Of a stretch of DNA of 64,000 nucleotides, positions 1 to 64,000 are shown in pieces. The position numbers were made by a program, and so were the translations under genes. Source of the stretch: Micromonospora sp. WMMD980. GTDB lineage: Bacteria; Actinomycetota; Actinomycetes; Mycobacteriales; Micromonosporaceae. The notes below the pieces were generated by a model. That model was not told the origin of the DNA, searched no databases, and worked only from the letters and a program-made list of their open reading frames with translations. The DNA is taken from NCBI RefSeq assembly GCF_029626035.1, contig NZ_JARUBE010000003.1:2976001-3040000 (forward strand), read 5' to 3'. Each line of letters opens with the position of its first letter. The first letter of the stretch is position 1.

Positions 1-550
1 CCTCCAGCCCCATCCCGGCGGTCGGCTCGTCGAGCAGCAGCACCTTCGGGTCCAGCGCCAGCGCGATGGCCAGCTCCAGGGCCCGCTTGCGCCCGTACGC
101 GAGCGCCTCGGCCGGCGCCTCGGCGAGGTCGGCGAGGCCGACCATGGCCAGCAGCTCGTCGGCCCGTGCCCGGTAGCGGCGCATCAGCTTCGCCGACCGC
201 CAGAACCGCCAGCCCAGCCCGCTCGACGACTGCAACGCCAGCTCCACGTGCTCGCGCGCGCCGAGCTGCGGGAAGAGGCTGGTGATCTGGAACGACCGGG
301 CCACGCCGAGCCGGGCCACCCGCTCCGGCGGCAGCCCGGTGACGTCCCGGCCGTCCAGCTCGATCCGCCCGCCGCTGGGCGGCAGGAAGCCGGTGAGCAG
401 GTTGAACAGTGTGGTCTTGCCGGCGCCGTTCGGGCCGACCAGGGCGTGCACGGTCTCCGGCGCCACGTCGAGGTCGACGCGATCGACGGCCCGGAAGCCC
501 CGGAAGTCCCGGGTCAGCCCACGGGCCGACAGGATCGCTTGCCCGGCCAT
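1..550 (-). CDS. LivG-type ABC transporter ATP-binding protein (C-terminus off the window)
   Basis: This is the ATPase of a branched-chain amino acid/amide-type importer (HAAT family), cytoplasmic and acting with LivH/LivM/LivF partners outside the window. It starts at the ATG at 550 (MAGQAILSARGLTRDF). The Walker A motif GPNGAGKTT lies near residue 40. The LivG-typical stretch ARSFQITSLFP follows, then AYGRKRALELAIALALDP and the Walker B motif LLLDEPTAGM just before the edge. About 183 residues are visible; the family is usually about 250. It could contribute uptake for the catabolic genes next door, but the substrate cannot be read from the sequence. Confidence 0.9.
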   Translation of the reverse strand, partial: MAGQAILSARGLTRDFRGFRAVDRVDLDVAPETVHALVGPNGAGKTTLFNLLTGFLPPSGGRIELDGRDVTGLPPERVARLGVARSFQITSLFPQLGAREHVELALQSSSGLGWRFWRSAKLMRRYRARADELLAMVGLADLAEAPAEALAYGRKRALELAIALALDPKVLLLDEPTAGMGLE

Positions 551-684
551 CGCCTCACCCTCCGCAGGTCCGCACGCCCCGGCCAGGTCGGTGACCGGGG
601 TCACAGGGCCGTCGCGTGCAGGAAACCTACGGGGCGTCGAAGTGGTCGAGCCATGTCGATGTGCCACACATTCCCCCGGAACAC

Positions 685-718
685 CACGGGGCCGACCTCC
701 ACACGGGTCGGCCCCGTG
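685..718. terminator. 13-bp stem hairpin downstream of the dehydrogenase operon
   Basis: CACGGGGCCGACC (685-697) and its exact complement (706-718) flank an 8-nt loop. It lies downstream of the minus-strand gene that stops at 895, so it is a likely terminator for the ALDH/ADH pair. There is no U-tract, as is common in actinomycetes. The rest of the 551-894 gap holds only the dispersed repeat at 808-859 and no convincing ORF. Confidence 0.5.
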
Positions 719-807
719 CCGCCGGATCCGAACGGATCGGCACCTGTCGACATGTGGCCCGGCACCGTCACCGGTCTGCGGCGCACTCCGGCAGGTCGAG
801 CCCGGTG

Positions 808-859
808 CAAGGAGGGGCCCCCTGTTAACGCCTCCGGTAGAGAAGGGCACCCCTCTCAC
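808..859 (+). repeat. Dispersed GGGGCCCC intergenic repeat, copy 1
   Basis: This ~52-bp element has a GGGGCCCC-type arm, a conserved core GTTAACGCCTCCGGTAGAG and a second, slightly degenerate arm (GGGCACCCC). The same element occurs inverted at 20487-20539 and 45198-45250. All three copies are between genes. This copy lies 35 bp past the end of the alcohol dehydrogenase gene. Confidence 0.8.
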
Positions 860-894
860 GCCTGACCGGCGCGCGGCGCCGGCGCAGGGGCCGG

Positions 895-1971
895 TCAGTC
901 AGGGAAGGCGACCACCCAGCGGGCGCCCTCGCCGCGGGCCAGCCGCGCCAGCGCCGCGGGCGCCTCGGCCAGCGACACCGTGCCGCTGACCAGCGGCTTC
1001 AGGTCGAGGTCACCGGCGGCGAGCGCGGCGGCCAGCTCCGGCACCTCCCGATCCGGGTCGGTCGAGCCGTAGACCGAGGACCGCAGCGTGCGCGCCGAGT
1101 GGAAGATGTCCAGCGCGGAGAGGCTGAGCAGGTCGTCCTTGCCGCCCATGCCGACCACGGTGACCGCTCCCCCGCGCCGCGTCGCCCGCCAGGCGGCCCG
1201 GATGGTGGCGGCCCGGCCCACGCACTCGAAGGCGTGGTCGACCCCGCGCCCGCCGGTGCGGGCCCGGACCTCCTTGCCGAGCGTGTCGTCGGAGCGCAGG
1301 AAGTCGGTCGCGCCGGCGGCCAGCGCCAGCTCCCGCTTGGCCTCCACCACGTCCACGGCGAGGATCGGCGCCGCGCCGGCCCGCTTGGCCGCGGTGAGCA
1401 CCGCCAGCCCGACGCCGCCCAACCCGATCACCGCCACCGACTCGCCCCGGGCGACCCGGGCGGTGTTGCGGACCGCGCCGACGCCGGTGAGCACCGCGCA
1501 ACCCAGCAGCGCCGCTTCGGCCGGCGGCAGCCCGGACGGCACCGGCACGGCCGCCCGCTCCGGCACCACCACCTCCTCGGCGAGCGCGCCCAGCCCCAGC
1601 GTGACGTGCAGCGGTTCCCCGGCGGCGGTCTCGCCCCGGGCCGCCGAGGCGGCCGTGTTCGCGGCGCAGAGCCAGGGCTCACCGTGCCGGCAGTGCCAGC
1701 AGTCGCGGCAGGCCGGCGCCCAGTTGAGCACCACGGGCGTGCCCACGGCCACCCCGGTGCCCGGCCCGGCCTCGGCCACCACGCCGGTCGCCTCGTGCCC
1801 CAACACCAGCGGATACCCGGGTGCCAGCGTGCCGTCCACCATGGCCAGGTCGGAATGGCAGATGCCGGCGGCACGGATCCGGACCCGCAGCTCACCGGGG
1901 CCGGGCGCGGGCAGGCGCACCTCCTCGACGGCAGGCGTGCCGCCCTGACCGCGCACCACGAGCGCCCTCAT
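895..1971 (-). CDS. Zinc-dependent medium-chain alcohol dehydrogenase
   Basis: This MDR-family NAD(P)-dependent alcohol dehydrogenase has 358 residues, normal for the family. The catalytic zinc ligands are visible as C38 (in GICHSD) and H59-E60 (in GHEATGVV). The structural zinc site is C88, C91, C94 and C102. The Rossmann fingerprint GLGGVG sits near residue 180. The start overlaps the stop of the upstream aldehyde dehydrogenase by 4 nt (ATGA), so translation is probably coupled. The pair would oxidise an alcohol to aldehyde and then to acid. It is probably under the TetR at 3452-4105 through the operator at 3428-3446. The substrate is unknown. Confidence 0.92.
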   Translation of the reverse strand: MRALVVRGQGGTPAVEEVRLPAPGPGELRVRIRAAGICHSDLAMVDGTLAPGYPLVLGHEATGVVAEAGPGTGVAVGTPVVLNWAPACRDCWHCRHGEPWLCAANTAASAARGETAAGEPLHVTLGLGALAEEVVVPERAAVPVPSGLPPAEAALLGCAVLTGVGAVRNTARVARGESVAVIGLGGVGLAVLTAAKRAGAAPILAVDVVEAKRELALAAGATDFLRSDDTLGKEVRARTGGRGVDHAFECVGRAATIRAAWRATRRGGAVTVVGMGGKDDLLSLSALDIFHSARTLRSSVYGSTDPDREVPELAAALAAGDLDLKPLVSGTVSLAEAPAALARLARGEGARWVVAFPD

Positions 1972-3410
1972 CGCTGGATCGCCTTGACCTCGGTGAACTC
2001 CTCCAGCCCGTAGGTGCCCAGCTCACGGCCGAGGCCGGACTGCCGGTAGCCGCCGAACGGGGCGAGCGGGTTGAACGCGCCGCCGTTGACGTCGACCTGC
2101 CCGGTGCGCAGCCGGCGGGCCACGGCCAGCGCCGCGTCCTCGTCGGCGGACCAGACCGCGCCGGCCAGCCCGTACCGGGAGTTGTTGGCGATCGTGACCG
2201 CCTCGTCCGCGTCGGCGAACGGGATCACCGCGAGCACCGGCCCGAACACCTCCTCCTGCGCCAGCGCGCTGTCCGGATGCACGTCGGCGAGGACGGTGGG
2301 CGCGACGAAGTGGCCGCGCGGCGGCACCGGCGCGTCCGGTCCACCGGCGACGAGCCGGGCGCCGTCGGCGAGCGCCCGGTCCACGTGCCCGCGTACCCGA
2401 TCGACCTGCGCGGCCGAGACCAGCGGGCCGAGCCGGGTGGCCGGGTCGAACGGGTCACCGAGCCGGTAGCCGGCGACCACCGACGCGGCCAGGTCCAGCG
2501 CCTCGTCGTAGCGGTCGCGGTGCACCAGCATCCGGGTCCAGGCGGTGCAGGTCTGGCCGGAGTTGACGAGCACGTTGCCGACGCCGACCTTGACCGCGGT
2601 GGGCAGGTCGGCGTCGGCCAGGATCACGTTCGCCGACTTGCCGCCCAGCTCCAGCGCGACCCGGGCGATCCGGTCGGCGGCCAGGTGCGCGATCCGCCGG
2701 CCGGTCGCGGTGGACCCGGTGAACGAGACCAGGTCGACGTCGGGGTGCGCGGCGAGCGCCTCGCCGACCACCGGGCCGGTGCCGGGCACCAGGTTGACCA
2801 CCCCCGGCGGCAACCCGGCCTCGGCCACCGCGTCGAAGAGCAGGTAGGCGGTGAGTGGCGTCAGCTCGCTGGGCTTGAGCACCACCGTGCAGCCGGCGGC
2901 GAGCGCCGGGGCGACCTTGGCGACCACCTGGTGCAGCGGGTAGTTCCACGGGGTGATCGCACCGACGACGCCGACCGGTTCGCGGACCACCAGCGAGTTG
3001 CCGACGACCTGCTCCGCGACCGGCCGGGCGGCCAACTCGACCATGCTGCGCAGCACGATCAGCGGCAGGCCGGCCTGCACCCGGGTGGCCAGCTTGAGCG
3101 GGGCGCCCAACTCCGTCGCCACGGTGCGGGCGACCTCGCCGGCGCGGGCGGCGAGCGCGGCGTGCAGCCGGTCCAGGTGGCCGGCCCGCTCGGCGGGGTC
3201 GGTCGCCGCCCAGCCGGGGAACGCGGCCCGGGCGGCGGCCACCGCCCGGTCGACGTCGGCCGGGGCGCCGGCCGGCACCACGCCGATTGTCTCCCCGGTG
3301 GCCGGGTTCTCCACGTCGATCGTGTCGCCCGACGACGGGTCGACCCAGTCGCCGGCGACGTGCAGGTGGCGGCGCGTCAGCGGGGCGGGTGGCGCGGCGA
3401 CGAGATCCAT
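1968..3410 (-). CDS. NAD(P)-dependent aldehyde dehydrogenase
   Basis: This aldehyde dehydrogenase superfamily enzyme has 480 residues. Visible features are TPWNYP (N156), FTGST (230-234), general base E254 in LELGGKSAN and catalytic C288 in GQTCTAW. The ATG at 3410 is chosen because it begins the conserved N-terminus (MDLVAAPP) and sits 18 nt from a palindromic operator; the longer reading frame upstream runs into the TetR gene. It is the first gene of a two-gene operon with the alcohol dehydrogenase (ATGA overlap). It would convert the aldehyde made by that partner to a carboxylate. Confidence 0.93.
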
Positions 3411-3427
3411 GGCGTCCTTCGAAGCGG

Positions 3428-3446
3428 AAACTAGCGGTGGGAGTTT
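3428..3446. promoter_or_regulatory. Predicted TetR operator upstream of aldehyde dehydrogenase
   Basis: This 19-bp dyad has the form AAACT-N9-AGTTT and lies between the TetR stop and the ALDH start. Its reverse complement matches the site at 4148-4166 at 17 of 19 positions. AAACT/AGTTT is unusual in such GC-rich DNA, which makes chance unlikely. Confidence 0.75.
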
Positions 3447-3451
3447 CGACG

Positions 3452-4105
3452 CTACCCCGGACCGTCCGCCCGTTCCAGCGGGCCGACGGTGGCCGCGTGC
3501 TCGGCGGCGAGGCCGTGCAGCAGCGCGTCCAGGCCGAGCGCGAACGCGCCCTCGTCGACGCTGCGCTGGTGGCCGGCGAGGCGGTGGGCCTGGGTGAGGT
3601 GCGGGTGCGCGGCGTAGAGCGACGGGTCCTCGACGAAGCCGCGGGCGAACGAGCCGAGCGCCGAGCCGGCCACGAAATAGCGCATCGCCGCGCCGATGTG
3701 GGTGGCTCGGGCGGGCGGCCAGCCGGCCCGGACCAGGGCGCCGTAGACCGCGTCGGCCATGGTGAGCGCCGCCGGCCGGCGGCCCGGCCCGCGGGCCAGG
3801 TACGGGACGACATGGGGGTGCGCGGCCAGCGCGGCCCGGTAGGAGCGGGCCCAGCGGCGCAGGGCCTCCTGCCAGTCGCACCTGTCGAACGCGCCCACGT
3901 CGACGGCCGCCGTGACGCTGTCGGCCACCGCGTCCAGGATCTCCTCCTTGGTCGCGAAGTGGTTGTAGAGCGACGGGCCGCGGACGCCGAGTGCGGCGGC
4001 GAGCCGCCGGGTGGAGAGCTTGTCCAGCCCGTCCGCGTCGATCAGCGCGAGCGCGGTCTCGACGATCCGGTCCCGGGTGAGCAGGGCCTGTCGGGGTCGT
4101 GGCAC
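3452..4105 (-). CDS. TetR family transcriptional regulator
   Basis: This regulator has 217 residues. An N-terminal helix-turn-helix lies at about residues 10-55 ([21 protein letters not shown] region, typical TetR). A ligand-binding C-terminal domain follows. The GTG start at 4105 has a GGAGG about 12 nt upstream. It sits between the ALDH/ADH operon (same strand, downstream) and a divergent acyl-CoA dehydrogenase. Both flanking promoters carry the same 19-bp dyad, so it probably represses both and, through the divergent site, itself. The inducer is plausibly an acyl-CoA or a substrate of the pathway. Confidence 0.93.
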
Positions 4106-4147
4106 GTCGTCATCATCCCTCCTTCCGCCTCGGGTCTGGACGGCGGA

Positions 4148-4166
4148 AAACTTCCAGCGCTAGTTT
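4148..4166. promoter_or_regulatory. Predicted TetR operator in the tetR/acyl-CoA dehydrogenase divergent region
   Basis: The 19-bp site AAACTTCCAGCGCTAGTTT lies in the 89-bp region between the divergent tetR and acyl-CoA dehydrogenase genes. It is the partner of the site at 3428-3446 (17/19 identical when inverted). Confidence 0.75.
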
Positions 4167-4194
4167 AGAGCGGACACCGACCCGAGGGGGCACC

Positions 4195-5367
4195 GTGGAC
4201 TTCGCACTGTCCGAAGAGGAACGCGCGGTCCGGGACACCGTCCGCGCGTTCGTCACCCGAGAGGTGATGCCGCTGGAGCCGGAGCTGCTGCGCCGCGAGC
4301 GCGCCCACCAGCCCGGCCTGGACCGCTCCGAGCTGCGCGAACTCCAGCTCAAGGCGAAGAAGTTCGGCTTCTGGGGGTTGGCCACGCCACCGGAGTACGG
4401 CGGGATGGCCCTGCCCGCCGTGATGCAGTCGCTGATCTGGACCGAGCTGGGCCGCAGTTTCGTGCCGTTCCGCTTCGGCGGCGAGGCGGACAACATCCTG
4501 TTCCACGCCACCGAGGAGCAGAAGCGGGAGTTCCTGCTCCCCACCATCGAGGGGGAACGGATCTCCTGCTTCGCCATCACCGAGCCCGGCGCGGGTTCCG
4601 ACGCGGCGAACATCAAGCTGCGCGCCCGCCGCGACGGCGACGACTGGATCCTCGACGGCGAGAAGACGTTCATCACCAACGGCAACGACGCCGACTTCGC
4701 CATCGTGGTGGCGGTGACCGACCCGGAGAAGGGCGCCCGGCACGGCGGCGCCACCGCCTTCCTGGTCGACCGGGCGATGGGCTGGCGGTCGGAGTTCATC
4801 CAGACGATGGGCGAGGGCGGCCCCGCCTCGCTGGTCTTCGACGGCGTACGGGTGCCGCACCGCAACATCCTCGGCGAGATCGGGCAGGGCTTCACGCTGG
4901 GCATGGAGTGGATCGGCAAGGGCCGCTACACCATCCCCTCGCACGCGGTCGGGATCGCCGAGCGGGCCCTGCAGATGGCGATCGACCACGCCACCACGCG
5001 GGAGACGTTCGGCGCGCCGATCGCCACCAACCAGGCCATCCAGTGGATGATCGCCGACTCGGAGACCGAGCTGGAGGCCGCCCGCTGGCTGATCCTGCGC
5101 TCGGCCTGGACGGTCGACGCGGGGCTCGACCCCCGGCACGCCTCGTCGATGGGCAAGCTCTACGGCGCCGGCATGGTCAACCGGGTGGTCGACCGGGTGC
5201 TCCAGATCCACGGCGGCATGGGCTACACCCGCGAGCTGCCGATCGAACGCTGGTACCGGCAGGTGCGCCTGTACCGGATCTTCGAGGGCACCGACGAGAT
5301 GCAGCGGCTGATCATCTCGCGCGACCTGCTGCGCGGCTACACGAAGATCGGCGGCCACCTGGCCTGA
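4195..5367 (+). CDS. Acyl-CoA dehydrogenase
   Basis: This FAD-dependent acyl-CoA dehydrogenase introduces the alpha,beta double bond in acyl-CoA. It has 390 residues. The GTG start at 4195 follows a GAGGGG ribosome site and gives the family-typical N-terminus (MDFALSEEERAVRDTVRAF). FAITEPGAGSDAA and the C-terminal IHGGMGYTRE region are diagnostic. The likely catalytic glutamate is in FEGTDEMQR, near residue 364. It is divergent from the TetR gene. With the alcohol and aldehyde dehydrogenases it suggests breakdown of an alcohol or branched compound via its acyl-CoA. Confidence 0.93.
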   Translation: MDFALSEEERAVRDTVRAFVTREVMPLEPELLRRERAHQPGLDRSELRELQLKAKKFGFWGLATPPEYGGMALPAVMQSLIWTELGRSFVPFRFGGEADNILFHATEEQKREFLLPTIEGERISCFAITEPGAGSDAANIKLRARRDGDDWILDGEKTFITNGNDADFAIVVAVTDPEKGARHGGATAFLVDRAMGWRSEFIQTMGEGGPASLVFDGVRVPHRNILGEIGQGFTLGMEWIGKGRYTIPSHAVGIAERALQMAIDHATTRETFGAPIATNQAIQWMIADSETELEAARWLILRSAWTVDAGLDPRHASSMGKLYGAGMVNRVVDRVLQIHGGMGYTRELPIERWYRQVRLYRIFEGTDEMQRLIISRDLLRGYTKIGGHLA

Positions 5368-6405
5368 TCAGCCGGTCAGCGCGTCCAGGGCCAGGTCGAC
5401 GTCCGCCTCGGTGGTGTAGAGGTGGAACGAGGCACGCACCCGGCCGGCCCGGACCGCCGCCCGCACCCCGGCCGCGGCCAGCTTCTCCTGCGCGCCCGGC
5501 ACCTCGACGCTGACGATCGCGCTGTCGCCGGGCGGGCGGCCCAGCCCGGCGAGGAACCGGTTGGCCAGCGCCACGTCGTGGTCGCGCACCGCGGCCAGGT
5601 CCAGGTCGGCGAGCAACTCCAGCACCGGGGCCGCCCCGGCGTAGCACAGCCACGACGGGGAGAGGTCGAAGCGCCGGGCGTCGTCGGCGAGCCGCAACGG
5701 GGTGCCGTAGTAGGAGGAGTGCGGGTCCTTGCCGGCGTACCAGCCCGCGGCGTCCGGGCGCAGCCGCTCGCGCAGCACCGGCGCCAGGTAGGCGAAGGCC
5801 GCGCCGCGCGGCGCCATCAACCACTTGTACGCCCCGACCAGCACCGCGTCCGCCCGGGCCGCGTCGAACGGAAGCCACCCGCAGGCCTGGGTGGCGTCGA
5901 CCACCACCAGCGCGTCGTGCGACCGGGCCGCCGCGACGATCTCGTCGTACGCCGCGACCGTGCCGTCGGCGGACTGCACCAGGCTGAACGCCACCAGGTC
6001 GGTGCCGGCGTCGATGGCGTCGACCAGGCCGTCGAGCGGGACGGCGCGCACCCGCACGCCACGCTCCTCCTGCACCAGCCAGGGGAACAGGATCGAGGTG
6101 AACTCCCCCTCGGGCACCACCACCGTGGCACCCGGCGGCAGCGCCGCCGCGATCGGCGCCACCAACTGGGAGACGGCCGCGCCGATGCTCACGTCGGCCG
6201 GGTCCACGCCGACCAGCCGGGCGAACGCGGCCCGGGAGCGGTCGACCGCGGCGTCCCACACCTCGAACGACACCCCGCCGCTCCGCCACTCGGCGAGCAC
6301 CTGCTGCACCGCCGTCCACACCGGATCGGGCGGCAACCCGTAGGTCGCCGTGTTCAACCATCCCGGCTCCACCTGCCACAACTTCCGCGCCTGCGCCAGC
6401 TCCAT
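5368..6405 (-). CDS. Class V aminotransferase-fold PLP enzyme
   Basis: This fold-type I PLP-dependent enzyme of the class V group (aminotransferase/cysteine desulfurase-like) has 345 residues. The PLP-contacting aspartate is D170 (VVVDATQACGW) and the Schiff-base lysine is K194 (GAYKWLMAP). The ATG at 6405 begins MELAQARKLWQ; the longer upstream frame runs through a hairpin repeat and is not coding. The exact reaction cannot be assigned. It abuts the convergent acyl-CoA dehydrogenase with no gap. Confidence 0.88.
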   Translation of the reverse strand: MELAQARKLWQVEPGWLNTATYGLPPDPVWTAVQQVLAEWRSGGVSFEVWDAAVDRSRAAFARLVGVDPADVSIGAAVSQLVAPIAAALPPGATVVVPEGEFTSILFPWLVQEERGVRVRAVPLDGLVDAIDAGTDLVAFSLVQSADGTVAAYDEIVAAARSHDALVVVDATQACGWLPFDAARADAVLVGAYKWLMAPRGAAFAYLAPVLRERLRPDAAGWYAGKDPHSSYYGTPLRLADDARRFDLSPSWLCYAGAAPVLELLADLDLAAVRDHDVALANRFLAGLGRPPGDSAIVSVEVPGAQEKLAAAGVRAAVRAGRVRASFHLYTTEADVDLALDALTG

Positions 6406-6486
6406 ACCCTCGACGCTAGCCACCCCCACCCCCACCCGACACCGCCAATCCCACCCCCGCGGCCCTCCCCCGCCCCACCCTCTCGC

Positions 6487-6531
6487 CGATCTTGCGGTTT
6501 CTGCCCCGGCGGGGCAGAAACCGCAAGATCG
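6487..6531. repeat. Perfect 22-bp inverted repeat (hairpin), GATCTTG family
   Basis: The left arm 6487-6508 (CGATCTTGCGGTTTCTGCCC plus two bases) and right arm 6510-6531 are exact complements around a single base. It lies between the LysR stop and the aminotransferase start, both minus strand, so it may act as a terminator for lysR. Its GATCTTG terminus is shared with the hairpin at 33663-33711, suggesting a REP-like family. Confidence 0.8.
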
Positions 6532-6623
6532 CGCCAGGGGGTGGGGCGGGGACGGGCGGTCGCCATCGGTCAGATGGATCGCGGCGCCGTCGAGGTCGAA
6601 CGAGTAGCCGGTGGTCAGTGCGC

Positions 6624-7610
6624 CTACCCGTGGCGCGGCTGCCCGCATGACTCGTCGAGCAGGTGACGTTCGTCGGCGATGCCCGGGAACCGGAGGGGAC
6701 GGCCACTGATCCATTCCCAGTAGGCGGGTGACCGGCGCGCCTGACCACGATAGAAGTCGAGCCGGGCGCCCCGGAGACGGTCCACCAGGACCGACGCCGC
6801 CAGCTCCGGTTTCCAGGCGAGATAGAGGTGACGGTCACCGTTTGCCAGACCGGTCAACGGAATCACCCGGAACCCGTCATTCGCGCGAACGAGCGCGCTG
6901 CTGAAAGCCACCGCCCCTCTTTTGTCGATCATGTGTCGGCCGGTGACCTGGGACGCCGGCACCACCCGGGCGCGGGGCAGGCCGGCGAGCGTCCGCGTCT
7001 CCCAGCGGTGCGGGCTCTGGCTCGGCGGGCTCACCACCCAGCGCTCGTCGCCGAGATCTGCGATGTCGAGACTGGCGGCGTCGGCGAGCGGGTGGACGCG
7101 ACTGATCTGCAGCCAGATCGGCTCGCGGACGACAGTGACCACGTGCGCACCCGGTGGCAGGGGCGCGACCTCTCCGGGAAAGTCGGCCACGAGCACGACG
7201 TCCAGCCGACCCTCGCCCAAGCGGGTGAGCAGCGCCGGAGAGTCGTCGACGGTCCAGTCCAGTTCGACGTCCGGCAGCGCCGCCTCGAAGTGCTCCACCA
7301 TCAGCCGGCTGTACAGGTCGATCGTGCCCAGCCGCAGCCGTTTCCGCGCCGCCGGGGCCGCGACGACAGCGTTCACCGCCTGCTCCCACCGACCCAGCAG
7401 GTCCGGGAGGAGCAGGGCGAGCCGAACCCCCGCCGGGGTCATCGCGACCCGGACGGTCGAGCGGTCCAGGAGACGCACGCCGACGGCACGCTCCAGACGT
7501 TGGATCCGGCGTACCACGGCGGAGTTGGTGAGATGCAACCGCTCGGCGGCGCGACTGAACGACAGGGTCTCGGCGACGACGGCGAACGTGTGGAGATCAA
7601 CCCACTGCAC
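6624..7610 (-). CDS. LysR family transcriptional regulator
   Basis: This LTTR has 328 residues. The N-terminal winged HTH occupies about residues 1-60 (FAVVAETLSFSRAAERLHLT, with AVVRRIQRLE as recognition helix). The substrate-binding fold follows from about residue 90 (RLRLGTIDLYSRLM). The start is GTG at 7610 (MQWVDLHTF). It is divergent from the secreted-protein gene at 7796, its most likely target. The shared 185-bp region holds a near-perfect 16-bp direct repeat (7636-7651 and 7769-7784), which could be relevant to binding. Confidence 0.92.
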   Translation of the reverse strand: MQWVDLHTFAVVAETLSFSRAAERLHLTNSAVVRRIQRLERAVGVRLLDRSTVRVAMTPAGVRLALLLPDLLGRWEQAVNAVVAAPAARKRLRLGTIDLYSRLMVEHFEAALPDVELDWTVDDSPALLTRLGEGRLDVVLVADFPGEVAPLPPGAHVVTVVREPIWLQISRVHPLADAASLDIADLGDERWVVSPPSQSPHRWETRTLAGLPRARVVPASQVTGRHMIDKRGAVAFSSALVRANDGFRVIPLTGLANGDRHLYLAWKPELAASVLVDRLRGARLDFYRGQARRSPAYWEWISGRPLRFPGIADERHLLDESCGQPRHG

Positions 7611-7795
7611 GCCTCAGTTCTACCGGAAGTCGCGTGGCCGGACCATCACCCGACGTTGACCTGACCTTCTGCGCGGCCGACAGCAGTCGGTCCCTGATGC
7701 TGCCGAATCGTCACTTCCCCGGTTTCGGCCGCTGCCGGAGGCTCTTCTCACGGCGGCCGACACCCGGCGGCCGGACAATCACCCTGAGGTGGCCC

Positions 7796-8563
7796 ATGCG
7801 AACCACCCCGCGATCCGCCCGGCAGCGGCGGACCTCCCGACTGTTGACCCTGCTCCTGGCAGCCGTCCTCGGCGCCGTCGGCACGGCCACGCCGGCCGTC
7901 GCCGGCCCGAACACCCTCACCATGACCAGGACCACCAACCAGACGCTGCAGTTCGGTGGCGCGAACAACGCCTACTCCACCGGGTGCTACCGCGTCGACC
8001 TCACCGGGCAGGGCAACCAGAGCCTGATCGGCACCAACACCTTCTGGATCCCGGCGAACTACTTCATCGCCGGCAACCGCGGGCTGGGCCTGCGGTTCAC
8101 CTACCAGAGCGCGTACGGCTGGGTCAGCCTGAACACGGACGGTGGCGCCGTGCTCCTGCCGAACGGCTCGACGCCGAGCGGCTCCCTGGCCCGGCTGGCG
8201 GTGGGCTCCATCGTCACCATCACCCCGGTCACCAGCCTGCCCTACACCGGGCAGGGCTTCACCTGCACCCTGCCGCCGCCAGCGGGCGAGTACTGCCGCC
8301 AGTTCACCATCACCGGGCGCTACGGCCAGGTGACCATGGGGCAGATTCTGGGCACTTCCGACAACAGGGTGGTGGTGGGGGCGCTGGCCTACGCGCAGCT
8401 CAAGGGAAAGTACTGCTGGAACGGCAACCGGGTCACCACCAAGCAGACCTCGGCGATCCAGTACAGCTTCACCAGTTCCCCGGTCCCGGCCGGGCTCGCG
8501 TTCGGGTTCAGCAACCCACGCAATGGCGTCAGCCAAACGTACCAGAGCCACTTCAGCGTGTAA
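7796..8563 (+). CDS. Secreted protein of unknown function
   Basis: This 255-residue protein starts at the ATG at 7796 after a GAGG site. It has a classical Sec signal peptide: Arg-rich n-region, hydrophobic LLTLLLAAVLGAVG, and cleavage near AVAGP. The mature part is rich in Thr, Asn, Gly and aromatic residues (NQTLQFGGANNAYSTGCYRV), suggesting an extracellular beta-rich domain with a few cysteines. I do not recognise the family. It is divergent from a LysR gene. The same reading frame continues open for another 65 codons after its TAA (see 8573-8758). Confidence 0.8.
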   Translation: MRTTPRSARQRRTSRLLTLLLAAVLGAVGTATPAVAGPNTLTMTRTTNQTLQFGGANNAYSTGCYRVDLTGQGNQSLIGTNTFWIPANYFIAGNRGLGLRFTYQSAYGWVSLNTDGGAVLLPNGSTPSGSLARLAVGSIVTITPVTSLPYTGQGFTCTLPPPAGEYCRQFTITGRYGQVTMGQILGTSDNRVVVGALAYAQLKGKYCWNGNRVTTKQTSAIQYSFTSSPVPAGLAFGFSNPRNGVSQTYQSHFSV

Positions 8564-8572
8564 CAGTCCGGC

Positions 8573-8758
8573 GTGGACATCCGGCTGGACGTGCGACCCG
8601 GAACGGTCGTCAACGGAGTGCCCATCCCGGAATTCGCGAACCGCTACATTGACAAAATCAACTTTGACACCCTGCTCTACGCCGGCGGCAACGTGGAGGC
8701 CACCTCAGGCGCCGAGGTCTGGCAGGGCGCCATCGGCCCAGGGCCCATCGACCGCTGA
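8573..8758 (+). CDS. Small ORF in frame with the preceding stop codon
   Basis: This 61-residue ORF from a GTG at 8573 (MDIRLDVRPGTVVNGVP...) lies in the same frame as the secreted-protein gene, 9 nt after its TAA. There is no clear ribosome site. Parts of it (around 8630-8670) are less GC-rich than neighbouring genes. It could be the former C-terminus of the upstream protein cut off by a stop, a translational read-through extension, or a separate small gene. I do not recognise the family. Confidence 0.35.
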   Translation: MDIRLDVRPGTVVNGVPIPEFANRYIDKINFDTLLYAGGNVEATSGAEVWQGAIGPGPIDR

Positions 8759-8768
8759 GACGAGCGGC

Positions 8769-8805
8769 CCGTTCGGCCGGCCGTGCCCTGCGGCCGGCCG
8801 AGCGG
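8769..8805. terminator. Bidirectional terminator hairpin between convergent genes
   Basis: The arms CGGCCGGCCG (8774-8783 and 8791-8800) with a 7-nt loop extend to a stem of about 15 bp with one G-T pair. It lies between the secreted-protein region (+) and the HExxH gene (-). Confidence 0.6.
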
Positions 8806-8839
8806 CTCCGTCCGTTTCCGGCGCACCGACGGCGAACGG

Positions 8840-9754
8840 TCAGGCAGGCGGTGCAAGGTCCGCGAGGACGCCGCGCATCTCCGCGCCGACCCGGCGCAGC
8901 GACCAACCGGCCAGCTCGGGCAGGGGATGCCGCGCCCGCAACCGCCGCACCGCCGCCAGGCCGACCAGATAGCCACAGCGCCGGGGCAGGTCACCCCGCA
9001 ACGGCGAGGCCCGCATCAGGAAATACGCCGCGTGGTGGTCCGGGTCGGTGGCGTCCAGGTCGGCCCGGACCCGGCCCACGATCTCCGACCACCGGCGGCG
9101 ACACTCGTCCAGCCAGGCCCGGTGGTCGGGCCGGCCGAACCAGAGGTACGCCTCGACCGGCCGGCCGGGATCCAGCTCGGCGGTGACCTGGGTGGCCAGC
9201 CCCTCGGCGAAGAGCTGGTTCGCCACCCCGTGCGACGGCCAGTCGCGGATGCCGGCCCGCCGGTCGTGCACCACGTGCGCGGCCTCGTGCCGCACCAGCA
9301 GCGCGTCGTCGTCGGGCTCGCGCCCCTCCACGGCGAGGAAGAGCGCGTAGCGACCGCCGAGGTCGTCGGCCCAGCCGTTGGCCTGGCGCAGCCCGACGAG
9401 CACCACGCACTCGACCGGCCCGCCCTCGCCGGACCAGCCCAGCGCGCCGGCCGCATCCGCGACGCCGGTGGGCAGCAGCTCGCGTACCGCCTCGGCGCGG
9501 GCGGCCAGGTCGGCGACCCGGTCGCGGAGGCCGGCCACGGCGGCGGTCACCGCCTCCGGGTCGGACCAGTCGCCGCCGCGGTCCAGCACACCGAACACGC
9601 CCGGGTGCCGGGCCAGGTAGCGGGACCGCCAGGCGTGCGGCCAGCGTTCCGCGTCGACGGACCGGCACTCGCCGAGGGCGGCCAGCGCGTCCGGCACGAG
9701 GTCGCGCACGCGCAACAGGTCCGTCGGGGGCATGCCCCGATGCTGCCCGATCAC
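8840..9754 (-). CDS. HExxH-containing protein, putative metallopeptidase
   Basis: This 304-residue protein has a zinc-binding HEAAH motif (LLVRHEAAHVVHD, near residue 157), followed about 30 residues later by FAEGLATQ, which fits a gluzincin-like third ligand. There is no signal peptide. It begins at GTG 9754, 16 nt after the dnaE stop; ATG 9733 (MPPTDLLRV) is an alternative. It resembles the loosely defined DUF2268-type predicted zinc proteases, but that is inference. It is probably co-transcribed with dnaE. Confidence 0.7.
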   Translation of the reverse strand: MIGQHRGMPPTDLLRVRDLVPDALAALGECRSVDAERWPHAWRSRYLARHPGVFGVLDRGGDWSDPEAVTAAVAGLRDRVADLAARAEAVRELLPTGVADAAGALGWSGEGGPVECVVLVGLRQANGWADDLGGRYALFLAVEGREPDDDALLVRHEAAHVVHDRRAGIRDWPSHGVANQLFAEGLATQVTAELDPGRPVEAYLWFGRPDHRAWLDECRRRWSEIVGRVRADLDATDPDHHAAYFLMRASPLRGDLPRRCGYLVGLAAVRRLRARHPLPELAGWSLRRVGAEMRGVLADLAPPA

Positions 9755-9770
9755 CGACCGGCCCGCACGG

Positions 9771-12700
9771 TCAGCTCACGTTGGTCGGGCCCAGGACGCT
9801 CTTCAGGTCGCCCATGAGGGCGGTGGTCGCGGCGACCCGGAACGGGCCGAGGCGCAGCGTGGTGACCTTGCCGCCGTTGAGCAGCTTGACGTGCACCTCG
9901 GTGTCGCCGGGGTGCAGCACCAGCGTCTCCTTCAGCCGCTCGACCAGCGGCGGGGTGCAGCGGTGCACCGGGATGGTGAGCGTGACCGGCTTGTTCGCCG
10001 GATTGCTGGTGACGTCCGGCATGGACATGTCCATCGCCATGATCCGGGGGGTGTCGTCGCGGCGGTCCACCCGGCCCTTGACCACCACGATCGCGTCCTC
10101 GGCGATGTACTGCCCGATCACCTCGTAGGTGTTCGGGAAGAACAGCGTCTCGACGCCGCCGGCGAGGTCCTCCAGGGTGGCCGAGGCCCAGGCCCGGCCC
10201 TGCTTGGTGACCCGGCGCTGCACGCCGGAGAGGATGCCGGCGAGGGTGACCACCGCGCCGTCGGGCACGGTGCCCTCCTCGGACAGCGCGGCGATGGTGG
10301 TGTCGGCCGCCGCGCCGAGCACGTGTTCCAGGCCGAACAGCGGGTGGTCGGAGACGTAGAGGCCGAGCATCTCGCGCTCGAACGCCAGCTTGTCGCGCTT
10401 GTCCCACTCCCCGTCGCCGATGACCGGCATGACGGTGGTGCTGCCGCCGGCGTCGGCGTCGCCGAACCCGGCGCCGAAGAGGTCGTACTGGCCGACCGCC
10501 TCCTTGCGCTTGACGTCGGCGTACGCGTCGATGGCGTCGGCGTGCACGGCCAGCAGGCCCTTGCGCGAGTGCTTCAGCGAGTCGAACGCGCCGGCCTTGA
10601 TCAGCGATTCGATGGTCTTCTTGTTGCAGGCCACCGCGTCCACCTTGGACAGGAAGTCGTAGAAGTCGGCGTACTCGCCCTTCTCCTCACGGCAGCGCAT
10701 GATCGAGGCGACCACGTTCGCGCCGACGTTGCGCACCGCGCCGAGACCGAAACGGATCTCCTTACCGACCGGGGTGAACGGGCCGGCGGAGGTGTTCACG
10801 TCCGGCGGGAGGACCTGGATCCGCATCCGGCGGCACTCGGACAGGTAGAGCGCCATCTTGTCCTTGTCGTCGCCGACGGAGGTGAGCAGCGCCGCCATGT
10901 ACTCGGCCGGGTAGTGCGCCTTCAGGTAGGCGGTCCAGTACGACACCAGGCCGTACGCGGCGGAGTGCGCCTTGTTGAACGCGTAGCCGGCGAACGGCAC
11001 CAGCACGTCCCACACCGCCTGGATGGCGTCGTCGGGGTAGCCGTTCGCGCGGCAGCCGTCCCGGAACGGGACGAACTCCTTGTCCAGGATCTCCTTCTTC
11101 TTCTTGCCCATCGCCCGACGCAGCAGGTCGGCCTGGCCGAGCGTGTAGCCGGCGAGGATCTGCGCGGCGCGCTGCACCTGCTCCTGGTAGACGATCAGGC
11201 CGTGGGTGGGGGCGAGGATCTCGCGCAGCGGCTCCTCCAGCGCCGGGTGGATCGGGGTGATCTCCTGGAGGCCGTTCTTGCGCAGCGCGTAGTTGGTGTG
11301 CGAGTCGACGCCCATCGGGCCGGGCCGGTAGAGCGCCAGCACGGCCGAGATGTCCTCGAAGTTGTCCGGCTTCATCATCCGCAGCAGCGAGCGCATCGGC
11401 CCGCCGTCGAGCTGGAACACACCGAGCGTGTCGCCCCGGGCGAGCAGTTCGTACGCGGCCTTGTCGTCCAGCGGCAGGCCGAGCAGGTCCAGCTCCTTGC
11501 CGTGGTTGAGCCCGATGTTCTTCACCGCGTCGTCGATGATGGTCAGGTTGCGCAGGCCGAGGAAGTCCATCTTCAGCAGCCCGAGCGACTCGCACGTCGG
11601 GTAGTCGAACTGCGTGATGATCACGCCGTCGGCGTCGCGGCGCATCAGCGGGATGTGCTCGATGATCGGCTCGGCGGACATGATGACGCCGGCCGCGTGC
11701 ACGCCGGTCTGCCGGATCAGCCCCTCGATGCCCTTCGCGGTCTCGATGACCTTCTTGACGTCCGGGTCGGAGTCGTAGAGGCCGCGGATCTCGCCGGCCT
11801 CGGCGTAGCGCGGGTGCTTCGGGTCGAAGATGCCGGACAGCGGGATGTCCTTGCCCATCACCGCCGGCGGCATGGCCTTGGTGATCCGGTCGCCGACCGC
11901 GTACGGGAAACCCAGCACCCGGGCCGAGTCCTTGATCGCGGCCTTCGCCTTGATCGTGCCGAACGTGGCGATCTGCGCGACCTTGTCCTCACCCCACTTG
12001 TCGGTCACGTACTTGATGACCTCGCCGCGCCGACGCTCGTCGAAGTCGATGTCGACATCCGGCATCGAGACCCGCTCGGGGTTGAGGAACCGCTCGAAGA
12101 TCAGGCCGTGCGGGATCGGGTCCAGGTCGGTGATGCCCAACGCGTACGCGACGAGCGAGCCGGCGGCCGAGCCGCGACCGGGGCCGACCGCGATGCCCTG
12201 GCTCTTCGCCCACTGGATGAAGTCGGCGACCACGAGGAAGTAGGACGGGAAGCCCATCTGGATGATGACGCCCAGCTCGTACTCCGCCTGGACGACGTGG
12301 CCCTCCGGGATGCCGCCGGGGAAGCGGCGCTTGAGCCCGGCGAACGTCTCCTTGCGGAACCAGGACTCCTCGGTCTCGCCCTCGGGGATCGGGAACCGCG
12401 GCATCAGGTTGTGGAAGGTGAACATCCCGGTCGGGTCGACCTTCTCGGCCACCAGCAGGGTGTTGCGGCAACCCTGCTGCCACAGCTCGGAGGAGTCGAC
12501 CGCGCGCATCTGGTCGGCGGACTTGACGAAGTAGCCGCCGCCCTCGAAGCGGAACCGGTTCGGGTCGGCGACGTTGCTGCCGGTCTGCACGCAGAGCAGC
12601 ACGTCGTGCGCCTCGGCCTGCGCCTCGTGGGTGTAGTGCGAGTCGTTGGTGACCACCGGCGGGATGTCGAGCTTGCGGGCGATCTCGGTGAGCCCGTCGC

Positions 12701-13304
12701 GGACCCGGCGCTCGATGTCGAGGCCGTGGTCCATGATCTCCAGGAAGTAGTTGTCCTTGCCGAAGATGTCCTGGTAGGCGGCGGCGACCTTGAGCGCCTC
12801 GTCGAACTGCCCGAGCCGCAGCCGGGTCTGCACCGCGCCGGAGGGGCAGCCGGTGGTGGCCATGATGCCCTCGGCGTGCTCGGCGATCAGCTCCATGTCC
12901 ATCCGGGGCCACTTGACGTAGTGGCCCTCCATCGAGGCGCGGGAGTTGAGCCGGAACATGTTGTGCAGGCCGGTGCGGTTCGCCGCCCACATGGTCATGT
13001 GGGTGATGGCGCCGTTGCCGGAGACGTCGTCGCTCTTCTGCTCGGGGCGCCCCCACTTGACCCGGGCCTTGTGGAAGCGCGACTCCGGCGCCACGTACGC
13101 CTCGACGCCGAGGAGGGGCTTGATCCCGGCGGCCATGGCCTGCTTGTAGAAGTCGTTCGCGCCGTGCATGTTGCCGTGGTCGGTGATCGCCACCGCCGGC
13201 ATGCCGAGGCGCGCCGCCTCGGCGAAGAGGTCCTTGAGCCGGGCCGCACCGTCGAGCATCGAGTACTCGGTGTGTACGTGCAGATGCGCGAACGAATCGC
13301 CCAT
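9771..13304 (-). CDS. dnaE: DNA polymerase III subunit alpha
   Basis: This is the replicative polymerase catalytic subunit, 1177 residues, a normal DnaE1 length. The N-terminal PHP domain begins with [15 protein letters not shown]. Polymerase active-site aspartates are in PDVDIDFDE. The [10 protein letters not shown] and [11 protein letters not shown] motifs follow, with a C-terminal OB-fold region. The ATG at 13304 is the only start compatible with the PHP domain. A TAGGGT -10-like element lies about 55 nt upstream (13358-13363, minus). A long antisense ORF on the plus strand is a GC-bias shadow. Confidence 0.98.
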
Positions 13305-13452
13305 GCGTGGCGCCCCCCGGGTTGTGGATCGAGCTGCGTCGGAGTCGACCGACCCACCCTACCGAGGTGATCTCGCCGCCTCCACCGTCCGCGCCGGAGG
13401 TGGTCCGCGTCTCTCCCACGGCCTGGTGCGTGACGCACGATGCTGTATGGGC

Positions 13453-13481
13453 TTGCAATGGTGTGTGGCACACACTATCGT
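13453..13481 (+). promoter_or_regulatory. PadR promoter with palindrome filling the -35/-10 spacer
   Basis: A -35-like TTGCAA (13453-13458) and -10-like TATCGT (13476-13481) are separated by exactly 17 bp. A perfect palindrome GTGTGTG-G-CACACAC occupies 13461-13475. A second palindrome GTGCGT-G-ACGCAC lies at 13426-13438. The start codon is 7 nt past the -10, implying a leaderless, autorepressed transcript. Confidence 0.65.
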
Positions 13482-13488
13482 GTGACGC

Positions 13489-13830
13489 ATGGTCAGCGAC
13501 GAGGTTCTCCGGACCCACCTCCAGGAGCTGCGACGCGGCACGATCGTCGTCGCCGGCCTGGTGGCGCTCCGCCGTCCCGACTACGGCTACGCCCTGCTGC
13601 AACGGTTGGCCGCGCACGGCTTCGCGGTCGACGCCAACACGCTCTACCCGCTGCTGCGTCGCCTCGAGGACCAGGGGCTGCTGACCAGCGAGTGGAACAC
13701 CGACGAGAGCCGGCCGCGCAAGTTCTACCGCACCAGCGACGACGGCGAGGCGGTCCTGACCCGCCTGCTGGACGACCTGTCCGCGGTGCAGGCGTCCATG
13801 ACCCAGCTGATCGAAGGAGCGGGACGATGA
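13489..13830 (+). CDS. PadR family transcriptional regulator
   Basis: This 113-residue winged-helix regulator has DYGYALLQRLAAHGF and NTLYPLLRRLEDQGLL, which are classic PadR signatures. Its stop overlaps the start of the following membrane-protein gene (ATGA), so the two form an operon, as is usual for PadR plus DUF1700/permease-prefix proteins. It probably represses its own promoter through the palindrome between -35 and -10. Confidence 0.93.
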   Translation: MVSDEVLRTHLQELRRGTIVVAGLVALRRPDYGYALLQRLAAHGFAVDANTLYPLLRRLEDQGLLTSEWNTDESRPRKFYRTSDDGEAVLTRLLDDLSAVQASMTQLIEGAGR

Positions 13831-14771
13831 GTTCCCTGACCGACCGTTACGTGGCGGCCACCCTGCGGACCGTGCCGGCACCCCGCCGGGCCGAGCTGTC
13901 CGAGGAACTGCGCGCCTCGATCGCCGACATGATCGACGACCGGACCGCCGGCGGGCAGGACCACGCCGCCGCCGAGCGCGAGGTGCTCACCGAGATGGGT
14001 CGCCCCGAGGCGCTCGCCGCCCGCTACAGCGACCGCACGCTCCAGCTCATCGGCCCGCGCTACTACCTGATCTGGTGGCGGGTGCTGCGGATGCTGCTGA
14101 CCTGGATCCCGGCGCTCGCCGGCACGGCCACCGGTCTCGTCAAGGCCACCGTCGGGGGCGAGCCCGGCGGGGCCATCGGCGCGGCGATCTCGGTCGCCAT
14201 CCAGACCGCCGTGCAGATCGCGTTCTGGGTCACGCTGAGCTTCGCCGTCCTGGAACGCGCCCAGGCCCCGCTGGGCCTGCCCGACTGGACCGTCGACCAA
14301 CTCCCCGAGGAGACCGGCGACCGGCAGATCAGCCAGCCGGACTGCTTCGCCTCCATCGCCTTCCTCCTCGGCACGATCGCGGTCATCGTCGGGCAGCACT
14401 TCCAGCGCTGGAGCACCGACGACGGCTCCCGGCTGCCGGTGCTCGACCCGGCACTGTGGAGCTTCTGGCTCCCGGCCCTGATCGCGGTGCTGGTCGCCAC
14501 CGTCGGCCTGGAGGTGGCGAAGTACCGGGCCCGGCGCTGGACCTGGCCGCTGGTCGCGGTCAACGCGCTGCTCAACCTGGCGTTCGCCGCGCCGGTGGTC
14601 TGGCTGCTGCTCACCGACCGGCTGCTCAACCCCGAACTGGTCGACCGGTTCGCCTGGCTGCGCGACGGCGGCGCGGACGACGTCACCCGCATCGCCGCGG
14701 TGGTGACCCTGGTGGTCGCGGTCTGGGACGTGGTCGACAGCGTGGTCAAGGCGCGGCGCGCGGCCCGATGA
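13827..14771 (+). CDS. Integral membrane protein with permease-prefix-like N-terminus
   Basis: This 314-residue protein starts with a soluble helical segment of about 80 residues (YVAATLRTVPAPRRAELSEELRASI ... ALAARY), typical of the region often found beside PadR regulators. About five hydrophobic segments follow. It overlaps padR by 4 nt. The function is unknown. It is followed by a strong hairpin at 14777-14816, so the two-gene operon ends here. Confidence 0.85.
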   Translation: MSSLTDRYVAATLRTVPAPRRAELSEELRASIADMIDDRTAGGQDHAAAEREVLTEMGRPEALAARYSDRTLQLIGPRYYLIWWRVLRMLLTWIPALAGTATGLVKATVGGEPGGAIGAAISVAIQTAVQIAFWVTLSFAVLERAQAPLGLPDWTVDQLPEETGDRQISQPDCFASIAFLLGTIAVIVGQHFQRWSTDDGSRLPVLDPALWSFWLPALIAVLVATVGLEVAKYRARRWTWPLVAVNALLNLAFAAPVVWLLLTDRLLNPELVDRFAWLRDGGADDVTRIAAVVTLVVAVWDVVDSVVKARRAAR

Positions 14772-14776
14772 GACCC

Positions 14777-14816
14777 GGTCCCGGTCCGGCGCACACGGGG
14801 GTGCCGGACCGGGACC
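14777..14816. terminator. Terminator after the padR operon
   Basis: GGTCCCGGTCCGGC (14777-14790) and its exact complement (14803-14816) flank a 12-nt loop, immediately after the membrane-protein stop. Confidence 0.65.
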
Positions 14817-14923
14817 CGACGGGTACGGCGGGTGGCGGCGTTCAGGCCGCCGCCCGCCGCACCAGGCCCACCCGTACCGGCCTTCCCGGCCGGCCGGGGC
14901 GGCCCGGATGGCATGGTCGTACG

Positions 14924-16205
14924 GTGAGCACCACACCCACGACCGACTGGCGACGGCCCGGGCCCACGGCCGAGCAGCGCGGCACCGACCTCTGGATCGG
15001 CCTCGGCCTCACCGTGCTGGCCCTGTTCGAGCTGACGCTGGCCCGCAGCACCGGCGCCTTCCTGCTGGGGCCGCCGCCGAGCCTGGCCGAGCAGCTCTGG
15101 TGGACCGTCGCGGCCACCGCGCCGTTGGCGGTGCGACGGCGGTGGCCCGCCGCGGTCGCGGTGCTGATCTCGATCGCCTTCATCGCCGGGCAGGCCCGGG
15201 CGATCCCGGTGTCCGGGCTGCCGTCGGCGGCCCTGTTCGCCGCGCTCTACACCCTCGGCGCCTGGGGCACCGACCGGCGGCTGGCCGGACGCGTCCGGAT
15301 CGGCATCATCGCCGCGATGTTCGGCTGGCTGGCGCTCGCGCTGGCGCTGCAGATGGAGCAGTTCTCCGCGGACGCCTTCACCGGGGCGGCCGGGCCGGTG
15401 CCGCCGGTGCTCGCCGCCGTGATCAACGGGGTGCTCTGGAACGTGCTGTTCTTCGCCTTCGCCTACTATTTCGGGCAGACCGCGTGGGTGGCCGCGCAGG
15501 GCCAGCACGAGCTGCGGGAACAGGCCGAGCAGCTGCGCCGGTCGCAGCACGAGGCGCGCGAGCGGGCGGTGATGGGCGAACGGGTCCGGATCGCCCGCGA
15601 ACTGCACGACGTGGTCGCCCACCACGTCTCGGTGATGGGCGTGCAGGCCGCCGCCTGCCGGCGGGTGTTCGACCGCGACCCGGACAAGGCCCGGACCGCG
15701 CTGAGCGCCATCGAGGAAAACCGCCCGCACCTCGGTGGACGAGCTGCGCCGGATGCTCGGCGTGCTGCGCGACCCGAGCGTCGGCGCGGACCCCGCGCAG
15801 GTGGACGCCGCCGGCATCGACCAGCTCGGCACGCTCGTCGACCGGGCCCGCGAGACCGGGCTGCGGGTCGAGCTGGGGGTGTACGGCGACCCGGCGCCGC
15901 TGCCGCGCTCGGTGTCGCAGGCGGCGTACCGGATCGTGCAGGAGGCGGTGACCAACGTGGTGAAACACGCGTCCGCCACGTCGCTGGACGTGCGGATCCG
16001 CTACCTCGCCCGGGAACTGGAGGTGGACGTGAGCGACGACGGGCGCGGGGGCATCCCGGGCGGCGACGGCCTCGGCCTGATCGGCATGCGGGAGCGGGCC
16101 GCCGTGCACGGCGGCGAGCTGGAGGCCGGGCCGCGTGCCGGCGGCGGCTTCCGGGTCCGGGCCCGCCTCCCGTTGACCGTCGAGACCGCCGGGCGGGCGA
16201 CGTGA
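14924..16205 (+). pseudogene. DesK/NarL-type sensor histidine kinase, frameshifted
   Basis: The N-terminal frame from GTG 14924 encodes about five transmembrane segments. The HisKA_3 dimerisation domain follows, with phospho-acceptor His in RIARELHDVVAHHVSVMG. At about 15721 the frame is lost: removing one C from the run gaaaaccgcccg restores NARTSVDELRRMLGVLRDPS and the rest of the ATPase domain (frame from 15735, ending VSDDGRGGIPGGDGLGLIGMRERA...). The disabled gene would be about 427 residues. It may be a real mutation or a sequencing error. The intact C-terminal frame ends in TGA overlapping the response-regulator GTG. Confidence 0.85.
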
Positions 16206-16888
16206 CCGCGCCGGAGCCGCCGGTGCGGGTGCTGCTCGTCGACGACCAGCACCTGGTTCGCGTCGGCTTCCGGGTCATCCTCGAGGTGGAGGACGACATC
16301 GAGGTGGTCGGCGAGGCCGCCGACGGGGAACGGGCCGTGGCGATGGCGTCCGCGCTGCGGCCGGACGTGGTGCTGATGGACGTGGAGATGCCGGTGCTCG
16401 ACGGGTTGGCGGCCACCCGGCGGATCACCTCCGTCGGCGCCGGCGACGGGCCGGCGGTGCTCATCCTCACCACGTTCGACCGGGACGACTACCTGTTCGC
16501 GGCGTTGCGCGCCGGGGCGAGCGGTTTCCTGCTCAAGAACGGCACCCCGGAGGACCTGCTCGACGCGGTGCGGGTGGTGGCGCGCGGCGAGGGGCTGATC
16601 GCCCCGGCGCTCACCCGGCGGGTGATCTCCACGTTCGCCCGGCCCGGCGCGGCGCCGCCCGACCCCCGGCACGACGCCGCGACCGCGGAGCTGACCCCGC
16701 GCGAGCGGGAGGTGCTGGCGCTCGTCGCCCGAGGGTCCAGCAACGCGGAGATCGCGGCCGGGCTGCACGTCGGCGAGGCGACAGTGAAGACCCACGTCAG
16801 CCGGGTGCTGGCGAAACTCGGCCTGCGGGACCGGGTCCAGGCGGTGATCTTCGCGTACGAGCACGGGGTGGTCCGCCCCGGCGGGTGA
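16202..16888 (+). CDS. NarL/LuxR-type response regulator
   Basis: This 228-residue protein has a receiver domain with the acidic pair in LLVDDQH, phospho-acceptor aspartate in VVLMDVEMP, and conserved T (LILTTFD) and K (FLLKNGTPE). The C-terminal LuxR HTH has LTPREREVLALVARGSSNAEIAAGLHVGEATVKTHV. The GTG start overlaps the kinase stop (GTGA). It is the cognate partner of the upstream kinase and probably controls the NatAB-like exporter that follows. Because of the kinase frameshift this gene lies in the same open frame as the kinase N-terminus and could be miscalled as a fusion. Confidence 0.93.
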   Translation: MTAPEPPVRVLLVDDQHLVRVGFRVILEVEDDIEVVGEAADGERAVAMASALRPDVVLMDVEMPVLDGLAATRRITSVGAGDGPAVLILTTFDRDDYLFAALRAGASGFLLKNGTPEDLLDAVRVVARGEGLIAPALTRRVISTFARPGAAPPDPRHDAATAELTPREREVLALVARGSSNAEIAAGLHVGEATVKTHVSRVLAKLGLRDRVQAVIFAYEHGVVRPGG

Positions 16889-16956
16889 TCGGGTCCCCCG
16901 CGCGACGGACCCGGATGATCAACCCGTGGTCGGACGCCGCCGCACCCGGACGGCCG

Positions 16957-16962
16957 TAGCGT
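16957..16962 (+). promoter_or_regulatory. -10 element (TAGCGT) for the ABC exporter operon
   Basis: TAGCGT lies 7 nt before the ATG at 16970, fitting a leaderless transcript. No clear -35 is seen. Confidence 0.45.
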
Positions 16963-16969
16963 CGCGGGC

Positions 16970-17863
16970 ATGACCAGCGTGCTCCGCCTGGACGGCGTCG
17001 ACCGAAGCTTCGGCGGTCGCCAGGTGCTCAAGGATGTCTCCTTCGACGTGACCGCCGGGCGGCTGACCGGGTTCGTCGGCGGCAACGGCGCCGGCAAGAC
17101 CACCACCATGCGGATCGTCCTCGGCGTGCTCGCCCCGGACGCCGGGCAGGTGACCTGGCGGGGGCACCGGCTCACCCGCGACGGCCGCCGGCGCTTCGGC
17201 TACATGCCCGAGGAACGCGGCCTCTACCCCAAGATGACGACCCGTGAGCAGGTGGTCCACCTCGGCCGCCTGCACGGGCTCGCCCCGGCGGCGGCCCGCC
17301 GCCGAACCGACGCGCTGCTGGAACGCATCGGCCTCGGCGAGCGCGGCGACGACCTGCTGGAGACGCTGTCGCTCGGCAACCAGCAGCGGGCACAGATCGC
17401 CGCCGCGCTGGTGCACGACCCGGAGGTGCTGATCCTGGACGAGCCCTTCTCCGGGCTCGACCCGATGGCCGTCGACACGGTCGTCGCGGTGCTGCGGAAA
17501 CGGGCCGCCGCCGGGGCGCCGGTGCTCTTCTCCAGCCACCAGCTCGACGTGGTGGAACGGCTCTGCGACGACCTGGTGCTCATCGCCGGCGGCACGATCC
17601 GGGCGGCCGGATCCCGCGCGGAGCTGCGCGCCGCGTACACCCTGCCCCGCTTCGAGCTGGTGGTGGACGGCGACGCCGGCTGGCTGCGGGACCAGCCCGG
17701 GGTGGAGCTGGTCGACCTCGACGGTGCGCGCGCCGTGGTCGACCTCGCCCCCACGACGGACGACCAGTCGGTGTTGCGCGCCGCGCTGGCCCGAGGCCCG
17801 GTGCGGGCCTTCGGACCGGTCACCCCGTCCCTCGCCGAGATCTTCCGAGAGGTCAACCAGTGA
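16970..17863 (+). CDS. NatA-like ABC transporter ATP-binding protein
   Basis: This 297-residue ATPase has Walker A GGNGAGKTTT, a signature-like LSLGNQQRAQIAAAL and Walker B VLILDEPFSGLDP. A C-terminal extension of about 80 residues resembles the DUF4162 domain of NatA/drug-efflux ATPases. Its stop overlaps the permease start (GTGA). With the upstream kinase/regulator this forms a typical signal-controlled exporter module. Confidence 0.92.
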   Translation: MTSVLRLDGVDRSFGGRQVLKDVSFDVTAGRLTGFVGGNGAGKTTTMRIVLGVLAPDAGQVTWRGHRLTRDGRRRFGYMPEERGLYPKMTTREQVVHLGRLHGLAPAAARRRTDALLERIGLGERGDDLLETLSLGNQQRAQIAAALVHDPEVLILDEPFSGLDPMAVDTVVAVLRKRAAAGAPVLFSSHQLDVVERLCDDLVLIAGGTIRAAGSRAELRAAYTLPRFELVVDGDAGWLRDQPGVELVDLDGARAVVDLAPTTDDQSVLRAALARGPVRAFGPVTPSLAEIFREVNQ

Positions 17864-18921
17864 ACACCTACCAGGCCACCCGGCTGGTCGCCGCGCGCGA
17901 GATCAAGGTCAAGCTCCGGGACAAGACCTTCCGGTACGGCACGCTGATCTTCCTGCTCATCGCGGTCGCCTCCACGGTGCTCCCGGCGATGTTGCGCGGC
18001 GGACCGTCGACGGTGGCGGTCGCCGTGGCCGACGCCGCCCCGCTGCGCGCGGCCGGGCTGGACGTCCTCCTGGTCGCCGACGACGCGGACGCCGAACGTG
18101 CGGTACGTGACGGCGACGCGGACGCGGCGGTCGTCGCCGGGCCGACCGTGATCGGCGACGACCGGGCCCCGGACGACGTGGTGCGGGCGCTGAGCGAGGC
18201 GCCGGCGGTACGGCTGCTCGACCCGGATGCGGTGGACCCGTTCACCGCCTACCTGGTGCCGTTCGCGTTCGCGTTCGTCTTCTTCTTCATGTCCCAGACG
18301 TTCGGGGTGCAGGTGGCGCAGAGCGTCACCGAGGAGAAACAGACCCGGATCGTGGAGATCCTGGTGGCCGCCGTGCCGGCACGGGCGCTACTCGCCGGCA
18401 AGATCGTCGCCGCCGGCACGTTGGCGCTGGGCCAGGTGGCGCTGATCGCGGCCACCGCGCTCGTCGGGATGCGGCTGACCGGCGGCGGGGAACTGCTCGG
18501 CCTGGTCGCCCCCGCGCTCGGCTGGTTCGTGCCGTTCTTCCTGGCCGGCTTCCTGCTCCTGGCCGCGATGTGGGCGGCCGCCGGCGCGTTGGTCAACCGG
18601 CAGGAGGACATCGCGGCCGTGTCCACGCCGGTGCAGTTGGCGGTGATGGCGCCGTTCTTCGCGGTGGTGTTCCTCAACGACAACGCCACCGCCATGCGGA
18701 TCCTGTCCTACCTGCCGCTCTCCGCGCCGACCGCGATGCCGGCCCGGCTGTTCACCGGTGACGCGGCGGCCTGGGAACCGCTGGTGTCGCTGGCGCTGCT
18801 GCTGCTCACCGCCGCCGCCTTCCTGGCCGCCGGGGCGCGCGTCTACGAGGGTTCGCTGTTGCGCACCAACGGGCGGACGTCGGTGCGCACGGCCTGGCGG
18901 CAGCGGGAGCCGATCGGCTGA
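17860..18921 (+). CDS. NatB-like ABC transporter permease
   Basis: This 353-residue ABC-2 type permease has an N-terminal TM helix (FRYGTLIFLLIAVASTVLP) and an extracytoplasmic domain of about 100 residues (VAVADAAPLRAAGLDVLLVADDAD...). About five further TM helices begin at PFAFAFVFFFMSQTFG, and the motif VTEEKQTRIVEILVAAV is conserved in NatB. It overlaps the ATPase gene by 4 nt. The substrate is unknown; sodium or amphipathic drug export is typical of the family. Confidence 0.9.
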   Translation: MNTYQATRLVAAREIKVKLRDKTFRYGTLIFLLIAVASTVLPAMLRGGPSTVAVAVADAAPLRAAGLDVLLVADDADAERAVRDGDADAAVVAGPTVIGDDRAPDDVVRALSEAPAVRLLDPDAVDPFTAYLVPFAFAFVFFFMSQTFGVQVAQSVTEEKQTRIVEILVAAVPARALLAGKIVAAGTLALGQVALIAATALVGMRLTGGGELLGLVAPALGWFVPFFLAGFLLLAAMWAAAGALVNRQEDIAAVSTPVQLAVMAPFFAVVFLNDNATAMRILSYLPLSAPTAMPARLFTGDAAAWEPLVSLALLLLTAAAFLAAGARVYEGSLLRTNGRTSVRTAWRQREPIG

Positions 18922-18935
18922 GACCCGGACGGCAA

Positions 18936-18969
18936 GCGCCGGGCACCCGTGCTCACGGGTGCCCGGCGC
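18936..18969. terminator. Strong bidirectional terminator between convergent genes
   Basis: GCGCCGGGCACCCGT (18936-18950), a 4-nt loop, and the exact 15-bp complement (18955-18969). It separates the exporter operon from yebC. Confidence 0.8.
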
Positions 18970-18987
18970 CCGGCCCGGCCTGCGCGG

Positions 18988-19737
18988 TCAGCCGACCGCG
19001 GCCATCACCTCGTCGGAGACGTCGAAGTTGGCGTAGACGTTCTGCACGTCGTCGCAGTCCTCCAGGACGTCGATCAACTTGAAGATCTTGCGCGCGCCCT
19101 CCTCGTCCAGCGGCACGTTCACGCTGGGCACCAGGGAGGACTCGGCCGACTCGTACTCGATGCCGGCGTCCTGCAGCGCGGTGCGCACCGCGATCAGGTC
19201 GCCCGGCTCGGAGATCACCTCGAACGCCTCGTCGAGGTCGTTGACCTCCTCGGCGCCGGCGTCGAGGACGGCCATCATCACGTCGTCCTCGCTGGTGCCG
19301 GCCTTCGGCACGATCACCACGCCCTTGCGGGAGAACATGTACGACACCGAGCCGGCGTCGGCGAGCGAGCCGCCGTTGCGGGTCAGCGCCGTGCGCACCT
19401 CGGTGGCGGCGCGGTTGCGGTTGTCGGTCAGGCACTCGATCAGCATCGCCACGCCGCTGGGTCCGTAGCCCTCATACATGATCGTCTGCCAGTCGGCGCC
19501 GCCCGCCTCCAGGCCGGAGCCGCGCTTGACCGCGCGGTCGATGTTGTCGTTCGGGACCGAGTTCTTCTTCGCCTTCTGGATGGCGTCGAAGAGGGTGGGG
19601 TTGCCGGCCGGGTCGCCGCCGCCGGTGCGGGCCGCCACCTCGACGTTCTTGATCAGCTTGGCGAACATCTTGCCGCGCTTGGCGTCGATCACGGCCTTCT
19701 TGTGCTTGGTGGTCGCCCACTTTGAGTGGCCGGACAT
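18988..19737 (-). CDS. YebC/PmpR (TACO1) family protein
   Basis: This 249-residue protein has the family start [37 protein letters not shown] and the middle motif [20 protein letters not shown]. Family members act as transcription regulators or as translation factors that relieve ribosome stalling. A GGAGG site precedes the ATG at 19737, and a TAGGAT -10-like box lies at 19800-19805 (minus). It is the last gene of a conserved pdxS-pdxT-yebC group. Confidence 0.96.
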
Positions 19738-19860
19738 CTGAGTACCTCCGTTAGTGATCCACGCCTGCGTCGACAGCCCACGCCGGAGCCGAACCCGGCA
19801 ATCCTACCGAGCGGACGTCACCGCGCGTCACTCCCGTCACCACGACCACGCGGCGGCCGG

Positions 19861-20466
19861 TCAGCCGGCGGCCCGGACCACGTCCACGAAGAGGCGGTGC
19901 AGGCGCAGGTCACCGGTCAGCTCCGGGTGGAAGGAGGTGGCCAGCAGACCACCCTGGCGGACCGCGACGATCCGGCCGGCGGCCGGCCCGTCGGTCACCC
20001 GACCCAGCACCTCGACGTCCGGGCCGACCCGCTCGACCCACGGCGCGCGGATGAACACCGCGTGGAACGGGTCGCCGTCGACCCCGGCGATCGACACCGG
20101 CGCCTCGAACGAGTTCACCTGGCGGCCGAAGGCGTTGCGCCGGACCGTCATGTCGATGCCGGCGAAGCCGCGCTGGTCGGGGCGGCCGTCCAGCACCTCG
20201 GCGGCCAGCATGATCAGGCCGGCGCAGGAGCCGTAGACCGGCATGCCGCCGGCGATCCGCTTGTCGATCGGCTCGCGCATCTCGAAGATGTCGACCAGCT
20301 TGCTGATCGTGGTGGACTCGCCGCCGGGCACCACCAGGCCGTCGACCGCGTCCAGCTCACCGGGGCGGCGCACCGGGCGGGCGTCGGCGCCCGCGCCGGT
20401 CAGCGCCGCGACGTGCTCGCGTACGTCGCCCTGCAGCGCCAGCACCCCGATCACGGGTACGGTCAC
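19861..20466 (-). CDS. pdxT: Pyridoxal 5'-phosphate synthase glutaminase subunit
   Basis: This class I glutaminase has 201 residues and feeds ammonia to PdxS in the DXP-independent vitamin B6 route. The nucleophile is in [10 protein letters not shown] and the catalytic His-x-Glu in [18 protein letters not shown] is also family-typical. It lies downstream of pdxS, separated by a 76-bp gap that contains the dispersed GGGGCCCC repeat. Confidence 0.97.
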
Positions 20467-20486
20467 CGGTCGCTCCTCTCGCAGGT

Positions 20487-20539
20487 GTGAGAAGGGGCCC
20501 CTTCTCTACCGGAGGCGTTAACAAGGGGCCCCTCCTTAC
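20487..20539 (-). repeat. Dispersed GGGGCCCC intergenic repeat, copy 2
   Basis: Inverted relative to copy 1 and the most regular copy: GGGGCCCC on both sides of the core GTTAACGCCTCCGGTAGAG. It sits inside the pdxS-pdxT operon gap, where it could fold in the mRNA between the two genes. Confidence 0.85.
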
Positions 20540-20542
20540 CGC

Positions 20543-21463
20543 TCACCAGCCGCGGTCGGCCAGGCGGTGCGGGACCGGGATCTCGTCGACGTTGAGGCCC
20601 ACCATCGCCTCGCCCAGGCCGCGCGAGACCTTCGCCAGCACGTCCGGGTCGTCGTGGAAGGTGGTCGCCTTGACGATCGCGGCGGCCCGCTGCGCCGGGT
20701 TGCCGGACTTGAAGATGCCCGAGCCGACGAAGACGCCCTCGGCGCCGAGCTGCATCATCATGGCCGCGTCCGCAGGGGTGGCGATGCCACCGGCGGTGAA
20801 CAGCACGACCGGCAGCTTGCCCCGCTCGGCCACCTCCTTGACCAGCTCGTACGGGGCCTGCAGCTCCTTCGCCGCGACGTACAGCTCGTCGGCGGGCAGC
20901 GTCTGGAGCCGGCGGATCTCCTGGCGGATCCTCCGCATGTGGGTGGTGGCGTTGGAGACGTCACCGGTGCCCGCCTCGCCCTTCGAGCGGATCATGGCGG
21001 CGCCCTCGGTGATCCGGCGCAGCGCCTCGCCCAGGTTGGTCGCACCGCACACGAACGGCACGGTGAACGCCCACTTGTCGATGTGGTTGGCGTAGTCGGC
21101 CGGGGTCAGCACCTCGGACTCGTCGACGTAGTCGACGCCGAGCGCCTGCAGGACCCGCGCCTCGACGAAGTGGCCGATCCGGGCCTTGGCCATCACCGGG
21201 ATCGAGACGGCGGAGATGATGCCGTCGATCATGTCGGGGTCGCTCATCCGGGACACGCCGCCCTGGGCGCGGATGTCGGCGGGCACCCGCTCCAGCGCCA
21301 TCACGGCCACGGCGCCGGCGTCCTCGGCGATCTTCGCCTGCTCCGGGGTGACCACATCCATGATCACGCCGCCCTTGAGCATCTCGGCCATCCCCCGCTT
21401 GACGCGGGCGGTGCCGACGGCGGGATCGGTGGCGTCGGTGGTCGGGGCGGTGGATTCAGACAC
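20543..21463 (-). CDS. pdxS: Pyridoxal 5'-phosphate synthase lyase subunit
   Basis: This TIM-barrel PLP synthase has 306 residues. It makes PLP from ribose 5-phosphate, glyceraldehyde 3-phosphate and ammonia. Signatures are [33 protein letters not shown] (catalytic Lys region), [12 protein letters not shown] and [13 protein letters not shown]. The ATG at 21463 gives a slightly long N-terminus with a variable extension. It is upstream of pdxT. Confidence 0.98.
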
Positions 21464-21608
21464 GGGTCATCGCTCCTCGGCGTGCGGTCACGGTGGCTGC
21501 GCAGAATGCTACGACCGGCGCCGGCCAGCTCCGACAGCCAATCGCACCCCCGGTGGCCTGCCGTGTGTCCGCCGTCACGCCCACCCAGGGCGGCCGCCGA
21601 CCGCGGCG

Positions 21609-22112
21609 TCAGCCGGTGGCGACGTCCGCGCGCGGGGCCAACGTCGGGTCGTCGACGTCGAAGTAACGGGGCCACTCCCGCCCGCGCCCCATCCGGAACA
21701 GGCGTACCACCGGTCGCCCGCGCGCCGAACGGGCGTCCCGCACCAGGTCGGTGTGCACCTGCCGGGCCAGCGCCAACCGCCGGCTGGCCGCGATCACCGC
21801 CCCGCAGGCCGGATCGTCCGGATCCAGCCGCACCCCCCGCAACTGGCGGGTCAGGTCGTTCTCGGCCGCCTCACGCTCCTCCGGGACGGCGTCCAGCGCG
21901 ATCCGGGCCGCGGCGTACAGCTCCACGCCGTACCGCTGCTCGGCCAGCACCGCGGCGGCGGCCGCGCGGCGCAGCAGGTGGGCGTCGAGCGCCCGGGCCG
22001 CCGACTCCGCACGGACCTGGAGCCGCTGCACCCGGCCGGCGGTCCAGATCAGGTACGCCGAGACCAGCCCGAGCACCAGCGCCGCGCCCACCACCCACCA
22101 CATGCCCGGCAT
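21609..22112 (-). CDS. Membrane-anchored protein of unknown function (Rv2609c-like position)
   Basis: About 167 residues: one N-terminal TM helix (MWWVVGAALVLGLVSAYLIW) followed by a charged, Ala/Arg/Glu-rich helical domain similar in layout to LemA-type proteins. ATG 22112 has GAGGAG about 10 nt upstream; ATG 22130 is an alternative start. It follows pimA closely, the position held in mycobacteria by a membrane/NUDIX protein, but no NUDIX domain is present here. The function is unknown. Confidence 0.75.
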   Translation of the reverse strand: MPGMWWVVGAALVLGLVSAYLIWTAGRVQRLQVRAESAARALDAHLLRRAAAAAVLAEQRYGVELYAAARIALDAVPEEREAAENDLTRQLRGVRLDPDDPACGAVIAASRRLALARQVHTDLVRDARSARGRPVVRLFRMGRGREWPRYFDVDDPTLAPRADVATG

Positions 22113-22144
22113 CGTAGTGCTGCTCCTCATCCCGGCCGGCCTGG

Positions 22145-23305
22145 TCAGCCCAGCCCCGCCCATTCCTGGTCCATGACCCGGCCGTCGGTGGCCTCGATCG
22201 CGGCTGCGTATACCTCCAGAACGCGCCGGGCAACCACGGGCCAGTCGAAATTCGCCACCACCTGGTCGCCGGCGGCGGTCAGTCCGGCCCGCTGGCCGGC
22301 GTCGTCGAGCAGCTCGGTCAGCACCTCGCGCAGCGCGACCGCGTCCCCGGTCGGGAAGAGCCGCCCGGCCCGCCCGCCGTCGAGCACCCGACGGAACGCG
22401 TCCAGGTCGCTGGCGACCACGGTGGTGCCGGCGGCGAGCGCCTCGGTGAGGATCATCCCGAACGACTCCCCGCCGGTGTTCGGCGCGACGTAGAGGTGCA
22501 CACTGCGCAGCATGCGCGCTTTGTCCGCCTCGGAGACCAGGCCGAGGAACGTGACCCGGTCGCGCAGGTCGGCCGGGAACCGGCCGAACAGCTCGTCGGC
22601 GTCGCCCGGGCCGGCCACCAGCAGGCGCAGCCCGGGGCGGTGCGGGGCGAGCGCGACGAACGCGTCGCGCAAGATCGGGAAGCCCTTGCGGGGTTCGGTG
22701 AACCGGCCCAGGAAGCCCAGCGTGCCGCCGCCGCCCGGCGCGCACTCCCCCGGCCAGCCGGGCAGCGGCGCCACCCCGGCGAACTTCGCCACCGCGACCC
22801 CGTTGGGGATCTCCACGGCGCCGCCGTCCATGTGCTCGACCTGCACCTTGCGGGCCAGCGCGCTGACCGCGATCCGGGCGGTGATCCGTTCGAGGAGGAT
22901 CTGCAGCACCCCCTGCGCCGCGGAGAGCACCCGGGAGCGGGTCATCGCGGTGTGGAACGTGGCCACCACCGGGCCGCGGGCGCAGAGCACCGCCAGCATC
23001 GACAGGCTCGGGGTGAGCGGCTCGTGCACGTGCAGCACGTCGAAGTCGCCGCGGTTGATCCACCGGCGGACCCGGGCGGTGGACACCGGGCCGAACGCGA
23101 TCCGGGCCACCGACCCGTTGTAGGGCAGCGGCACCGCCCGCCCCGCCGACACCACGTACGGCGGCAGCGCCGAGTCCTCGTCCGCCGGGGCCAGCACGCT
23201 CACCTCGTGACCGAGGCCGAGCAGCGCCTCGGCGAGGTCCATGACGTGGTTCTGCACCCCGCCCGGGACGTCGAAGGAGTACGGGCACACGATGCCGATC
23301 CGCAT
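22145..23305 (-). CDS. pimA: Phosphatidylinositol mannosyltransferase
   Basis: This GT4 enzyme has 386 residues. It transfers the first mannose from GDP-mannose to phosphatidylinositol at the inner face of the membrane. It begins MRIGIVCPYSFDVPGGVQNHVMDLAEAL, the PimA hallmark. The C-terminal Rossmann domain has PNTGGESFGMILTEALAAGTTVVASDL, with the conserved Glu pair. It sits downstream of the PatA-like acyltransferase and PgsA, the usual PIM gene order. Confidence 0.96.
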   Translation of the reverse strand: MRIGIVCPYSFDVPGGVQNHVMDLAEALLGLGHEVSVLAPADEDSALPPYVVSAGRAVPLPYNGSVARIAFGPVSTARVRRWINRGDFDVLHVHEPLTPSLSMLAVLCARGPVVATFHTAMTRSRVLSAAQGVLQILLERITARIAVSALARKVQVEHMDGGAVEIPNGVAVAKFAGVAPLPGWPGECAPGGGGTLGFLGRFTEPRKGFPILRDAFVALAPHRPGLRLLVAGPGDADELFGRFPADLRDRVTFLGLVSEADKARMLRSVHLYVAPNTGGESFGMILTEALAAGTTVVASDLDAFRRVLDGGRAGRLFPTGDAVALREVLTELLDDAGQRAGLTAAGDQVVANFDWPVVARRVLEVYAAAIEATDGRVMDQEWAGLG

Positions 23306-23314
23306 GGCGTCCCC

Positions 23315-24250
23315 CTAGACCGTCCCGGTGGTGGCCGGTGGCTGCGCCGACGTCGGCGCCCCGCCCGACCCCTGGTCCAGCCACATCCGCTGCAACATGT
23401 GCCAGTCTTGCGGATGCCGGGCGATGCCCGCCGCCAGGCCGTCGGCAATCCGCTGGGTCACCACCCGGACCCGGGCGTCCAGCGGGGCGCTGTCCTCCGC
23501 CGGCAGTTCCAGCGGGCCGTCGATCGAGGCGCAGGCGGCGTCCGGCTCGTACCACATCGAGGCCACGTAGAGCGGGGCGCCGGTGCGCAGCGCGAGCAGC
23601 GCGGGGCCGGCCGGCATCCGGGTGCGGCCACCGAAGAAGTCCACCTCCACGCCCCGGGCGGAGAGGTCCCGGTCGGCGAGCAGGGGCACCACGGCGCCGG
23701 CGCGCAGCCGGTCCACCAGCACGTCGAACGCGGGACGGGGGCCGCCGTGGGTGGGCAGGATCTCCATCCCCAGCCCCTCCCGGAACGCGACGAACCGCTC
23801 GTAGACGCCCTCCGGCTTGAGCCGCTCGGCGACCGTGGTCATCGGCCAGCCGGTGGCCGCCACCCAGGCGCCGGCGGCGTCCCAGTTGCCGGCGTGCGGC
23901 AGCGCCACCACGGCCCCGCGCCCGGCCGCCACGTCCGCGGCGAGCTTCTCCGCGCCGTCGAGCCGGAACCCGGCGAGGATCTCCCTCCGGCTCAGGCCGG
24001 GCAGCCGGAACGCCTCCAGCCAGTACCGGGCGTACGAACGCAGGCCGGCGCGGACCAGCGCGTCCAGCTCCGCCTCGGGCAGCTCCGGGCCGACCACCCG
24101 GCGCAGGTTGGCGCGCAGTCGACGGGTACCCCCGCCGTCCCGGCGGTGGGCGCGGTCGGCGCCCGCCCGGAAGGCCGCGGCCGCGACGGGCCGGGGCAGC
24201 GCCCGGACCAGCCGCCAACCCGCGACGAAGCCCGCCTCGGTGAGGTTCAC
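23315..24250 (-). CDS. Phosphatidylinositol mannoside acyltransferase (PatA-like)
   Basis: This LpxL/HtrB-fold acyltransferase has 311 residues and would acylate the mannose of PIM. The catalytic HX4D motif is HAGNWD in VVALPHAGNWDAAG. The GTG start at 24250 overlaps the pgsA stop (GTGA). It lies between pgsA and pimA, as in mycobacteria (Rv2611c). There is no signal peptide; it should be a peripheral inner-membrane enzyme. Confidence 0.93.
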   Translation of the reverse strand: MNLTEAGFVAGWRLVRALPRPVAAAAFRAGADRAHRRDGGGTRRLRANLRRVVGPELPEAELDALVRAGLRSYARYWLEAFRLPGLSRREILAGFRLDGAEKLAADVAAGRGAVVALPHAGNWDAAGAWVAATGWPMTTVAERLKPEGVYERFVAFREGLGMEILPTHGGPRPAFDVLVDRLRAGAVVPLLADRDLSARGVEVDFFGGRTRMPAGPALLALRTGAPLYVASMWYEPDAACASIDGPLELPAEDSAPLDARVRVVTQRIADGLAAGIARHPQDWHMLQRMWLDQGSGGAPTSAQPPATTGTV

Positions 24251-24867
24251 TCGACGCCGACCCGCTGGGCCTGCCGGTAGACGTGCGCCATCCGCTGCCC
24301 CACCGTGAAGATCGAGACGGCGGCCAGCAGCCAGAGCGCGACCTCCAGGGCCCGTTCCAGGCCGAGGCCGGTGAGCACACCGCCGACACCGACGATGAGC
24401 AGCCGCTCGGTGCGCTCGGCGATGCCCACGTTGCAGGTCATGCCGAGCCCCTCGGCCCGGGCCTTGACGTAGGAGACCAGGCCGCCGGCGGCCAGGCAGA
24501 GCAGCGCGGCGGCCACGCCGGAGTATTGGTGCTCGGTGGCCAGCCAGAAGGCGACCGCGCCGAACACCGCGCTGTCGGCGACCCGGTCCATGCTCGAGTC
24601 GAGGAACGCCCCGAACCGGGTGGAGCCGCCGCTCATCCGCGCCATCGTGCCGTCGAGCAGGTCGGTGAGGGCGAAGACCGTGACGATCAGCGCGCCGGCG
24701 ACCAGATGGCCACGCGCGCCGAAGCCGAGCGCGCCGACGAGCACGCCGACCGTGCCGGTCACGGTGACCGCGTTGGGGGACACACCCGCGCGGAGCAACC
24801 CGCGCGCGATCGGCTCCACGACGCGGGTCATGCCCGCCCGGGCCGTCACTTGGAAGATCTTCGCCAT
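24247..24867 (-). CDS. pgsA: Phosphatidylinositol phosphate synthase (CDP-alcohol phosphatidyltransferase)
   Basis: This integral membrane enzyme has 206 residues. The CDP-alcohol phosphotransferase motif reads DLLDGTMARMSGGSTRFGAF followed by LDSSMDRVAD, giving all the expected Asp, Gly and Arg residues. About six TM helices are present. ATG 24867 (MAKIFQVTARAG) is preferred over an upstream in-frame start. It is the first gene of the PIM operon pgsA-patA-pimA, with 4-nt overlap to patA. Confidence 0.93.
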   Translation of the reverse strand: MAKIFQVTARAGMTRVVEPIARGLLRAGVSPNAVTVTGTVGVLVGALGFGARGHLVAGALIVTVFALTDLLDGTMARMSGGSTRFGAFLDSSMDRVADSAVFGAVAFWLATEHQYSGVAAALLCLAAGGLVSYVKARAEGLGMTCNVGIAERTERLLIVGVGGVLTGLGLERALEVALWLLAAVSIFTVGQRMAHVYRQAQRVGVE

Positions 24868-25121
24868 GGCGGTCCCACGATAACGGCCGGCAGCGGCCGG
24901 GGACACAGCCGGGCGGACGACCCGCCCGACAAGCCTTGTGCCGGCACCGGCTCGGGTGTGAGATCGAACCGTGGGAGGTGAGCCACTTCACCGGAACACC
25001 GGTCGGCGTGCCCGTCCCGCAGGAGTCCACCGGAAGATATCGCCGCGGCGCCCCACCGGGGCCCGCTCCCCCGTCGCCCGCGGCGGTCGCCACCACCACC
25101 GGTTGAGGGAGGTGCGCCGCG

Positions 25122-27278
25122 ATGGCGCAGAAGAACGAGAAGGGTGTCACCGGCGCGCCGGTGGTGACCGAGCCCGGCGGGGTTCGCAACGTGGTGCTCG
25201 TCGGGCACTCCGGCGCCGGCAAGACCACACTCGTCGAGGCGCTGCTCGCGGCGAGCGGCACGATCGGCCGGGCCGGGTCGGTCACCGAGGGCACCACGGT
25301 CTGCGACCACGACCCGGCGGCCGTGCGCCAGCAGCGCTCGGTGAGCCTGGCCTGCGCCCCGCTGGTCCACCGCGACGTGAAGGTCAACCTCTTGGACACG
25401 CCCGGCTACGGCGACTTCGTCGGCGAGCTGCGCGCCGGGCTGCGCGCCGCCGACGCGGCGCTGTTCGTCGTCTCGGCGGTCGACGGGATGGACGCCGCCA
25501 CCGCCGCCCTCTGGGAGGAGTGCGCCGCGGTCGACATGCCGCGCGCGGTGGCGGTCTCCCGGCTGGACCACCCGCGCGCCGACTTCGACGAGGCGGTGGC
25601 GCTCTGCCAACGCGTCTTCGGCGACAACGTGCTGCCGCTCTACCTGCCCATGCTCGGCGACGACGGCGAGTCGGTGGCCGGCCTGATGGGCCTGATCACC
25701 CGTCGCGTGTTCGACTACTCGGCCGGGCTGCCGGCGGCGGTGCGGGAGCCGGACCCGCAGCACCTGCCGGCCATCCGGGAGAGCCGCGACGAACTGATCG
25801 AGGGGATCATCGCGGAGAGCGAGGACGAGACCCTGATGGACCGCTACCTCGGCGGCGAGGAGATCGACCCCGAGGTGCTCGTCACCGACCTGGAGACGGC
25901 GGTGGCGCGCGGCCACTTCTATCCGGTGGTGCCGGTGTGCGCGGAGACCGGCGTCGGCCTGGACGCGCTGCTGGACGGCCTGGTCGCGGCGTTCCCGTCG
26001 CCGCTGGAGCACGAGCTGCCGGCGGTCACCGGCCTGGACGGCTCGCCCCGCCCACCGCTGACCTGCGACCCGGACGGCCCGCTGGTCGCCGAGGTGGTCA
26101 AGACGACGGTGGACCGGCACGTCGGGCGGGTCTCGCTGGTGCGGGTCTTCTCCGGCACGCTCCGCCCCGACCAGGTGATCCACGTGTCCGGTCACGGCCT
26201 GGCCGAGCGCGGCCACCCCGACCACGACGCCGACGAGCGGGTCGGGCACGTCTACACGCCGCTCGGCGCGACGCTGCGGGAGGTGTCGGCGTGCGTGGCC
26301 GGCGACCTCTGCGCGGTCACCAAGTCGGGCAGCGCGGAGACCGGGGACACCATCTCCGCCAAGGACGAGCCGCTGCTGATCGCGCCCTGGGGGATGCCGG
26401 AGCCGCTGCTGCCGGTGGCGATCGTGGCCCGCAGCCGGGCCGACGAGGACGCGCTGGCCCGCAACCTGTCCCGGCTGGTCGCCGGCGATCCGACGCTGCG
26501 GCTGGAGCGCAACGCGGAGACCCACCAGCTGGTGCTCTGGTGCATGGGCGAGGCGCACGCCGACGTGGTGCTCGACCGGCTGCGTGGCGGCGGGGTCGAG
26601 CTGGACACCGAACCGGTCCGGGTGTCGCTGCGCGAGACGTTCACCGCGGCCGCCCGGGGGCACGGCCGGCACGTCAAGCAGTCCGGCGGCCACGGCCAGT
26701 ACGCGGTCTGCGACATCGAGGTGGAGCCGCTGCCCCGGGGGGCCGGCTTCGAGTTCGTCGACCGGGTGGTCGGCGGCGCGGTCCCGCACAACTACATCCC
26801 GTCGGTCGAGAAGGGCGTCCGGGCGCAGATGGAGCGCGGCCTGGTCGCCGGCCACCCGGTGGTGGACCTGCGGGTGACGCTCGTCGACGGCAAGGCACAC
26901 AGCGTCGACTCGTCCGACGCCGCGTTCCAGACCGCCGGGGCGCTGGCCCTGCGCGACGCCGCCGAGAAGGGCCAGCCGACGCTGCTCGAACCGGTCGACG
27001 AGATCACCGTACGGGTGGCCGATTCCTCGGTCGGCGCGATCATGGGTGACCTGTCCGGCCGGCGCGGCCGGGTCCTCGGCACCGAGCCGGACCCGGAGGC
27101 CGAGGGCCGCACCCTGGTCCGCGCCGAGGTGCCCGCCACCGAACTGCTGCGGTACGCGGTCGAGCTGCGCGCGATGACCGCCGGCACCGGCACGTTCCGC
27201 CGCGAGTTCGCCCGCCACGACCCCATGCCCGCGCACCTGGCCGACCAGGTCCGCAAGGAGGCCACCACCCACCCCTGA
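25122..27278 (+). CDS. Elongation factor G-like protein (EF-G2/FusA2 type)
   Basis: This translational GTPase paralogue has 718 residues. The P-loop is GHSGAGKTTL and G3 is DTPGYGDFVGELRAG. The G4 position reads SRLD instead of the canonical NKMD. Domain IV has GRHVKQSGGHGQYAVCDIEVEP, and the C-terminus is EF-G-like. The ATG at 25122 follows GGGAGG. This is the mycobacterial FusA2-like group, not the housekeeping EF-G of the str operon. The 254-bp upstream gap shows only short GC hairpins. Confidence 0.93.
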   Translation: MAQKNEKGVTGAPVVTEPGGVRNVVLVGHSGAGKTTLVEALLAASGTIGRAGSVTEGTTVCDHDPAAVRQQRSVSLACAPLVHRDVKVNLLDTPGYGDFVGELRAGLRAADAALFVVSAVDGMDAATAALWEECAAVDMPRAVAVSRLDHPRADFDEAVALCQRVFGDNVLPLYLPMLGDDGESVAGLMGLITRRVFDYSAGLPAAVREPDPQHLPAIRESRDELIEGIIAESEDETLMDRYLGGEEIDPEVLVTDLETAVARGHFYPVVPVCAETGVGLDALLDGLVAAFPSPLEHELPAVTGLDGSPRPPLTCDPDGPLVAEVVKTTVDRHVGRVSLVRVFSGTLRPDQVIHVSGHGLAERGHPDHDADERVGHVYTPLGATLREVSACVAGDLCAVTKSGSAETGDTISAKDEPLLIAPWGMPEPLLPVAIVARSRADEDALARNLSRLVAGDPTLRLERNAETHQLVLWCMGEAHADVVLDRLRGGGVELDTEPVRVSLRETFTAAARGHGRHVKQSGGHGQYAVCDIEVEPLPRGAGFEFVDRVVGGAVPHNYIPSVEKGVRAQMERGLVAGHPVVDLRVTLVDGKAHSVDSSDAAFQTAGALALRDAAEKGQPTLLEPVDEITVRVADSSVGAIMGDLSGRRGRVLGTEPDPEAEGRTLVRAEVPATELLRYAVELRAMTAGTGTFRREFARHDPMPAHLADQVRKEATTHP

Positions 27279-27282
27279 ACTG

Positions 27283-28341
27283 TCAGGGGCGGACTGCGGG
27301 GACCGGGGGCATCGGCCAGTGCGGGCGGTCGGCGTCCCGGCGGGCGGCCGAGCGTACGGCCGCGAGCTGCCGCTCCACCTCGGCGAAGTGGTCCGGTGCG
27401 AGCGGGCCCCGGGCCAGCGCGGCGGCGTTCTCCTCGACCTGGGCGACCGTGCGGGCGCCGGGGATCGGCACCGCCCGGTCGCTGCGCGTCCAGATCCAGC
27501 CGAGCGCGCCCTGCGCCGGCGTGCGCCCGTCGGCGGTGAGCGCGCCCCGCACCGCGGCCGCCCGGCGCAACCACTCCGGGGCCGGGCGGCCGCTGCGGAA
27601 CCACTCCAGCCAGGTCGACCCGAGACCGCGCACGTCGTCGCGGGGCAGCGTCGACTCCGGCCGGTACTTGCCGGTGAGCAGCCCCATCCCGAGCGGCCCT
27701 CGGGCGAGGCTGGCCAGGTCGTGCTTGTCGCAGGCGGCCAGCATGGCCGGGGCGTCCCGGAGCACCGACAGCGTGTGCTGCACGGCGGCGGCGCCGCGGG
27801 CGACCTGGGCGAACGCGGCGGCCCGGTCGGCCCGGTCGGTGCTCCACCCGTAGGCCCGGATCAGGCCGTCGGCGACCAACTCGTCGAGCGTGCCGATCAA
27901 CGCCTCGACCCGGGGCAGCGGCAGGTCGCCCAGGTGCAGCTGGTAGAGGTCGATCCGGTCGGTGTCCAGCCGGCGCAGCGAGTCGGCCACCGCCCGGCGC
28001 AGGTATTGCGGCGACGCGTTCTCCCCGGTGGCCTGCCGGCTGCGCTCGTCGAACGTGTAGCCCCACTTGGTGGCGACCACCGCCTCGTCGCGCCGGCCCG
28101 CGAGCGCCCGCCCCAGCACCCGCTCACCGTGCCCGGCCCCGTAGGTGTCGGCGGTGTCGAAGAGCGTCACCCCGAGGTCGAGCGCGCGGCGGACCGCCCG
28201 CACCGACTCCTCGTCGTCGACCGCCCCCCACCCGAGGGGACGGGCGCCCTCGGCCCACGGGCCGCCGATCGCCCAGCACCCCATGCCGAGGGCGCTCACC
28301 TCGATGCCGCTGCGGCCCAGCGACCGCGTGCTGACTGCCAT
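27283..28341 (-). CDS. Aldo/keto reductase
   Basis: This NADPH-dependent AKR has 352 residues. The catalytic Asp/Tyr lie in LFDTADTYGAGHGE, Lys in VVATKWGYTF and His in DLYQLHLGD. The C-terminal cofactor region is VPIPGARTVAQVEENAAAL. A CAGGAT -10-like box lies 6 nt before the ATG at 28341, so it may be leaderless. An 18-bp AT-rich perfect palindrome at 28459-28476 lies upstream. It is convergent with the EF-G paralogue, 4 bp apart. Confidence 0.92.
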   Translation of the reverse strand: MAVSTRSLGRSGIEVSALGMGCWAIGGPWAEGARPLGWGAVDDEESVRAVRRALDLGVTLFDTADTYGAGHGERVLGRALAGRRDEAVVATKWGYTFDERSRQATGENASPQYLRRAVADSLRRLDTDRIDLYQLHLGDLPLPRVEALIGTLDELVADGLIRAYGWSTDRADRAAAFAQVARGAAAVQHTLSVLRDAPAMLAACDKHDLASLARGPLGMGLLTGKYRPESTLPRDDVRGLGSTWLEWFRSGRPAPEWLRRAAAVRGALTADGRTPAQGALGWIWTRSDRAVPIPGARTVAQVEENAAALARGPLAPDHFAEVERQLAAVRSAARRDADRPHWPMPPVPAVRP

Positions 28342-28397
28342 CGCCGAATCCTGTCACCTCCGCGGCTGCGGTGGGCGAATTCGTCACCCCGCGCCCC

Positions 28398-28476
28398 CCT
28401 CTGTCATCACTCTCCGTGATAGAGGTGGGCGGCTGTCGAGGTAAGAGCGGTATGCGCAGAGTCATAATTATGACTC
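28398..28476. promoter_or_regulatory. Regulatory region with an 18-bp perfect palindrome
   Basis: 28459-28476 reads GAGTCATAATTATGACTC, a perfect palindrome and notably AT-rich for this genome; it looks like a dimeric regulator site for the aldo/keto reductase. A bulged hairpin lies at 28398-28425 (CCTCT, bulge gtc, ATCAC-tctcc-GTGAT, AGAGG). The rest of the 228-bp gap has no ORF. Confidence 0.6.
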
Positions 28477-28569
28477 CTGGTCATGTCGCTCCGCAGCGAT
28501 GTGCCGCCCGGCCGGCGACACGCCGACACGCCGACCCCTCGGCCGGCCCGCGCCGGCAGCACCCGGACC

Positions 28570-29262
28570 TCAGCGGGCGAAGGCCAGGAGCACCTCGACG
28601 TCCTGCCCCGGCCACGCGCCGGTGAGCCGGCCCACCTCCGGGAGATCCGCCGTCCCCGCGCGGCGACCGCCACCCACCGGCGGGGCGCCGGCCGACGCCG
28701 CCCCGACCTCGGACGGCATCGCCGCGACGGGGCGACGGACCAGGGCCAGCTCGACGCCGCCGGCCCGGATCAGCGTCGGGTCGCCGTCCACCACCTCGTC
28801 GGCCGGGCCGGCCGGCAGCGCCCGGTCGGTGCGGCTGCCCGCCACCGTCATGGTCGGCTCACGCACCTGCCGCTCGCCGTCGACCTCGAAGTACTCCTCC
28901 GCCTGGCCGGCGTCGGCCAGCACCGCGGCGGCCAGCGCCGGCGGGTAGACCGGATCACCGGCGGCGTCGTACACCCAGCGGCGCCCGAGCACCGAGTGCT
29001 CCACGACGCCGACCAGGAAACGGTCCGCGCCGGCCAGCGGCGCGCCCCGGTAGGTCAGCGGCACCTGCAGCACCGGACCGTTCCCGGCCCGCACGAGCAG
29101 CGTCTCGATGCCGACCTCACCGGCCGGATCGTCGAACCGGTAGGCCGCCACCCGGCTGACCGCCGCACCCACCTCCCCCGCGAACCAGGGCTGGCCGGGC
29201 AGCCAGGGCACGAGCAGTTCCAGCTTCGAGGGGCGCAGTTCCGCGCGATGCAGCAGGGCCAT
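28570..29262 (-). CDS. CG0192-related / maltokinase N-cap-like protein
   Basis: This 230-residue actinobacterial protein begins MALLHRAELRPSKLELLVPWLPGQPWF. It resembles the N-terminal cap-like module of maltokinases and CG0192-family proteins, without a kinase domain. ATG 29262 is chosen from this conserved start; there is no obvious ribosome site. It is divergent from a small membrane protein. The function is unknown; the family name is from memory of similar sequences. Confidence 0.7.
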   Translation of the reverse strand: MALLHRAELRPSKLELLVPWLPGQPWFAGEVGAAVSRVAAYRFDDPAGEVGIETLLVRAGNGPVLQVPLTYRGAPLAGADRFLVGVVEHSVLGRRWVYDAAGDPVYPPALAAAVLADAGQAEEYFEVDGERQVREPTMTVAGSRTDRALPAGPADEVVDGDPTLIRAGGVELALVRRPVAAMPSEVGAASAGAPPVGGGRRAGTADLPEVGRLTGAWPGQDVEVLLAFAR

Positions 29263-29343
29263 GCGCAAGATCGTACTGTCGGAGGGTGGCCGTCGGGTTT
29301 GCCGAACCCGGTGGCGGGGGCACCACCGGGGCCGGAGGCGCGG

Positions 29344-29880
29344 ATGGAGACGTCGGTGGAACAGGTCGACCAGGCGGCCCGGGTACGCCCGGCGCCGCGC
29401 TGGGTGGCGCCCACGTTCGTGGCGCTGGCCGTGCTCACCCTGCCCTGGATCGGATACCTGGCGTTCACCCTGCCCCGGCACCAGGTGACCGTGCACTACC
29501 GGGCCGCCTGGGTCGGCTTCGACCTCGGTCTGGTGGCGTTGCTCGGGCTGACCGCCTGGCACGCGTACCGGGGAAACCGGCAGGTGGTGCTCGCGGCCGC
29601 CGCCACCGCGACCATGCTCGCGGTGGACGCCTGGTTCGACGTGACCACCACGCCGCCCGGCCCCGACCTGGTGGTGTCGATCGTGCTGGCGGCGCTGGTC
29701 GAGCTGCCGTTGGCCGGGGTGTGCCTGTGGATCGCCCGGCACGGCGACCGGATGGTGCAGCGGCGGCTGCGTCAGCTCGCGGTCCGCGCGGAACTCGCCG
29801 CCGACCGGGCCGCGGCCGCCCAGCGGACCGCCACCGGCGCCCGCCGCCGGCTCGCCCGGGTGCGGGGCCGGCTGCGCTGA
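29344..29880 (+). CDS. Small integral membrane protein
   Basis: This 178-residue protein has four predicted TM helices (starting at WVAPTFVALAVLTLPWIGYLAF, GFDLGLVALLGLTAW, VVLAAAATATMLAVDAWF and LVVSIVLAALVELPLAGVCLW). A highly basic C-terminal helix follows (RRRLRQLAVRAELAADRAAAAQ type). GGAGG precedes the ATG at 29344. It ends 1 bp before the convergent HIT gene. Unknown function, actinobacterial type. Confidence 0.82.
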   Translation: METSVEQVDQAARVRPAPRWVAPTFVALAVLTLPWIGYLAFTLPRHQVTVHYRAAWVGFDLGLVALLGLTAWHAYRGNRQVVLAAAATATMLAVDAWFDVTTTPPGPDLVVSIVLAALVELPLAGVCLWIARHGDRMVQRRLRQLAVRAELAADRAAAAQRTATGARRRLARVRGRLR

Positions 29881-29881
29881 G

Positions 29882-30427
29882 TCAGGCCGGCCACACCTTG
29901 GCGAACAGGTCACGGGTGTCGGTGAGCAACTGCGGCAGCACCTTGGTGCGCCCGATCACCGGCATGAAGTTGGCGTCGCCGCCCCAGCGCGGCACCACGT
30001 GCTGGTGCAGGTGCGCGGCGATGCCCGCGCCGGCCACGCCGCCCTGGTTCATGCCCAGGTTGAACCCGTGCGCGCTGGACACCTGCCGGACCACCCGCAT
30101 GGCGGCCTTGGTGAACGTGGCCAGCTCGGCCGTCTCCGGCGCGTCCAGCTCGGTGTAGTCGGCCACGTGCCGGTAGGGGCAGACCAGCAGGTGCCCGGGG
30201 TTGTAGGGGTAGAGGTTGAGCACCGCGAACACGTGCTCGCCGCGGGCGACCACCAGGCTCTCCTCCGCCGGGCGGCCGGGGGCCAGGCAGAACGGGCAGC
30301 CGGTCGGCTTCTCGTAGCCGCCCTCGGGCCGGTCCGCGCCGGAGATGTAGGTCATCCGGTGCGGCGTCCAGAGCCGCTCCAGCCCGTCCGCCAGACCACT
30401 GTCCGCGTGCCGCTCCACCCCTGTCAC
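29882..30427 (-). CDS. HIT domain protein (Ap4A phosphorylase/hydrolase-like)
   Basis: This 181-residue histidine-triad protein has the triad HLHQHVVPRWGGDANFMPV and the upstream LNLYPYNPGHLLVCPYRHV, typical of the Rv2613c group of Ap4A-cleaving enzymes. The start is GTG 30427, because the N-terminal block ERLWTPHRMTYI is conserved upstream of the first ATG. A TAGGAT box lies exactly 7 nt before it. It sits just downstream of thrS, as in mycobacteria, but its usual neighbour pgsA is 5 kb away here. Confidence 0.9.
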   Translation of the reverse strand: MTGVERHADSGLADGLERLWTPHRMTYISGADRPEGGYEKPTGCPFCLAPGRPAEESLVVARGEHVFAVLNLYPYNPGHLLVCPYRHVADYTELDAPETAELATFTKAAMRVVRQVSSAHGFNLGMNQGGVAGAGIAAHLHQHVVPRWGGDANFMPVIGRTKVLPQLLTDTRDLFAKVWPA

Positions 30428-30434
30428 ACCGGCG

Positions 30435-30440
30435 ATCCTA
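30435..30440 (-). promoter_or_regulatory. -10 element (TAGGAT) for the HIT gene
   Basis: TAGGAT on the minus strand, 7 nt from the GTG start, consistent with a leaderless mRNA starting independently of thrS. Confidence 0.5.
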
Positions 30441-30477
30441 CGATCCGCGCCCCCCGCCCGCCGAACCGCGCCGGCGC

Positions 30478-32487
30478 TCAGGCGGCGGAGGGGCCCCCGT
30501 TGGTGCGGGACTCGACCACCTCGCGGACGTGCGCCACCGCCTCGTCGACTGGCACGCCGTTGCGCTGCGACCCGTCCCGGTAGCGGAAGGAGACCGTGCC
30601 GGCGGCCACGTCGTCGTCCCCGGCGATCACCATGAACGGGATCTTCTGCTGCTGGGCGTTGCGGATCTTCTTCTGCATCCGGTCGTCGCCCATGTCGACG
30701 TCGGCCCGGACCCCGTTGCGGCGCAGGGTGGTGACGAAGTCCTGGAGGTAGTCGGCGTGGTCGTCGCGGATCGGGATGCCGACCACCTGCACCGGGGCGA
30801 GCCAGGCCGGGAACGCGCCCGCGTAGTGCTCGGTGAGCACGCCGATGAACCGCTCGATCGAGCCGAACTTCGCGCAGTGGATCATCACCGGCTGCTGCCG
30901 GGTGCCGTCGGCCGCCTGGTACTCCAGCCCGAAGCCCTTCGGCTGGTTGAAGTCGTACTGGATGGTCGAGAGCTGCCAGGTGCGGCCGATGGCGTCCTTG
31001 GCCTGCACGGAGATCTTCGGGCCGTAGAAGGCCGCGCCGCCCGGGTCCGGCACCAGGTCCAGGCCGGTCTCCCGGGCGCACTGCTCCAGCACCGCGGTCG
31101 CCGTCGCCCAGTCCTCGTCGGACCCCACGAACTTGTCCAGCCGGGCCTCGTCGCGCGTCGACAACTCCAGGTAGAAGTCGTCGATGCCGAAGTCCTTCAG
31201 CAGGCTCAACACGAAGCCGAGCAGGTGCTTGATCTCGGCCGGCGCCTGCTCCCGGGTGCAGTAGGAGTGCGAGTCGTCCTGGGTCAGGCCGCGCACCCGG
31301 GTCAGCCCGTGCACCACGCCCGACTTCTCATACCGGTAGACCGACCCGAATTCGAACAGCCGCATCGGCAGCTCGCGGTAGGACCGCCCGCGCGAGCGGT
31401 AGATCAGGTTGTGCATCGGGCAGTTCATCGCCTTGAGGTAGTAGTCCGCGCCCTCCAACTCCATGGGCGGATACATGCCGTCGGCGTAGTAGGGCAGGTG
31501 GCCCGACGTGTGGAAGAGACCCTCCTTGGAGATGTGCGGCGTCCCGACGTACTGGAAGCCCTCCTCGATGTGGCGGGTGCGGACGTAGTCCTCCATCACC
31601 CGCTTGAGCACGCCACCCTTGGGGTGGAAGACGGGCAGGCCGGAGCCGATCTCGTCGGGGAAGCTGAACAGGTCGAGGTCGGTGCCGAGCTTGCGGTGGT
31701 CGCGCCGGGCGGCCTCCTCCAACAACCGCAGGTACGCCTTCAGCTCGTCGCGGGTCGGCCAGGCGGTGCCGTAGACGCGCTGGAGCTGCGGGTTCTTCTC
31801 CGACCCGCGCCAGTAGGCGGCGGCGGAGCGCATCAGCTTGAACGCGCCGATCAGCCGGGTGTTCGGCAGGTGCGGGCCCCGGCACAGGTCCGACCAGCAG
31901 ACCTTGTCCTCGTTCGCGGCGAGGTTGTCGTAGATGGTCAGCTCGCCGCCGCCCACCTCCATCACCTCGGAGGAGTCGAGCCCTTCGCCCTTGACCTCGA
32001 TCAGCTCCAGCTTGAACGGCTCGGCGGCCAACTCTCCCCGGGCCTCGTCGAGGCTGGCGAAGCGGCGCCGGCGGAACCGCTGGCCGGACTTGACGATCTC
32101 CTGCATCCGCTTCTCGAGCTTCGCCAGGTCCTCCGGCTGGAACGGCTTGTCCACGCCGAAGTCGTAGTAGAAGCCGTTCTCGATCGGCGGGCCGATGCCG
32201 AGCTTCGCCTCCGGGAAGACGTCCTGCACGGCCTGGGCGAGCACGTGCGCGGTGGAGTGCCGCAGCACCTCCAGACCGGCCGGGCTGTCCAGCGGCACCG
32301 GCTCGACCGAGGTCTCCTCGGCCGGCTTCCAGTCGAGGTCGCGCAGCTTGCCCTGCGGGTCGCGGACCACCACGACGGCCTTCGGCCCGCTCGTGGGCAG
32401 GCCGGCCGCGGCCACCGCGTCGGCCGCCGTGGTCCCGGCGGCGACGACGACGGGGTCGGCCACGACGGGGATACGGGGTGCGGACAC
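30478..32487 (-). CDS. thrS: Threonyl-tRNA synthetase
   Basis: This class II synthetase has 669 residues. An N-terminal TGS-like domain is followed by the editing domain ([16 protein letters not shown] ... ) and the catalytic core ([31 protein letters not shown], motif 2). The C-terminal anticodon-binding domain has [13 protein letters not shown]. The start is GTG 32487. I saw no T-box or other obvious leader upstream. Downstream is the HIT gene, separated by 50 bp. Confidence 0.98.
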
Positions 32488-32686
32488 GGTGACTCCTGAC
32501 GTCGACGGTACGGATCTGCCGGTGACCGGCCCTGCGATGGTATCGGTCGCCCGGATCCGAGCCGTCGGCGACGCGGCCCACCGGTCACGAGTTCCCCGCC
32601 CTGTTGAACCTTTCGACCGTCCGGTCCGAACTACCAGATGGGGCCGGAGCCGGTACCGACCCCGCTCGAGAAGGATGGGGACGACG

Positions 32687-33589
32687 ATGAGGATGACCCG
32701 TCAGGGCAGGTGGGCGGCGGCGCTGCTGGCCGCCGCGCTCGCCGGAGCGGTGGCTTGGCCGGGCCCGGCCAGCGCCGCCGGCGTGACCGTCACGACCTCC
32801 CCCGGTGAGGTGCACCAGGGCGACGCGATCGAACTGTCCGTGGTGGTGCCCGCGGATCGACCCGGTACCCGGACCACGAAGATCGAGCTGACCATGCCGC
32901 CGGACGCCCCGATCGGGGAGGTCTACCCGCTGTCCGTGCCGGACTGGGGGCCGACCATCACCACCCGTGACCTGGATCAGCCGGTGGCGGGCATCCACAC
33001 CTCCGAACTGAACCAGGTGACCGAAGCCGTGACCTGGCTACGGGCGCCCGGCGCCGGCACCGGCGCGGCCCGGCTGCCGCTGGGCATGGGTCCGATGCCC
33101 GCCACCGACCTGCTCACCTTCACCGTGGTGCAGACGTACGCCGACGGCACGGTGGTCCGCTGGACGGACCCGGCCGGTGGCGCGCACCCGGCGCCGGCGG
33201 TGCCGTTGCTGCCGCCGCTGCCGGGCACCGCCTCGCACGGCGGCGACGCCGGTGCGGGCGCCGGGGGTCACGGCGGCCACGGCGCGGTGGGCGGCGCCCC
33301 GGGTGGCACGGCGCCGGCCGGGAACTCCGCCGGAGCGCCGGCGGTCGACGACGGACCGAGCGCCGATCTGCTGCTCGGTGGCGGCCTGCTCGCCGGCCTG
33401 GCCGGCGGGGCGGCGATCGGTTGGCTGCTCAGCCGCCGCCGGCGCGGCACCATGACCCTCCCGCCGGACACCGCCGATTCCCCCACCACCACCGTCTCCG
33501 CGCCCACCGACTCCGTCCAGGTGCCCGCGACCGGCGCCCCGGCCTCCGGCGAACCCGTCACCGCCGGCACCGCCCCCGCACGCCCCTGA
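32687..33589 (+). CDS. YcnI-like (DUF1775) secreted membrane-anchored protein
   Basis: This 300-residue protein has a signal peptide ([22 protein letters not shown]) and a DUF1775 domain ([22 protein letters not shown], then [12 protein letters not shown]). A Gly/His-rich linker leads to a C-terminal TM helix ([23 protein letters not shown]) with a basic cytoplasmic tail. Family members bind copper through an N-terminal His after cleavage; here the mature start is Gly (SAAGVTV), so that ligand is missing. ATG 32687 is favoured; 32675 and 32693 are possible. The copper role is therefore uncertain. Confidence 0.85.
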
Positions 33590-33662
33590 CTGCCGGCCGG
33601 CCACCCCGAACGCCACATGCTCCCGGTAACTGGAACCGTCTTCCACTGAGTGAGAACGTCGA

Positions 33663-33711
33663 AGATCTTGGTAGGAATGCGCTCCCAGGGGGCCGTTTCG
33701 TACCAAGATCT
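33663..33711. repeat. GATCTTGG hairpin between convergent genes
   Basis: AGATCTTGGTA (33663-33673) and TACCAAGATCT (33701-33711) are exact complements, with an imperfectly paired interior. It lies between convergent genes and probably works as a bidirectional terminator. The GATCTTG end resembles the hairpin at 6487-6531. Confidence 0.7.
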
Positions 33712-33740
33712 CGTGCGGCTCGCGCCGCGAGGCGGACCGG

Positions 33741-34670
33741 TCAGGCGGAAGCGGTGAGCCAGCCGGGCAGCGGTTCGCGGGCGGTCAGCCAGCCCTCGGG
33801 CACGCCGCCCGGGGTGCCGACGCCGGTGAACGCGGCGACGATCCCGCCGACGATCGCCGCCGTGGTGTCCACGTCGCCGCCCGCCTCCACGCACGCGCGG
33901 ATCGCGGCCGGGTAGTCGTGCAGCAGCGTGGCGGCGACCCAGAGCGTGAACGGGACGGTGTCCTGCGCGGTGACCCGCGAGCCGTTGCCCACCGCCTCGA
34001 CCACCTCGTCGGCCGGGCGGCCGAGCAGCGCGGCGGCCCGGCGTACCCCGCGGTGCACCTCGCCGGCCGGGTCGAGCATGCCGGCCACCGCGCCGAGCAG
34101 GCGGGCCGGCTCGGCGCGGTGGCCGTCGAGCCGGGCGCGGGCGGCCAGCGAGGCGGCCACCGCGACCGCCACCGCGCCGGCGACGCCCTCCGGATGGGCG
34201 TGCGTCACCTCGGCCGAGGCGCGGGCCTGCTCGGCGGCGCGCCCGGTGGAGTCGGCGTGCCAGGCGCCGAGCGGGGCGACGCGCATGGCCGCGCCGTTGC
34301 CGCACGAGCCCTGCCCGTCGAAGGCCGACGCGGCCGCCACCGGCCAGGGCGTGCCGGTGCGGATCAGCCGCAGGATCGTCACCGCGCCCGGGCCGTAGCC
34401 CCGGTAGGGTTCGCACCGCCCGGCGAAGGCCAGCGCCAACCGGTCGGGGTCGATCCGACCGGCGGAGGCCAGCTCGGCCACCACCGAGCAGGCCATCTCG
34501 GTGTCGTCGGTCCACTCCCACGGCGGCGCGGGCAGTCGCCCCGCGGCCAGGTCGGCGGGGTGGCGGCCGGGGACGAAGAACTGGGAGCCGAGGGCGTCGC
34601 CCACCGAGAGGCCGGCCAGCGCGTCGCGGGCGAGCGTGAGGCGGGTGTCGGGAAAGAGGGTGAACGTCAT
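33741..34670 (-). CDS. ADP-ribosylglycohydrolase family protein
   Basis: This DraG/ARH-fold hydrolase has 309 residues. It has the metal-binding WTDDTEM motif (about residue 53), a Gly-rich SCGNGAAMRVAPLG, and the C-terminal GGDVDTTAAIVGG motif. It would remove ADP-ribose from a protein or nucleic acid target. ATG 34670 is the start. It is divergent from a two-component regulator. No partner ADP-ribosyltransferase gene is visible in the window. Confidence 0.92.
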   Translation of the reverse strand: MTFTLFPDTRLTLARDALAGLSVGDALGSQFFVPGRHPADLAAGRLPAPPWEWTDDTEMACSVVAELASAGRIDPDRLALAFAGRCEPYRGYGPGAVTILRLIRTGTPWPVAAASAFDGQGSCGNGAAMRVAPLGAWHADSTGRAAEQARASAEVTHAHPEGVAGAVAVAVAASLAARARLDGHRAEPARLLGAVAGMLDPAGEVHRGVRRAAALLGRPADEVVEAVGNGSRVTAQDTVPFTLWVAATLLHDYPAAIRACVEAGGDVDTTAAIVGGIVAAFTGVGTPGGVPEGWLTAREPLPGWLTASA

Positions 34671-34743
34671 CGCCGTTCCAGCTTGCCCGGTTCCCCGGAC
34701 CGTCGCAACGCGATCGACTTGCCACGCCGAGTACGGTGCTGAC

Positions 34744-35433
34744 GTGGCAACCGTCCTGCTGGTCGAAGACGACCACGTCGTGCGTGGCGCCATGCTGCGG
34801 TCGCTGACCGACCGGGGGCACGCGGTGCACGCCGTCGGCACCGCGCTGGACGCGCTGCGGCGGGTCGCCGCGGAGACGCCCGACCTGGTGGTGCTCGATC
34901 TGGGCCTGCCGGACCTGGACGGCTCGGACGCGCTGCGCATGCTGCGCGGCATCACCGACGTGCCGATCATCATCGCCACCGCCCGCGACGACGAGCAGTC
35001 GGTGGTCCGGCTGCTGCGGGCCGGCGCGGACGACTACATGGTCAAGCCGTTCACCGGCGCGCACCTGGACGCCCGGATCACCACCGTGCTGCGCCGGGCC
35101 GGTCGGGCCAGCCGTACCGTGCAACCGGCCGTGCACACGGTCGGCGGTCTGCGGGTGGACGTGGGCGAGCGCAGCGCGGTGCTGGACGGGGAGTCCCTGG
35201 CCCTGACCCGCAAGGAATTCGACCTGCTGGCGTATCTCGCCGCTCGTCCCGGCCGGGTAGTGTCCCGGCGGGAACTCTTGGAGGAGGTATGGCGGCAGCC
35301 ATCGGTCGGCGAGGACCAGACCATCGACGTTCACCTGTACTGGCTCCGCCGCAAAATGGGCGAGTCCGCGGCGAAACCACGCTACCTGCGCACCGTGCGG
35401 GGGGTCGGCTTCCGGCTGGTGGCGCCGGACTGA
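34744..35433 (+). CDS. OmpR/PhoB-type response regulator
   Basis: This 229-residue protein has a receiver domain (LLVEDDH; phospho-acceptor Asp in LVVLDLGLPDLDG; Lys in YMVKPFTG). A C-terminal winged helix follows (LTRKEFDLLAYLAARPGRVVSR, and PRYLRTVRGVGFRL). The GTG start at 34744 has no ribosome site but a TACGGT box 6 nt upstream, fitting a leaderless mRNA. The downstream kinase overlaps or nearly touches. Confidence 0.95.
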   Translation: MATVLLVEDDHVVRGAMLRSLTDRGHAVHAVGTALDALRRVAAETPDLVVLDLGLPDLDGSDALRMLRGITDVPIIIATARDDEQSVVRLLRAGADDYMVKPFTGAHLDARITTVLRRAGRASRTVQPAVHTVGGLRVDVGERSAVLDGESLALTRKEFDLLAYLAARPGRVVSRRELLEEVWRQPSVGEDQTIDVHLYWLRRKMGESAAKPRYLRTVRGVGFRLVAPD

Positions 35434-35462
35434 GGCCGGCGCTGGCCTGGCTCACCGCCGGC

Positions 35463-36851
35463 ATGTGCAGCCTGGTCGCGCTCGCCTTCCTCATCCCGCT
35501 CGGCATCACCCTGGCCGACCAGTCGCGCGAGGAGAAGCTGGCCGACGCCGCCCGGCGCGGCGCGCTGGTCACCGGTGCGCTGGCGGTCAGCACCGACGCC
35601 GAGGTGGTCAAGCGGGCGGTGGCGGCCAGCGGTGACGACCCCGCGCTGCGGCCGGTCGTGCACGGCATCGGCGCCGACGAGTCGGGCGGTCGCGCCGACT
35701 CCTCCGCGATTGACGACGCCGCAGCGCAGCGGCGCTCGGTGGTGACCGAGGTGGACGGCGGGGTGCTGCGGCTCGACCCGGTGGTGCTCGGCGACCGGGT
35801 GGCCGTGGTGGAGGTCTTCGTCCCCGACGAGGTGCTCGACGAAGGCAGCGGTGGGCGGTGGCTGCTGCTGCTCGCGGTGGCGCTGGCCCTGGTCGGCGCC
35901 GCGGTGGTCGTGGTCGACCGGGTGGCGGCCCGGGCCGTGGACGCCACCGGCGACCTGGTCAAGGCGGCGCTCGCGGTGGGCGACGGCGAGCTGGGGGTAC
36001 GGGTCGAGCCGGCCGGCCCGCGGGAACTGGCCGAGGCCGGGCACGCGTTCAACCGGATGGCGGAACGGCTGGTGGCGCTGCGCGCCGACGAACACGAACT
36101 CGTCGCCGACCTGTCGCACCGGCTGCGTACCCCGCTGACCGCGCTACGGCTGGACGCGGAGGCCCTGGAGTCCGACGACACCAGCATCGGCACGTTCAGC
36201 GAGGCGGAGCTGGACCGCCGGCGCGGCATCCGGCGGATCCGGCAGGCCATCGTCACGTTGGAGGGCGAGGTCGACCAACTGATCAAGACCACCCGCAAGG
36301 CGGTCAGCCAGGAGACCGCGCCGGCGTCCTGCGACGTCAGCGAGGTGGTGCGGGACCGGATGGTCTTCTGGTCGGCGCTGGCCGGCGACCAGAACCGGCC
36401 GCACCGGGTGGTCGGGGCGCAGTTGCGCATCCCGGCGCCGGTGCCGCGCGCCGAGCTGGCGGCCGCGCTGGACGCGGTGATCGGCAACGTCTTCCGCTAC
36501 ACCCCGCAGGGCACCGCGTTCGAGGTGGCGGTGAGCCGCCGCGACGGCTGGGTGGCGATCCGGATCGACGACGCCGGGCCGGGCATCGCCAACCCGGACC
36601 GGGCGTTGCGCCGGGGCGAGAGCGACCAGGGCTCCACCGGGCTCGGGCTGGACATCGCCAAGCGGGTCGCGTTGCAGGCGAACGGTTCGGTGAGCCTCGA
36701 CCGGGCGCGCCTCGGCGGGGCCAGCGTGGTGATGCTGCTGGCCGATCCGGACGCGGCGCCCCGGCCGGTCAACCGGTTCGGGCTGGTCGGCCGGATGACG
36801 CGGGAGGCCCGCGAGCCGCGCGCCGGGCGGCGCTGGCCGCGTCCGCGCTGA
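35463..36851 (+). CDS. HAMP-containing sensor histidine kinase
   Basis: About 462 residues from ATG 35463. A TM helix (MCSLVALAFLIPLGITLA), an extracellular domain of about 120 residues, a second TM (WLLLLAVALALVGAAVVVV) and HAMP (RELAEAGHAFNRMAERL) come first. HisKA follows with the phospho-acceptor in DLSHRLRTPLTALRLDAEAL. The ATPase domain has N box GNVFRYTP, DDAGPGIANP and STGLGLDIAK. A CTG at 35430 overlapping the regulator stop (CTGA) could be the real, non-canonical start and would add 11 residues. It is the partner of the preceding regulator. Confidence 0.92.
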   Translation: MCSLVALAFLIPLGITLADQSREEKLADAARRGALVTGALAVSTDAEVVKRAVAASGDDPALRPVVHGIGADESGGRADSSAIDDAAAQRRSVVTEVDGGVLRLDPVVLGDRVAVVEVFVPDEVLDEGSGGRWLLLLAVALALVGAAVVVVDRVAARAVDATGDLVKAALAVGDGELGVRVEPAGPRELAEAGHAFNRMAERLVALRADEHELVADLSHRLRTPLTALRLDAEALESDDTSIGTFSEAELDRRRGIRRIRQAIVTLEGEVDQLIKTTRKAVSQETAPASCDVSEVVRDRMVFWSALAGDQNRPHRVVGAQLRIPAPVPRAELAAALDAVIGNVFRYTPQGTAFEVAVSRRDGWVAIRIDDAGPGIANPDRALRRGESDQGSTGLGLDIAKRVALQANGSVSLDRARLGGASVVMLLADPDAAPRPVNRFGLVGRMTREAREPRAGRRWPRPR

Positions 36852-36896
36852 CCCGTGACTGTGCGGCGGCGCAAGTTCTCCTTAGGAGTGTTTTAA

Positions 36897-36916
36897 CGAC
36901 CCCCGCCACGGGGTCG
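36897..36916. terminator. Hairpin after the two-component operon
   Basis: CGACCCC (36897-36903), a 6-nt loop, GGGGTCG (36910-36916). A perfect small palindrome CTCCTTAGGAG lies just before at 36878-36888. Either could mark the operon end or the promoter zone of the next gene. Confidence 0.4.
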
Positions 36917-37077
36917 CGAAATGCCAGGATCTTCCCCAGAACCCATCAGTTCCGTCGGCCGGGACGCCCCGTAACACCTTCCGGCCGGCGGATCCGTGCG
37001 CGCGGCGGGAGTCCGGTCCCCCCACACCTCGCTCCCGTCGCGCGCCGCTCTCACCGTGGAGTCGGGCGGAGGTGACC

Positions 37078-37356
37078 GTGGTGACGCCGACCGTCAGCCG
37101 CCTGCTCCGGTGGGGCGTCGTGATCGGCCTCGGCATCGCCCTCACCCTCGCCGTCTGGCAGGACCCGGTGCTCGCGCACGGCCCGGGCCGCGCCGCCGGG
37201 AACATGTCTGGTTGCGCCGTCGCACTGCTCGCGCCGGCCGCGCTCGGGGTGCTCCTGGCCACCCGGCGCCGGCCGCCCCGGCTGTCCCGGCGGCCGGCGC
37301 CCGTGCGACCGCTCAGCGCCCCCGCCCGGCATGGGCGAACGCACCGAACGACGTGA
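37078..37356 (+). CDS. Small membrane protein ending inside the tandem repeat
   Basis: About 92 residues (GTG 37078 with GGAGG 6 nt upstream; GTG 37072 and 37081 also possible). Two hydrophobic segments are predicted (WGVVIGLGIALTLAVW and GCAVALLAPAALGVLLA), followed by a very basic Arg/Pro-rich tail. Its last residues and stop codon are supplied by the first unit of the 57-bp repeat array, so the repeat may have truncated or extended the original end. Unknown function. Confidence 0.6.
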   Translation: MVTPTVSRLLRWGVVIGLGIALTLAVWQDPVLAHGPGRAAGNMSGCAVALLAPAALGVLLATRRRPPRLSRRPAPVRPLSAPARHGRTHRTT

Positions 37357-37547
37357 GGGCCGTGAGCCCATGCCCAGCCAGCACGGCATGGGCGAACGCA
37401 CCGAACGACGTGAGGGCCGTGAGCCCATGCCCGGCCAGCACCGCATGGGCGAACGCACCGAACGACGTGAGGGCCGTGAGCCCATGCCCGGCCAGCACGG
37501 CATGGGCGAACGCACCGAACGACGTGAGGGCCGTGAGCCCGTGCCCG
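37329..37547 (+). repeat. 57-bp tandem repeat, 3.85 copies
   Basis: Units start at 37329, 37386, 37443 and 37500 (exact 57-bp period) and differ at only one or two positions. The fourth copy stops at the deaminase stop codon (37548). Each unit contains an 8-bp inverted repeat GCATGGGC-N29-GCCCATGC, so each RNA copy can fold. Being 19 codons long, it leaves reading frames open on both strands (for example GERTERREGREPMP on the plus strand). It lies between convergent genes. Confidence 0.95.
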
Positions 37548-38567
37548 TCAGGCGCTCGCCAGGTACGCGTCGATCTCGGCGCTGATCCGGGCCTGCTCGG
37601 CCGGTGCCAGGAACGCGGCGGCCACCGCGTCCCGGGCCAGCGCGGCCACCCCCTCCGCGCCGATGCCCAGCAGCCGGGCGGCGACCGCGTACTCGTCGTT
37701 GAGCGTGGTGCCGAACATCGGCGGGTCGTCGGAGTTGATGCTGACCGGCACGCCCGCCTCGATCAGCTGCGGCAGCGGGTGCTCGTCGAGGCTGGCCACG
37801 GCCCGGGTGCGCACGTTGGAGGTCGGGCACACCTCCAGCGGGATCCGGCGCTCGGCCAGGTGGGCCAGCAGGTCCGCGTCGAGCGCGGCGGAGATGCCGT
37901 GGCCGATCCGCTCGGCGCCCAGCTCGCGCAGCGCGTCCCAGATCGTCTCCGGGCCGGTGGTCTCGCCGGCGTGCGGCACCGAGCGCAGACCGGCGGCACG
38001 GGCCTGGTCGAAGTACGGCTTGAACTGCGGCCGGGGCACCCCGATCTCGGGGCCGCCCAGGCCGAAGCTGATCAACCCGTCCGGCCGCTCGTCGAGCGCG
38101 ATCCGCAGGGTCTGCTCGGCGGCCGGCAGCCCGGCCTCGCCGGGGATGTCGAAGCACCAGCGCAGCGCGATGCCGAAGTCGGCCTCGGCCCGCTTGCGCG
38201 CGTCCTCGATCGCCTCGCAGAACGCCGGCGCCGGGATGCCCCGGTGCACGTGCGAGTAGGGCGTGACGGTCAGCTCGGCATAGCGGACCTGCTGGCGGGC
38301 CAGCTCGCGGGCCACCTCGTGGGTGAGCAGCCAGACGTCGTCGGCGTCGCGGATCAGGTCCACCACGCTCAGGTAGACCTCGATGAAGTGGGCGAAGTCG
38401 CGGAACGCGAAGTAGTCGGCGAGCGCCTCCGGGTCGGCGGGGACGGGGCTGCGGCCCTCGTGCCGGGCGGCCAGCTCGGCGACGATCCGGGGCGAGGCGG
38501 AGCCGACGTGGTGCACGTGCAGCTCCACCTTGGGCAGTCCGGCGATGAAGGTGGGCAGGTCGGTCAC
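37548..38567 (-). CDS. Adenosine deaminase family protein (possibly aminofutalosine deaminase)
   Basis: This amidohydrolase-fold deaminase has 339 residues. The metal-binding start reads KVELHVHHVGSASP (HxH). The catalytic His/Glu are in RSVPHAGETTGP, His in ERIGHGISA, and the Asp pair in VSINSDDPPMFGTTL. Overall it is the Add family, but HVHHVGSASP differs from ordinary adenosine deaminases and resembles the actinobacterial group that includes 6-amino-6-deoxyfutalosine deaminases, so a menaquinone (futalosine) role is possible. GTG 38567 overlaps the methyltransferase stop (GTGA), so it is second in that operon. Confidence 0.88.
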   Translation of the reverse strand: MTDLPTFIAGLPKVELHVHHVGSASPRIVAELAARHEGRSPVPADPEALADYFAFRDFAHFIEVYLSVVDLIRDADDVWLLTHEVARELARQQVRYAELTVTPYSHVHRGIPAPAFCEAIEDARKRAEADFGIALRWCFDIPGEAGLPAAEQTLRIALDERPDGLISFGLGGPEIGVPRPQFKPYFDQARAAGLRSVPHAGETTGPETIWDALRELGAERIGHGISAALDADLLAHLAERRIPLEVCPTSNVRTRAVASLDEHPLPQLIEAGVPVSINSDDPPMFGTTLNDEYAVAARLLGIGAEGVAALARDAVAAAFLAPAEQARISAEIDAYLASA

Positions 38568-39355
38568 GAGTTCTCCTCTGCGCGGGCGCCGGTGCGGGCC
38601 ACCACGAAGATCCGGCGGAACGGGAAGTACACCTGACCCTGCCGCACCGGATACGCCTCGGCGAGCCGCACCCCCAGTTCGGCGCGGAAGGCGGCCCAGC
38701 CGGCGGTGTCCAGCGCGGCGTGGACCGGGCGCAGGGCCGTGCCCTCCATCCAGGCCAGCACCGGGTGGTCCGGGCCGGCGGCCGGCAGCAGGTGCACGTA
38801 GGTAGTCTCCCAGGCGTCCACCGCGCAGCCCGCGCCGGTCAGCAGCGTGGCGTAGTCGGCCGGGTCGTCGACCGGGGCCTCGCGCAGCAGCCCGGCGAGG
38901 CGGTCGCGCCACCGGTCCCGCCCGGCCACCTCGCGCAGTGCCCGGTGCGAGGGCGCGGCGAAGTTGCCCGGCACCTGGCACGCCAGCCACGCCCCGCGCG
39001 GCAGCTCCGCGGCCCAGCGGGTGAGCAGTTCACGGTGTTCCGGCACCCACTGGAGCACCGCGTTGCCGATGAGCACGTCCACCTCCGGCGCCGGCCGCCA
39101 GTCGCGCAGGTCGGCGACCGCGAAGTCGACCGGGGAGTCGAGGGTGTCGGCCCGGGCGATCATCTCGGGCGAGGAGTCCAGGCCGGTGATCCGGCTGCCG
39201 GGCCAGCGCCGGGCGAGCGTGGCGGTGAGCGTGCCGGGGCCGCAGCCGAGGTCGACCACCGCGCGCGGGTGGCTCGCGCCGACGCGGGCCAGCAGGTCGA
39301 CGAAGGGCCGGGAACGCTCGTCGTCGTAGCGCAGGTAGGTGCCGGGATCCCACAT
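38564..39355 (-). CDS. SAM-dependent methyltransferase, trans-aconitate 2-methyltransferase type
   Basis: This class I methyltransferase has 263 residues. It begins MWDPGTYLRYDDERSRPF, has motif I VVDLGCGPGTLT, then DSSPEMIARA and GNAVLQWVPEH, all Tam-like. GGAGG lies 5 nt before ATG 39355, which fixes the start over a weaker upstream TTG. It is the first gene of a two-gene operon with the deaminase. The divergent intergenic region holds an inverted repeat (39369-39399). Confidence 0.9.
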   Translation of the reverse strand: MWDPGTYLRYDDERSRPFVDLLARVGASHPRAVVDLGCGPGTLTATLARRWPGSRITGLDSSPEMIARADTLDSPVDFAVADLRDWRPAPEVDVLIGNAVLQWVPEHRELLTRWAAELPRGAWLACQVPGNFAAPSHRALREVAGRDRWRDRLAGLLREAPVDDPADYATLLTGAGCAVDAWETTYVHLLPAAGPDHPVLAWMEGTALRPVHAALDTAGWAAFRAELGVRLAEAYPVRQGQVYFPFRRIFVVARTGARAEENS

Positions 39356-39368
39356 GACAGCCTCCAAA

Positions 39369-39399
39369 CCGTACGTACGTCTTGTTGACGACCGTACGG
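39369..39399. promoter_or_regulatory. Inverted repeat in a divergent promoter region
   Basis: CCGTACG (39369-39375) and CGTACGG (39393-39399) flank 17 bp, between the divergent methyltransferase and aldo/keto reductase genes. It is a candidate dimeric operator; no regulator gene is adjacent. Confidence 0.4.
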
Positions 39400-39441
39400 C
39401 CCGACGGGCGCGACGGCAACCCGCTGACTAGGCTCGACCGG

Positions 39442-40425
39442 ATGGAACAGCGCAACTTCGACCGGCTCGGCCGGCACGTCGGCATCATCGGACTCGGTGC
39501 GTGGCAGCTCGGCGCCGACTGGGGCGAGGTCAGCGAGGACGCGGCGCTCGGCGTGCTCGCCGCCGCGGTGGACGCCGGCGTCACCTTCCTGGACACCGCG
39601 GACGTGTACGGCGACGGCCGCAGCGAGCAGCTGATCGGCCGCTTCCTGCGGTCCCGCCCGGACCACGGGCTGACCGTGGCCACCAAGATGGGCCGCCGGG
39701 TGCCGCAGACGCCCGAGGCGTACACCCTGGAGAACTTCCGGGCCTGGACCGACAGGTCCCGGGCCAACCTCGGCGTCGACACGCTCGACCTGGTCCAGCT
39801 GCACTGCCCGCCCACCGCGGTCTTCGCCGACGACCGGGTCTTCGACGCCCTGGACACGCTCGTCGCCGAGAAGCGCGTCGCCGGTTACGGGGTCAGCGTG
39901 GAGACCTGCGAGCAGGCCCGCACCGCCATCGCCCGGCCCGGCGTGGCCAGCGTGCAGATCATCCTCAACGCGGTGCGGCACAAGCCGCTGGAGCGGGTGC
40001 TCCCGGCCGCCGCGGCGGCCGGGGTCGGCGTCATCGCCCGGGTGCCGCTGGCCAGCGGGTTGCTCTCCGGCCGCTACGACGAGCACACCACCTTCCCGGA
40101 GAACGACCACCGCACGTTCAACCGGCACGGCGAGTCGTTCGACGTCGGCGAGACGTTCTCCGGCGTCGACTACGACCTCGGTCTGGCCGCCGTACGCCGG
40201 CTCGCGCCGCTCGTCGGCGACGACCGCACCATGGCGCAGTTCGCGCTGCGCTGGATCCTCGACCAGCCGGGCGTGACCGTGGTGATCCCCGGCGCCCGCT
40301 CGGCCGAGCAGGCCCGGCGCAACGCCGAGGCGGCCGGCCAGCCGCCACTGACCGAGGTGGAGCTGACCTCGGTGCGGGCCACCTACGACGAGCTGATCCG
40401 GCCGCAGGTGCACGACCGGTGGTGA
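39442..40425 (+). CDS. Aldo/keto reductase
   Basis: This AKR has 327 residues. The catalytic Asp/Tyr are in FLDTADVYGDGRSEQ, Lys in TVATKMGRR and His in LVQLHCPPT. The C-terminal NADPH site is VVIPGARSAEQARRNAEA. ATG 39442 is preceded by TAGGCT 7 nt upstream (39429-39434), fitting a leaderless transcript; the longer frame from 39382 lacks family similarity. It is not closely similar to the reductase at 27283-28341. Confidence 0.92.
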   Translation: MEQRNFDRLGRHVGIIGLGAWQLGADWGEVSEDAALGVLAAAVDAGVTFLDTADVYGDGRSEQLIGRFLRSRPDHGLTVATKMGRRVPQTPEAYTLENFRAWTDRSRANLGVDTLDLVQLHCPPTAVFADDRVFDALDTLVAEKRVAGYGVSVETCEQARTAIARPGVASVQIILNAVRHKPLERVLPAAAAAGVGVIARVPLASGLLSGRYDEHTTFPENDHRTFNRHGESFDVGETFSGVDYDLGLAAVRRLAPLVGDDRTMAQFALRWILDQPGVTVVIPGARSAEQARRNAEAAGQPPLTEVELTSVRATYDELIRPQVHDRW

Positions 40426-40498
40426 CCGGCGCGGCGCCACCGGCGTCGGAGACGGGCGGGCATGCTGGACCGGGGTGGACGTCGGTGGAGGGGGCGCG

Positions 40499-40687
40499 AT
40501 GAGGGGTTGGTTCCGGCTCACCGTGGGGCTGCTGGCCGTGGTGCTGGGTGTTCTCTGGACCGTGCTGGGGCTCGGCTACGTCGAGGGCAGCGCGCTGACC
40601 GACCAGCGGCTCTGGGCGGTGATCGGCCCGGTGGTCGTCCTGATCGGACTCGTCACGCTCTGGTACGGCATGCGGGCCCGCCGCTGA
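40499..40687 (+). CDS. Small two-helix membrane protein
   Basis: This 62-residue protein has two TM helices (GLLAVVLGVLWTVLGLGYV and AVIGPVVVLIGLVTLWYG) and a basic end. ATG 40499 follows a strong GGAGGGGG site. It is followed by a hairpin terminator. Unknown function; a common actinobacterial type of short membrane protein. Confidence 0.75.
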   Translation: MRGWFRLTVGLLAVVLGVLWTVLGLGYVEGSALTDQRLWAVIGPVVVLIGLVTLWYGMRARR

Positions 40688-40706
40688 GCCCCGACGGGCA
40701 TGGAGA

Positions 40707-40736
40707 AGCCCCGCCTCCCGTGCGGGATGCGGGGCT
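40707..40736. terminator. Bidirectional terminator between convergent genes
   Basis: AGCCCCGC (40707-40714) and GCGGGGCT (40729-40736), with further pairing inside (TCCCG/CGGGA), between the small membrane protein and the cold-shock gene. Confidence 0.7.
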
Positions 40737-40772
40737 CCGTACGCCGACCCGCCCGGCCGGCGCCTTGTCAGC

Positions 40773-40976
40773 TCAGATGGGGCGGACCTGCTCGGCCTGC
40801 GGACCCTTCTGACCCTGGGCGATCTCGAACTCCACCCGCTGGTTCTCCTCCAGCGAGCGGTAGCCGCTGGTCTGGATGGCCGAGAAGTGGACGAACACGT
40901 CAGCACCCCCGCCGTCGACGGTGATGAAGCCGAAGCCCTTGTCAGCGTTGAACCACTTCACGGTTCCCTGCGCCAT
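40773..40976 (-). CDS. Cold-shock protein (CspA family)
   Basis: This single cold-shock domain protein has 67 residues. RNP1 is KGFGFIT and RNP2 is VFVHFSAI. It begins [24 protein letters not shown] just upstream fixes ATG 40976. It is an RNA chaperone. The likely mRNA leader is about 150 nt, as is common for csp genes (see 40977-41143). Confidence 0.97.
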
Positions 40977-41143
40977 GTGCAACTCCTTCTAAAACTGGCG
41001 GCCGAGCACGCCGTGCGGCCGATTGGCCGTTTTCGAGCAGCGGCGCCTGAGGTGGCCCCCCATGCAGGGAACGTCTCTCAACCCACGCGTCTCGCAACAG
41101 CGTGAGAAAGCAAACCACGTACGCAAAAACTTCGCACAGCCTA
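40977..41143 (-). promoter_or_regulatory. Cold-shock gene promoter and long 5' leader
   Basis: A TAGGCT -10-like box (41138-41143, minus strand) would start transcription near 41130, giving a leader of about 154 nt. The leader is unusually AT-rich near its start. Long leaders in csp mRNAs often act as thermosensors; that role is inferred here. Confidence 0.45.
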
Positions 41144-41264
41144 CCGGACGAAATTCTCCGACATGTGACCTGAAGGTTGTCCGATGATCGACGGGCGGGC
41201 CGGTTCCGCCGTGCGAAAGACCCCTTCCCCGGCTGGCGGGAAAGGGGTCCGTCGACGTGTCGGA

Positions 41265-41537
41265 TCAGTCGGGCCAGTGCCCGGTCAGCCGGCGCACGCC
41301 GGCCGCGCCACCCCGGTCCACGGCCGCCCGGACCGCTGAGAAGATCGCCCCCTGCAGGGCCGCGGCGGCGAGCACCTCGCCCCAGCGGCGGTCCTCGTCG
41401 GTGGCGCTGGGCGCGTCGTCGTCGCCCGCCGCCAGCTTCCACACCTGTCGGAAAACCATCCCGGCGACCGCGCCGGCGGCCAGACCGAGCAGCACCCCCA
41501 CCGGCTTGTACGCCGCCTTACCGATCCTGCCGCTCAC
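41265..41537 (-). CDS. DUF4235 small membrane protein
   Basis: This 90-residue protein starts at GTG 41537 after GGGAGG (MSGRIGKAAYKPVGVLLGLAAGAVAG). It has a TM helix and the AAYKPVG ... QVWKLA pattern typical of DUF4235. It overlaps the upstream DUF3618 gene by 4 nt (GTGA) and is last in a three-gene envelope-protein operon. Unknown function. Confidence 0.88.
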   Translation of the reverse strand: MSGRIGKAAYKPVGVLLGLAAGAVAGMVFRQVWKLAAGDDDAPSATDEDRRWGEVLAAAALQGAIFSAVRAAVDRGGAAGVRRLTGHWPD

Positions 41538-41887
41538 CGACGCCTCCCTCGGACCACCAACAGCACCACCACGGTCGCCACCGCACCGGCCGCGACCACC
41601 GCCCACGGCAACGGGCCGCGCGCGAGGGCGCCCGGCTCGTACACCGCCTGCGCCCGGACCAGCCGGGCCCGCTCGGCCGCCCGGCTGCGCACCCGGGCCA
41701 CGGTCGTCGCCGCCTGCTCCCGCATCCGCGCCTTCGCCTGCTCGGCGGAGTGCCGCATCAGCGCCTTCGGGTCGGCCCGGGCCGCCAGCAGCTCCATCGT
41801 CTCACCGAGTTCCACCCGGGTCCGGCGGATCTCCTCCCGGAGCGCCGCCACGTCCCCGGTCCCGTTGCCGGCTCCGTTGCCGGTCAT
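41534..41887 (-). CDS. DUF3618 protein
   Basis: This 117-residue protein has the DUF3618 motif LREEIRRTRVELGETMELLAARADPKA, a basic coiled-coil-like middle and one C-terminal TM helix (WAVVAAGAVATVVVLLVV). It overlaps both neighbours by 4 nt (ATGA upstream, GTGA downstream), so the three genes are translationally coupled. Unknown function. Confidence 0.88.
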   Translation of the reverse strand: MTGNGAGNGTGDVAALREEIRRTRVELGETMELLAARADPKALMRHSAEQAKARMREQAATTVARVRSRAAERARLVRAQAVYEPGALARGPLPWAVVAAGAVATVVVLLVVRGRRR

Positions 41888-42318
41888 GCCCGCCTCCCGT
41901 CCTTCACCGCGGCGGTGACCGTGTCGACGTCCGCCCGGACGCTGCGGACCGCCGCCTCCGGCACCGGCGGGACGGCACGGCTGACCTGCTTCTTGCCCAC
42001 GAGCGCCAGGATCCCGGCGAGCAGGAACAGCGCCACCGCCACGATCAGCGCGGCCAACCACGCCGGCATGACCAGCGCCAGCAGCAGGATCACGGTGGCG
42101 ACGAGCGCGCCGGCGCCGTAGAGCGCCATCACCCCGCCACCGCCGAACAGACCGATCCCGATCCCGGCGTGCTTGCCCTTCTGGGTCAGCTCCGCCCGGG
42201 CCAGGGCCAGTTCGTCCCGCACCAGGCGGGTGACCTGTTCGGTGGCCCGTTGCACCAGTTCCGCGGTGGACGGCTCGTTCCCGGTCCGGGACGTGCTGCG
42301 ACTCGCGACGTCAGCCAT
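41884..42318 (-). CDS. Actinobacterial Holin-X / phage-holin superfamily III protein
   Basis: This 144-residue protein has the N-terminal AELVQRATEQVTRLVRDELALARAEL, then two TM hairpin helices (GVMALYGAGALVATVILLLAL and AWLAALIVAVALFLLAGILALVG). This is the Holin-X (PF07332-like) pattern, found in non-phage chromosomal operons with DUF3618 and DUF4235. There is no phage context here, so a lysis role is unlikely. It is the first gene of the operon. Confidence 0.88.
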   Translation of the reverse strand: MADVASRSTSRTGNEPSTAELVQRATEQVTRLVRDELALARAELTQKGKHAGIGIGLFGGGGVMALYGAGALVATVILLLALVMPAWLAALIVAVALFLLAGILALVGKKQVSRAVPPVPEAAVRSVRADVDTVTAAVKDGRRA

Positions 42319-42603
42319 GCTGTCCTCCTTTCATCATCACCGCGCTGTATGCCCGGAGTCGCCGCCCGTCAATCCTGCGCGGAGCGACCGGTCGGGCCGG
42401 CCGCGCACCGCCGGAATCCGGGGCATGCGCAGCAGGTCCCCCGGAACGCGCCGATCAAACCCACTCGGCCCGACACTCCGCGAACGGAACCGGCCGGACG
42501 CGTGCCGTCCCGGCCGGGACAACGCGCCGCCCGGGCGCCGGGTCACGCACGGAGCCCCCGGCGCCGCGGGCGGCGGCCGGGGGCTCCGATCGGGGTACGC
42601 GGG

Positions 42604-43800
42604 TCAGCGCCGGGCCTCGGCGTGGTCCTCCCGGCCCACGAACACCTCGCTGCGGGCGTCGCCGTCGTCGCTGCCGCCGAAGACCCGCGCGTCGTCGGGC
42701 GCCTCGGTGTCGGTCGCCCGGCGGACCGGGCGGCGCTGCTGGATCGACTGCCACGACATCGGGCCGGTGACGTCGCCCACCTCGGTGCGCAGCCGGGGCA
42801 GTGCGGTCGGGCGGTGGTCGCGCACCCAGGTCACCAGGTGCTCACGGACCAGACAGCGCAGGTCCCACAGGCTGCCGGCGTCGGCGGCGCTGACCAGCGC
42901 GCGCACCTTGACCATGCCGCCGGTGGCGTCGGTCACCTGGAGCACGCAGACCCGGCCGTCCCACAGCTCGGTGCCCTCGCACAGCCGGCGCAGCTCCCCG
43001 CGCATGGCCTGCGCCGGGATGGCCCAGTCCAGGTCGAACTCGGCGGTGCCGAGCACCTTCGCCTCGGTGCGGGTCCAGTTCTGGAACGGCGTGCTGGTGA
43101 AGTACGAGGTGGGCAGGATCAACCGGCGGTCGTCCCAGACCTGCACGACCACGTAGCTGAGCGTCAGCTCCTCGATCCGGCCCCACTCCCCCTCGACCAC
43201 CACCACGTCGTCGAGGCGGACCGCGTCGCTGAAGGCGAGCTGGAGGCCGGCGAAGACGTTGCCGAGCAGGCTCTGCGCGGCCAGCGCGGCGACGACACCG
43301 ACCACCCCGGCGGAGGTGAGCACGCCGGCGCCGATACCGCGTACGGCGGGGAACGTCATCAGCATCACGCCGACCGCGAGGATCACGATCACCGCGATGG
43401 TCAGCCGGCGCAGCAGCACCACCTGGGTGCGCACCCGGCGGGCGTGCCGGTTGTTCGGCACGTCCACCCGGAACCGGGCCAGCGCGGTGTCCTCCGCCAC
43501 CACCAGCAGCGCGGCCACCAGCCAGGCGATCGCGGCGATCATGGCCAGCCCGAGCGTGTGCAGGACGAACTTGCGCCACGGGCTGCCCACCGCGTAGAGC
43601 GTGGTGAACCGGACCGCGAGCTGCACGGCGATCACGGTCACGGCGACCTGGAACGCGCGGTGCGCGTGCTCGGTCAGCTCGGTCATCAGCAGCGACCGGC
43701 GGCCGAGGCGCCGGGTCATCCGGTGCACCACCGCGACCAGCACCAACGCGACCGCCGCCGCGGCCAGCGCGGCGGCAACGGTCACCAGATAGCTCTGCAC
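42604..43800 (-). CDS. MscS-family mechanosensitive channel-like protein
   Basis: This 398-residue protein has about four N-terminal TM helices. The MscS pore-like helix follows (TSAGVVGVVAALAAQSLLGNVFAGL), then the beta domain (VVVVEGEWGRIEELTLSYVVVQVWDDRRLILP), typical of the MscS superfamily. The C-terminal tail is acidic. The start is GTG 43800 with a GGAG site. It would release solutes under hypo-osmotic stress. The 285 bp between this gene and the Holin-X operon hold nothing recognisable. Confidence 0.9.
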   Translation of the reverse strand: MQSYLVTVAAALAAAAVALVLVAVVHRMTRRLGRRSLLMTELTEHAHRAFQVAVTVIAVQLAVRFTTLYAVGSPWRKFVLHTLGLAMIAAIAWLVAALLVVAEDTALARFRVDVPNNRHARRVRTQVVLLRRLTIAVIVILAVGVMLMTFPAVRGIGAGVLTSAGVVGVVAALAAQSLLGNVFAGLQLAFSDAVRLDDVVVVEGEWGRIEELTLSYVVVQVWDDRRLILPTSYFTSTPFQNWTRTEAKVLGTAEFDLDWAIPAQAMRGELRRLCEGTELWDGRVCVLQVTDATGGMVKVRALVSAADAGSLWDLRCLVREHLVTWVRDHRPTALPRLRTEVGDVTGPMSWQSIQQRRPVRRATDTEAPDDARVFGGSDDGDARSEVFVGREDHAEARR

Positions 43801-43876
43801 GTGCTCTCTCCCTCCGGCCCGGGCGGGAATCGGGCAAAGGCCCAATGGTGCCCGGCGGTCCGGATATCGACCAGGC

Positions 43877-44698
43877 TCAGACCTTGCGGAACCGGGACTG
43901 GAAGAAGCAGTAGACGCCGAAGGCGGCGATGCCGAGGGCCATCAGTGACAGCAGCCACGGACCGTACGCCTGGTCGCGCAGCGTGCGCAGGGCGGCGTCC
44001 AGGCCGCGCGCCTTCTCCGGGTCGTACTTCACGGCGGCGACCACGATGAGCAGGCCGGCCACGGCGAAGACGGCGCCCCGCGCGGCGTACCCGGCCATGC
44101 CGAGACGACGGATCAGCTTGTGCGTCTTCGGGTTCATCTCGCCGGTCTTGAGCTTGCGCTCGAACTTCTTCCTCAGGCCGTAGATCACCATGCCGACGCC
44201 GACCGCGGCGAGCACCAGACCGGCCAGCCCGACCAGCCACCGGCCGCCGTCGTTGGCCATCAGCTTCTCGGTGAGCTGTTGCTGCCGGTGGGAGGAGTTG
44301 GAGCTGGCGTCCTGAACCACCTTGATCGCGGTCCAGCCCAGCCAGACGAAGAGGATCACTCGCACGACGGAGGCGATCCGCTCGAACGTCCGCTCCTTGC
44401 CGGTCTTCGACTGGTGGCCGACCAGCGCCTCGGAGGCCTGCCAGATGGCCATGGCGAAGAACCCGATCGCGATCACGACCAGCATGAACTTGCCGAGCGG
44501 CTGCTCGCCGAGGGTGCGCAGGGCACCGTTCTGGTTGCCCTCCTCCCCGGACTTGCCGAAGGCGATCTGCAACGCCAGCCAGGCGAGGAGAAGATGCACG
44601 ATTCCATAGCCGATGAAGCCGGCGCGGGTCAATAGTTCGAGCCACCGGCTGTTCTTGGCCTGGGCGGCGGTGGCTCCGGCGTTCCGGGTGAGAGACAT
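43877..44698 (-). CDS. DUF1206 integral membrane protein
   Basis: This 273-residue protein has about six TM helices arranged as three repeated pairs (GFIGYGIVHLLLAWLALQIAFG ... GMAGYAARGAVFAVAGLLIV). The repeated aromatic/Gly pattern is characteristic of DUF1206. Unknown function, probably stress- or envelope-related from its neighbours. Confidence 0.92.
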   Translation of the reverse strand: MSLTRNAGATAAQAKNSRWLELLTRAGFIGYGIVHLLLAWLALQIAFGKSGEEGNQNGALRTLGEQPLGKFMLVVIAIGFFAMAIWQASEALVGHQSKTGKERTFERIASVVRVILFVWLGWTAIKVVQDASSNSSHRQQQLTEKLMANDGGRWLVGLAGLVLAAVGVGMVIYGLRKKFERKLKTGEMNPKTHKLIRRLGMAGYAARGAVFAVAGLLIVVAAVKYDPEKARGLDAALRTLRDQAYGPWLLSLMALGIAAFGVYCFFQSRFRKV

Positions 44699-44777
44699 GG
44701 GGTCCTCAATCTCCCGACGTGCGGTTTTCCAAACGTCCGGAGGCCGGAGACCGCCACGCCGCCCCGGCCGAGGGACA

Positions 44778-45137
44778 TCAGCCGTTGGGGTTGCGGGCCA
44801 CCCGGAGCACGACCTGTTGGTCGGTCACGCTGTCCAGGCTGACCTGGAGGCCACCGACCTCGGTGGCCTGCTGGCCGGTGGTGAGCGAGAGCTGCTCCCC
44901 GGCCACCTCGACGGTGACCTGGTCGTCCTGCGCCCCGATCAGCTTGGCCTCGATGCCGAGGATGGTGGCGCTGGCGTTCACGCCACGGTCGAACGCGACA
45001 GTGCAGGCGTCCAGGCCGCAGTCGGTGTCGGCGCCGTTCGAGCTGCAGCCGGCGAGCAGCGCGACACCGAGGGCGAGACCGGCGAGCAGCCCGGCGGCGC
45101 GGCGGGCGGGGGCGAAGGTGGCGCGTCGGTTCGTCAC
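44778..45137 (-). CDS. Small lipoprotein
   Basis: This 119-residue protein has a lipoprotein signal ending in a lipobox (LGVALLAGCSSN; Cys near residue 32). The small mature domain has two further Cys (DCGLDACTV), probably disulfide-bonded. GTG 45137 has both a GGGGAAG purine stretch and a TACCGT box 7 nt upstream. Surface-anchored; unknown function. Confidence 0.82.
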   Translation of the reverse strand: MTNRRATFAPARRAAGLLAGLALGVALLAGCSSNGADTDCGLDACTVAFDRGVNASATILGIEAKLIGAQDDQVTVEVAGEQLSLTTGQQATEVGGLQVSLDSVTDQQVVLRVARNPNG

Positions 45138-45197
45138 CTTCCCCACGGTACCGCCCGCCGGCCACGCCCCGGCTGGTCGCTCGCTCGCCACCGGGCG

Positions 45198-45250
45198 TTG
45201 AAAGGGGCCCCCGCCTCTACCGAATGCGTTAAGAGGGGGCCCCGCCTTGC
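45198..45250 (-). repeat. Dispersed GGGGCCCC intergenic repeat, copy 3
   Basis: Same orientation as copy 2, core diverged to TTAACGCATTCGGTAGAG on the minus strand. It ends 4 bp before the -10 box of the next gene, so it overlaps that promoter's -35 zone. Confidence 0.8.
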
Positions 45251-45254
45251 GCGC

Positions 45255-45260
45255 TAGGGT
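45255..45260 (+). promoter_or_regulatory. -10 element (TAGGGT) for the desulfurase-like gene
   Basis: TAGGGT is 6 nt before the ATG at 45267; a leaderless start is likely. The repeat copy 3 lies immediately upstream. Confidence 0.5.
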
Positions 45261-45266
45261 GCGGGA

Positions 45267-46493
45267 ATGGCTTTCGACGTGGCCCGGGTGCGGGGGCTCT
45301 ATCCCGCGCTGGGCGAAGGTTTCGTCCACTTCGACGGCGCCGGCGGCACCCAGACCGCCGCCGGGGTGATCGGGGCGGTGGCCGACGCCATGCGCGTCGC
45401 GATGGGCAACCGCAGCACCGCCTTCGCCCCCGGCCGGCGCGCGCTTGAGCTGGTGGCCGGGGCCCGGACCGCGGTCGCCGACCTGCTCGGCGCGGACCCG
45501 GCGGGCGTGGTGCTCGGCCCGAGCGCCACCGCGCTGACCTACACGCTGGCCCGGACGCTGGGCGCGACGTGGCGGCCCGGCGACGAGGTGGTGGTGTCCC
45601 GGCTGGACCACGACGCCAACGTACGCCCCTGGGTGCAGGCCGCCGAGGCGGCCGGCGCGGCGGTGCGCTGGGCCGAGTTCGACCCGCTCACCGGCGAGCT
45701 GCCCGCCGGCCAGTACGCCGAGCTGGTCACCGATCGCACCCGGCTGGTCGCGGTGACCGCCGGCAGCAACGCGATCGGCACCGCGCCGGACGTGGCGGCG
45801 ATCGCCAAGACCGCGCACGCCGCCGGCGCGCTGGTCTGCGTGGACGGGGTGCACTCGGTGCCGCACGGTCCCACCGACCTGGCCTCGCTCGGCGCGGACG
45901 TGCTGGTCACCAGCGCCTACAAGTGGTCCGGGCCGCACCTGGCGGCGATGGTCGCCGACCCGGCGTGGTGGGCGACGCTGCGCCCGGCCAAGCTGCTGCC
46001 CTCCGCCGACACGGTCCCCGACCGGTTCGAGTACGGCACCCCGAGCTTCCCGCTGCTGGCCGGCGTGACCGCCGCGGTGGACCACCTGGCCGCGCTCGAC
46101 CCGGCCGCGACCGGCGACCGCCGGGAACGGGTACGCGCCGGGCTGGCCGCCGCGCAGGCGCACGAGGAGGTGGTCTTCGACCGGCTGCTCGCCGGGCTGG
46201 CGGCCCGCCCCTTCGTCACGGTCCTCGGCTCGCCGGCCCGGCGCTGCCCGACGGTGTCGTTCCGGGTCGCCGGGCGCACCCCGGCGCGGACCGCCACGGC
46301 GCTCGGCGAGGCGGGGTTCTGCCTCTCCTCGGGCGACTACTACGCCTACGAGTACTTCGAGGCGATGGGGCTGCGCGACTCCGGTGGGGCGGTGCGGGCG
46401 AGCGTCTACCACTACAACACCCTCGACGAGGTGGACCGGCTGCTCGCCGAAATCGACCGGCTGGCCGACGACCGGGGGACGATGGACCGATGA
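45267..46493 (+). CDS. Cysteine desulfurase-like PLP enzyme
   Basis: This class V fold-type I protein has 408 residues. The PLP lysine is in VTSAYKWSGPH and the conserved Asp/His in LVCVDGVHSVPHGP. It begins FDVARVRGLYPALGEGFVHFDGAGGTQ, the pattern of the TIGR01976-type cysteine desulfurase-like family. It is uncertain whether it has desulfurase activity, since no clear active-site Cys loop is seen. Its stop overlaps the GNAT gene (ATGA). Confidence 0.9.
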   Translation: MAFDVARVRGLYPALGEGFVHFDGAGGTQTAAGVIGAVADAMRVAMGNRSTAFAPGRRALELVAGARTAVADLLGADPAGVVLGPSATALTYTLARTLGATWRPGDEVVVSRLDHDANVRPWVQAAEAAGAAVRWAEFDPLTGELPAGQYAELVTDRTRLVAVTAGSNAIGTAPDVAAIAKTAHAAGALVCVDGVHSVPHGPTDLASLGADVLVTSAYKWSGPHLAAMVADPAWWATLRPAKLLPSADTVPDRFEYGTPSFPLLAGVTAAVDHLAALDPAATGDRRERVRAGLAAAQAHEEVVFDRLLAGLAARPFVTVLGSPARRCPTVSFRVAGRTPARTATALGEAGFCLSSGDYYAYEYFEAMGLRDSGGAVRASVYHYNTLDEVDRLLAEIDRLADDRGTMDR

Positions 46494-46777
46494 ATGCCCT
46501 GGTCGAGGAGAACCCCGCCAAGCACCGCTTCGAGATCCTGGTCGACGACGCGCTGGCCGGCTTCACCGCCTACCTGCCGCGCGGTGAGGTGCTGGTTTTC
46601 ACGCACACCGAGGTCGACGACCGCTACCAGGGGCAGGGCGTGGGCGGCGCGCTGATCCGGGGCACCCTGGACCAGGTCCGGGCCCGCGGCGGCCGGGTGG
46701 TGCCCCGGTGTCCGTTCATGGCCGCGTTCATCGAGCGCCACCCGGGCTACGCCGACCTGGTCGTCGACGCGCCCTGA
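46490..46777 (+). CDS. Small GNAT-like N-acetyltransferase
   Basis: This 95-residue protein of the compact YjdJ/GCN5-like type has the acetyl-CoA loop VDDRYQGQGVGGALIRGTLDQVRARGG and a C-terminal CPFMAAFIERHPGY. It overlaps the upstream gene by 4 nt and is probably co-translated. The substrate is unknown. Confidence 0.9.
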   Translation: MNALVEENPAKHRFEILVDDALAGFTAYLPRGEVLVFTHTEVDDRYQGQGVGGALIRGTLDQVRARGGRVVPRCPFMAAFIERHPGYADLVVDAP

Positions 46778-46779
46778 GG

Positions 46780-46820
46780 CCCGGCCCGACCGGGGGACCT
46801 CCCCACCCGGCCGGGCCGGG
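46780..46820. terminator. Terminator between convergent genes
   Basis: CCCGGCCCG (46780-46788) pairs with CGGGCCGGG (46812-46820), with further CCGGG/CCCGG pairing inside. Confidence 0.6.
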
Positions 46821-46823
46821 AGT

Positions 46824-48332
46824 TCAGCGGACGCCGGCCAGCAGCTCGGCGGCGGCGCGGGCCGCCGCGGCGGTGGCGCCGTGGGTGGCCAGGTGCACCC
46901 GGCCGGTGGCCAGCTCGGGCACCCCCAGCTCGACCACCACCGCGTCGGGGCGGGCGACCAGGGCCCGGTCGACCGCGTCGCGCATCCAGCGGTGCCGGTG
47001 CAGGTCGCGCACGACCAGCACCAACGGCCGGTCGGCCGAGCCGGTCGCCGGATCGGCCGGAACGGCGTCGGCGGCGTACCGGGCGGTGGTGGTGCCGGGC
47101 GCCAGATGGGTCAGCGGTGCGGCGATCCCCCACGGCGTCTCCTCGCCGATGGCGATGTTGCGCGGTGGCGCGAACTCCACCACGTGTGCCGGTCCGGCCA
47201 GCGGCAGCAGCCCGGCGTCACCGGTGACGCGCAGCGCCCGGCGGGCGGCGGCCAGACCGATGGGTGACCCGTCCGGCGCGGCGGGGGCGGCGCCCCGGTT
47301 CGCGCGGGCGGCCACGCTCCACTCGGCGAGCTGACCGACCCGCTTGGCCGCCTCGGCCAGCCGTTCCTCGGGCAGTTCCCCGCCGACCACGGCGGCGACG
47401 ATCGCGTCGCGCAGCTCGCGCGCGTCGGCCTCGGTGGCCCGCTCCCCGCCCACGCAGATGGCGTCGGCGCCGGCGGCGAGCGCGCGCACCGCCGCCCCGG
47501 CGAAGCCGTAGCGGTCGGAGACCGCCCGCATCTCCACCGCGTCGGTCACCACCACGCCGTTGAAGCCCAGCTCCTCGCGGAGCAGCCCGCCCAGGATCCG
47601 CGCGCTGAGCGTGGCGGGCAGCTCCGCGTCGAGCGCCGGAACCAGCAGGTGGCCGGTCATCACCGCCTGCGTCCCGGCCGCGATCGCGGCCCGGAACGGG
47701 GCCAGCTCGACCGCGTCGAGGCGGGCCCGGTCGGCGCCGATGCGCGGCAGGTCGTGGTGGGAGTCGACGCGGGTGTCGCCGTGCCCGGGGAAGTGCTTGG
47801 CGCAGGCGGCCACGCCGCCGGCCTGGAGACCGCGTACCCAGGCGGCGGTGTGGCGGGCGACCAGGTCCGGCTCGGCGCCGAACGAGCGCACCCCGATCAC
47901 CGGGTTGGCGGGGTTGGAGTTGACGTCGGCGTCCGGCGCGTAGTCGAGGGTGACGCCGACGTCGGCCAGCTCGGCACCCAGGTCGCGGGCGACCTCCTCG
48001 GTCAACGCCGGGTCGTCCACCGCGCCGAGGGCGAAGTTGCCGGGCCGCGAGCTGCCCCGGGCGGACTCGATCCGGGTGACGTCGCCGGCCTCCTCGTCGA
48101 TCGCCACGATCACGTCCGGCCGCTCCGCCCGCAGGTTGGCGGTGAGCGTCGCGACCTGCTCGTGGTCGACGACGTTGCGGGCGAAGAGAACGACCGAGCC
48201 GAGCCCTTCGCCGAGCCAGCGGCAGACCCACGGTGGCGGTGTGGTGCCGACGAACCCGGGTTGCAGGACGGCGGCGGCGAGCGCCGCCAGGTCTCCGGTC
48301 GCTCCGACGATCCGCTCGCTCCTCGCGCTCAC
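46824..48332 (-). CDS. Glycoside hydrolase family 3, NagZ-type beta-N-acetylhexosaminidase
   Basis: About 502 residues from GTG 48332. The GH3 catalytic region has VAIDEEAGDVTRI, the NagZ His/Asp loop KHFPGHGDTRVDSHHDLP, and the nucleophile region VVVTDAVEMRAVSD. A C-terminal domain of about 180 residues follows, longer than in E. coli NagZ. There is no signal peptide, so a cytoplasmic role in cell-wall fragment recycling is likely. A longer start at GTG 48368 is possible. Confidence 0.9.
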   Translation of the reverse strand: MSARSERIVGATGDLAALAAAVLQPGFVGTTPPPWVCRWLGEGLGSVVLFARNVVDHEQVATLTANLRAERPDVIVAIDEEAGDVTRIESARGSSRPGNFALGAVDDPALTEEVARDLGAELADVGVTLDYAPDADVNSNPANPVIGVRSFGAEPDLVARHTAAWVRGLQAGGVAACAKHFPGHGDTRVDSHHDLPRIGADRARLDAVELAPFRAAIAAGTQAVMTGHLLVPALDAELPATLSARILGGLLREELGFNGVVVTDAVEMRAVSDRYGFAGAAVRALAAGADAICVGGERATEADARELRDAIVAAVVGGELPEERLAEAAKRVGQLAEWSVAARANRGAAPAAPDGSPIGLAAARRALRVTGDAGLLPLAGPAHVVEFAPPRNIAIGEETPWGIAAPLTHLAPGTTTARYAADAVPADPATGSADRPLVLVVRDLHRHRWMRDAVDRALVARPDAVVVELGVPELATGRVHLATHGATAAAARAAAELLAGVR

Positions 48333-48469
48333 CCTGTCGTACCCCCGTCTCCCCCACGGACCCGCCACGGCCGGCGGGTGCTGACATGGTCACACCGCGC
48401 AGCTAAATAGTCAACAATCCTTACTGTTAGGTGCTGGCCTCCGGCCGTCCACCGTGGGAGAGTTCAGGC

Positions 48470-48592
48470 ATGCCCGTCCCGCCGCTCGCCGACGCCACCG
48501 GCGCCGCCGACATCCCCGGCGTACGCCTGCTCGGCCTGGTCGTCGGCGCCCTGTTCCTGCTGATCGCGATCCGGGCGATGTTTCGCCGCTGA
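48470..48592 (+). CDS. 40-residue single-span membrane protein
   Basis: The ATG at 48470 follows a GGGAGAG site. The product has a Pro/Ala/Asp-rich N-terminus (MPVPPLADATGAADIPGV) and one TM helix (LLGLVVGALFLLIAIRAMF) ending in RR. An AT-rich stretch with a TACTGT -10-like box (48422-48427) and an imperfect dyad lies upstream. Unknown function; typical codon usage supports coding. Confidence 0.6.
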   Translation: MPVPPLADATGAADIPGVRLLGLVVGALFLLIAIRAMFRR

Positions 48593-48627
48593 CACCGGCC
48601 CGCACCCCGGCTGCGGTGATCGCCGGC

Positions 48628-49068
48628 TCAGCCGGAACCGGCCGCCGCCACCCCGCGCAGCAGCGTGTCGACCAGGGCGTCCACCAGCTCCGGGTCGGTG
48701 CGCGGCGGCGCGCCGGCCGGGTCGAGCAGCCGGCCGAGCACCAGGTCGTGGCAGACGCCGACGAGCAGGGTCGCCGCCGCCCGCGGGTCGGCCGTCGGCG
48801 CCACCCGACCCAGGCGCTGCTCGGCCCGCAGGTAGTCGGCGAACTCGGCGCGCACGCCGGGGTCACCGCCGGGCAGGGCGGGCGACTCGGCGAGCCGGGC
48901 GAGCAGCTTCGGCTGGGTGGTCAGGCCGGCGAGGGCGGGCAGGATCGCCGCGTGCAGCGCCAGCGCCCGGTCCAGCCAGGCCCGGAGGTTGCCGGCCAGG
49001 CTGCCCTCGCCGGGCAGCGGGAGCATGCCCGGAAGCGCCGCCTCGACCGCGCGTACGTGCGCGTGCAT
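48628..49068 (-). pseudogene. TetR-family regulator remnant lacking the HTH domain
   Basis: The frame encodes a TetR-like C-terminal ligand domain of about 146 residues (HAHVRAVEAALPGMLPLPG ... DPELVDALVDTLLRGV). The expected N-terminal HTH of about 50 residues is absent: upstream sequence on this strand is unrelated and runs into the divergent recQ. Either it is a deletion remnant or it is expressed from ATG 49068 as a DNA-binding-less protein. The former is more likely. Confidence 0.65.
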
Positions 49069-49153
49069 CGGGCGGCCGACCCGAGCGGCGCGAGCGTACG
49101 TCAACCCGCGTCCCGGTTTCGGGCCGAAAGCGCGGGGGTAGCTGTGGCCGTTG

Positions 49154-50785
49154 ATGAGACTGACCACGCACGCCACCAACCTGCGCCGCGCGGCGAAGAA
49201 CCTGTTCGGCTGGACCGCGCTGCGGCCCAACCAACTGGCCGCCATGCGCGCCGTCATGAAGCGCCACGATGCCCTGGTGGTGCTGCCCACCGGTGCCGGC
49301 AAGTCGGCGATCTACCAGATCCCGGCCAGCCTCATCCCCGGGCCGACCGTGGTCATCTCGCCGCTGCTCGCGCTCCAGCAGGACCAGATCGCCGCCCTCA
49401 ACGAGCGGCAGCGGCCGGAGCTGCGCGCCGTGCGGATCAGCTCGGACGAGAGCGCCACGCAGCAGGCCGAGGCGATCGAGGAGATCCGGGCCGGCCGGGC
49501 CGAGTTCCTCTTCATCACGCCGGAGGCGCTGAGCAATCCGGACCGGCTCGCCGAGGTCCGCTCGCTCTCCCCGGCGCTGGTCGCGATCGACGAGGCGCAC
49601 TGCATCTCGTCCTGGGGCCACGACTTCCGGCCGGACTACCTCGCGCTCGGGCACCTCATCGACGGCCTCGGCCGGCCGCCGGTGGTGGCGCTGACGGCCA
49701 CCGCCTCCCCGCCGGTGCGCGACGACATCATCGCCCGACTGCGGCTGCGCGAGCCCGAGGTGGTGGTCTCCGGGCTGGACCGGCCCAACCTCTTCCTCGA
49801 GGTGGCCTACTGCCCGACCGACGACTACCGGTGGCGACGGCTGATCGCGCTGCTGCGCGACGACGAGCGCCCCGGCATCATCTACGTGCCGACCCGGCGG
49901 GCGGCCGAGGAACTGGCCGAGCGACTGACCACCGCGGGCTTCCCGGCGAAGTTCTACCACGGCGGCATGCCCACCGCGGCGCGGCACGAGCTGCACGAGG
50001 CGTTCCTCGCCGACCAGGTGCCGATCATGGTGGCCACCTCGGCGTTCGGCATGGGCATCGACAAGCCGAACATCGCCTGGGTGGTGCACATGGCGCTGCC
50101 CGACTCGCCGGACAGCTACTTCCAGGAGATCGGCCGGGCCGGGCGGGACGGCTCACCGTCGCGGGTGCTGCTGCTCTGGCGCTCCGAGGACATCGGCCTC
50201 CAGCGCTACTTCAGCGGCGGCCTGCCGGACGAGAAGGAACTCGCCGACCTGGCCGCGGTGCTGCGGAGCAAGGCCCGCACCCGCAAGGAACTGCGCGAGC
50301 TGACCGGCCTGGGCCCGCGCAAGCTCGGCCAGTACCTGTCCCTGCTGGAGCAGATCGGCGCCGCCGAGCCGCGGGCGCGCCAGCGCGTCGGCGCCCCCCG
50401 CTACGCCCCGGACGCGGTCGAGTCCGGTCGGGCCGCGCGCGCCGAGGCCGAGCGACAGCAGACCGTGACCCGGTCGCGCACCGACATGATGCGCGCCTTC
50501 GCGGAGACCACCGGCTGCCGCGGGCAGGTTCTGCTGGCCTACTTCGGCGAGCAGATGACCGAGGTCTGCGGCCACTGCGACAACTGCCACGCCGGCACCA
50601 GCGTGGCGAACGACGGCGCGGTCGGGCCGTTCCCGGTGCACAGCCAGGTCCGCCACCCCGAGTGGGGGTCCGGTCTGGTGCTCAACTACGAGGAGGACCG
50701 GATGACGGTGCTCTTCGACGAGGTGGGCTACAAGACGCTGTCCGTGCGCGTGGTGTCCGAACAGGGCCTGCTGGAGCTGGACTAG
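49154..50785 (+). CDS. recQ: RecQ-family ATP-dependent DNA helicase
   Basis: This SF2 helicase has 543 residues. Walker A is PTGAGKSAIYQIPA, motif II DEAHCISSWGHDFRPDY, motif VI QEIGRAGRDGSPS. The RecQ zinc site is near residue 460 (YFGEQMTEVCGHCDNCHAG). There is no HRDC domain; the C-terminus is a short beta-rich segment (QVRHPEWGSGLVLNYEEDRMTVLFDEVGYK). The start is ATG 49154. It unwinds recombination and repair intermediates. Confidence 0.94.
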   Translation: MRLTTHATNLRRAAKNLFGWTALRPNQLAAMRAVMKRHDALVVLPTGAGKSAIYQIPASLIPGPTVVISPLLALQQDQIAALNERQRPELRAVRISSDESATQQAEAIEEIRAGRAEFLFITPEALSNPDRLAEVRSLSPALVAIDEAHCISSWGHDFRPDYLALGHLIDGLGRPPVVALTATASPPVRDDIIARLRLREPEVVVSGLDRPNLFLEVAYCPTDDYRWRRLIALLRDDERPGIIYVPTRRAAEELAERLTTAGFPAKFYHGGMPTAARHELHEAFLADQVPIMVATSAFGMGIDKPNIAWVVHMALPDSPDSYFQEIGRAGRDGSPSRVLLLWRSEDIGLQRYFSGGLPDEKELADLAAVLRSKARTRKELRELTGLGPRKLGQYLSLLEQIGAAEPRARQRVGAPRYAPDAVESGRAARAEAERQQTVTRSRTDMMRAFAETTGCRGQVLLAYFGEQMTEVCGHCDNCHAGTSVANDGAVGPFPVHSQVRHPEWGSGLVLNYEEDRMTVLFDEVGYKTLSVRVVSEQGLLELD

Positions 50786-50848
50786 CCTGACCCGGGCACC
50801 GTGACGGTGCCCGTCGACAAGACGTACCACGGCGAAAGGAACCTGATC

Positions 50849-51352
50849 GTGATCGAGCAGCCGGCGTACACCCGGTTCGGCGTCTCGGACGAGGAATGGG
50901 GGCTGCTGGTGGGTCTGCCGCAGGCGGTGCTGACCGCCGCGGCCGCGGCCGAGTCCGACGGCACCCGGCGGACCATGGCCGAGAACGCCGCCGGTCTGGA
51001 GACCATCGCCGCCGGCCGGGAGTCGGCCAGCCCACTGGTCGCGGCCGTGGCCGGCGAGATCGTCTCCCGGGTCGGCGACCCGGAGACCGGCGCGGAACTG
51101 CCGGTGATCACGCCGGCGGATCCGGAGGCGATGATCGAGGACGTGCTCGCCCGCGCCGGGCAGGCCTCCGCCCTGCTCACCGGCAGGGTGGACGAGGGAC
51201 AGTCCGGGGCGTACCGGTACTGGCTGGTGGAGATCGCCGAGCAGGTGGTGAGCGCGGCCTCCACCGGCGGCATCCTCGGCATCGGCGGCGACGTGGTGAG
51301 CGACTCGGAGCGCCGGTTCCGGGACCGGCTGTCCCGGGTGCTCAACGACTGA
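50849..51352 (+). CDS. Conserved hypothetical protein
   Basis: This 167-residue protein starts at GTG 50849 (MIEQPAYTRFGVSDEEWGLLVGLP) after a GAAAGGA site. It is soluble and helix-rich, with a Gly-rich C-terminal stretch (ASTGGILGIGGDVVSDSE). I do not recognise the family; it looks like an actinobacterial tellurite-resistance-type or stress-related helical protein, but this is a guess. It is followed by a strong terminator. Confidence 0.7.
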   Translation: MIEQPAYTRFGVSDEEWGLLVGLPQAVLTAAAAAESDGTRRTMAENAAGLETIAAGRESASPLVAAVAGEIVSRVGDPETGAELPVITPADPEAMIEDVLARAGQASALLTGRVDEGQSGAYRYWLVEIAEQVVSAASTGGILGIGGDVVSDSERRFRDRLSRVLND

Positions 51353-51397
51353 ATGGACGCCTAACAGAAGGTTTCACGTCCGTCAATGACGGAGGTC

Positions 51398-51436
51398 ACG
51401 CCCCACGGGCTGCCGCTTTTCGGCCCCGTGGGGCGT
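51398..51436 (+). terminator. Rho-independent-like terminator
   Basis: ACGCCCCACGGG (51398-51409) and its exact 12-bp complement (51425-51436) with a 15-nt loop, followed by CCTGTTTGTG. A small palindrome CCGTCA-A-TGACGG precedes it at 51380-51392. Confidence 0.75.
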
Positions 51437-51477
51437 CCTGTTTGTGGAGGGATGTCGAGTGACCACGGGGGTCGTTG

Positions 51478-52515
51478 ATGGACACACCGATGCAACCGCA
51501 GATTTTCGACACGGCGCCGATACCCGCCGGCGACCGGTTCGGGTTGTGGTTGGAGATGCTCGCCCGGACGCCGACGCTCATGCGGATCCGCACCGAGCAC
51601 GCCGACAACTTCCTGGCCCGGGCGGAGTTCCTCGACCTGGGTGCGATGCAGCTCATCCGGCACCGCTACCGGCCGCTGGACGGGGTCCGGACCCGAAAGC
51701 TGATCCAGCGCTCCGACGCGGACTGCTATCTGCTCGCCGTGACGCTCAACGGCGTCGGCGTCGCCGACCAGGACGGCCAGCGTGGCGTCTGCCCGCCCGG
51801 CGACATCACCTTCTACGACTGTGCCCGGCCGCAGGAACTCAGCCACTACGCCGACGAGAACGACCGGGCCGCCTCGATCGTGGCGCTCATCCCGTACGAC
51901 GCGCTGCCGTTGCCGCACCGGCGGCTCACCCCGCTGTTCGCCAGCCGGATGTCCGGCCGCGAGGGCATCGGCGCGCTGCTCGCCGACTACCTCGTCCGGA
52001 TCACCAGTCATCCGGAGCAGTACCACGCGGTCGACGCCGAGCGGCTGGGCGGCGTCGGCCTGGACCTGGTCACCACGCTGCTCGGGCGCCACCTGCTCTC
52101 CGAGGAGGCGGTCCCGACCGAGGTCCGGCGCCGCGCCCTGCTGGCCCAGGTGCAGTCGTACGTGCGGCAGCACCTCGGCGACGCGATGCTCGATCCCCGC
52201 ACGATCGCCGACGCCCACCACATCTCGGTCCGCTCCCTGCACCGGCTCTTCGAGGTCGAGGAGACCACGATCGCGGCCTACATCCGCGACGAGCGGCTGG
52301 CCCGGTGCCGCCGCGACCTCGCCGACCCGGCGTTGGGCGACCGCCCCATCCAGCTCATCGCCGGCCGCTGGGGCTTCCGGGACAAGGCCCACTTCAGCCG
52401 CGCCTTCCGGGCCGCGCAGGCGGAGACACCGCATGCCTACCGGGCGCGTCATCTGGAACAGGCACGGAACGTCAACAGCGCGGCGTCCGAAGTCAACTCG
52501 CCGCGTACAGAATGA
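51478..52515 (+). CDS. AraC family transcriptional regulator
   Basis: This 345-residue regulator has an N-terminal AraC_binding_2-like cupin domain (about 20-200; CPPGDITFYDCARPQELSHY). The C-terminal double HTH lies at about 215-320, with DAHHISVRSLHRLFEVEETTIAAYIRDERLARC and AGRWGFRDKAHFSRAFRAAQAETPHAYR. ATG 51478 is the start; a TTG 3 nt earlier is possible. No adjacent target gene is evident. Confidence 0.93.
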   Translation: MDTPMQPQIFDTAPIPAGDRFGLWLEMLARTPTLMRIRTEHADNFLARAEFLDLGAMQLIRHRYRPLDGVRTRKLIQRSDADCYLLAVTLNGVGVADQDGQRGVCPPGDITFYDCARPQELSHYADENDRAASIVALIPYDALPLPHRRLTPLFASRMSGREGIGALLADYLVRITSHPEQYHAVDAERLGGVGLDLVTTLLGRHLLSEEAVPTEVRRRALLAQVQSYVRQHLGDAMLDPRTIADAHHISVRSLHRLFEVEETTIAAYIRDERLARCRRDLADPALGDRPIQLIAGRWGFRDKAHFSRAFRAAQAETPHAYRARHLEQARNVNSAASEVNSPRTE

Positions 52516-52576
52516 AACCCGGGCCGGCGCCGGCACGCCGACGGCGGCCCGCTGGTAACGGGGGGCCGTGGCGTGG

Positions 52577-52602
52577 CACCCGCGGCGGTCCCGCCGCGGG
52601 TG
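52577..52602. terminator. Terminator-like perfect hairpin between convergent genes
   Basis: CACCCGCGGCGG (52577-52588), a 2-nt turn, CCGCCGCGGGTG (52591-52602), between the AraC gene and the end of the heptose/topoisomerase operon. Confidence 0.65.
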
Positions 52603-52684
52603 GCCCGCCCCGGTGGCCCCGGCGACGCACGACTCCGGTCTCCGGCCCCGCCGCTTCCCCCCAGGACCGACGGGGCCGGTCGGG

Positions 52685-53674
52685 TCAGCCGGTCTCCTCC
52701 TCCAGCAGCGTCAGCACGAACCTCTCCACCGCGTCGCGCGGCATCTCCGGGCGCACCGGCGCCAGCACCCCGTCGTGGTAGAGATCAACCACGCGCGGAT
52801 CCACGTAGGACGTCCGCGCGACCGTCGGGGTGTTGCCGAGCAGCTCGGCGACCGAGCGCATCACCGCGGCCACGGCCCGCCTGCGGGCGGTGGCGGACCG
52901 CTGCGGGCCCACCGTGGCCAGTTCCGCGGCGGCCAGCACGGTGGCGTGCCAGGTGCGAAAGTCCTTCGCGGTCATCTCCCCGCCGCTGGCGTCGCGCAGG
53001 TAGTCGTTCACCTCGTCGCTGCGCACGTCGCGCCACGCCCGCCCGTCCCAGTAACCGAACAGCCGCTCCTGGGCGCGCCGCCGGCGCCGCAGGTTCAGCA
53101 GCACCTGACACAGCTCGGCGTCCTCGATCCGGCGGACCTGGTCGATGCCGCCCTTGGCCGGGAACTCGAAGACCACGCACCCGCCGCGCGACCGGGCGTG
53201 CTCCGGGCGCAGCGTGGCCACGCCGAAGGTGGGATCGTCGCCGGTCGCGTACTGGTCGCTGCCGACCCGGAACGCGCCCATGTCGAGCAGCCGGGCCACG
53301 GTGGCCAGCACCCGTTCCCGCCGCAGCCCGCGCAGCCCCAGGTCGTGGGCGACCCGGTCACGCAACGCCGGCAGCCGGTGCGCCACCTCCAGCACGTGGT
53401 CGAACTTGGCCTCGTCGCGCTTGCGACGCCACTGCGGGTGGTAGAGGTACTGCTTGCGCCCGGCCGCGTCGATGCCGGTGGCCTGGATGTGCCCGTTCGG
53501 ATACGGCGAGATCCACACGTTCCGCCAGGCGGGCGGGATCACCAGCTCGCGCAGGCGCACCAGTTCGTCGGCGTCGCGTACCGGCTCGCCCGTCGCGTCC
53601 AGGAAGAGCCAGCCCTTGCCGCGTCGCCGGCGCCCGTACCCGGGCCGGCCCGGGTCGCTACGCCGCAACCGCAC
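52685..53674 (-). CDS. DNA topoisomerase IB (poxvirus-like)
   Basis: This eukaryal/viral-type IB topoisomerase has 329 residues. It has PPAWRNVWISPYPNGHIQATGIDAAGRKQYLYHPQWR, the catalytic Arg/Lys block and FRTWHATVLAAAEL. The active-site Tyr is in ARTSYVDPRVVDLY. GTG 53674 lies inside the end of the GT9 gene (17-nt overlap), so it is co-transcribed with the glycosyl operon, an unexpected pairing. It relaxes supercoils through a 3'-phosphotyrosine. Confidence 0.93.
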   Translation of the reverse strand: MRLRRSDPGRPGYGRRRRGKGWLFLDATGEPVRDADELVRLRELVIPPAWRNVWISPYPNGHIQATGIDAAGRKQYLYHPQWRRKRDEAKFDHVLEVAHRLPALRDRVAHDLGLRGLRRERVLATVARLLDMGAFRVGSDQYATGDDPTFGVATLRPEHARSRGGCVVFEFPAKGGIDQVRRIEDAELCQVLLNLRRRRRAQERLFGYWDGRAWRDVRSDEVNDYLRDASGGEMTAKDFRTWHATVLAAAELATVGPQRSATARRRAVAAVMRSVAELLGNTPTVARTSYVDPRVVDLYHDGVLAPVRPEMPRDAVERFVLTLLEEETG

Positions 53675-54608
53675 CGGGCACCCGTTCCACCTCGGCCACC
53701 GCCGCCACCACCTCGTCGACCCCGATGGCAGCCAGAGCCGGGTGCGTTCCTACACCCGCCGGGTCCGGGACCGGTCCGGGACGCTCGGTGACGCCGAGCG
53801 CCCGGTGCCGGGGCCGGTCCGCCGGCGGGCCCCAGTGCGCCGCCGGCACCGGGCCGAACAGCACCACCGAGGCGGTGCCGTAGCCGGTGGCGAGGTGGGC
53901 CACGCCGGTGTCGCCGCTGACCACCAGCCGCGCGTCGGCGACCAGCGCGGCCAACTCGGCCAGCCCGGTCCGGCCGGCCAGCACCGCCGACGGCGGCAAC
54001 CCGGCGTCCGCGGCCACCCGGGCCGCCAGCGTCCGCTCGTCCGCCGAGCCGGTGAGCACCACCCGGTGCCCGCCTGCGGCCAGCGCCCGGGCCAGGGCGA
54101 CGAAGCGGTCCGCCGGCCAGCGCTTCGCCGGCACCTTGCCGCCCGCGTGCAGCACCGTCGCCCCGGCGGGTACGCCTGCCGGCGCCGGACGCCGCAACGC
54201 CAGGTCCCCCGGGTCGGCCGCCACGCCGTACGCGTCGAGCAGCCGGCACCAGCGGCGGACCTCGTGCTCGTCGCCGTCCCACACCGGGCCGTCCAGGTGG
54301 CCGGCCGACGGGTTCCGGTAGGCCAGCAGCCGCCCCGGGCGGGTGGCGGCCAGCGCCCGGTGCGACTCGGGCCCCCGGCCGTGCAGGTTCACCGCCACCT
54401 CCGGCGCCGGACCGCGCCACCCGATCCGGTGCGGCCCCGTGGTGGGCAGCAGCCGGTCGACCGCGCCGGTCAGCTCGACCAGCGGCGCCAGCCACGCCGG
54501 GGCGGCGAGCACCAGCTCCCGCCCGGGCAGCCCGGCGCGCAGGCCGCGCAGCGCCGGGACCGCGGTGGCCAGGTCACCGACGCCCAGCGCGCGCAGCACG
54601 AGGATCAC
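53658..54608 (-). CDS. GT9 heptosyltransferase-like glycosyltransferase
   Basis: This GT9 (WaaC/WaaF-like GT-B) protein has 316 residues. It begins ILVLRALGVGDLATAVPALRGLR; the donor-binding C-domain has VLHAGGKVPAKRWPADRFVALAR and SGDTGVAHLATGYGTASVVLFGP, both heptosyltransferase hallmarks. GTG 54608 overlaps the SDR stop (GTGA). ADP-heptose is the likely donor, given the biosynthetic genes in the same operon; the acceptor is unknown. Confidence 0.88.
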   Translation of the reverse strand: MILVLRALGVGDLATAVPALRGLRAGLPGRELVLAAPAWLAPLVELTGAVDRLLPTTGPHRIGWRGPAPEVAVNLHGRGPESHRALAATRPGRLLAYRNPSAGHLDGPVWDGDEHEVRRWCRLLDAYGVAADPGDLALRRPAPAGVPAGATVLHAGGKVPAKRWPADRFVALARALAAGGHRVVLTGSADERTLAARVAADAGLPPSAVLAGRTGLAELAALVADARLVVSGDTGVAHLATGYGTASVVLFGPVPAAHWGPPADRPRHRALGVTERPGPVPDPAGVGTHPALAAIGVDEVVAAVAEVERVPGAVAA

Positions 54609-55306
54609 GGGTACGAGGACTCCCGCTCGGCGCAGACCACCATCTCGCGGACCGCGCAACCGGGCGGCTGGGAGAGCGCGAACATCACCGCCGCGGCGGT
54701 GTCGGCCGGCTCGTTGAGCGCCGCGTCGGGACCGGGACGGTACTGCGCGTCCCGCTCGTCGAAGAAGGCGGTGCGCATGCCGCCGGGGACGAGCAGGGTC
54801 ACCCCGACCGCGCCGGCCAACTCGGCGGCGAGCGCCCGGGTGAAGCCGACCACCCCGAACTTGGCCGCGCAGTACGCGGTGGCGTCGCCCACCGCCTTGA
54901 CGCCGAGCGTCGAGGCGACGGTGACGATGGTGCCCCGGGACTCCTCCAGGAAGGGCAGCGCGGCCCGGATCACCGCCGCGGTCGCCAGCAGGTCCACCGT
55001 GACGATCCGCTCCCAGGTCTCCGCCGGCACGTCGGCCAACTTTCCGGGCACGTCCATTCCGGCGGCGGCGACCACGCCGTCCAGTCCGCCCGCGCGTCGC
55101 GCGAGTTCCCGGGTGGCGGACTCGGCGGCTCGGGTGTCGGCCAGGTCGCACTCCACCCACGGCACCCCGTCGGCGGGGCGCTGCCGGTCCAGCACCAGGG
55201 GCCGGCCACCGGCGGCGGCGACCGCCGTGACCACCGCCGCGCCGAGACCGCTGGATCCGCCGGTGACCAGCACGGTGGGCCCGGCGCCGGGCACGCCGGC
55301 GCTCAT
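54605..55306 (-). CDS. Classical short-chain dehydrogenase/reductase
   Basis: This 233-residue SDR has the cofactor motif VTGGSSGLGAA and catalytic YCAAK (with Ser in VASTLG). It is too short and lacks the extended-SDR pattern of HldD, the ADP-heptose 6-epimerase, so it is not an obvious epimerase. It lies between hldE-like and GT9 genes, 28 bp after hldE and overlapping GT9 by 4 nt. It may oxidise or reduce the heptose or an acceptor. Confidence 0.88.
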   Translation of the reverse strand: MSAGVPGAGPTVLVTGGSSGLGAAVVTAVAAAGGRPLVLDRQRPADGVPWVECDLADTRAAESATRELARRAGGLDGVVAAAGMDVPGKLADVPAETWERIVTVDLLATAAVIRAALPFLEESRGTIVTVASTLGVKAVGDATAYCAAKFGVVGFTRALAAELAGAVGVTLLVPGGMRTAFFDERDAQYRPGPDAALNEPADTAAAVMFALSQPPGCAVREMVVCAERESSYP

Positions 55307-55334
55307 GCCGTGCCCGCCCGGACACGTGGTGAGT

Positions 55335-56816
55335 TCATCGTGCTCCCTTCGCTGTGGACCGGACGACCGTCTCCCGGGCGGTCCCCGCACCGGTCACCGT
55401 GCCGGCCGGCCAGCCGGCCCGGGCCGCCGCGATCATGTCGGTGGTGGACCGCCCGTCCAGGTACGGCACCACCACCGTGTGCCCGCCCCAGCGGGCCAGG
55501 ATCTCCGACTCGGGCAGCGTCTGGTCGCCGCCGCCGCTGGCGTAGTCGCCGCCCTTGACCCAGATGTCCGGGCGCAGCCACGACAGCGCCGCGTGCGGCG
55601 TCGGCTCGTCGAAGATCAGCACCGCGTCGACGCAGCCGAGCGCGGCGAGCAGCCGGCTCCGGTCACCCTGCGGCACGACCGGACGCTCCGGCCCCTTGAG
55701 CCCGGCCACCCCGGCGTCGGAGTTGAGGCAGACGATCAGACAGTCACCGAGCTGGCGGGCCGCCTGGAGGGTCGCCACGTGCCCGGCGTGCAGCAGGTCG
55801 AAGCAGCCGCCGGTGGCCACCACGGTGCCGCCGGCCGCGCGTACCCGGGCCACCACCTCACCGGCGGCCCCGGCGCCGATCCGCTCCCCGCCGGCGGCGA
55901 CAACCGCCGGGGCGACCGTCGGCGGCGGCGCCGGCAGCGCGCTGGCCACGCCCCCGCCGGCCACGTACGCCGAGGCCTCGGTGACCGCCTCCTGCACCGC
56001 CTCCGACACCAGCGCGCCCCGGGCCAGCGCGAGTGTGGCCGCGGCGGCGAACCGGTCCCCCGCGCCGCAGGTGTCCCCCTCGGCGGCCGGTGCCGGCACC
56101 ACCAGTGGGGTGGAGCCGGCGTGGCAGAGCAACGCGCCGTCCCCGCCCAGGGTCACCGCGACCGCGCCGGCCTGCCAGCGCCGCCGCAGCGCCTGCGCGC
56201 TACGGGAGGCGTTCGCCAGGCGGGAGCCGCCCGGCGGCGTCTTCGCCAGCTCGCGGGCCTCCGGCTCGTTCGGGGTCGCCAGGTGCACCCCGGGGATCGC
56301 CGCGGGGCCGCGCGGGTGCGGGTCCCAGACCACGGGCGCCCGGGTGGCGGCCAGCGCCGCGCGCAGCGCGGGATGGCCGGCCACACCCCGCCCGTAGTCG
56401 CTGACCAGAATCGCGGACGCGGTGGCGAGCAACCGCAGCACCGCCTCGCTCGGCTCACCCGGCACGCCGGTCGACCCGCCCCGGTCGTGGCGCAGCAGCA
56501 CCCGCCCACGCACCCGCAGCCGGATCTTCTCGGGGGTGGCGCCGGCCAACGGCAGCGCGTACAACTGCACGCCGGCGGCGGCGAGCAGGGTGCCGAGGCG
56601 GGCCCCGCCGGCGTCGTCGGCGACGGCGGTGACCAGCGCGACCTCGGCGCCCTGCGCGGCCGCGAAGACGGCGGCCAGGCCGGCGCCGCCAGGCCGGTCG
56701 ACGGACGTGGTCTCGTCGAGCACCGGCACCGGGGAGTCCGGGCAGAGCCGGTTCACCAGCCCTTCGACGTCGCGGTCCAGCAACGTGTCACCGAGCACCA
56801 CCACGGGTCCCGCCAT
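55335..56816 (-). CDS. hldE: Bifunctional heptose-7-phosphate kinase / heptose-1-phosphate adenylyltransferase (HldE-like)
   Basis: 493 residues in two domains. Residues 1-310 form a PfkB-family kinase (N-terminal VLGDTLLDRDVEG; RPGGAGLAAVFAA; anion hole GDTCGAGDRF with catalytic D254). Residues 325-480 form a nucleotidyltransferase (GGCFDLLHAGHV; HAGH at 343-346; VKGGDYASGG). This is the HldE (RfaE) architecture, making ADP-heptose from heptose 7-phosphate together with GmhB. GAGGAGG precedes ATG 56816. It sits between gmhA and the SDR. Confidence 0.92.
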   Translation of the reverse strand: MAGPVVVLGDTLLDRDVEGLVNRLCPDSPVPVLDETTSVDRPGGAGLAAVFAAAQGAEVALVTAVADDAGGARLGTLLAAAGVQLYALPLAGATPEKIRLRVRGRVLLRHDRGGSTGVPGEPSEAVLRLLATASAILVSDYGRGVAGHPALRAALAATRAPVVWDPHPRGPAAIPGVHLATPNEPEARELAKTPPGGSRLANASRSAQALRRRWQAGAVAVTLGGDGALLCHAGSTPLVVPAPAAEGDTCGAGDRFAAAATLALARGALVSEAVQEAVTEASAYVAGGGVASALPAPPPTVAPAVVAAGGERIGAGAAGEVVARVRAAGGTVVATGGCFDLLHAGHVATLQAARQLGDCLIVCLNSDAGVAGLKGPERPVVPQGDRSRLLAALGCVDAVLIFDEPTPHAALSWLRPDIWVKGGDYASGGGDQTLPESEILARWGGHTVVVPYLDGRSTTDMIAAARAGWPAGTVTGAGTARETVVRSTAKGAR

Positions 56817-56827
56817 GCTCGACCTCC

Positions 56828-57502
56828 TCATCGGGCCTGCACCTCCGGATCCGGGTCGCCGAGCACCACCTCGACACCGGCCCGCACGCCGTCGGCCGGG
56901 GCGCGGCCGGCGAGCGCCGCCGGCAGCGCCTGCTCCACGTACTCGCAGAGCACGTGCACCGCGACCAGGTGCAGTTCCTGCACCACCTGGCTGTCCGGCG
57001 AATCGACGGCGAGGGTGCCGTGGCAGAGGTCGGCCAACGGGTTGGGGGCGGGGCCGGTGAAGGCCCAGGTGCGCAGGCCGGCGTGGTGGGCGGCGGCGGC
57101 AGCGGCGCGGAGGTTGGTGCTGGTGCCGCTGGTGGACATGAGCAGGAGGAGGTCGCCGGGTCGGCCGTGGGCGCGGACCTGGCGGGCGAAGACCTCGTCG
57201 TAGCCGTAGTCGTTGCCGATGGCGGTGAGCGCGCTGGTCTCGGCGTGCAGGGCGATGGCGGAGAGGGGTTGGCGGTCGTCGCGGAGCTTGCCGACGAGCT
57301 CGGCGGTGAGGTGTTGGGCCTCGGCGGCGCTGCCGCCGTTGCCGGCCACGAGCAGCCGCCCACCCGCGGCGAGCCGGCGCGCCAGCTCCCCGCCCCAGCC
57401 CGCCAGCAGATCCTCCGCGTCGCGCAGCGGGAGCAGGGCGGCGGCCAGCCGGGTCAGGTGGTCCGCCAGCACCGTCGGACCGGGTGCGGGGGTGGCCGCC
57501 AT
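56828..57502 (-). CDS. gmhA: Sedoheptulose-7-phosphate isomerase (GmhA-like SIS protein)
   Basis: This SIS-domain protein has 224 residues. It carries the GmhA signatures LLVAGNGGSAAEAQHLTAELVG and LLLMSTSGTSTNLRAA, and Glu/His in VVQELHLVAVHVLCEYVE. It would convert sedoheptulose 7-phosphate to D-glycero-D-manno-heptose 7-phosphate, the substrate for the kinase encoded next. Its start and the stop of the upstream GT4 share one base (TGATG), giving coupled translation. Confidence 0.92.
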   Translation of the reverse strand: MAATPAPGPTVLADHLTRLAAALLPLRDAEDLLAGWGGELARRLAAGGRLLVAGNGGSAAEAQHLTAELVGKLRDDRQPLSAIALHAETSALTAIGNDYGYDEVFARQVRAHGRPGDLLLLMSTSGTSTNLRAAAAAAHHAGLRTWAFTGPAPNPLADLCHGTLAVDSPDSQVVQELHLVAVHVLCEYVEQALPAALAGRAPADGVRAGVEVVLGDPDPEVQAR

Positions 57503-58719
57503 CAGGCGACCACCCGGGTGGGCCGGCGCACGGTGGCCACCTCGCCGTAGAGCTCGGCGAGCCGCTCGGCGGCGGTGGCCCAGGAGTAGTGGGTACGGGC
57601 CCGTTCCAGGGCCGCGGTGGCGTAGGCGAAGCGGCGGATCCGGTCGCCGAGCAGGGCGCGGATGGCCGCGCCGAGCGCCGCCGGCTCGCGGGCCGGCACC
57701 AGGTCGCCGGTGCGTCCGGGCACCACCGTGTCGGTCAGCCCGCCGACCGCGGTCCCGACCACGGGCACGCCGCAGGCCATCGCCTCCAGCGGGGTGAGGC
57801 CGAACGGCTCGTACCACGGCGCCGCGACCAGCACGTCCGCCGAGCGGTACCAGCGGGCCATCTCCTCGCGCGGCACCGCGCCGACGAGGCGGACCCGGTC
57901 GGCGATGCCGAGCGAGTCTGCCAGCGCGCGCAGCCGCAGCGCGTACGGATCGGACTCCAGCAGCCCGGCCGGTGGCCCGCCGACCACCACGCACTCGGCG
58001 TCCGGCACCCCGGCGACGGCGCGGATGACGTCCTGGAAGCCCTTGCGCTCCACCAGCCGCCCGACGGTGAGGACGCGGGCCCGGCCGCCGTCGGAGTCGA
58101 CGACCGGGCCCAACGGACCGAACGTGGACAGGTTCACCCCCGACGGCACGACCGTCATCCGGGACCGGGGCACGCCCAGCCGGACCAGCTCGGCCACCTC
58201 GTCCTGGCACTGGGCGACCACCCGGTCCACCGAACGGCCCAGCTCCCGCTCGTGGTCGATGCGGCCCGGCGGGCTGGTGTCCTGGGCGCCCTGGTGGCGA
58301 CGCTTGACCGTGCCGAGCGCGTGGTAGGTCTGCACCACGGGTACGCCGGTGCGGCGGGCCGCGGTGAGCCCGGCCAGGCCGCTCATCCAGAAGTGCGCGT
58401 GCACCACCTCGGGCTGCCAGTCACCGGCGCCCCAGCGGTCGGCCAGCCAGTCGCCGAACGCCGGCATGTAGGGCAGGAGGTCGTCCTTGGCGACCGGCTC
58501 GGCCGGTCCGGCCGGCACGTGCACCACCCGGTAGCCGTCCCGGGTGTGGACGGTGGCCGGCAGGTCCACCGCGTCCAGTCGGGTGTAGACCCGGACGTCG
58601 TGGCCGGCGGCCGCGAGCGCGGCGGAGAGCTCGGCGACATGCGTGTTCTGGCCACCGGCGTCCTCCCCGCCGAGGACGGCGAGCGGGCTGGCGTGTTCCG
58701 AGATCATCGCGATGCGCAT
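57502..58719 (-). CDS. GT4 family glycosyltransferase
   Basis: This GT-B retaining glycosyltransferase has 405 residues. It begins MRIAMISEHASPLAVLGGEDAGGQNTHVAEL (MshA/sucrose-synthase-like N-terminus). The donor domain has VLTVGRLVERKGFQDVI and PWYEPFGLTPLEAMACGVPVVGT, with the E-x7-E motif. It overlaps the next upstream gene by 16 nt. Donor and acceptor are unknown; it probably extends the heptose-containing glycan. Confidence 0.92.
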   Translation of the reverse strand: MRIAMISEHASPLAVLGGEDAGGQNTHVAELSAALAAAGHDVRVYTRLDAVDLPATVHTRDGYRVVHVPAGPAEPVAKDDLLPYMPAFGDWLADRWGAGDWQPEVVHAHFWMSGLAGLTAARRTGVPVVQTYHALGTVKRRHQGAQDTSPPGRIDHERELGRSVDRVVAQCQDEVAELVRLGVPRSRMTVVPSGVNLSTFGPLGPVVDSDGGRARVLTVGRLVERKGFQDVIRAVAGVPDAECVVVGGPPAGLLESDPYALRLRALADSLGIADRVRLVGAVPREEMARWYRSADVLVAAPWYEPFGLTPLEAMACGVPVVGTAVGGLTDTVVPGRTGDLVPAREPAALGAAIRALLGDRIRRFAYATAALERARTHYSWATAAERLAELYGEVATVRRPTRVVA

Positions 58720-59678
58720 ACTTCCTCCTCCAGCAGCCGGTCCCAGTCGGCGAGGAAACGCTCCAGGCCGTAGCGGTCACGGGCGGCGGCCCGGGCCACG
58801 GCGCCCGCCCGGCGGGCGGCCGCCGGGTCGTCCAGCAGACCCCGGGCGGCGTCGACGAGCACGTCGACCCGGGTGGAGAGCGCGCCGGCGGCCGGTGGTA
58901 CCGCCTCCACCGCCTCGGTGGAGGCGAGCGCGACGACCGGCATGCCGATGGTCATCGCCTCGACGAGGCTGAGCCCCAGCGACGTCCACCGGCACAGGTG
59001 CAGATAGGCGCGCCGTCTGCCCAGCTCGGCGTGCATGGCGTGCTGGGGCACGTCGTCGTGGCTGGTGAGCCGGTCCTCGGGGAGCCCCAGGTGGGCGGCC
59101 AGCCCGGCCACCTTCATGCCGTAGACGTCCAAGGGCGCTACCGCCGCGAACCGGGCGAGCAGGTCGGTGCCGGTGACCCGCCAGCGGCGCACCGGCTCGT
59201 TGACGACCACGGCCAGCCGGTCGAGTTCGCCGGTCCACTCCACCGCCGGGTCGACGACACCGTGCTCGACGACCGTGGTGCGGGTGGTCCCGTTGTCCCA
59301 GAACAGCTCGTTGAAGTGCGTGACGTGGGTGAGGAGCAGGTCGTCGCGGTCGGCCATCGGGTGGCGGGTGTTCGGCACGTCGCCCTTCGGGGTGTTGTGC
59401 TCGACGTAGATCGCCGGCACGTCCCGGCCCACCCGGCGGCCCAGCCACTCGCCGGCCAGGTCGAACTCCTCGGGCCGTTGCAGGATCACCAGGTCGACGT
59501 CGGCGCGGGCCAGCTCCTGCGGGGTCACCTCGACGGCGTCGTCCGGCCACGGATAGGTGCGCGCCCGCCCCAGGCCGTACGGGCCCCGGTCCGGGGTGAC
59601 CGGCACCAGGTAGCGGTGCTTGCCGTGCACGAAGGACGTCGTCCAGGAGCCGTGCACGTGCCACAGCAGGATGTTCAT
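58704..59678 (-). CDS. Glycosyltransferase (GT-B, GT1/GT4-like)
   Basis: This 324-residue protein begins MNILLWHVHGSWTTSFVHGKHRYLVP. The C-terminal half has CRWTSLGLSLVEAMTIGMPVVALAST, the donor-site Glu motif of GT-B enzymes. The N-terminal domain is atypical (IYVEHNTPKGDVPNTRHP). It overlaps both neighbours (ATGA with the GmhB-GT9 gene, 16 nt with the GT4). It is a member of the same glycan operon; specificity unknown. Confidence 0.85.
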   Translation of the reverse strand: MNILLWHVHGSWTTSFVHGKHRYLVPVTPDRGPYGLGRARTYPWPDDAVEVTPQELARADVDLVILQRPEEFDLAGEWLGRRVGRDVPAIYVEHNTPKGDVPNTRHPMADRDDLLLTHVTHFNELFWDNGTTRTTVVEHGVVDPAVEWTGELDRLAVVVNEPVRRWRVTGTDLLARFAAVAPLDVYGMKVAGLAAHLGLPEDRLTSHDDVPQHAMHAELGRRRAYLHLCRWTSLGLSLVEAMTIGMPVVALASTEAVEAVPPAAGALSTRVDVLVDAARGLLDDPAAARRAGAVARAAARDRYGLERFLADWDRLLEEEVCASR

Positions 59679-61312
59679 CCGACCACCCCGAGCAGACGCA
59701 ACGCCTCCAGCACCCGACCCGGCTCGACCGCCGAGAGGCAGGGGTGCCCGGGGACCGGGCAGGTGGCGGCGCGGGTGTCGCGGCAGGGCGCGGCGGCGTC
59801 GCCGAGCCGGACCGTGGGCACCCGGTAGGGCCCCCACTGGCCGAACGGGACGGTCGGGGCGAACAGGCTGACCACCGGCACGCCCAGCGCGGCGGCCAGG
59901 TGCGCGGGCCCGGTGTTGCCGACCACCAGCGCGCCGGCCCGGGCGATCACGGCCGCCAGCTCGTCCAACCCGGTCCGGCCGCCCAGGTCGACGCCGCCCG
60001 CCGCGGCGACCCGGGCGGTCAGCTCCCGCTCGTCCGGCCCGCCGGTGACCACGACCCGCAGGCCGGCGGCGCCGAGCACCCGGACCATCCGGGTGGCCAG
60101 CTCGACCGGGCAGGCCCGGGTCTCCACCGAGGACCCCGGGTGCAGCACCACGTAGCCGGGCGGCCCGGCGGCGGCCGGTACCGGTGGCATCCGGTCGGTG
60201 CGCAGTCGTAGTCCGGGTTCGTCGTCGGTGGGCAGGGTGTAGCCGGCGGCGGCGGCGAGGGAGAGGGCGCGTTCGGGTTCGGGTACGCCGACGGGAACGC
60301 GGTGACGCACGTCGAGCAGGGCGCCGGGGTAGTCGTCGCTGATGGCGCTGATGCGGGGTACGCCGGCGAGGCGGAGCAGCAGGGCCAGGGGCAGGGGTGA
60401 CTGGTGGAAGCTGGTGAAGACGACCGCTTCGTCGGCGTGGACGGCGGCGAGGCGGTCGGTGAGCGCGCGCATCGTGTGCGGGTCGACCGGCGGGGCGGGG
60501 GCGTCGATCCAGGGCAGTGGGCATTCGACGATCTCGTCCACGCCGGGGAGCAGTTCGGCGGCGGCGCGGCCGCGGGGGCCGCAGAGCAGCACGACCCGGT
60601 CCGCGCCGGCCGCGACCGCCCGGATGCCGGGGCCGGTCACCAGCACGTCGCCCGCCGCGTCGCTGCGGACCACCAGCACCGTGCCCCGGCCCGGCCGGTG
60701 GTTGCCGGTCGGCGCGGCCACCAGCCGCATTCTTGCCAGCACCGTGTCCACCGCGTCCGGCAGGTCGACGGCGACGGTGGGCGCGGCGGCCACCTCGACG
60801 TCGCGGGTGGCCGGTGTGGGCACCATGACGGCGGCGGCGCCGGCGGCCGCCGCGGCGGCCATGTCGGCGCCGATGTCACCGACCAGCACGCAGCGGCTCG
60901 CGGTGGTGTCCAGCGCGCGGGCGGCCGCGTGCACCATCCCCGGCGCCGGCTTGCGGCAGGCACACCGGTCGGACTCCGCGTGCGGGCAGATCTGCCAGTT
61001 GTCGAACGGCCCGAGCAGTTCCTCCACCCGGGCGTTGACGCGGCGCAGGTCGTCCGCGGTGAAGTGGCCTCGGGCCAGACCGGACTGGTTGGTCACCACC
61101 GCCAGCCGCAGCCCGGCCGCGCGCAGCCGGTCCAGCGCCTCCCGGGCGCCGGGCACCGGGCGGACCTTCTCCGGGTCGCCGTTGTAGGGCACGTCCTCCA
61201 CGAGCGTGCCGTCCCGGTCGAGCAACACCGCCTGATACAGGCCGGACGGGGGCGCGTCAACCGGCTCAACCCCGGCTGACCTGCACTGATCCCGCTCGTG
61301 GTCCCGTCGCAC
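59675..61312 (-). CDS. GmhB phosphatase fused to GT9 heptosyltransferase-like domain
   Basis: 545 residues from GTG 61312 (TTG 61351 is possible). Residues 25-195 form a HAD phosphatase of GmhB type: nucleophile and acid D32/D34 in LLDRDGTLVEDVPY, zinc ligands C109, H111, C117, C119 in CPHAESDRCACRKPAPGM, and GDIGADM. Residues 210-545 form a GT9 glycosyltransferase (VLVVRSDAAGDVLVTGPGIRAV; YVVLHPGSSVETRACP; VVGNTGPAHLAAALGVPVVSLFAP). It combines heptose-bisphosphate dephosphorylation with transfer in one chain. It is the first gene of the operon. Confidence 0.9.
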   Translation of the reverse strand: MRRDHERDQCRSAGVEPVDAPPSGLYQAVLLDRDGTLVEDVPYNGDPEKVRPVPGAREALDRLRAAGLRLAVVTNQSGLARGHFTADDLRRVNARVEELLGPFDNWQICPHAESDRCACRKPAPGMVHAAARALDTTASRCVLVGDIGADMAAAAAAGAAAVMVPTPATRDVEVAAAPTVAVDLPDAVDTVLARMRLVAAPTGNHRPGRGTVLVVRSDAAGDVLVTGPGIRAVAAGADRVVLLCGPRGRAAAELLPGVDEIVECPLPWIDAPAPPVDPHTMRALTDRLAAVHADEAVVFTSFHQSPLPLALLLRLAGVPRISAISDDYPGALLDVRHRVPVGVPEPERALSLAAAAGYTLPTDDEPGLRLRTDRMPPVPAAAGPPGYVVLHPGSSVETRACPVELATRMVRVLGAAGLRVVVTGGPDERELTARVAAAGGVDLGGRTGLDELAAVIARAGALVVGNTGPAHLAAALGVPVVSLFAPTVPFGQWGPYRVPTVRLGDAAAPCRDTRAATCPVPGHPCLSAVEPGRVLEALRLLGVVG

Positions 61313-61377
61313 GGGCGGCGGGTTCCCGACCCCCCGAGGAGTAAACGTCAACTTCGGATACCCGCCGTCGAAGAGAA

Positions 61378-61398
61378 GCTAACCCGGCCGTTGTTAGC
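61378..61398. promoter_or_regulatory. Dyad in the divergent promoter of the heptose operon
   Basis: GCTAAC-N9-GTTAGC, between the GmhB-GT9 gene (-) and the SRPBCC gene (+). It overlaps a TAGCTT -10-like box for the minus-strand operon, so it could be an operator. Confidence 0.4.
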
Positions 61399-61427
61399 GG
61401 GGGCCTGGGCGGGGTACCGAACTTCCT

Positions 61428-61874
61428 GTGGCGGTTGTGGAGAAAGTGATCGACGCGTCTCCGGCGCAGGTCTTCGAGGTGCTGGCTGACGGGTGGACCT
61501 ACAGCGACTGGGTGGTGGGTACCACGCACGTGCGCGACGTCGACGACTCCTGGCCACGGGTGGGGAGCCAACTGCACCACCGGGCCGGCCCCTGGCCGCT
61601 CTCGCTGCAGGACGCGTCCACCGTGCTGGAGTGCCGGCCGTCGGAGCGACTCGTGCTACGCGCCGGTCTCTGGCCGGCCGGCGAGGCGATCGTGGCGTTC
61701 GTCCTGGAGCCGCTGCCCGACGGCCGGACCCGGGTGACCATCGGTGAGGACTTCGCGGCCGGCCCGCTGCGCTGGGTCCGGACCAAGCTGAACGACGTGG
61801 TGCTGCATCTGCGCAACAAGGAGACGCTGGCCCGGCTGTCGGACATCGCGACGCGACAGAGGCCGGAGCGGTGA
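61428..61874 (+). CDS. SRPBCC (polyketide cyclase/START-like) family protein
   Basis: This 148-residue helix-grip protein has VVEKVIDASPAQVFEVLADGWTYSDWVVGTTHV at the start and a hydrophobic ligand-cavity pattern. GTG 61428 is 7 nt after a TACCGA box. It is divergent from the heptose operon and 90 nt upstream of the Ppm1-like gene. The ligand is unknown. Confidence 0.88.
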   Translation: MAVVEKVIDASPAQVFEVLADGWTYSDWVVGTTHVRDVDDSWPRVGSQLHHRAGPWPLSLQDASTVLECRPSERLVLRAGLWPAGEAIVAFVLEPLPDGRTRVTIGEDFAAGPLRWVRTKLNDVVLHLRNKETLARLSDIATRQRPER

Positions 61875-61932
61875 GGTGCCGCTCCCGGGGCGTCACTGCG
61901 AACCCTGGGAAGCGGAGTGGCTACCCTCTCAG

Positions 61933-61965
61933 GTGAACCTGTCGGCCGACCGAGGAAGTCCGTGA
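61933..61965 (+). other. Possible 10-codon upstream ORF coupled to the mannosyltransferase gene
   Basis: A GTG 5 nt after a TACCCT box (61922-61927) opens a frame MNLSADRGSP whose TGA overlaps the next ATG (TGATG). It could be a leaderless coupling ORF. The downstream gene also has its own GAGGA ribosome site, so this is speculative. Confidence 0.3.
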
Positions 61966-62732
61966 TGATCCAACCCGTGCAGTTGCCCTCTCCGTGGGCG
62001 GACGCGCGCCTGACCGTCGTCGTTCCGACCTACAACGAGGCGGGCAACCTCCCGGTGCTGGTCGAGCACCTCCTCGCGCTGCCGTTGCCGGGTCTGAAGG
62101 TGCTCGTCGCGGACGACAACTCCCCCGACGGCACCGGCGAGGTCGCCGACAAGCTGGCCATCGAGCACCCGGAGCGGGTGCTCGTGGTGCACCGCCCCAG
62201 CAAGGAGGGCCTCGGCCGGGCGTATGTGGACGGCATCGGCCGCGCGATCGAGGACGGCGCGGAGTACGTCGCCCAGATGGACGCCGACCTGTCGCACCCG
62301 CCGGAGGCGCTGCCCGGCATGCTCGGCGCGCTGCTGTCGACCCAGGCGTCCGTGGTCATCGGCTCCCGTTACGTGCCCGGCGGGGAGTTGGACGAGAACT
62401 GGCCGCTCTACCGCCGTGCGCTCAGCGGCTGGGCCAACCTCTACGTGCACACGTTGCTGCGGGTGCGGGTTCGCGACCTGACCGCCGGCTTCAAGATCTG
62501 GCGGGCCGACGCGCTGCGGGACATCGGCCTGGACCGGGTGCAGTCCAACGGCTACAGCTTCCAGGTGGAGATGCACTACCTGGCCACCAAGCTGGGCCAC
62601 ACCATCCTGGAGGTGCCGATCCGCTTCGAGGAGCGCCGCGACGGCGACTCGAAGATGACCACCGCCACCAAGATCGAGAGCGCGCTGATGCCGTTCAAGC
62701 TCCGCACCCGGCACCGCAACATCGACTCCTGA
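61965..62732 (+). CDS. Polyprenol monophosphomannose synthase (GT2)
   Basis: This 255-residue enzyme makes polyprenyl-phosphomannose from GDP-mannose. GT2 motifs are VVVPTYNEAGNL, VADDNSPDGTGEVAD, the DxD-type QMDADLSHPPE and the acceptor-side GSRYVPGGELDENWP. The C-terminus has FEERRDGDSKMT. It is soluble, like the catalytic domain of mycobacterial Ppm1, without the Lnt-like acyltransferase domain. GAGGA precedes ATG 61965. It supplies mannose for later PIM/LAM and protein mannosylation steps. Confidence 0.95.
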   Translation: MIQPVQLPSPWADARLTVVVPTYNEAGNLPVLVEHLLALPLPGLKVLVADDNSPDGTGEVADKLAIEHPERVLVVHRPSKEGLGRAYVDGIGRAIEDGAEYVAQMDADLSHPPEALPGMLGALLSTQASVVIGSRYVPGGELDENWPLYRRALSGWANLYVHTLLRVRVRDLTAGFKIWRADALRDIGLDRVQSNGYSFQVEMHYLATKLGHTILEVPIRFEERRDGDSKMTTATKIESALMPFKLRTRHRNIDS

Positions 62733-62762
62733 CTCCACGCCCGGCACCCCTCGACCTGATAG

Positions 62763-62795
62763 AAATCACGCTGTCACTGTGACGCAGCGTGATTT
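62763..62795 (+). terminator. Terminator of the mannosyltransferase gene
   Basis: AAATCACGCTG (62763-62773) and CAGCGTGATTT (62785-62795) are exact complements, and the loop contains TCAC-T-GTGA. The T-rich end fits a terminator. Confidence 0.7.
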
Positions 62796-62822
62796 GTGTG
62801 TCCCGGCGTGACTCACCCACCA

Positions 62823-62957
62823 CGCCGCCTTTGCTCTGCAGCCATCGACGCAGCACCACCCTGAGCTGCGCCGACGAGAATCGCCGCGTCGAGCGCACGA
62901 CCGCCTGATGTCACGATGGGTTACTGCTGCGTATCTGGCTGCAGAGCAAAGGCGGCG
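62823..62957. repeat. Long imperfect palindrome (135 bp) with 22-bp terminal inverted repeats
   Basis: The ends 62823-62844 and 62936-62957 are perfectly complementary (core GCCGCCTTTGCTCTGCAGCC). After a 3x3 mismatch the pairing resumes for 8 bp (ACGCAGCA/TGCTGCGT), then ACCC/GGGT and an inner TGCGC/GCGCA pairing. No ORF. It could be a MITE-like element, a structured RNA or a terminator. The rest of the 62733-63046 gap holds the terminator at 62763 and nothing else recognised. Confidence 0.75.
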
Positions 62958-63046
62958 ACGGGCTCTGCCGTGCCCGGCACGGCGATCACCCTCAGCCACC
63001 ATCGCGCGGCGGGAACCACAACCCCCGCGGACGGCGGGTCAACGGA

Positions 63047-64000
63047 TCAGCGGTAGACGGTGCGGTGGGCGGCGGCGATGGCGCGGGCGTACATCCCGCC
63101 GGTGACCGCCCGGTCGCGGGCCAGGGCGGCGCGGGCGGCGTTCGCGCCCGGCGCGCCGTGCACCCCGCCGCCCGGGTGGGCCGAGGCGCTGGCCAGGTAG
63201 AGCCGGTCCACCGGCGTGTCGGCGCGTCCCAGGCCAGGGACCGGCCGCAGGAACAGTTGCTGGTAGGCCGACGCGGTGCCGCCGCCCAACGCGCCGCCCA
63301 CCAGGCTCGGCTCCGCGGTCTCCAGGTCGGCCGGGCCGGCCACGTGCCGCCCGACGACCGAGGCGCGGAAGCCCGGCGCGGCGGCCTCCAGCACCTCCTC
63401 CATCCGCTCCACGTGCTCGGCGATCTCCTCGGCCCGCCAGTTCCGGCGGAACGGGAGGTGGGTGTAGGCCCAGAGCGACTCGGTGCCCGGCGGCGAGTGG
63501 CTCGGATCGGCCACCGTCATCTGACCGACAAGCAGGAACGGGTCGCGTGGCACCTCACCCCGGGCCAGCGCGGCGGCGTAGGTGGTGAGCCCGTCGAGGT
63601 CCGCGCCGAGGTGCACGGTGCCGGCGCCGGCCAGGTTCCGGTTCCGCCACGGCATCGGGGCCGACAGGGCCCAGTCGACCTTGACGGTGGAGCCGTCCCA
63701 CCTGAAGTGCGCCAGGTCCTCGACCAGCCGGGGCGGCAGCGCCGCCGCGCCGACCAGGTCCAGGTAGAGCGCCGGGGCCGGCACGTCGGCGAGCACCGCG
63801 CGGCGAGCCCGCCAGTCGGCGCCGTCGGCGGTCCGCACGCCCATGGCGCGTCCCCGGGCGGTGAGCACCCGCGCGACCCGGGCGTCGTACTCGATCCGGC
63901 CGCCGCGCTCGACCAGCCGGGCCACCAGCGCGTCTGTGATCCGCTGCGCGCCGCCCACCGGCACCGGCCAGCCGACCTGCTGGCCGAGCATGGCGAGCAG
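63047..64000 (-). CDS. FAD-dependent oxidoreductase, phytoene desaturase-like (N-terminus off the window)
   Basis: About 317 C-terminal residues of a CrtI/amine-oxidase-like NAD(P)/FAD oxidoreductase. GWPVPVGGAQRITDALVARLVERGGRI is the conserved middle motif, and the C-terminal YLASASAHPGGGVHGAPGANAARAA is the family's FAD-binding end. The substrate may be a carotenoid-like polyene or another lipid, but neighbours give no clue. The FAD Rossmann N-terminus is beyond the right edge. Confidence 0.9.
   Translation of the reverse strand: MLAMLGQQVGWPVPVGGAQRITDALVARLVERGGRIEYDARVARVLTARGRAMGVRTADGADWRARRAVLADVPAPALYLDLVGAAALPPRLVEDLAHFRWDGSTVKVDWALSAPMPWRNRNLAGAGTVHLGADLDGLTTYAAALARGEVPRDPFLLVGQMTVADPSHSPPGTESLWAYTHLPFRRNWRAEEIAEHVERMEEVLEAAAPGFRASVVGRHVAGPADLETAEPSLVGGALGGGTASAYQQLFLRPVPGLGRADTPVDRLYLASASAHPGGGVHGAPGANAARAALARDRAVTGGMYARAIAAAHRTVYR

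Follow-up and report, generated by a model that had tools for sequence, protein, structure and literature searches.

A reduced cwg-type operon in Micromonospora, probably for a heptose-containing envelope oligosaccharide

The question raised by this locus is what an actinomycete makes with homologues of the heptose enzymes of Gram-negative lipopolysaccharide (LPS); actinomycetes are known to have no LPS. In the window, the whole stretch of 64,000 nucleotides of Micromonospora sp. WMMD980 that was analysed, seven tightly packed genes lie on the minus strand between positions 53658 and 61312. Neighbouring genes overlap by 1-16 bases, with the exception of the HldE/SDR pair, and their codon-position GC is typical of real genes, with a third-position GC of 0.94-0.96 across all seven. 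This agrees with the initial annotation, which had described seven overlapping or nearly touching minus-strand genes at this place. Listed in transcription order with their Pfam or NCBIfam domains, and with gene starts that are predictions, they are:

61312-59675, minus strand: fusion of GmhB (HAD-IIIA; resembles heptose bisphosphate phosphatase) with the glycosyltransferase GT9a, first gene of the operon (HAD hydrolase and Glyco_transf_9; cwgD and cwgE homologue)
59678-58704, minus strand: GTx, a GT4-type GT-B glycosyltransferase whose N-terminus is very conserved (Glycos_transf_1; cwgF homologue)
58719-57502, minus strand: GT4 glycosyltransferase whose sequence resembles that of MshA, from which it is distinct (Glycos_transf_1; cwgG homologue)
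57502-56828, minus strand: GmhA, sedoheptulose 7-phosphate isomerase-like (SIS_2; cwgH homologue)
56831-55335, minus strand: HldE-like kinase/nucleotidyltransferase (PfkB and CTP_transf_like; cwgI homologue)
about 55306-54605, minus strand: classical short-chain dehydrogenase, SDR (adh_short; no counterpart in locus L117, see below)
54608-53658, minus strand: GT9b glycosyltransferase (Glyco_transf_9, 88.8 bits; cwgJ homologue)

The two GT9 domains, the two GT-B transferases (of GT4 type) and the SDR that had been proposed earlier were all recovered with the Pfam and NCBIfam models. Two details of the initial annotation needed correction: GmhB, taken there as a separate gene, forms the N-terminal domain of the GmhB-GT9 protein, and the transferases, placed there after the heptose genes, are interleaved with them. 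By hydropathy, a likely membrane segment is absent from all seven proteins (maxima of 1.3-1.8, compared with 2.3 and 2.7 in two proteins encoded elsewhere in the window that we regard as likely membrane proteins). Among the seven genes there is no flippase, polymerase or ligase, nor, by domain search, any scaffold-making or transporter gene.

The cwg ('cell wall glycan') operon of Streptomyces coelicolor is induced by vancomycin and is partly sigma-E-dependent, according to the available part of PMC6767563. We compared this operon (SCO6179-6190) with that of the window through L117, a locus bearing the exact printed cwg promoter; of 392 genomes searched, all from one genus, a single one had this promoter. 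Twelve genes lie on the operon side of the L117 promoter and a deacetylase gene on the other, matching what is printed for SCO6178. Genes 4-10 of L117 match the window at 52-64% identity each, and GmhB, GT9a, GTx, GT4, GmhA, HldE and GT9b have the same order and orientation in both. The window fusion is 56% identical to the L117 homologues of cwgD and cwgE, and identities to the cwgG, cwgH, cwgI and cwgJ homologues are 54% (GT4), 61% (GmhA), 52% (HldE) and 56% (GT9b), respectively. Unlike L117, the window operon has GmhB and GT9a in one protein and an SDR inserted before the last gene; a tblastn search of L117 gave no match to this SDR, and we rejected the idea that it is hidden in a 735-base gap of that locus. 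Five cwg genes have no counterparts beside the window operon, namely those for an epimerase (cwgA), a carbamoyltransferase (cwgB) and three GT2 enzymes (cwgC, cwgK and cwgL), and a search of the same genome for a carbamoyltransferase at E 1e-100 found none. The window thus harbours the core order cwgD-cwgJ but not the full 12-gene set. Because cwgA, B, C, K and L are missing, the operon is, judged by homology, a reduced relative of cwg and not a full cwg operon. The link to a cell-surface glycan drawn in the initial annotation gains backing from this one-to-one homology with seven cwg genes. The cwg product was termed a 'putative cell wall glycan' in a title of 2002, and its chemistry is not stated in the passages on cwg examined; neither cwg nor heptose occurs as a term in the available parts of PMC13118837, PMC13390465 and PMC13274773.

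The enzymes of an ADP-heptose route claimed at the outset are present and retain their motifs; two GT9 and two GT4-type transferases accompany them. Genes were called with a simple GC-based caller, and homologues without a match in the motif counts given here include cut or miscalled genes. The window GmhA has the motifs AQHLTAE and QELHLVAVH, with AQHxxxE kept in 98 of 98 homologues, and it harbours His, Glu, Gln and His at what we take to be the positions of the zinc ligands of the SIS domain. HldE contains GAGD, HAGH and YLDGRSTT; GAGD, presumably the PfkB kinase motif, is found in 93 of 97 HldE calls and HxGH, presumably that of the nucleotidyltransferase, in 94. The motifs of the GmhB-GT9a fusion are DRDGT, CPHAESDRCACRKP and GNTGPAHLA, and among 81 GmhB homologues DRDGT is found in 74 and CxH..CxCRKP in 80.

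All three enzymes score below their NCBIfam equivalog cut-offs (155.4 vs 209.45 bits for GmhA, 242.5 vs 521 for HldE and 124.2 vs 178 for GmhB), as does the adenylyltransferase domain (domain II) of HldE (165.1 vs 181.5 bits), and the HAD domain of the fusion passes two broader models, HAD-IIIA and 'histidinol-phosphate phosphatase domain'. Because of these scores, the substrate of the enzymes might be a different sugar phosphate, not sedoheptulose 7-phosphate, and the product devoid of heptose. We regard this as very unlikely, given that many loci combine the three activities with two GT9 domains, that the motifs are kept and that, among solved structures, phosphoheptose isomerases come closest to GmhA (135.6 bits). 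In addition, the adenylyltransferase domain of the L117 HldE homologue passes the cut-off (189.5 vs 181.5 bits), although the kinase, GmhA and GmhB of that locus likewise remain under theirs.

The GmhA of the operon is the only credible one in its genome, and the best match to HldD (ADP-heptose 6-epimerase) in that genome is under the cut-off (106.8 vs 274.6 bits). Since there is a single credible GmhA and no HldD above the cut-off, the predicted sugar form is D,D-heptose. We rejected the SDR as HldD, which is an extended SDR; that of the operon is classical, and no HldD in the genome passes the cut-off. In STTR5-type nucleotidyltransferases, an Arg at position 5 of (F/L)XXGXSTT is tied to CDP/UDP-heptose synthesis (Tang et al. 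2024, as reported in the available part of PMC11461863). The window HldE has this Arg (YLDGRSTT), with Tyr rather than F/L at position 1. The Arg occurs in at least 76 of 97 HldE homologues, with another residue in at least 7 and the pattern unmatched in 10.

Both GT9 domains match PF01075 (88.8 and 80.1 bits vs a gathering score of 22), and the operon misses the cut-offs of the NCBIfam equivalogs for LPS heptosyltransferases I, II and III (best score 74.8 vs 185.3 bits). Heptosyltransferase II is the closest solved relative of GT9b, which has the motif GDTGVAHLA, whereas GT9a has GNTGPAHLA, with Asn in the place of the Asp carried by LPS heptosyltransferases. The GNTG-type pattern is found in 84 of 97 GT9a homologues (13 without) and the GDTG-type pattern in 61 of 90 GT9b homologues (29 without). 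The SDR keeps S160, Y173 and K177 (numbering of the 261-aa frame), and it is also found in operon loci of other families.

The GT4 protein misses the cut-off of TIGR03449 (255 vs 462.5 bits), and its identification as the mycothiol enzyme MshA was rejected, with an MshA of 642.6 bits located elsewhere in the genome. A new fold for GTx was similarly discarded, as it is an ordinary GT4-type GT-B enzyme, whose fold is near those of BshA, tetrahydrobiopterin glucosyltransferase and methylmannose polysaccharide mannosyltransferase. Together with the MshA-like GT4 and the soluble appearance of all seven proteins, these relatives are consistent with an intracellular or cofactor-like oligosaccharide, comparable with mycobacterial methylmannose polysaccharide or a thiol-type glycoside, of which nothing would reach the surface. 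However, TarM, which we take to be a wall teichoic acid transferase, is nearly equal to them in fold score, and the fold of GTx is therefore silent on its acceptor. The control of the homologous cwg operon by sigma-E and vancomycin (PMC6767563, available part) also argues against an intracellular product, which we consider improbable.

GTx is present in 61 of 61 Micromonospora genomes sampled, and GTx, GT4, GmhA and HldE follow one another in this order in 70 of 80 named loci. Because the same order recurs in so many loci, this clustering is not due to chance. The two counts led us to reject rarity of the operon, yet across the phylum GTx was found in 30 of 296 genomes at E 1e-40, other classes included. 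In the genus taken as Streptomyces its occurrence is patchy (1 of the 8 genomes listed). Most window-type named loci have the same neighbours as the window operon. Such a distribution bears on whether the product might be a small molecule that contains heptose and is secreted, as in the biosynthesis of septacidin and hygromycin B. Streptomyces fimbriatus and S. hygroscopicus use ADP-heptose for secondary metabolites (available parts of PMC10221265 and, for septacidin, PMC11461863), and the operon combines several glycosyltransferases and an SDR with no polymer export genes. Nevertheless, the presence of GTx in every Micromonospora genome sampled, with neighbours shared by most window-type loci, is unlike a strain-specific cluster, the operon has no scaffold-making or transporter gene, and the homologous cwg operon answers to envelope stress (PMC6767563, available part). 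We thus find a small-molecule product unlikely.

A second copy in some Micromonospora (L029, L030 and L031) has all seven genes and the fusion, at 63-84% identity, and forms the sister clade of the window copy in the tree. It differs by a carbamoyltransferase and a GT2 gene upstream; the carbamoyltransferase is found in 15 of 61 Micromonospora genomes, that of the window not included. Simple duplication followed by loss of the carbamoyltransferase in the window copy was rejected, as it is also lacking in L070 and L084, which the tree places outside the two Micromonospora copies, and loss, regain and transfer are therefore all possible. Of the 54 rows of this tree, 5 lack GT9b; contig ends account for the 'noCarb' labels of L034 and L035, and L123 is represented by the second-type HldE of that locus.

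An alignment of upstream regions, comprising the window and 16 of 20 loci (the other four were left out, their anchor motif not having been found by the script), revealed a dyad, CTAAC..GTTAG, and a GGGAACCCGCC block directly before the GTG start. A sigma-E-like pattern derived from the printed S. coelicolor cwg promoter, which may not fit Micromonospora sigma factors, had no match upstream of the window operon. It matched five times in other loci (L022, L024, L028, L046 and L055); we took these matches as chance and set the idea of a sigma-E promoter aside.

We consider it probable that the window operon is a reduced form of cwg and serves to make an envelope oligosaccharide that contains heptose. 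Its gene content, order, conservation, motifs and cwg homology are direct observations; the reactions, all of them, as well as the product, its polymer type, its acceptor, its export and its place in the envelope are inferred. The HldE kinase would form the 1,7-bisphosphate, the GmhB domain would strip the 7-phosphate, and the sugar would stay in the D,D form without HldD. The two GT9 enzymes would then transfer heptose, the two GT4-type enzymes would add other sugars, and the SDR would alter one of the sugars. Because all seven proteins look soluble, the short oligosaccharide would probably be built in the cytoplasm on an acceptor, perhaps a lipid, before ending up in the cell envelope. Points against this reading are the scores of GmhA, HldE and GmhB under their cut-offs, the five missing genes, the lack of a match to the sigma-E-like pattern upstream, the Asn of GT9a, the absence of flippase, polymerase and ligase genes from the operon and the patchy distribution in the genus taken as Streptomyces. 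Against it, too, we found no report of heptose in Micromonospora walls in the open-licence literature.

If the proposed reading is correct, common soil actinomycetes may make NDP-heptoses, known activators of the receptor ALPK1 of mammals (PMC11461863, available part), and the operon offers a seven-gene set for reconstitution. Reading the cwg core as a complete NDP-D,D-heptose route would also define a target to seek, envelope heptose tied to the vancomycin response. The initial annotation had set the heptose route against the lack of LPS in actinomycetes, but a view of the route as surprising there is not supported, as ADP-heptose is already in print for Streptomyces, where it is made for septacidin and hygromycin B (PMC10221265, available part). 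By the literature, those clusters resemble what is predicted for the window, ADP-heptose made in an actinomycete, and differ from it in being antibiotic clusters. With the Gram-negative LPS inner-core route (GmhA-HldE-GmhB-HldD, WaaC/WaaF), the window has GT9 transferases in common, along with homologues of its first three enzymes, whereas it has no HldD above the cut-off and misses the heptosyltransferase cut-offs. In Pseudomonas LPS, the heptose inner core is carbamoylated (WapO; PMC8005017, available part). By its combination of heptose genes, two GT9 and a carbamoyltransferase of the NodU/TobZ family, the full cwg form is like that core, unlike the window copy, which has no carbamoyltransferase. 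We tentatively propose that actinomycetes, although Gram-positive, have a counterpart to the LPS inner core, a short envelope core oligosaccharide of D-glycero-D-manno-heptose that might be carbamoylated in the full cwg form, as in Pseudomonas, and be stripped, uncarbamoylated and genus-wide in Micromonospora; because HldE carries the STTR5 arginine, its donor may include CDP- or UDP-heptose.

The heptose-type operon described in the initial annotation is present at 53658-61312 of the window, and the outer ends given there coincide with a GTG codon in frame (61312) and a stop codon (53658). Its seven minus-strand ORFs have strong coding statistics and mostly overlap their neighbours, and Pfam and NCBIfam domains give the transcription order GmhB-GT9a, GTx (a GT4-type GT-B transferase), GT4, GmhA, HldE, SDR and GT9b, with GT9a and GT9b denoting the two GT9 domains. 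GmhB, previously counted as a separate gene, is in the window a domain of a GmhB-GT9a fusion protein. In the loci read beyond Micromonosporaceae, separate genes encode GmhB and GT9a, and a GT2 is often the fusion partner of GmhB.

All seven proteins score above the gathering threshold of one or more Pfam models, with GTx clearing it most narrowly. GmhA, HldE and GmhB fall below their NCBIfam equivalog cut-offs, and identity with the E. coli enzymes should therefore not be assumed. Conserved motifs nevertheless argue that the active sites of these three proteins are kept: DRDGT and CxH..CxCRKP occur in 74 and 80 of 81 GmhB homologues, AQHxxxE in all 98 GmhA homologues, and GAGD and HxGH in 93 and 94 of 97 HldE calls. 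Among solved structures, the closest to GmhA are phosphoheptose isomerases and the closest to GT9b is heptosyltransferase II, and heptose bisphosphate phosphatases are among those nearest to the HAD domain. A GNTG motif is conserved in GT9a at the place of the GDTG of GT9b. The window HldE carries YLDGRSTT, with the arginine that, by the account in PMC11461863 of a Science 2024 paper, allows CDP- and UDP-heptose synthesis. The same genome encodes one credible GmhA, no HldD above cut-off and, outside the operon, a true MshA.

In S. coelicolor, the 12 genes SCO6179-6190 are described as the cwg ('cell wall glycan') operon, which according to a table in PMC5839063 includes the phosphoheptose isomerase cwgH, the bifunctional enzyme cwgI and transferases. 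Other papers present cwgE as a putative heptosyl transferase 'linked with vancomycin resistance' (PMC5882110), and cwg as induced by vancomycin and controlled partly by sigma-E (PMC6767563). A search of 392 genomes of one genus with the cwg promoter printed in PMC6767563 gave one exact match, locus L117. Since in a tree built from four joined proteins L117 groups (support 1.0) with L109 and L114, two loci from named Streptomyces genomes, its genus is probably Streptomyces. In L117 a polysaccharide deacetylase gene stands beyond the promoter, the arrangement printed for SCO6178, and twelve genes are called on the operon side: epimerase, carbamoyltransferase, GT2, GmhB, GT9a, GTx, GT4, GmhA, HldE, GT9b, GT2 and GT2. 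Genes 4-10 share 52-64% identity with the window genes. By this seven-gene match, the window operon is a cwg-type operon without A, B, C, K and L, plus an SDR. The SDR, for which no counterpart was found in L117, is also present in loci of other families.

GTx was detected in all 61 sampled Micromonospora genomes. In an even sample of 296 genomes across the phylum, 30 had it with an E-value of 1e-40 or lower, and many of these belong to other classes. Its occurrence is patchy in the genus taken as Streptomyces (one of that genus's eight genomes among those listed). A scan of named genomes confirmed at least 554 stretches, of which the best-scoring 80 loci, close relatives by this choice, were kept; 70 of them have the order GTx-GT4-GmhA-HldE. 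Four of the other ten are short contigs, and in six full-length stretches a gene is missed, moved, interrupted or missing.

In the tree, the window falls within a Micromonospora/Salinispora clade devoid of carbamoyltransferase (support 0.98), whose sister is a second Micromonospora copy with carbamoyltransferase and GT2 (support 1.0). Carbamoyltransferase occurs in 15 of the 61 genus genomes and was not found in this one. Because L070 (Plantactinospora) and L084, which branch outside both copies, lack it too, either the window copy may have lost it once or the second copy may have regained it.

The operon is flanked as follows.

52685-53674, minus strand, type IB DNA topoisomerase, its predicted start giving a 17-base overlap with the operon end
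61313-61560, region separating the operon from a divergent SRPBCC gene, with elements shared by the window and 16 other loci
61962-62732, plus strand, divergent GT2 protein upstream of the operon

In most window-type Micromonospora loci the gene immediately after GT9b is a topoisomerase homologue. The same arrangement is seen, at 62-70% identity, in L093-L096 and L098, which come from Phytohabitans, Actinoplanes and relatives, and in L026, from another family, a homologue of 52% identity overlaps GT9b. The divergent GT2, 88-96% identical among window-type loci where found, closely resembles dolichol-phosphate mannose synthase (110.5 bits against 5mlz). In S. coelicolor without polyprenol-phosphate-mannose synthase activity, cwgE is among the raised genes, according to PMC5882110. 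The elements at 61313-61560 are a CTAAC..GTTAG dyad with TACCC and GGGTA on its two sides and a block reading GTTTACTCC..GGGAACCCGCC, both common to the window and the 16 loci; they are possibly operator and promoter.

Related arrangements were found at other loci.

L016:6839-10675, second heptose-type locus, same genome as the window
L123:301-4980, second-type HldE, aldehyde dehydrogenase and divergent GT9, in another class member
L025:13368-14726 and L024:12506-13798, aldehyde dehydrogenase or UDP-glucose/GDP-mannose dehydrogenase after the operon, in single loci

L016 encodes a GT2, a third GT9 in convergent orientation and a 628-residue HldE-like protein. The latter contains a low-complexity insert, and its adenylyltransferase domain scores above the cut-off (207.6 versus 181.5 bits). 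As no GmhA was found within it, L016 and the window operon would share one GmhA. The L123 genes directly adjoin a cwg-type core, linking the second-type HldE locus with the cwg-type locus. The trailing dehydrogenases hint at sugar acids in some operon variants.

The heptose-bearing surface glycan initially proposed as the operon product is plausible and, through the kinship with cwg, better founded; the system itself represents a variant of one already in print, the cwg operon of S. coelicolor.
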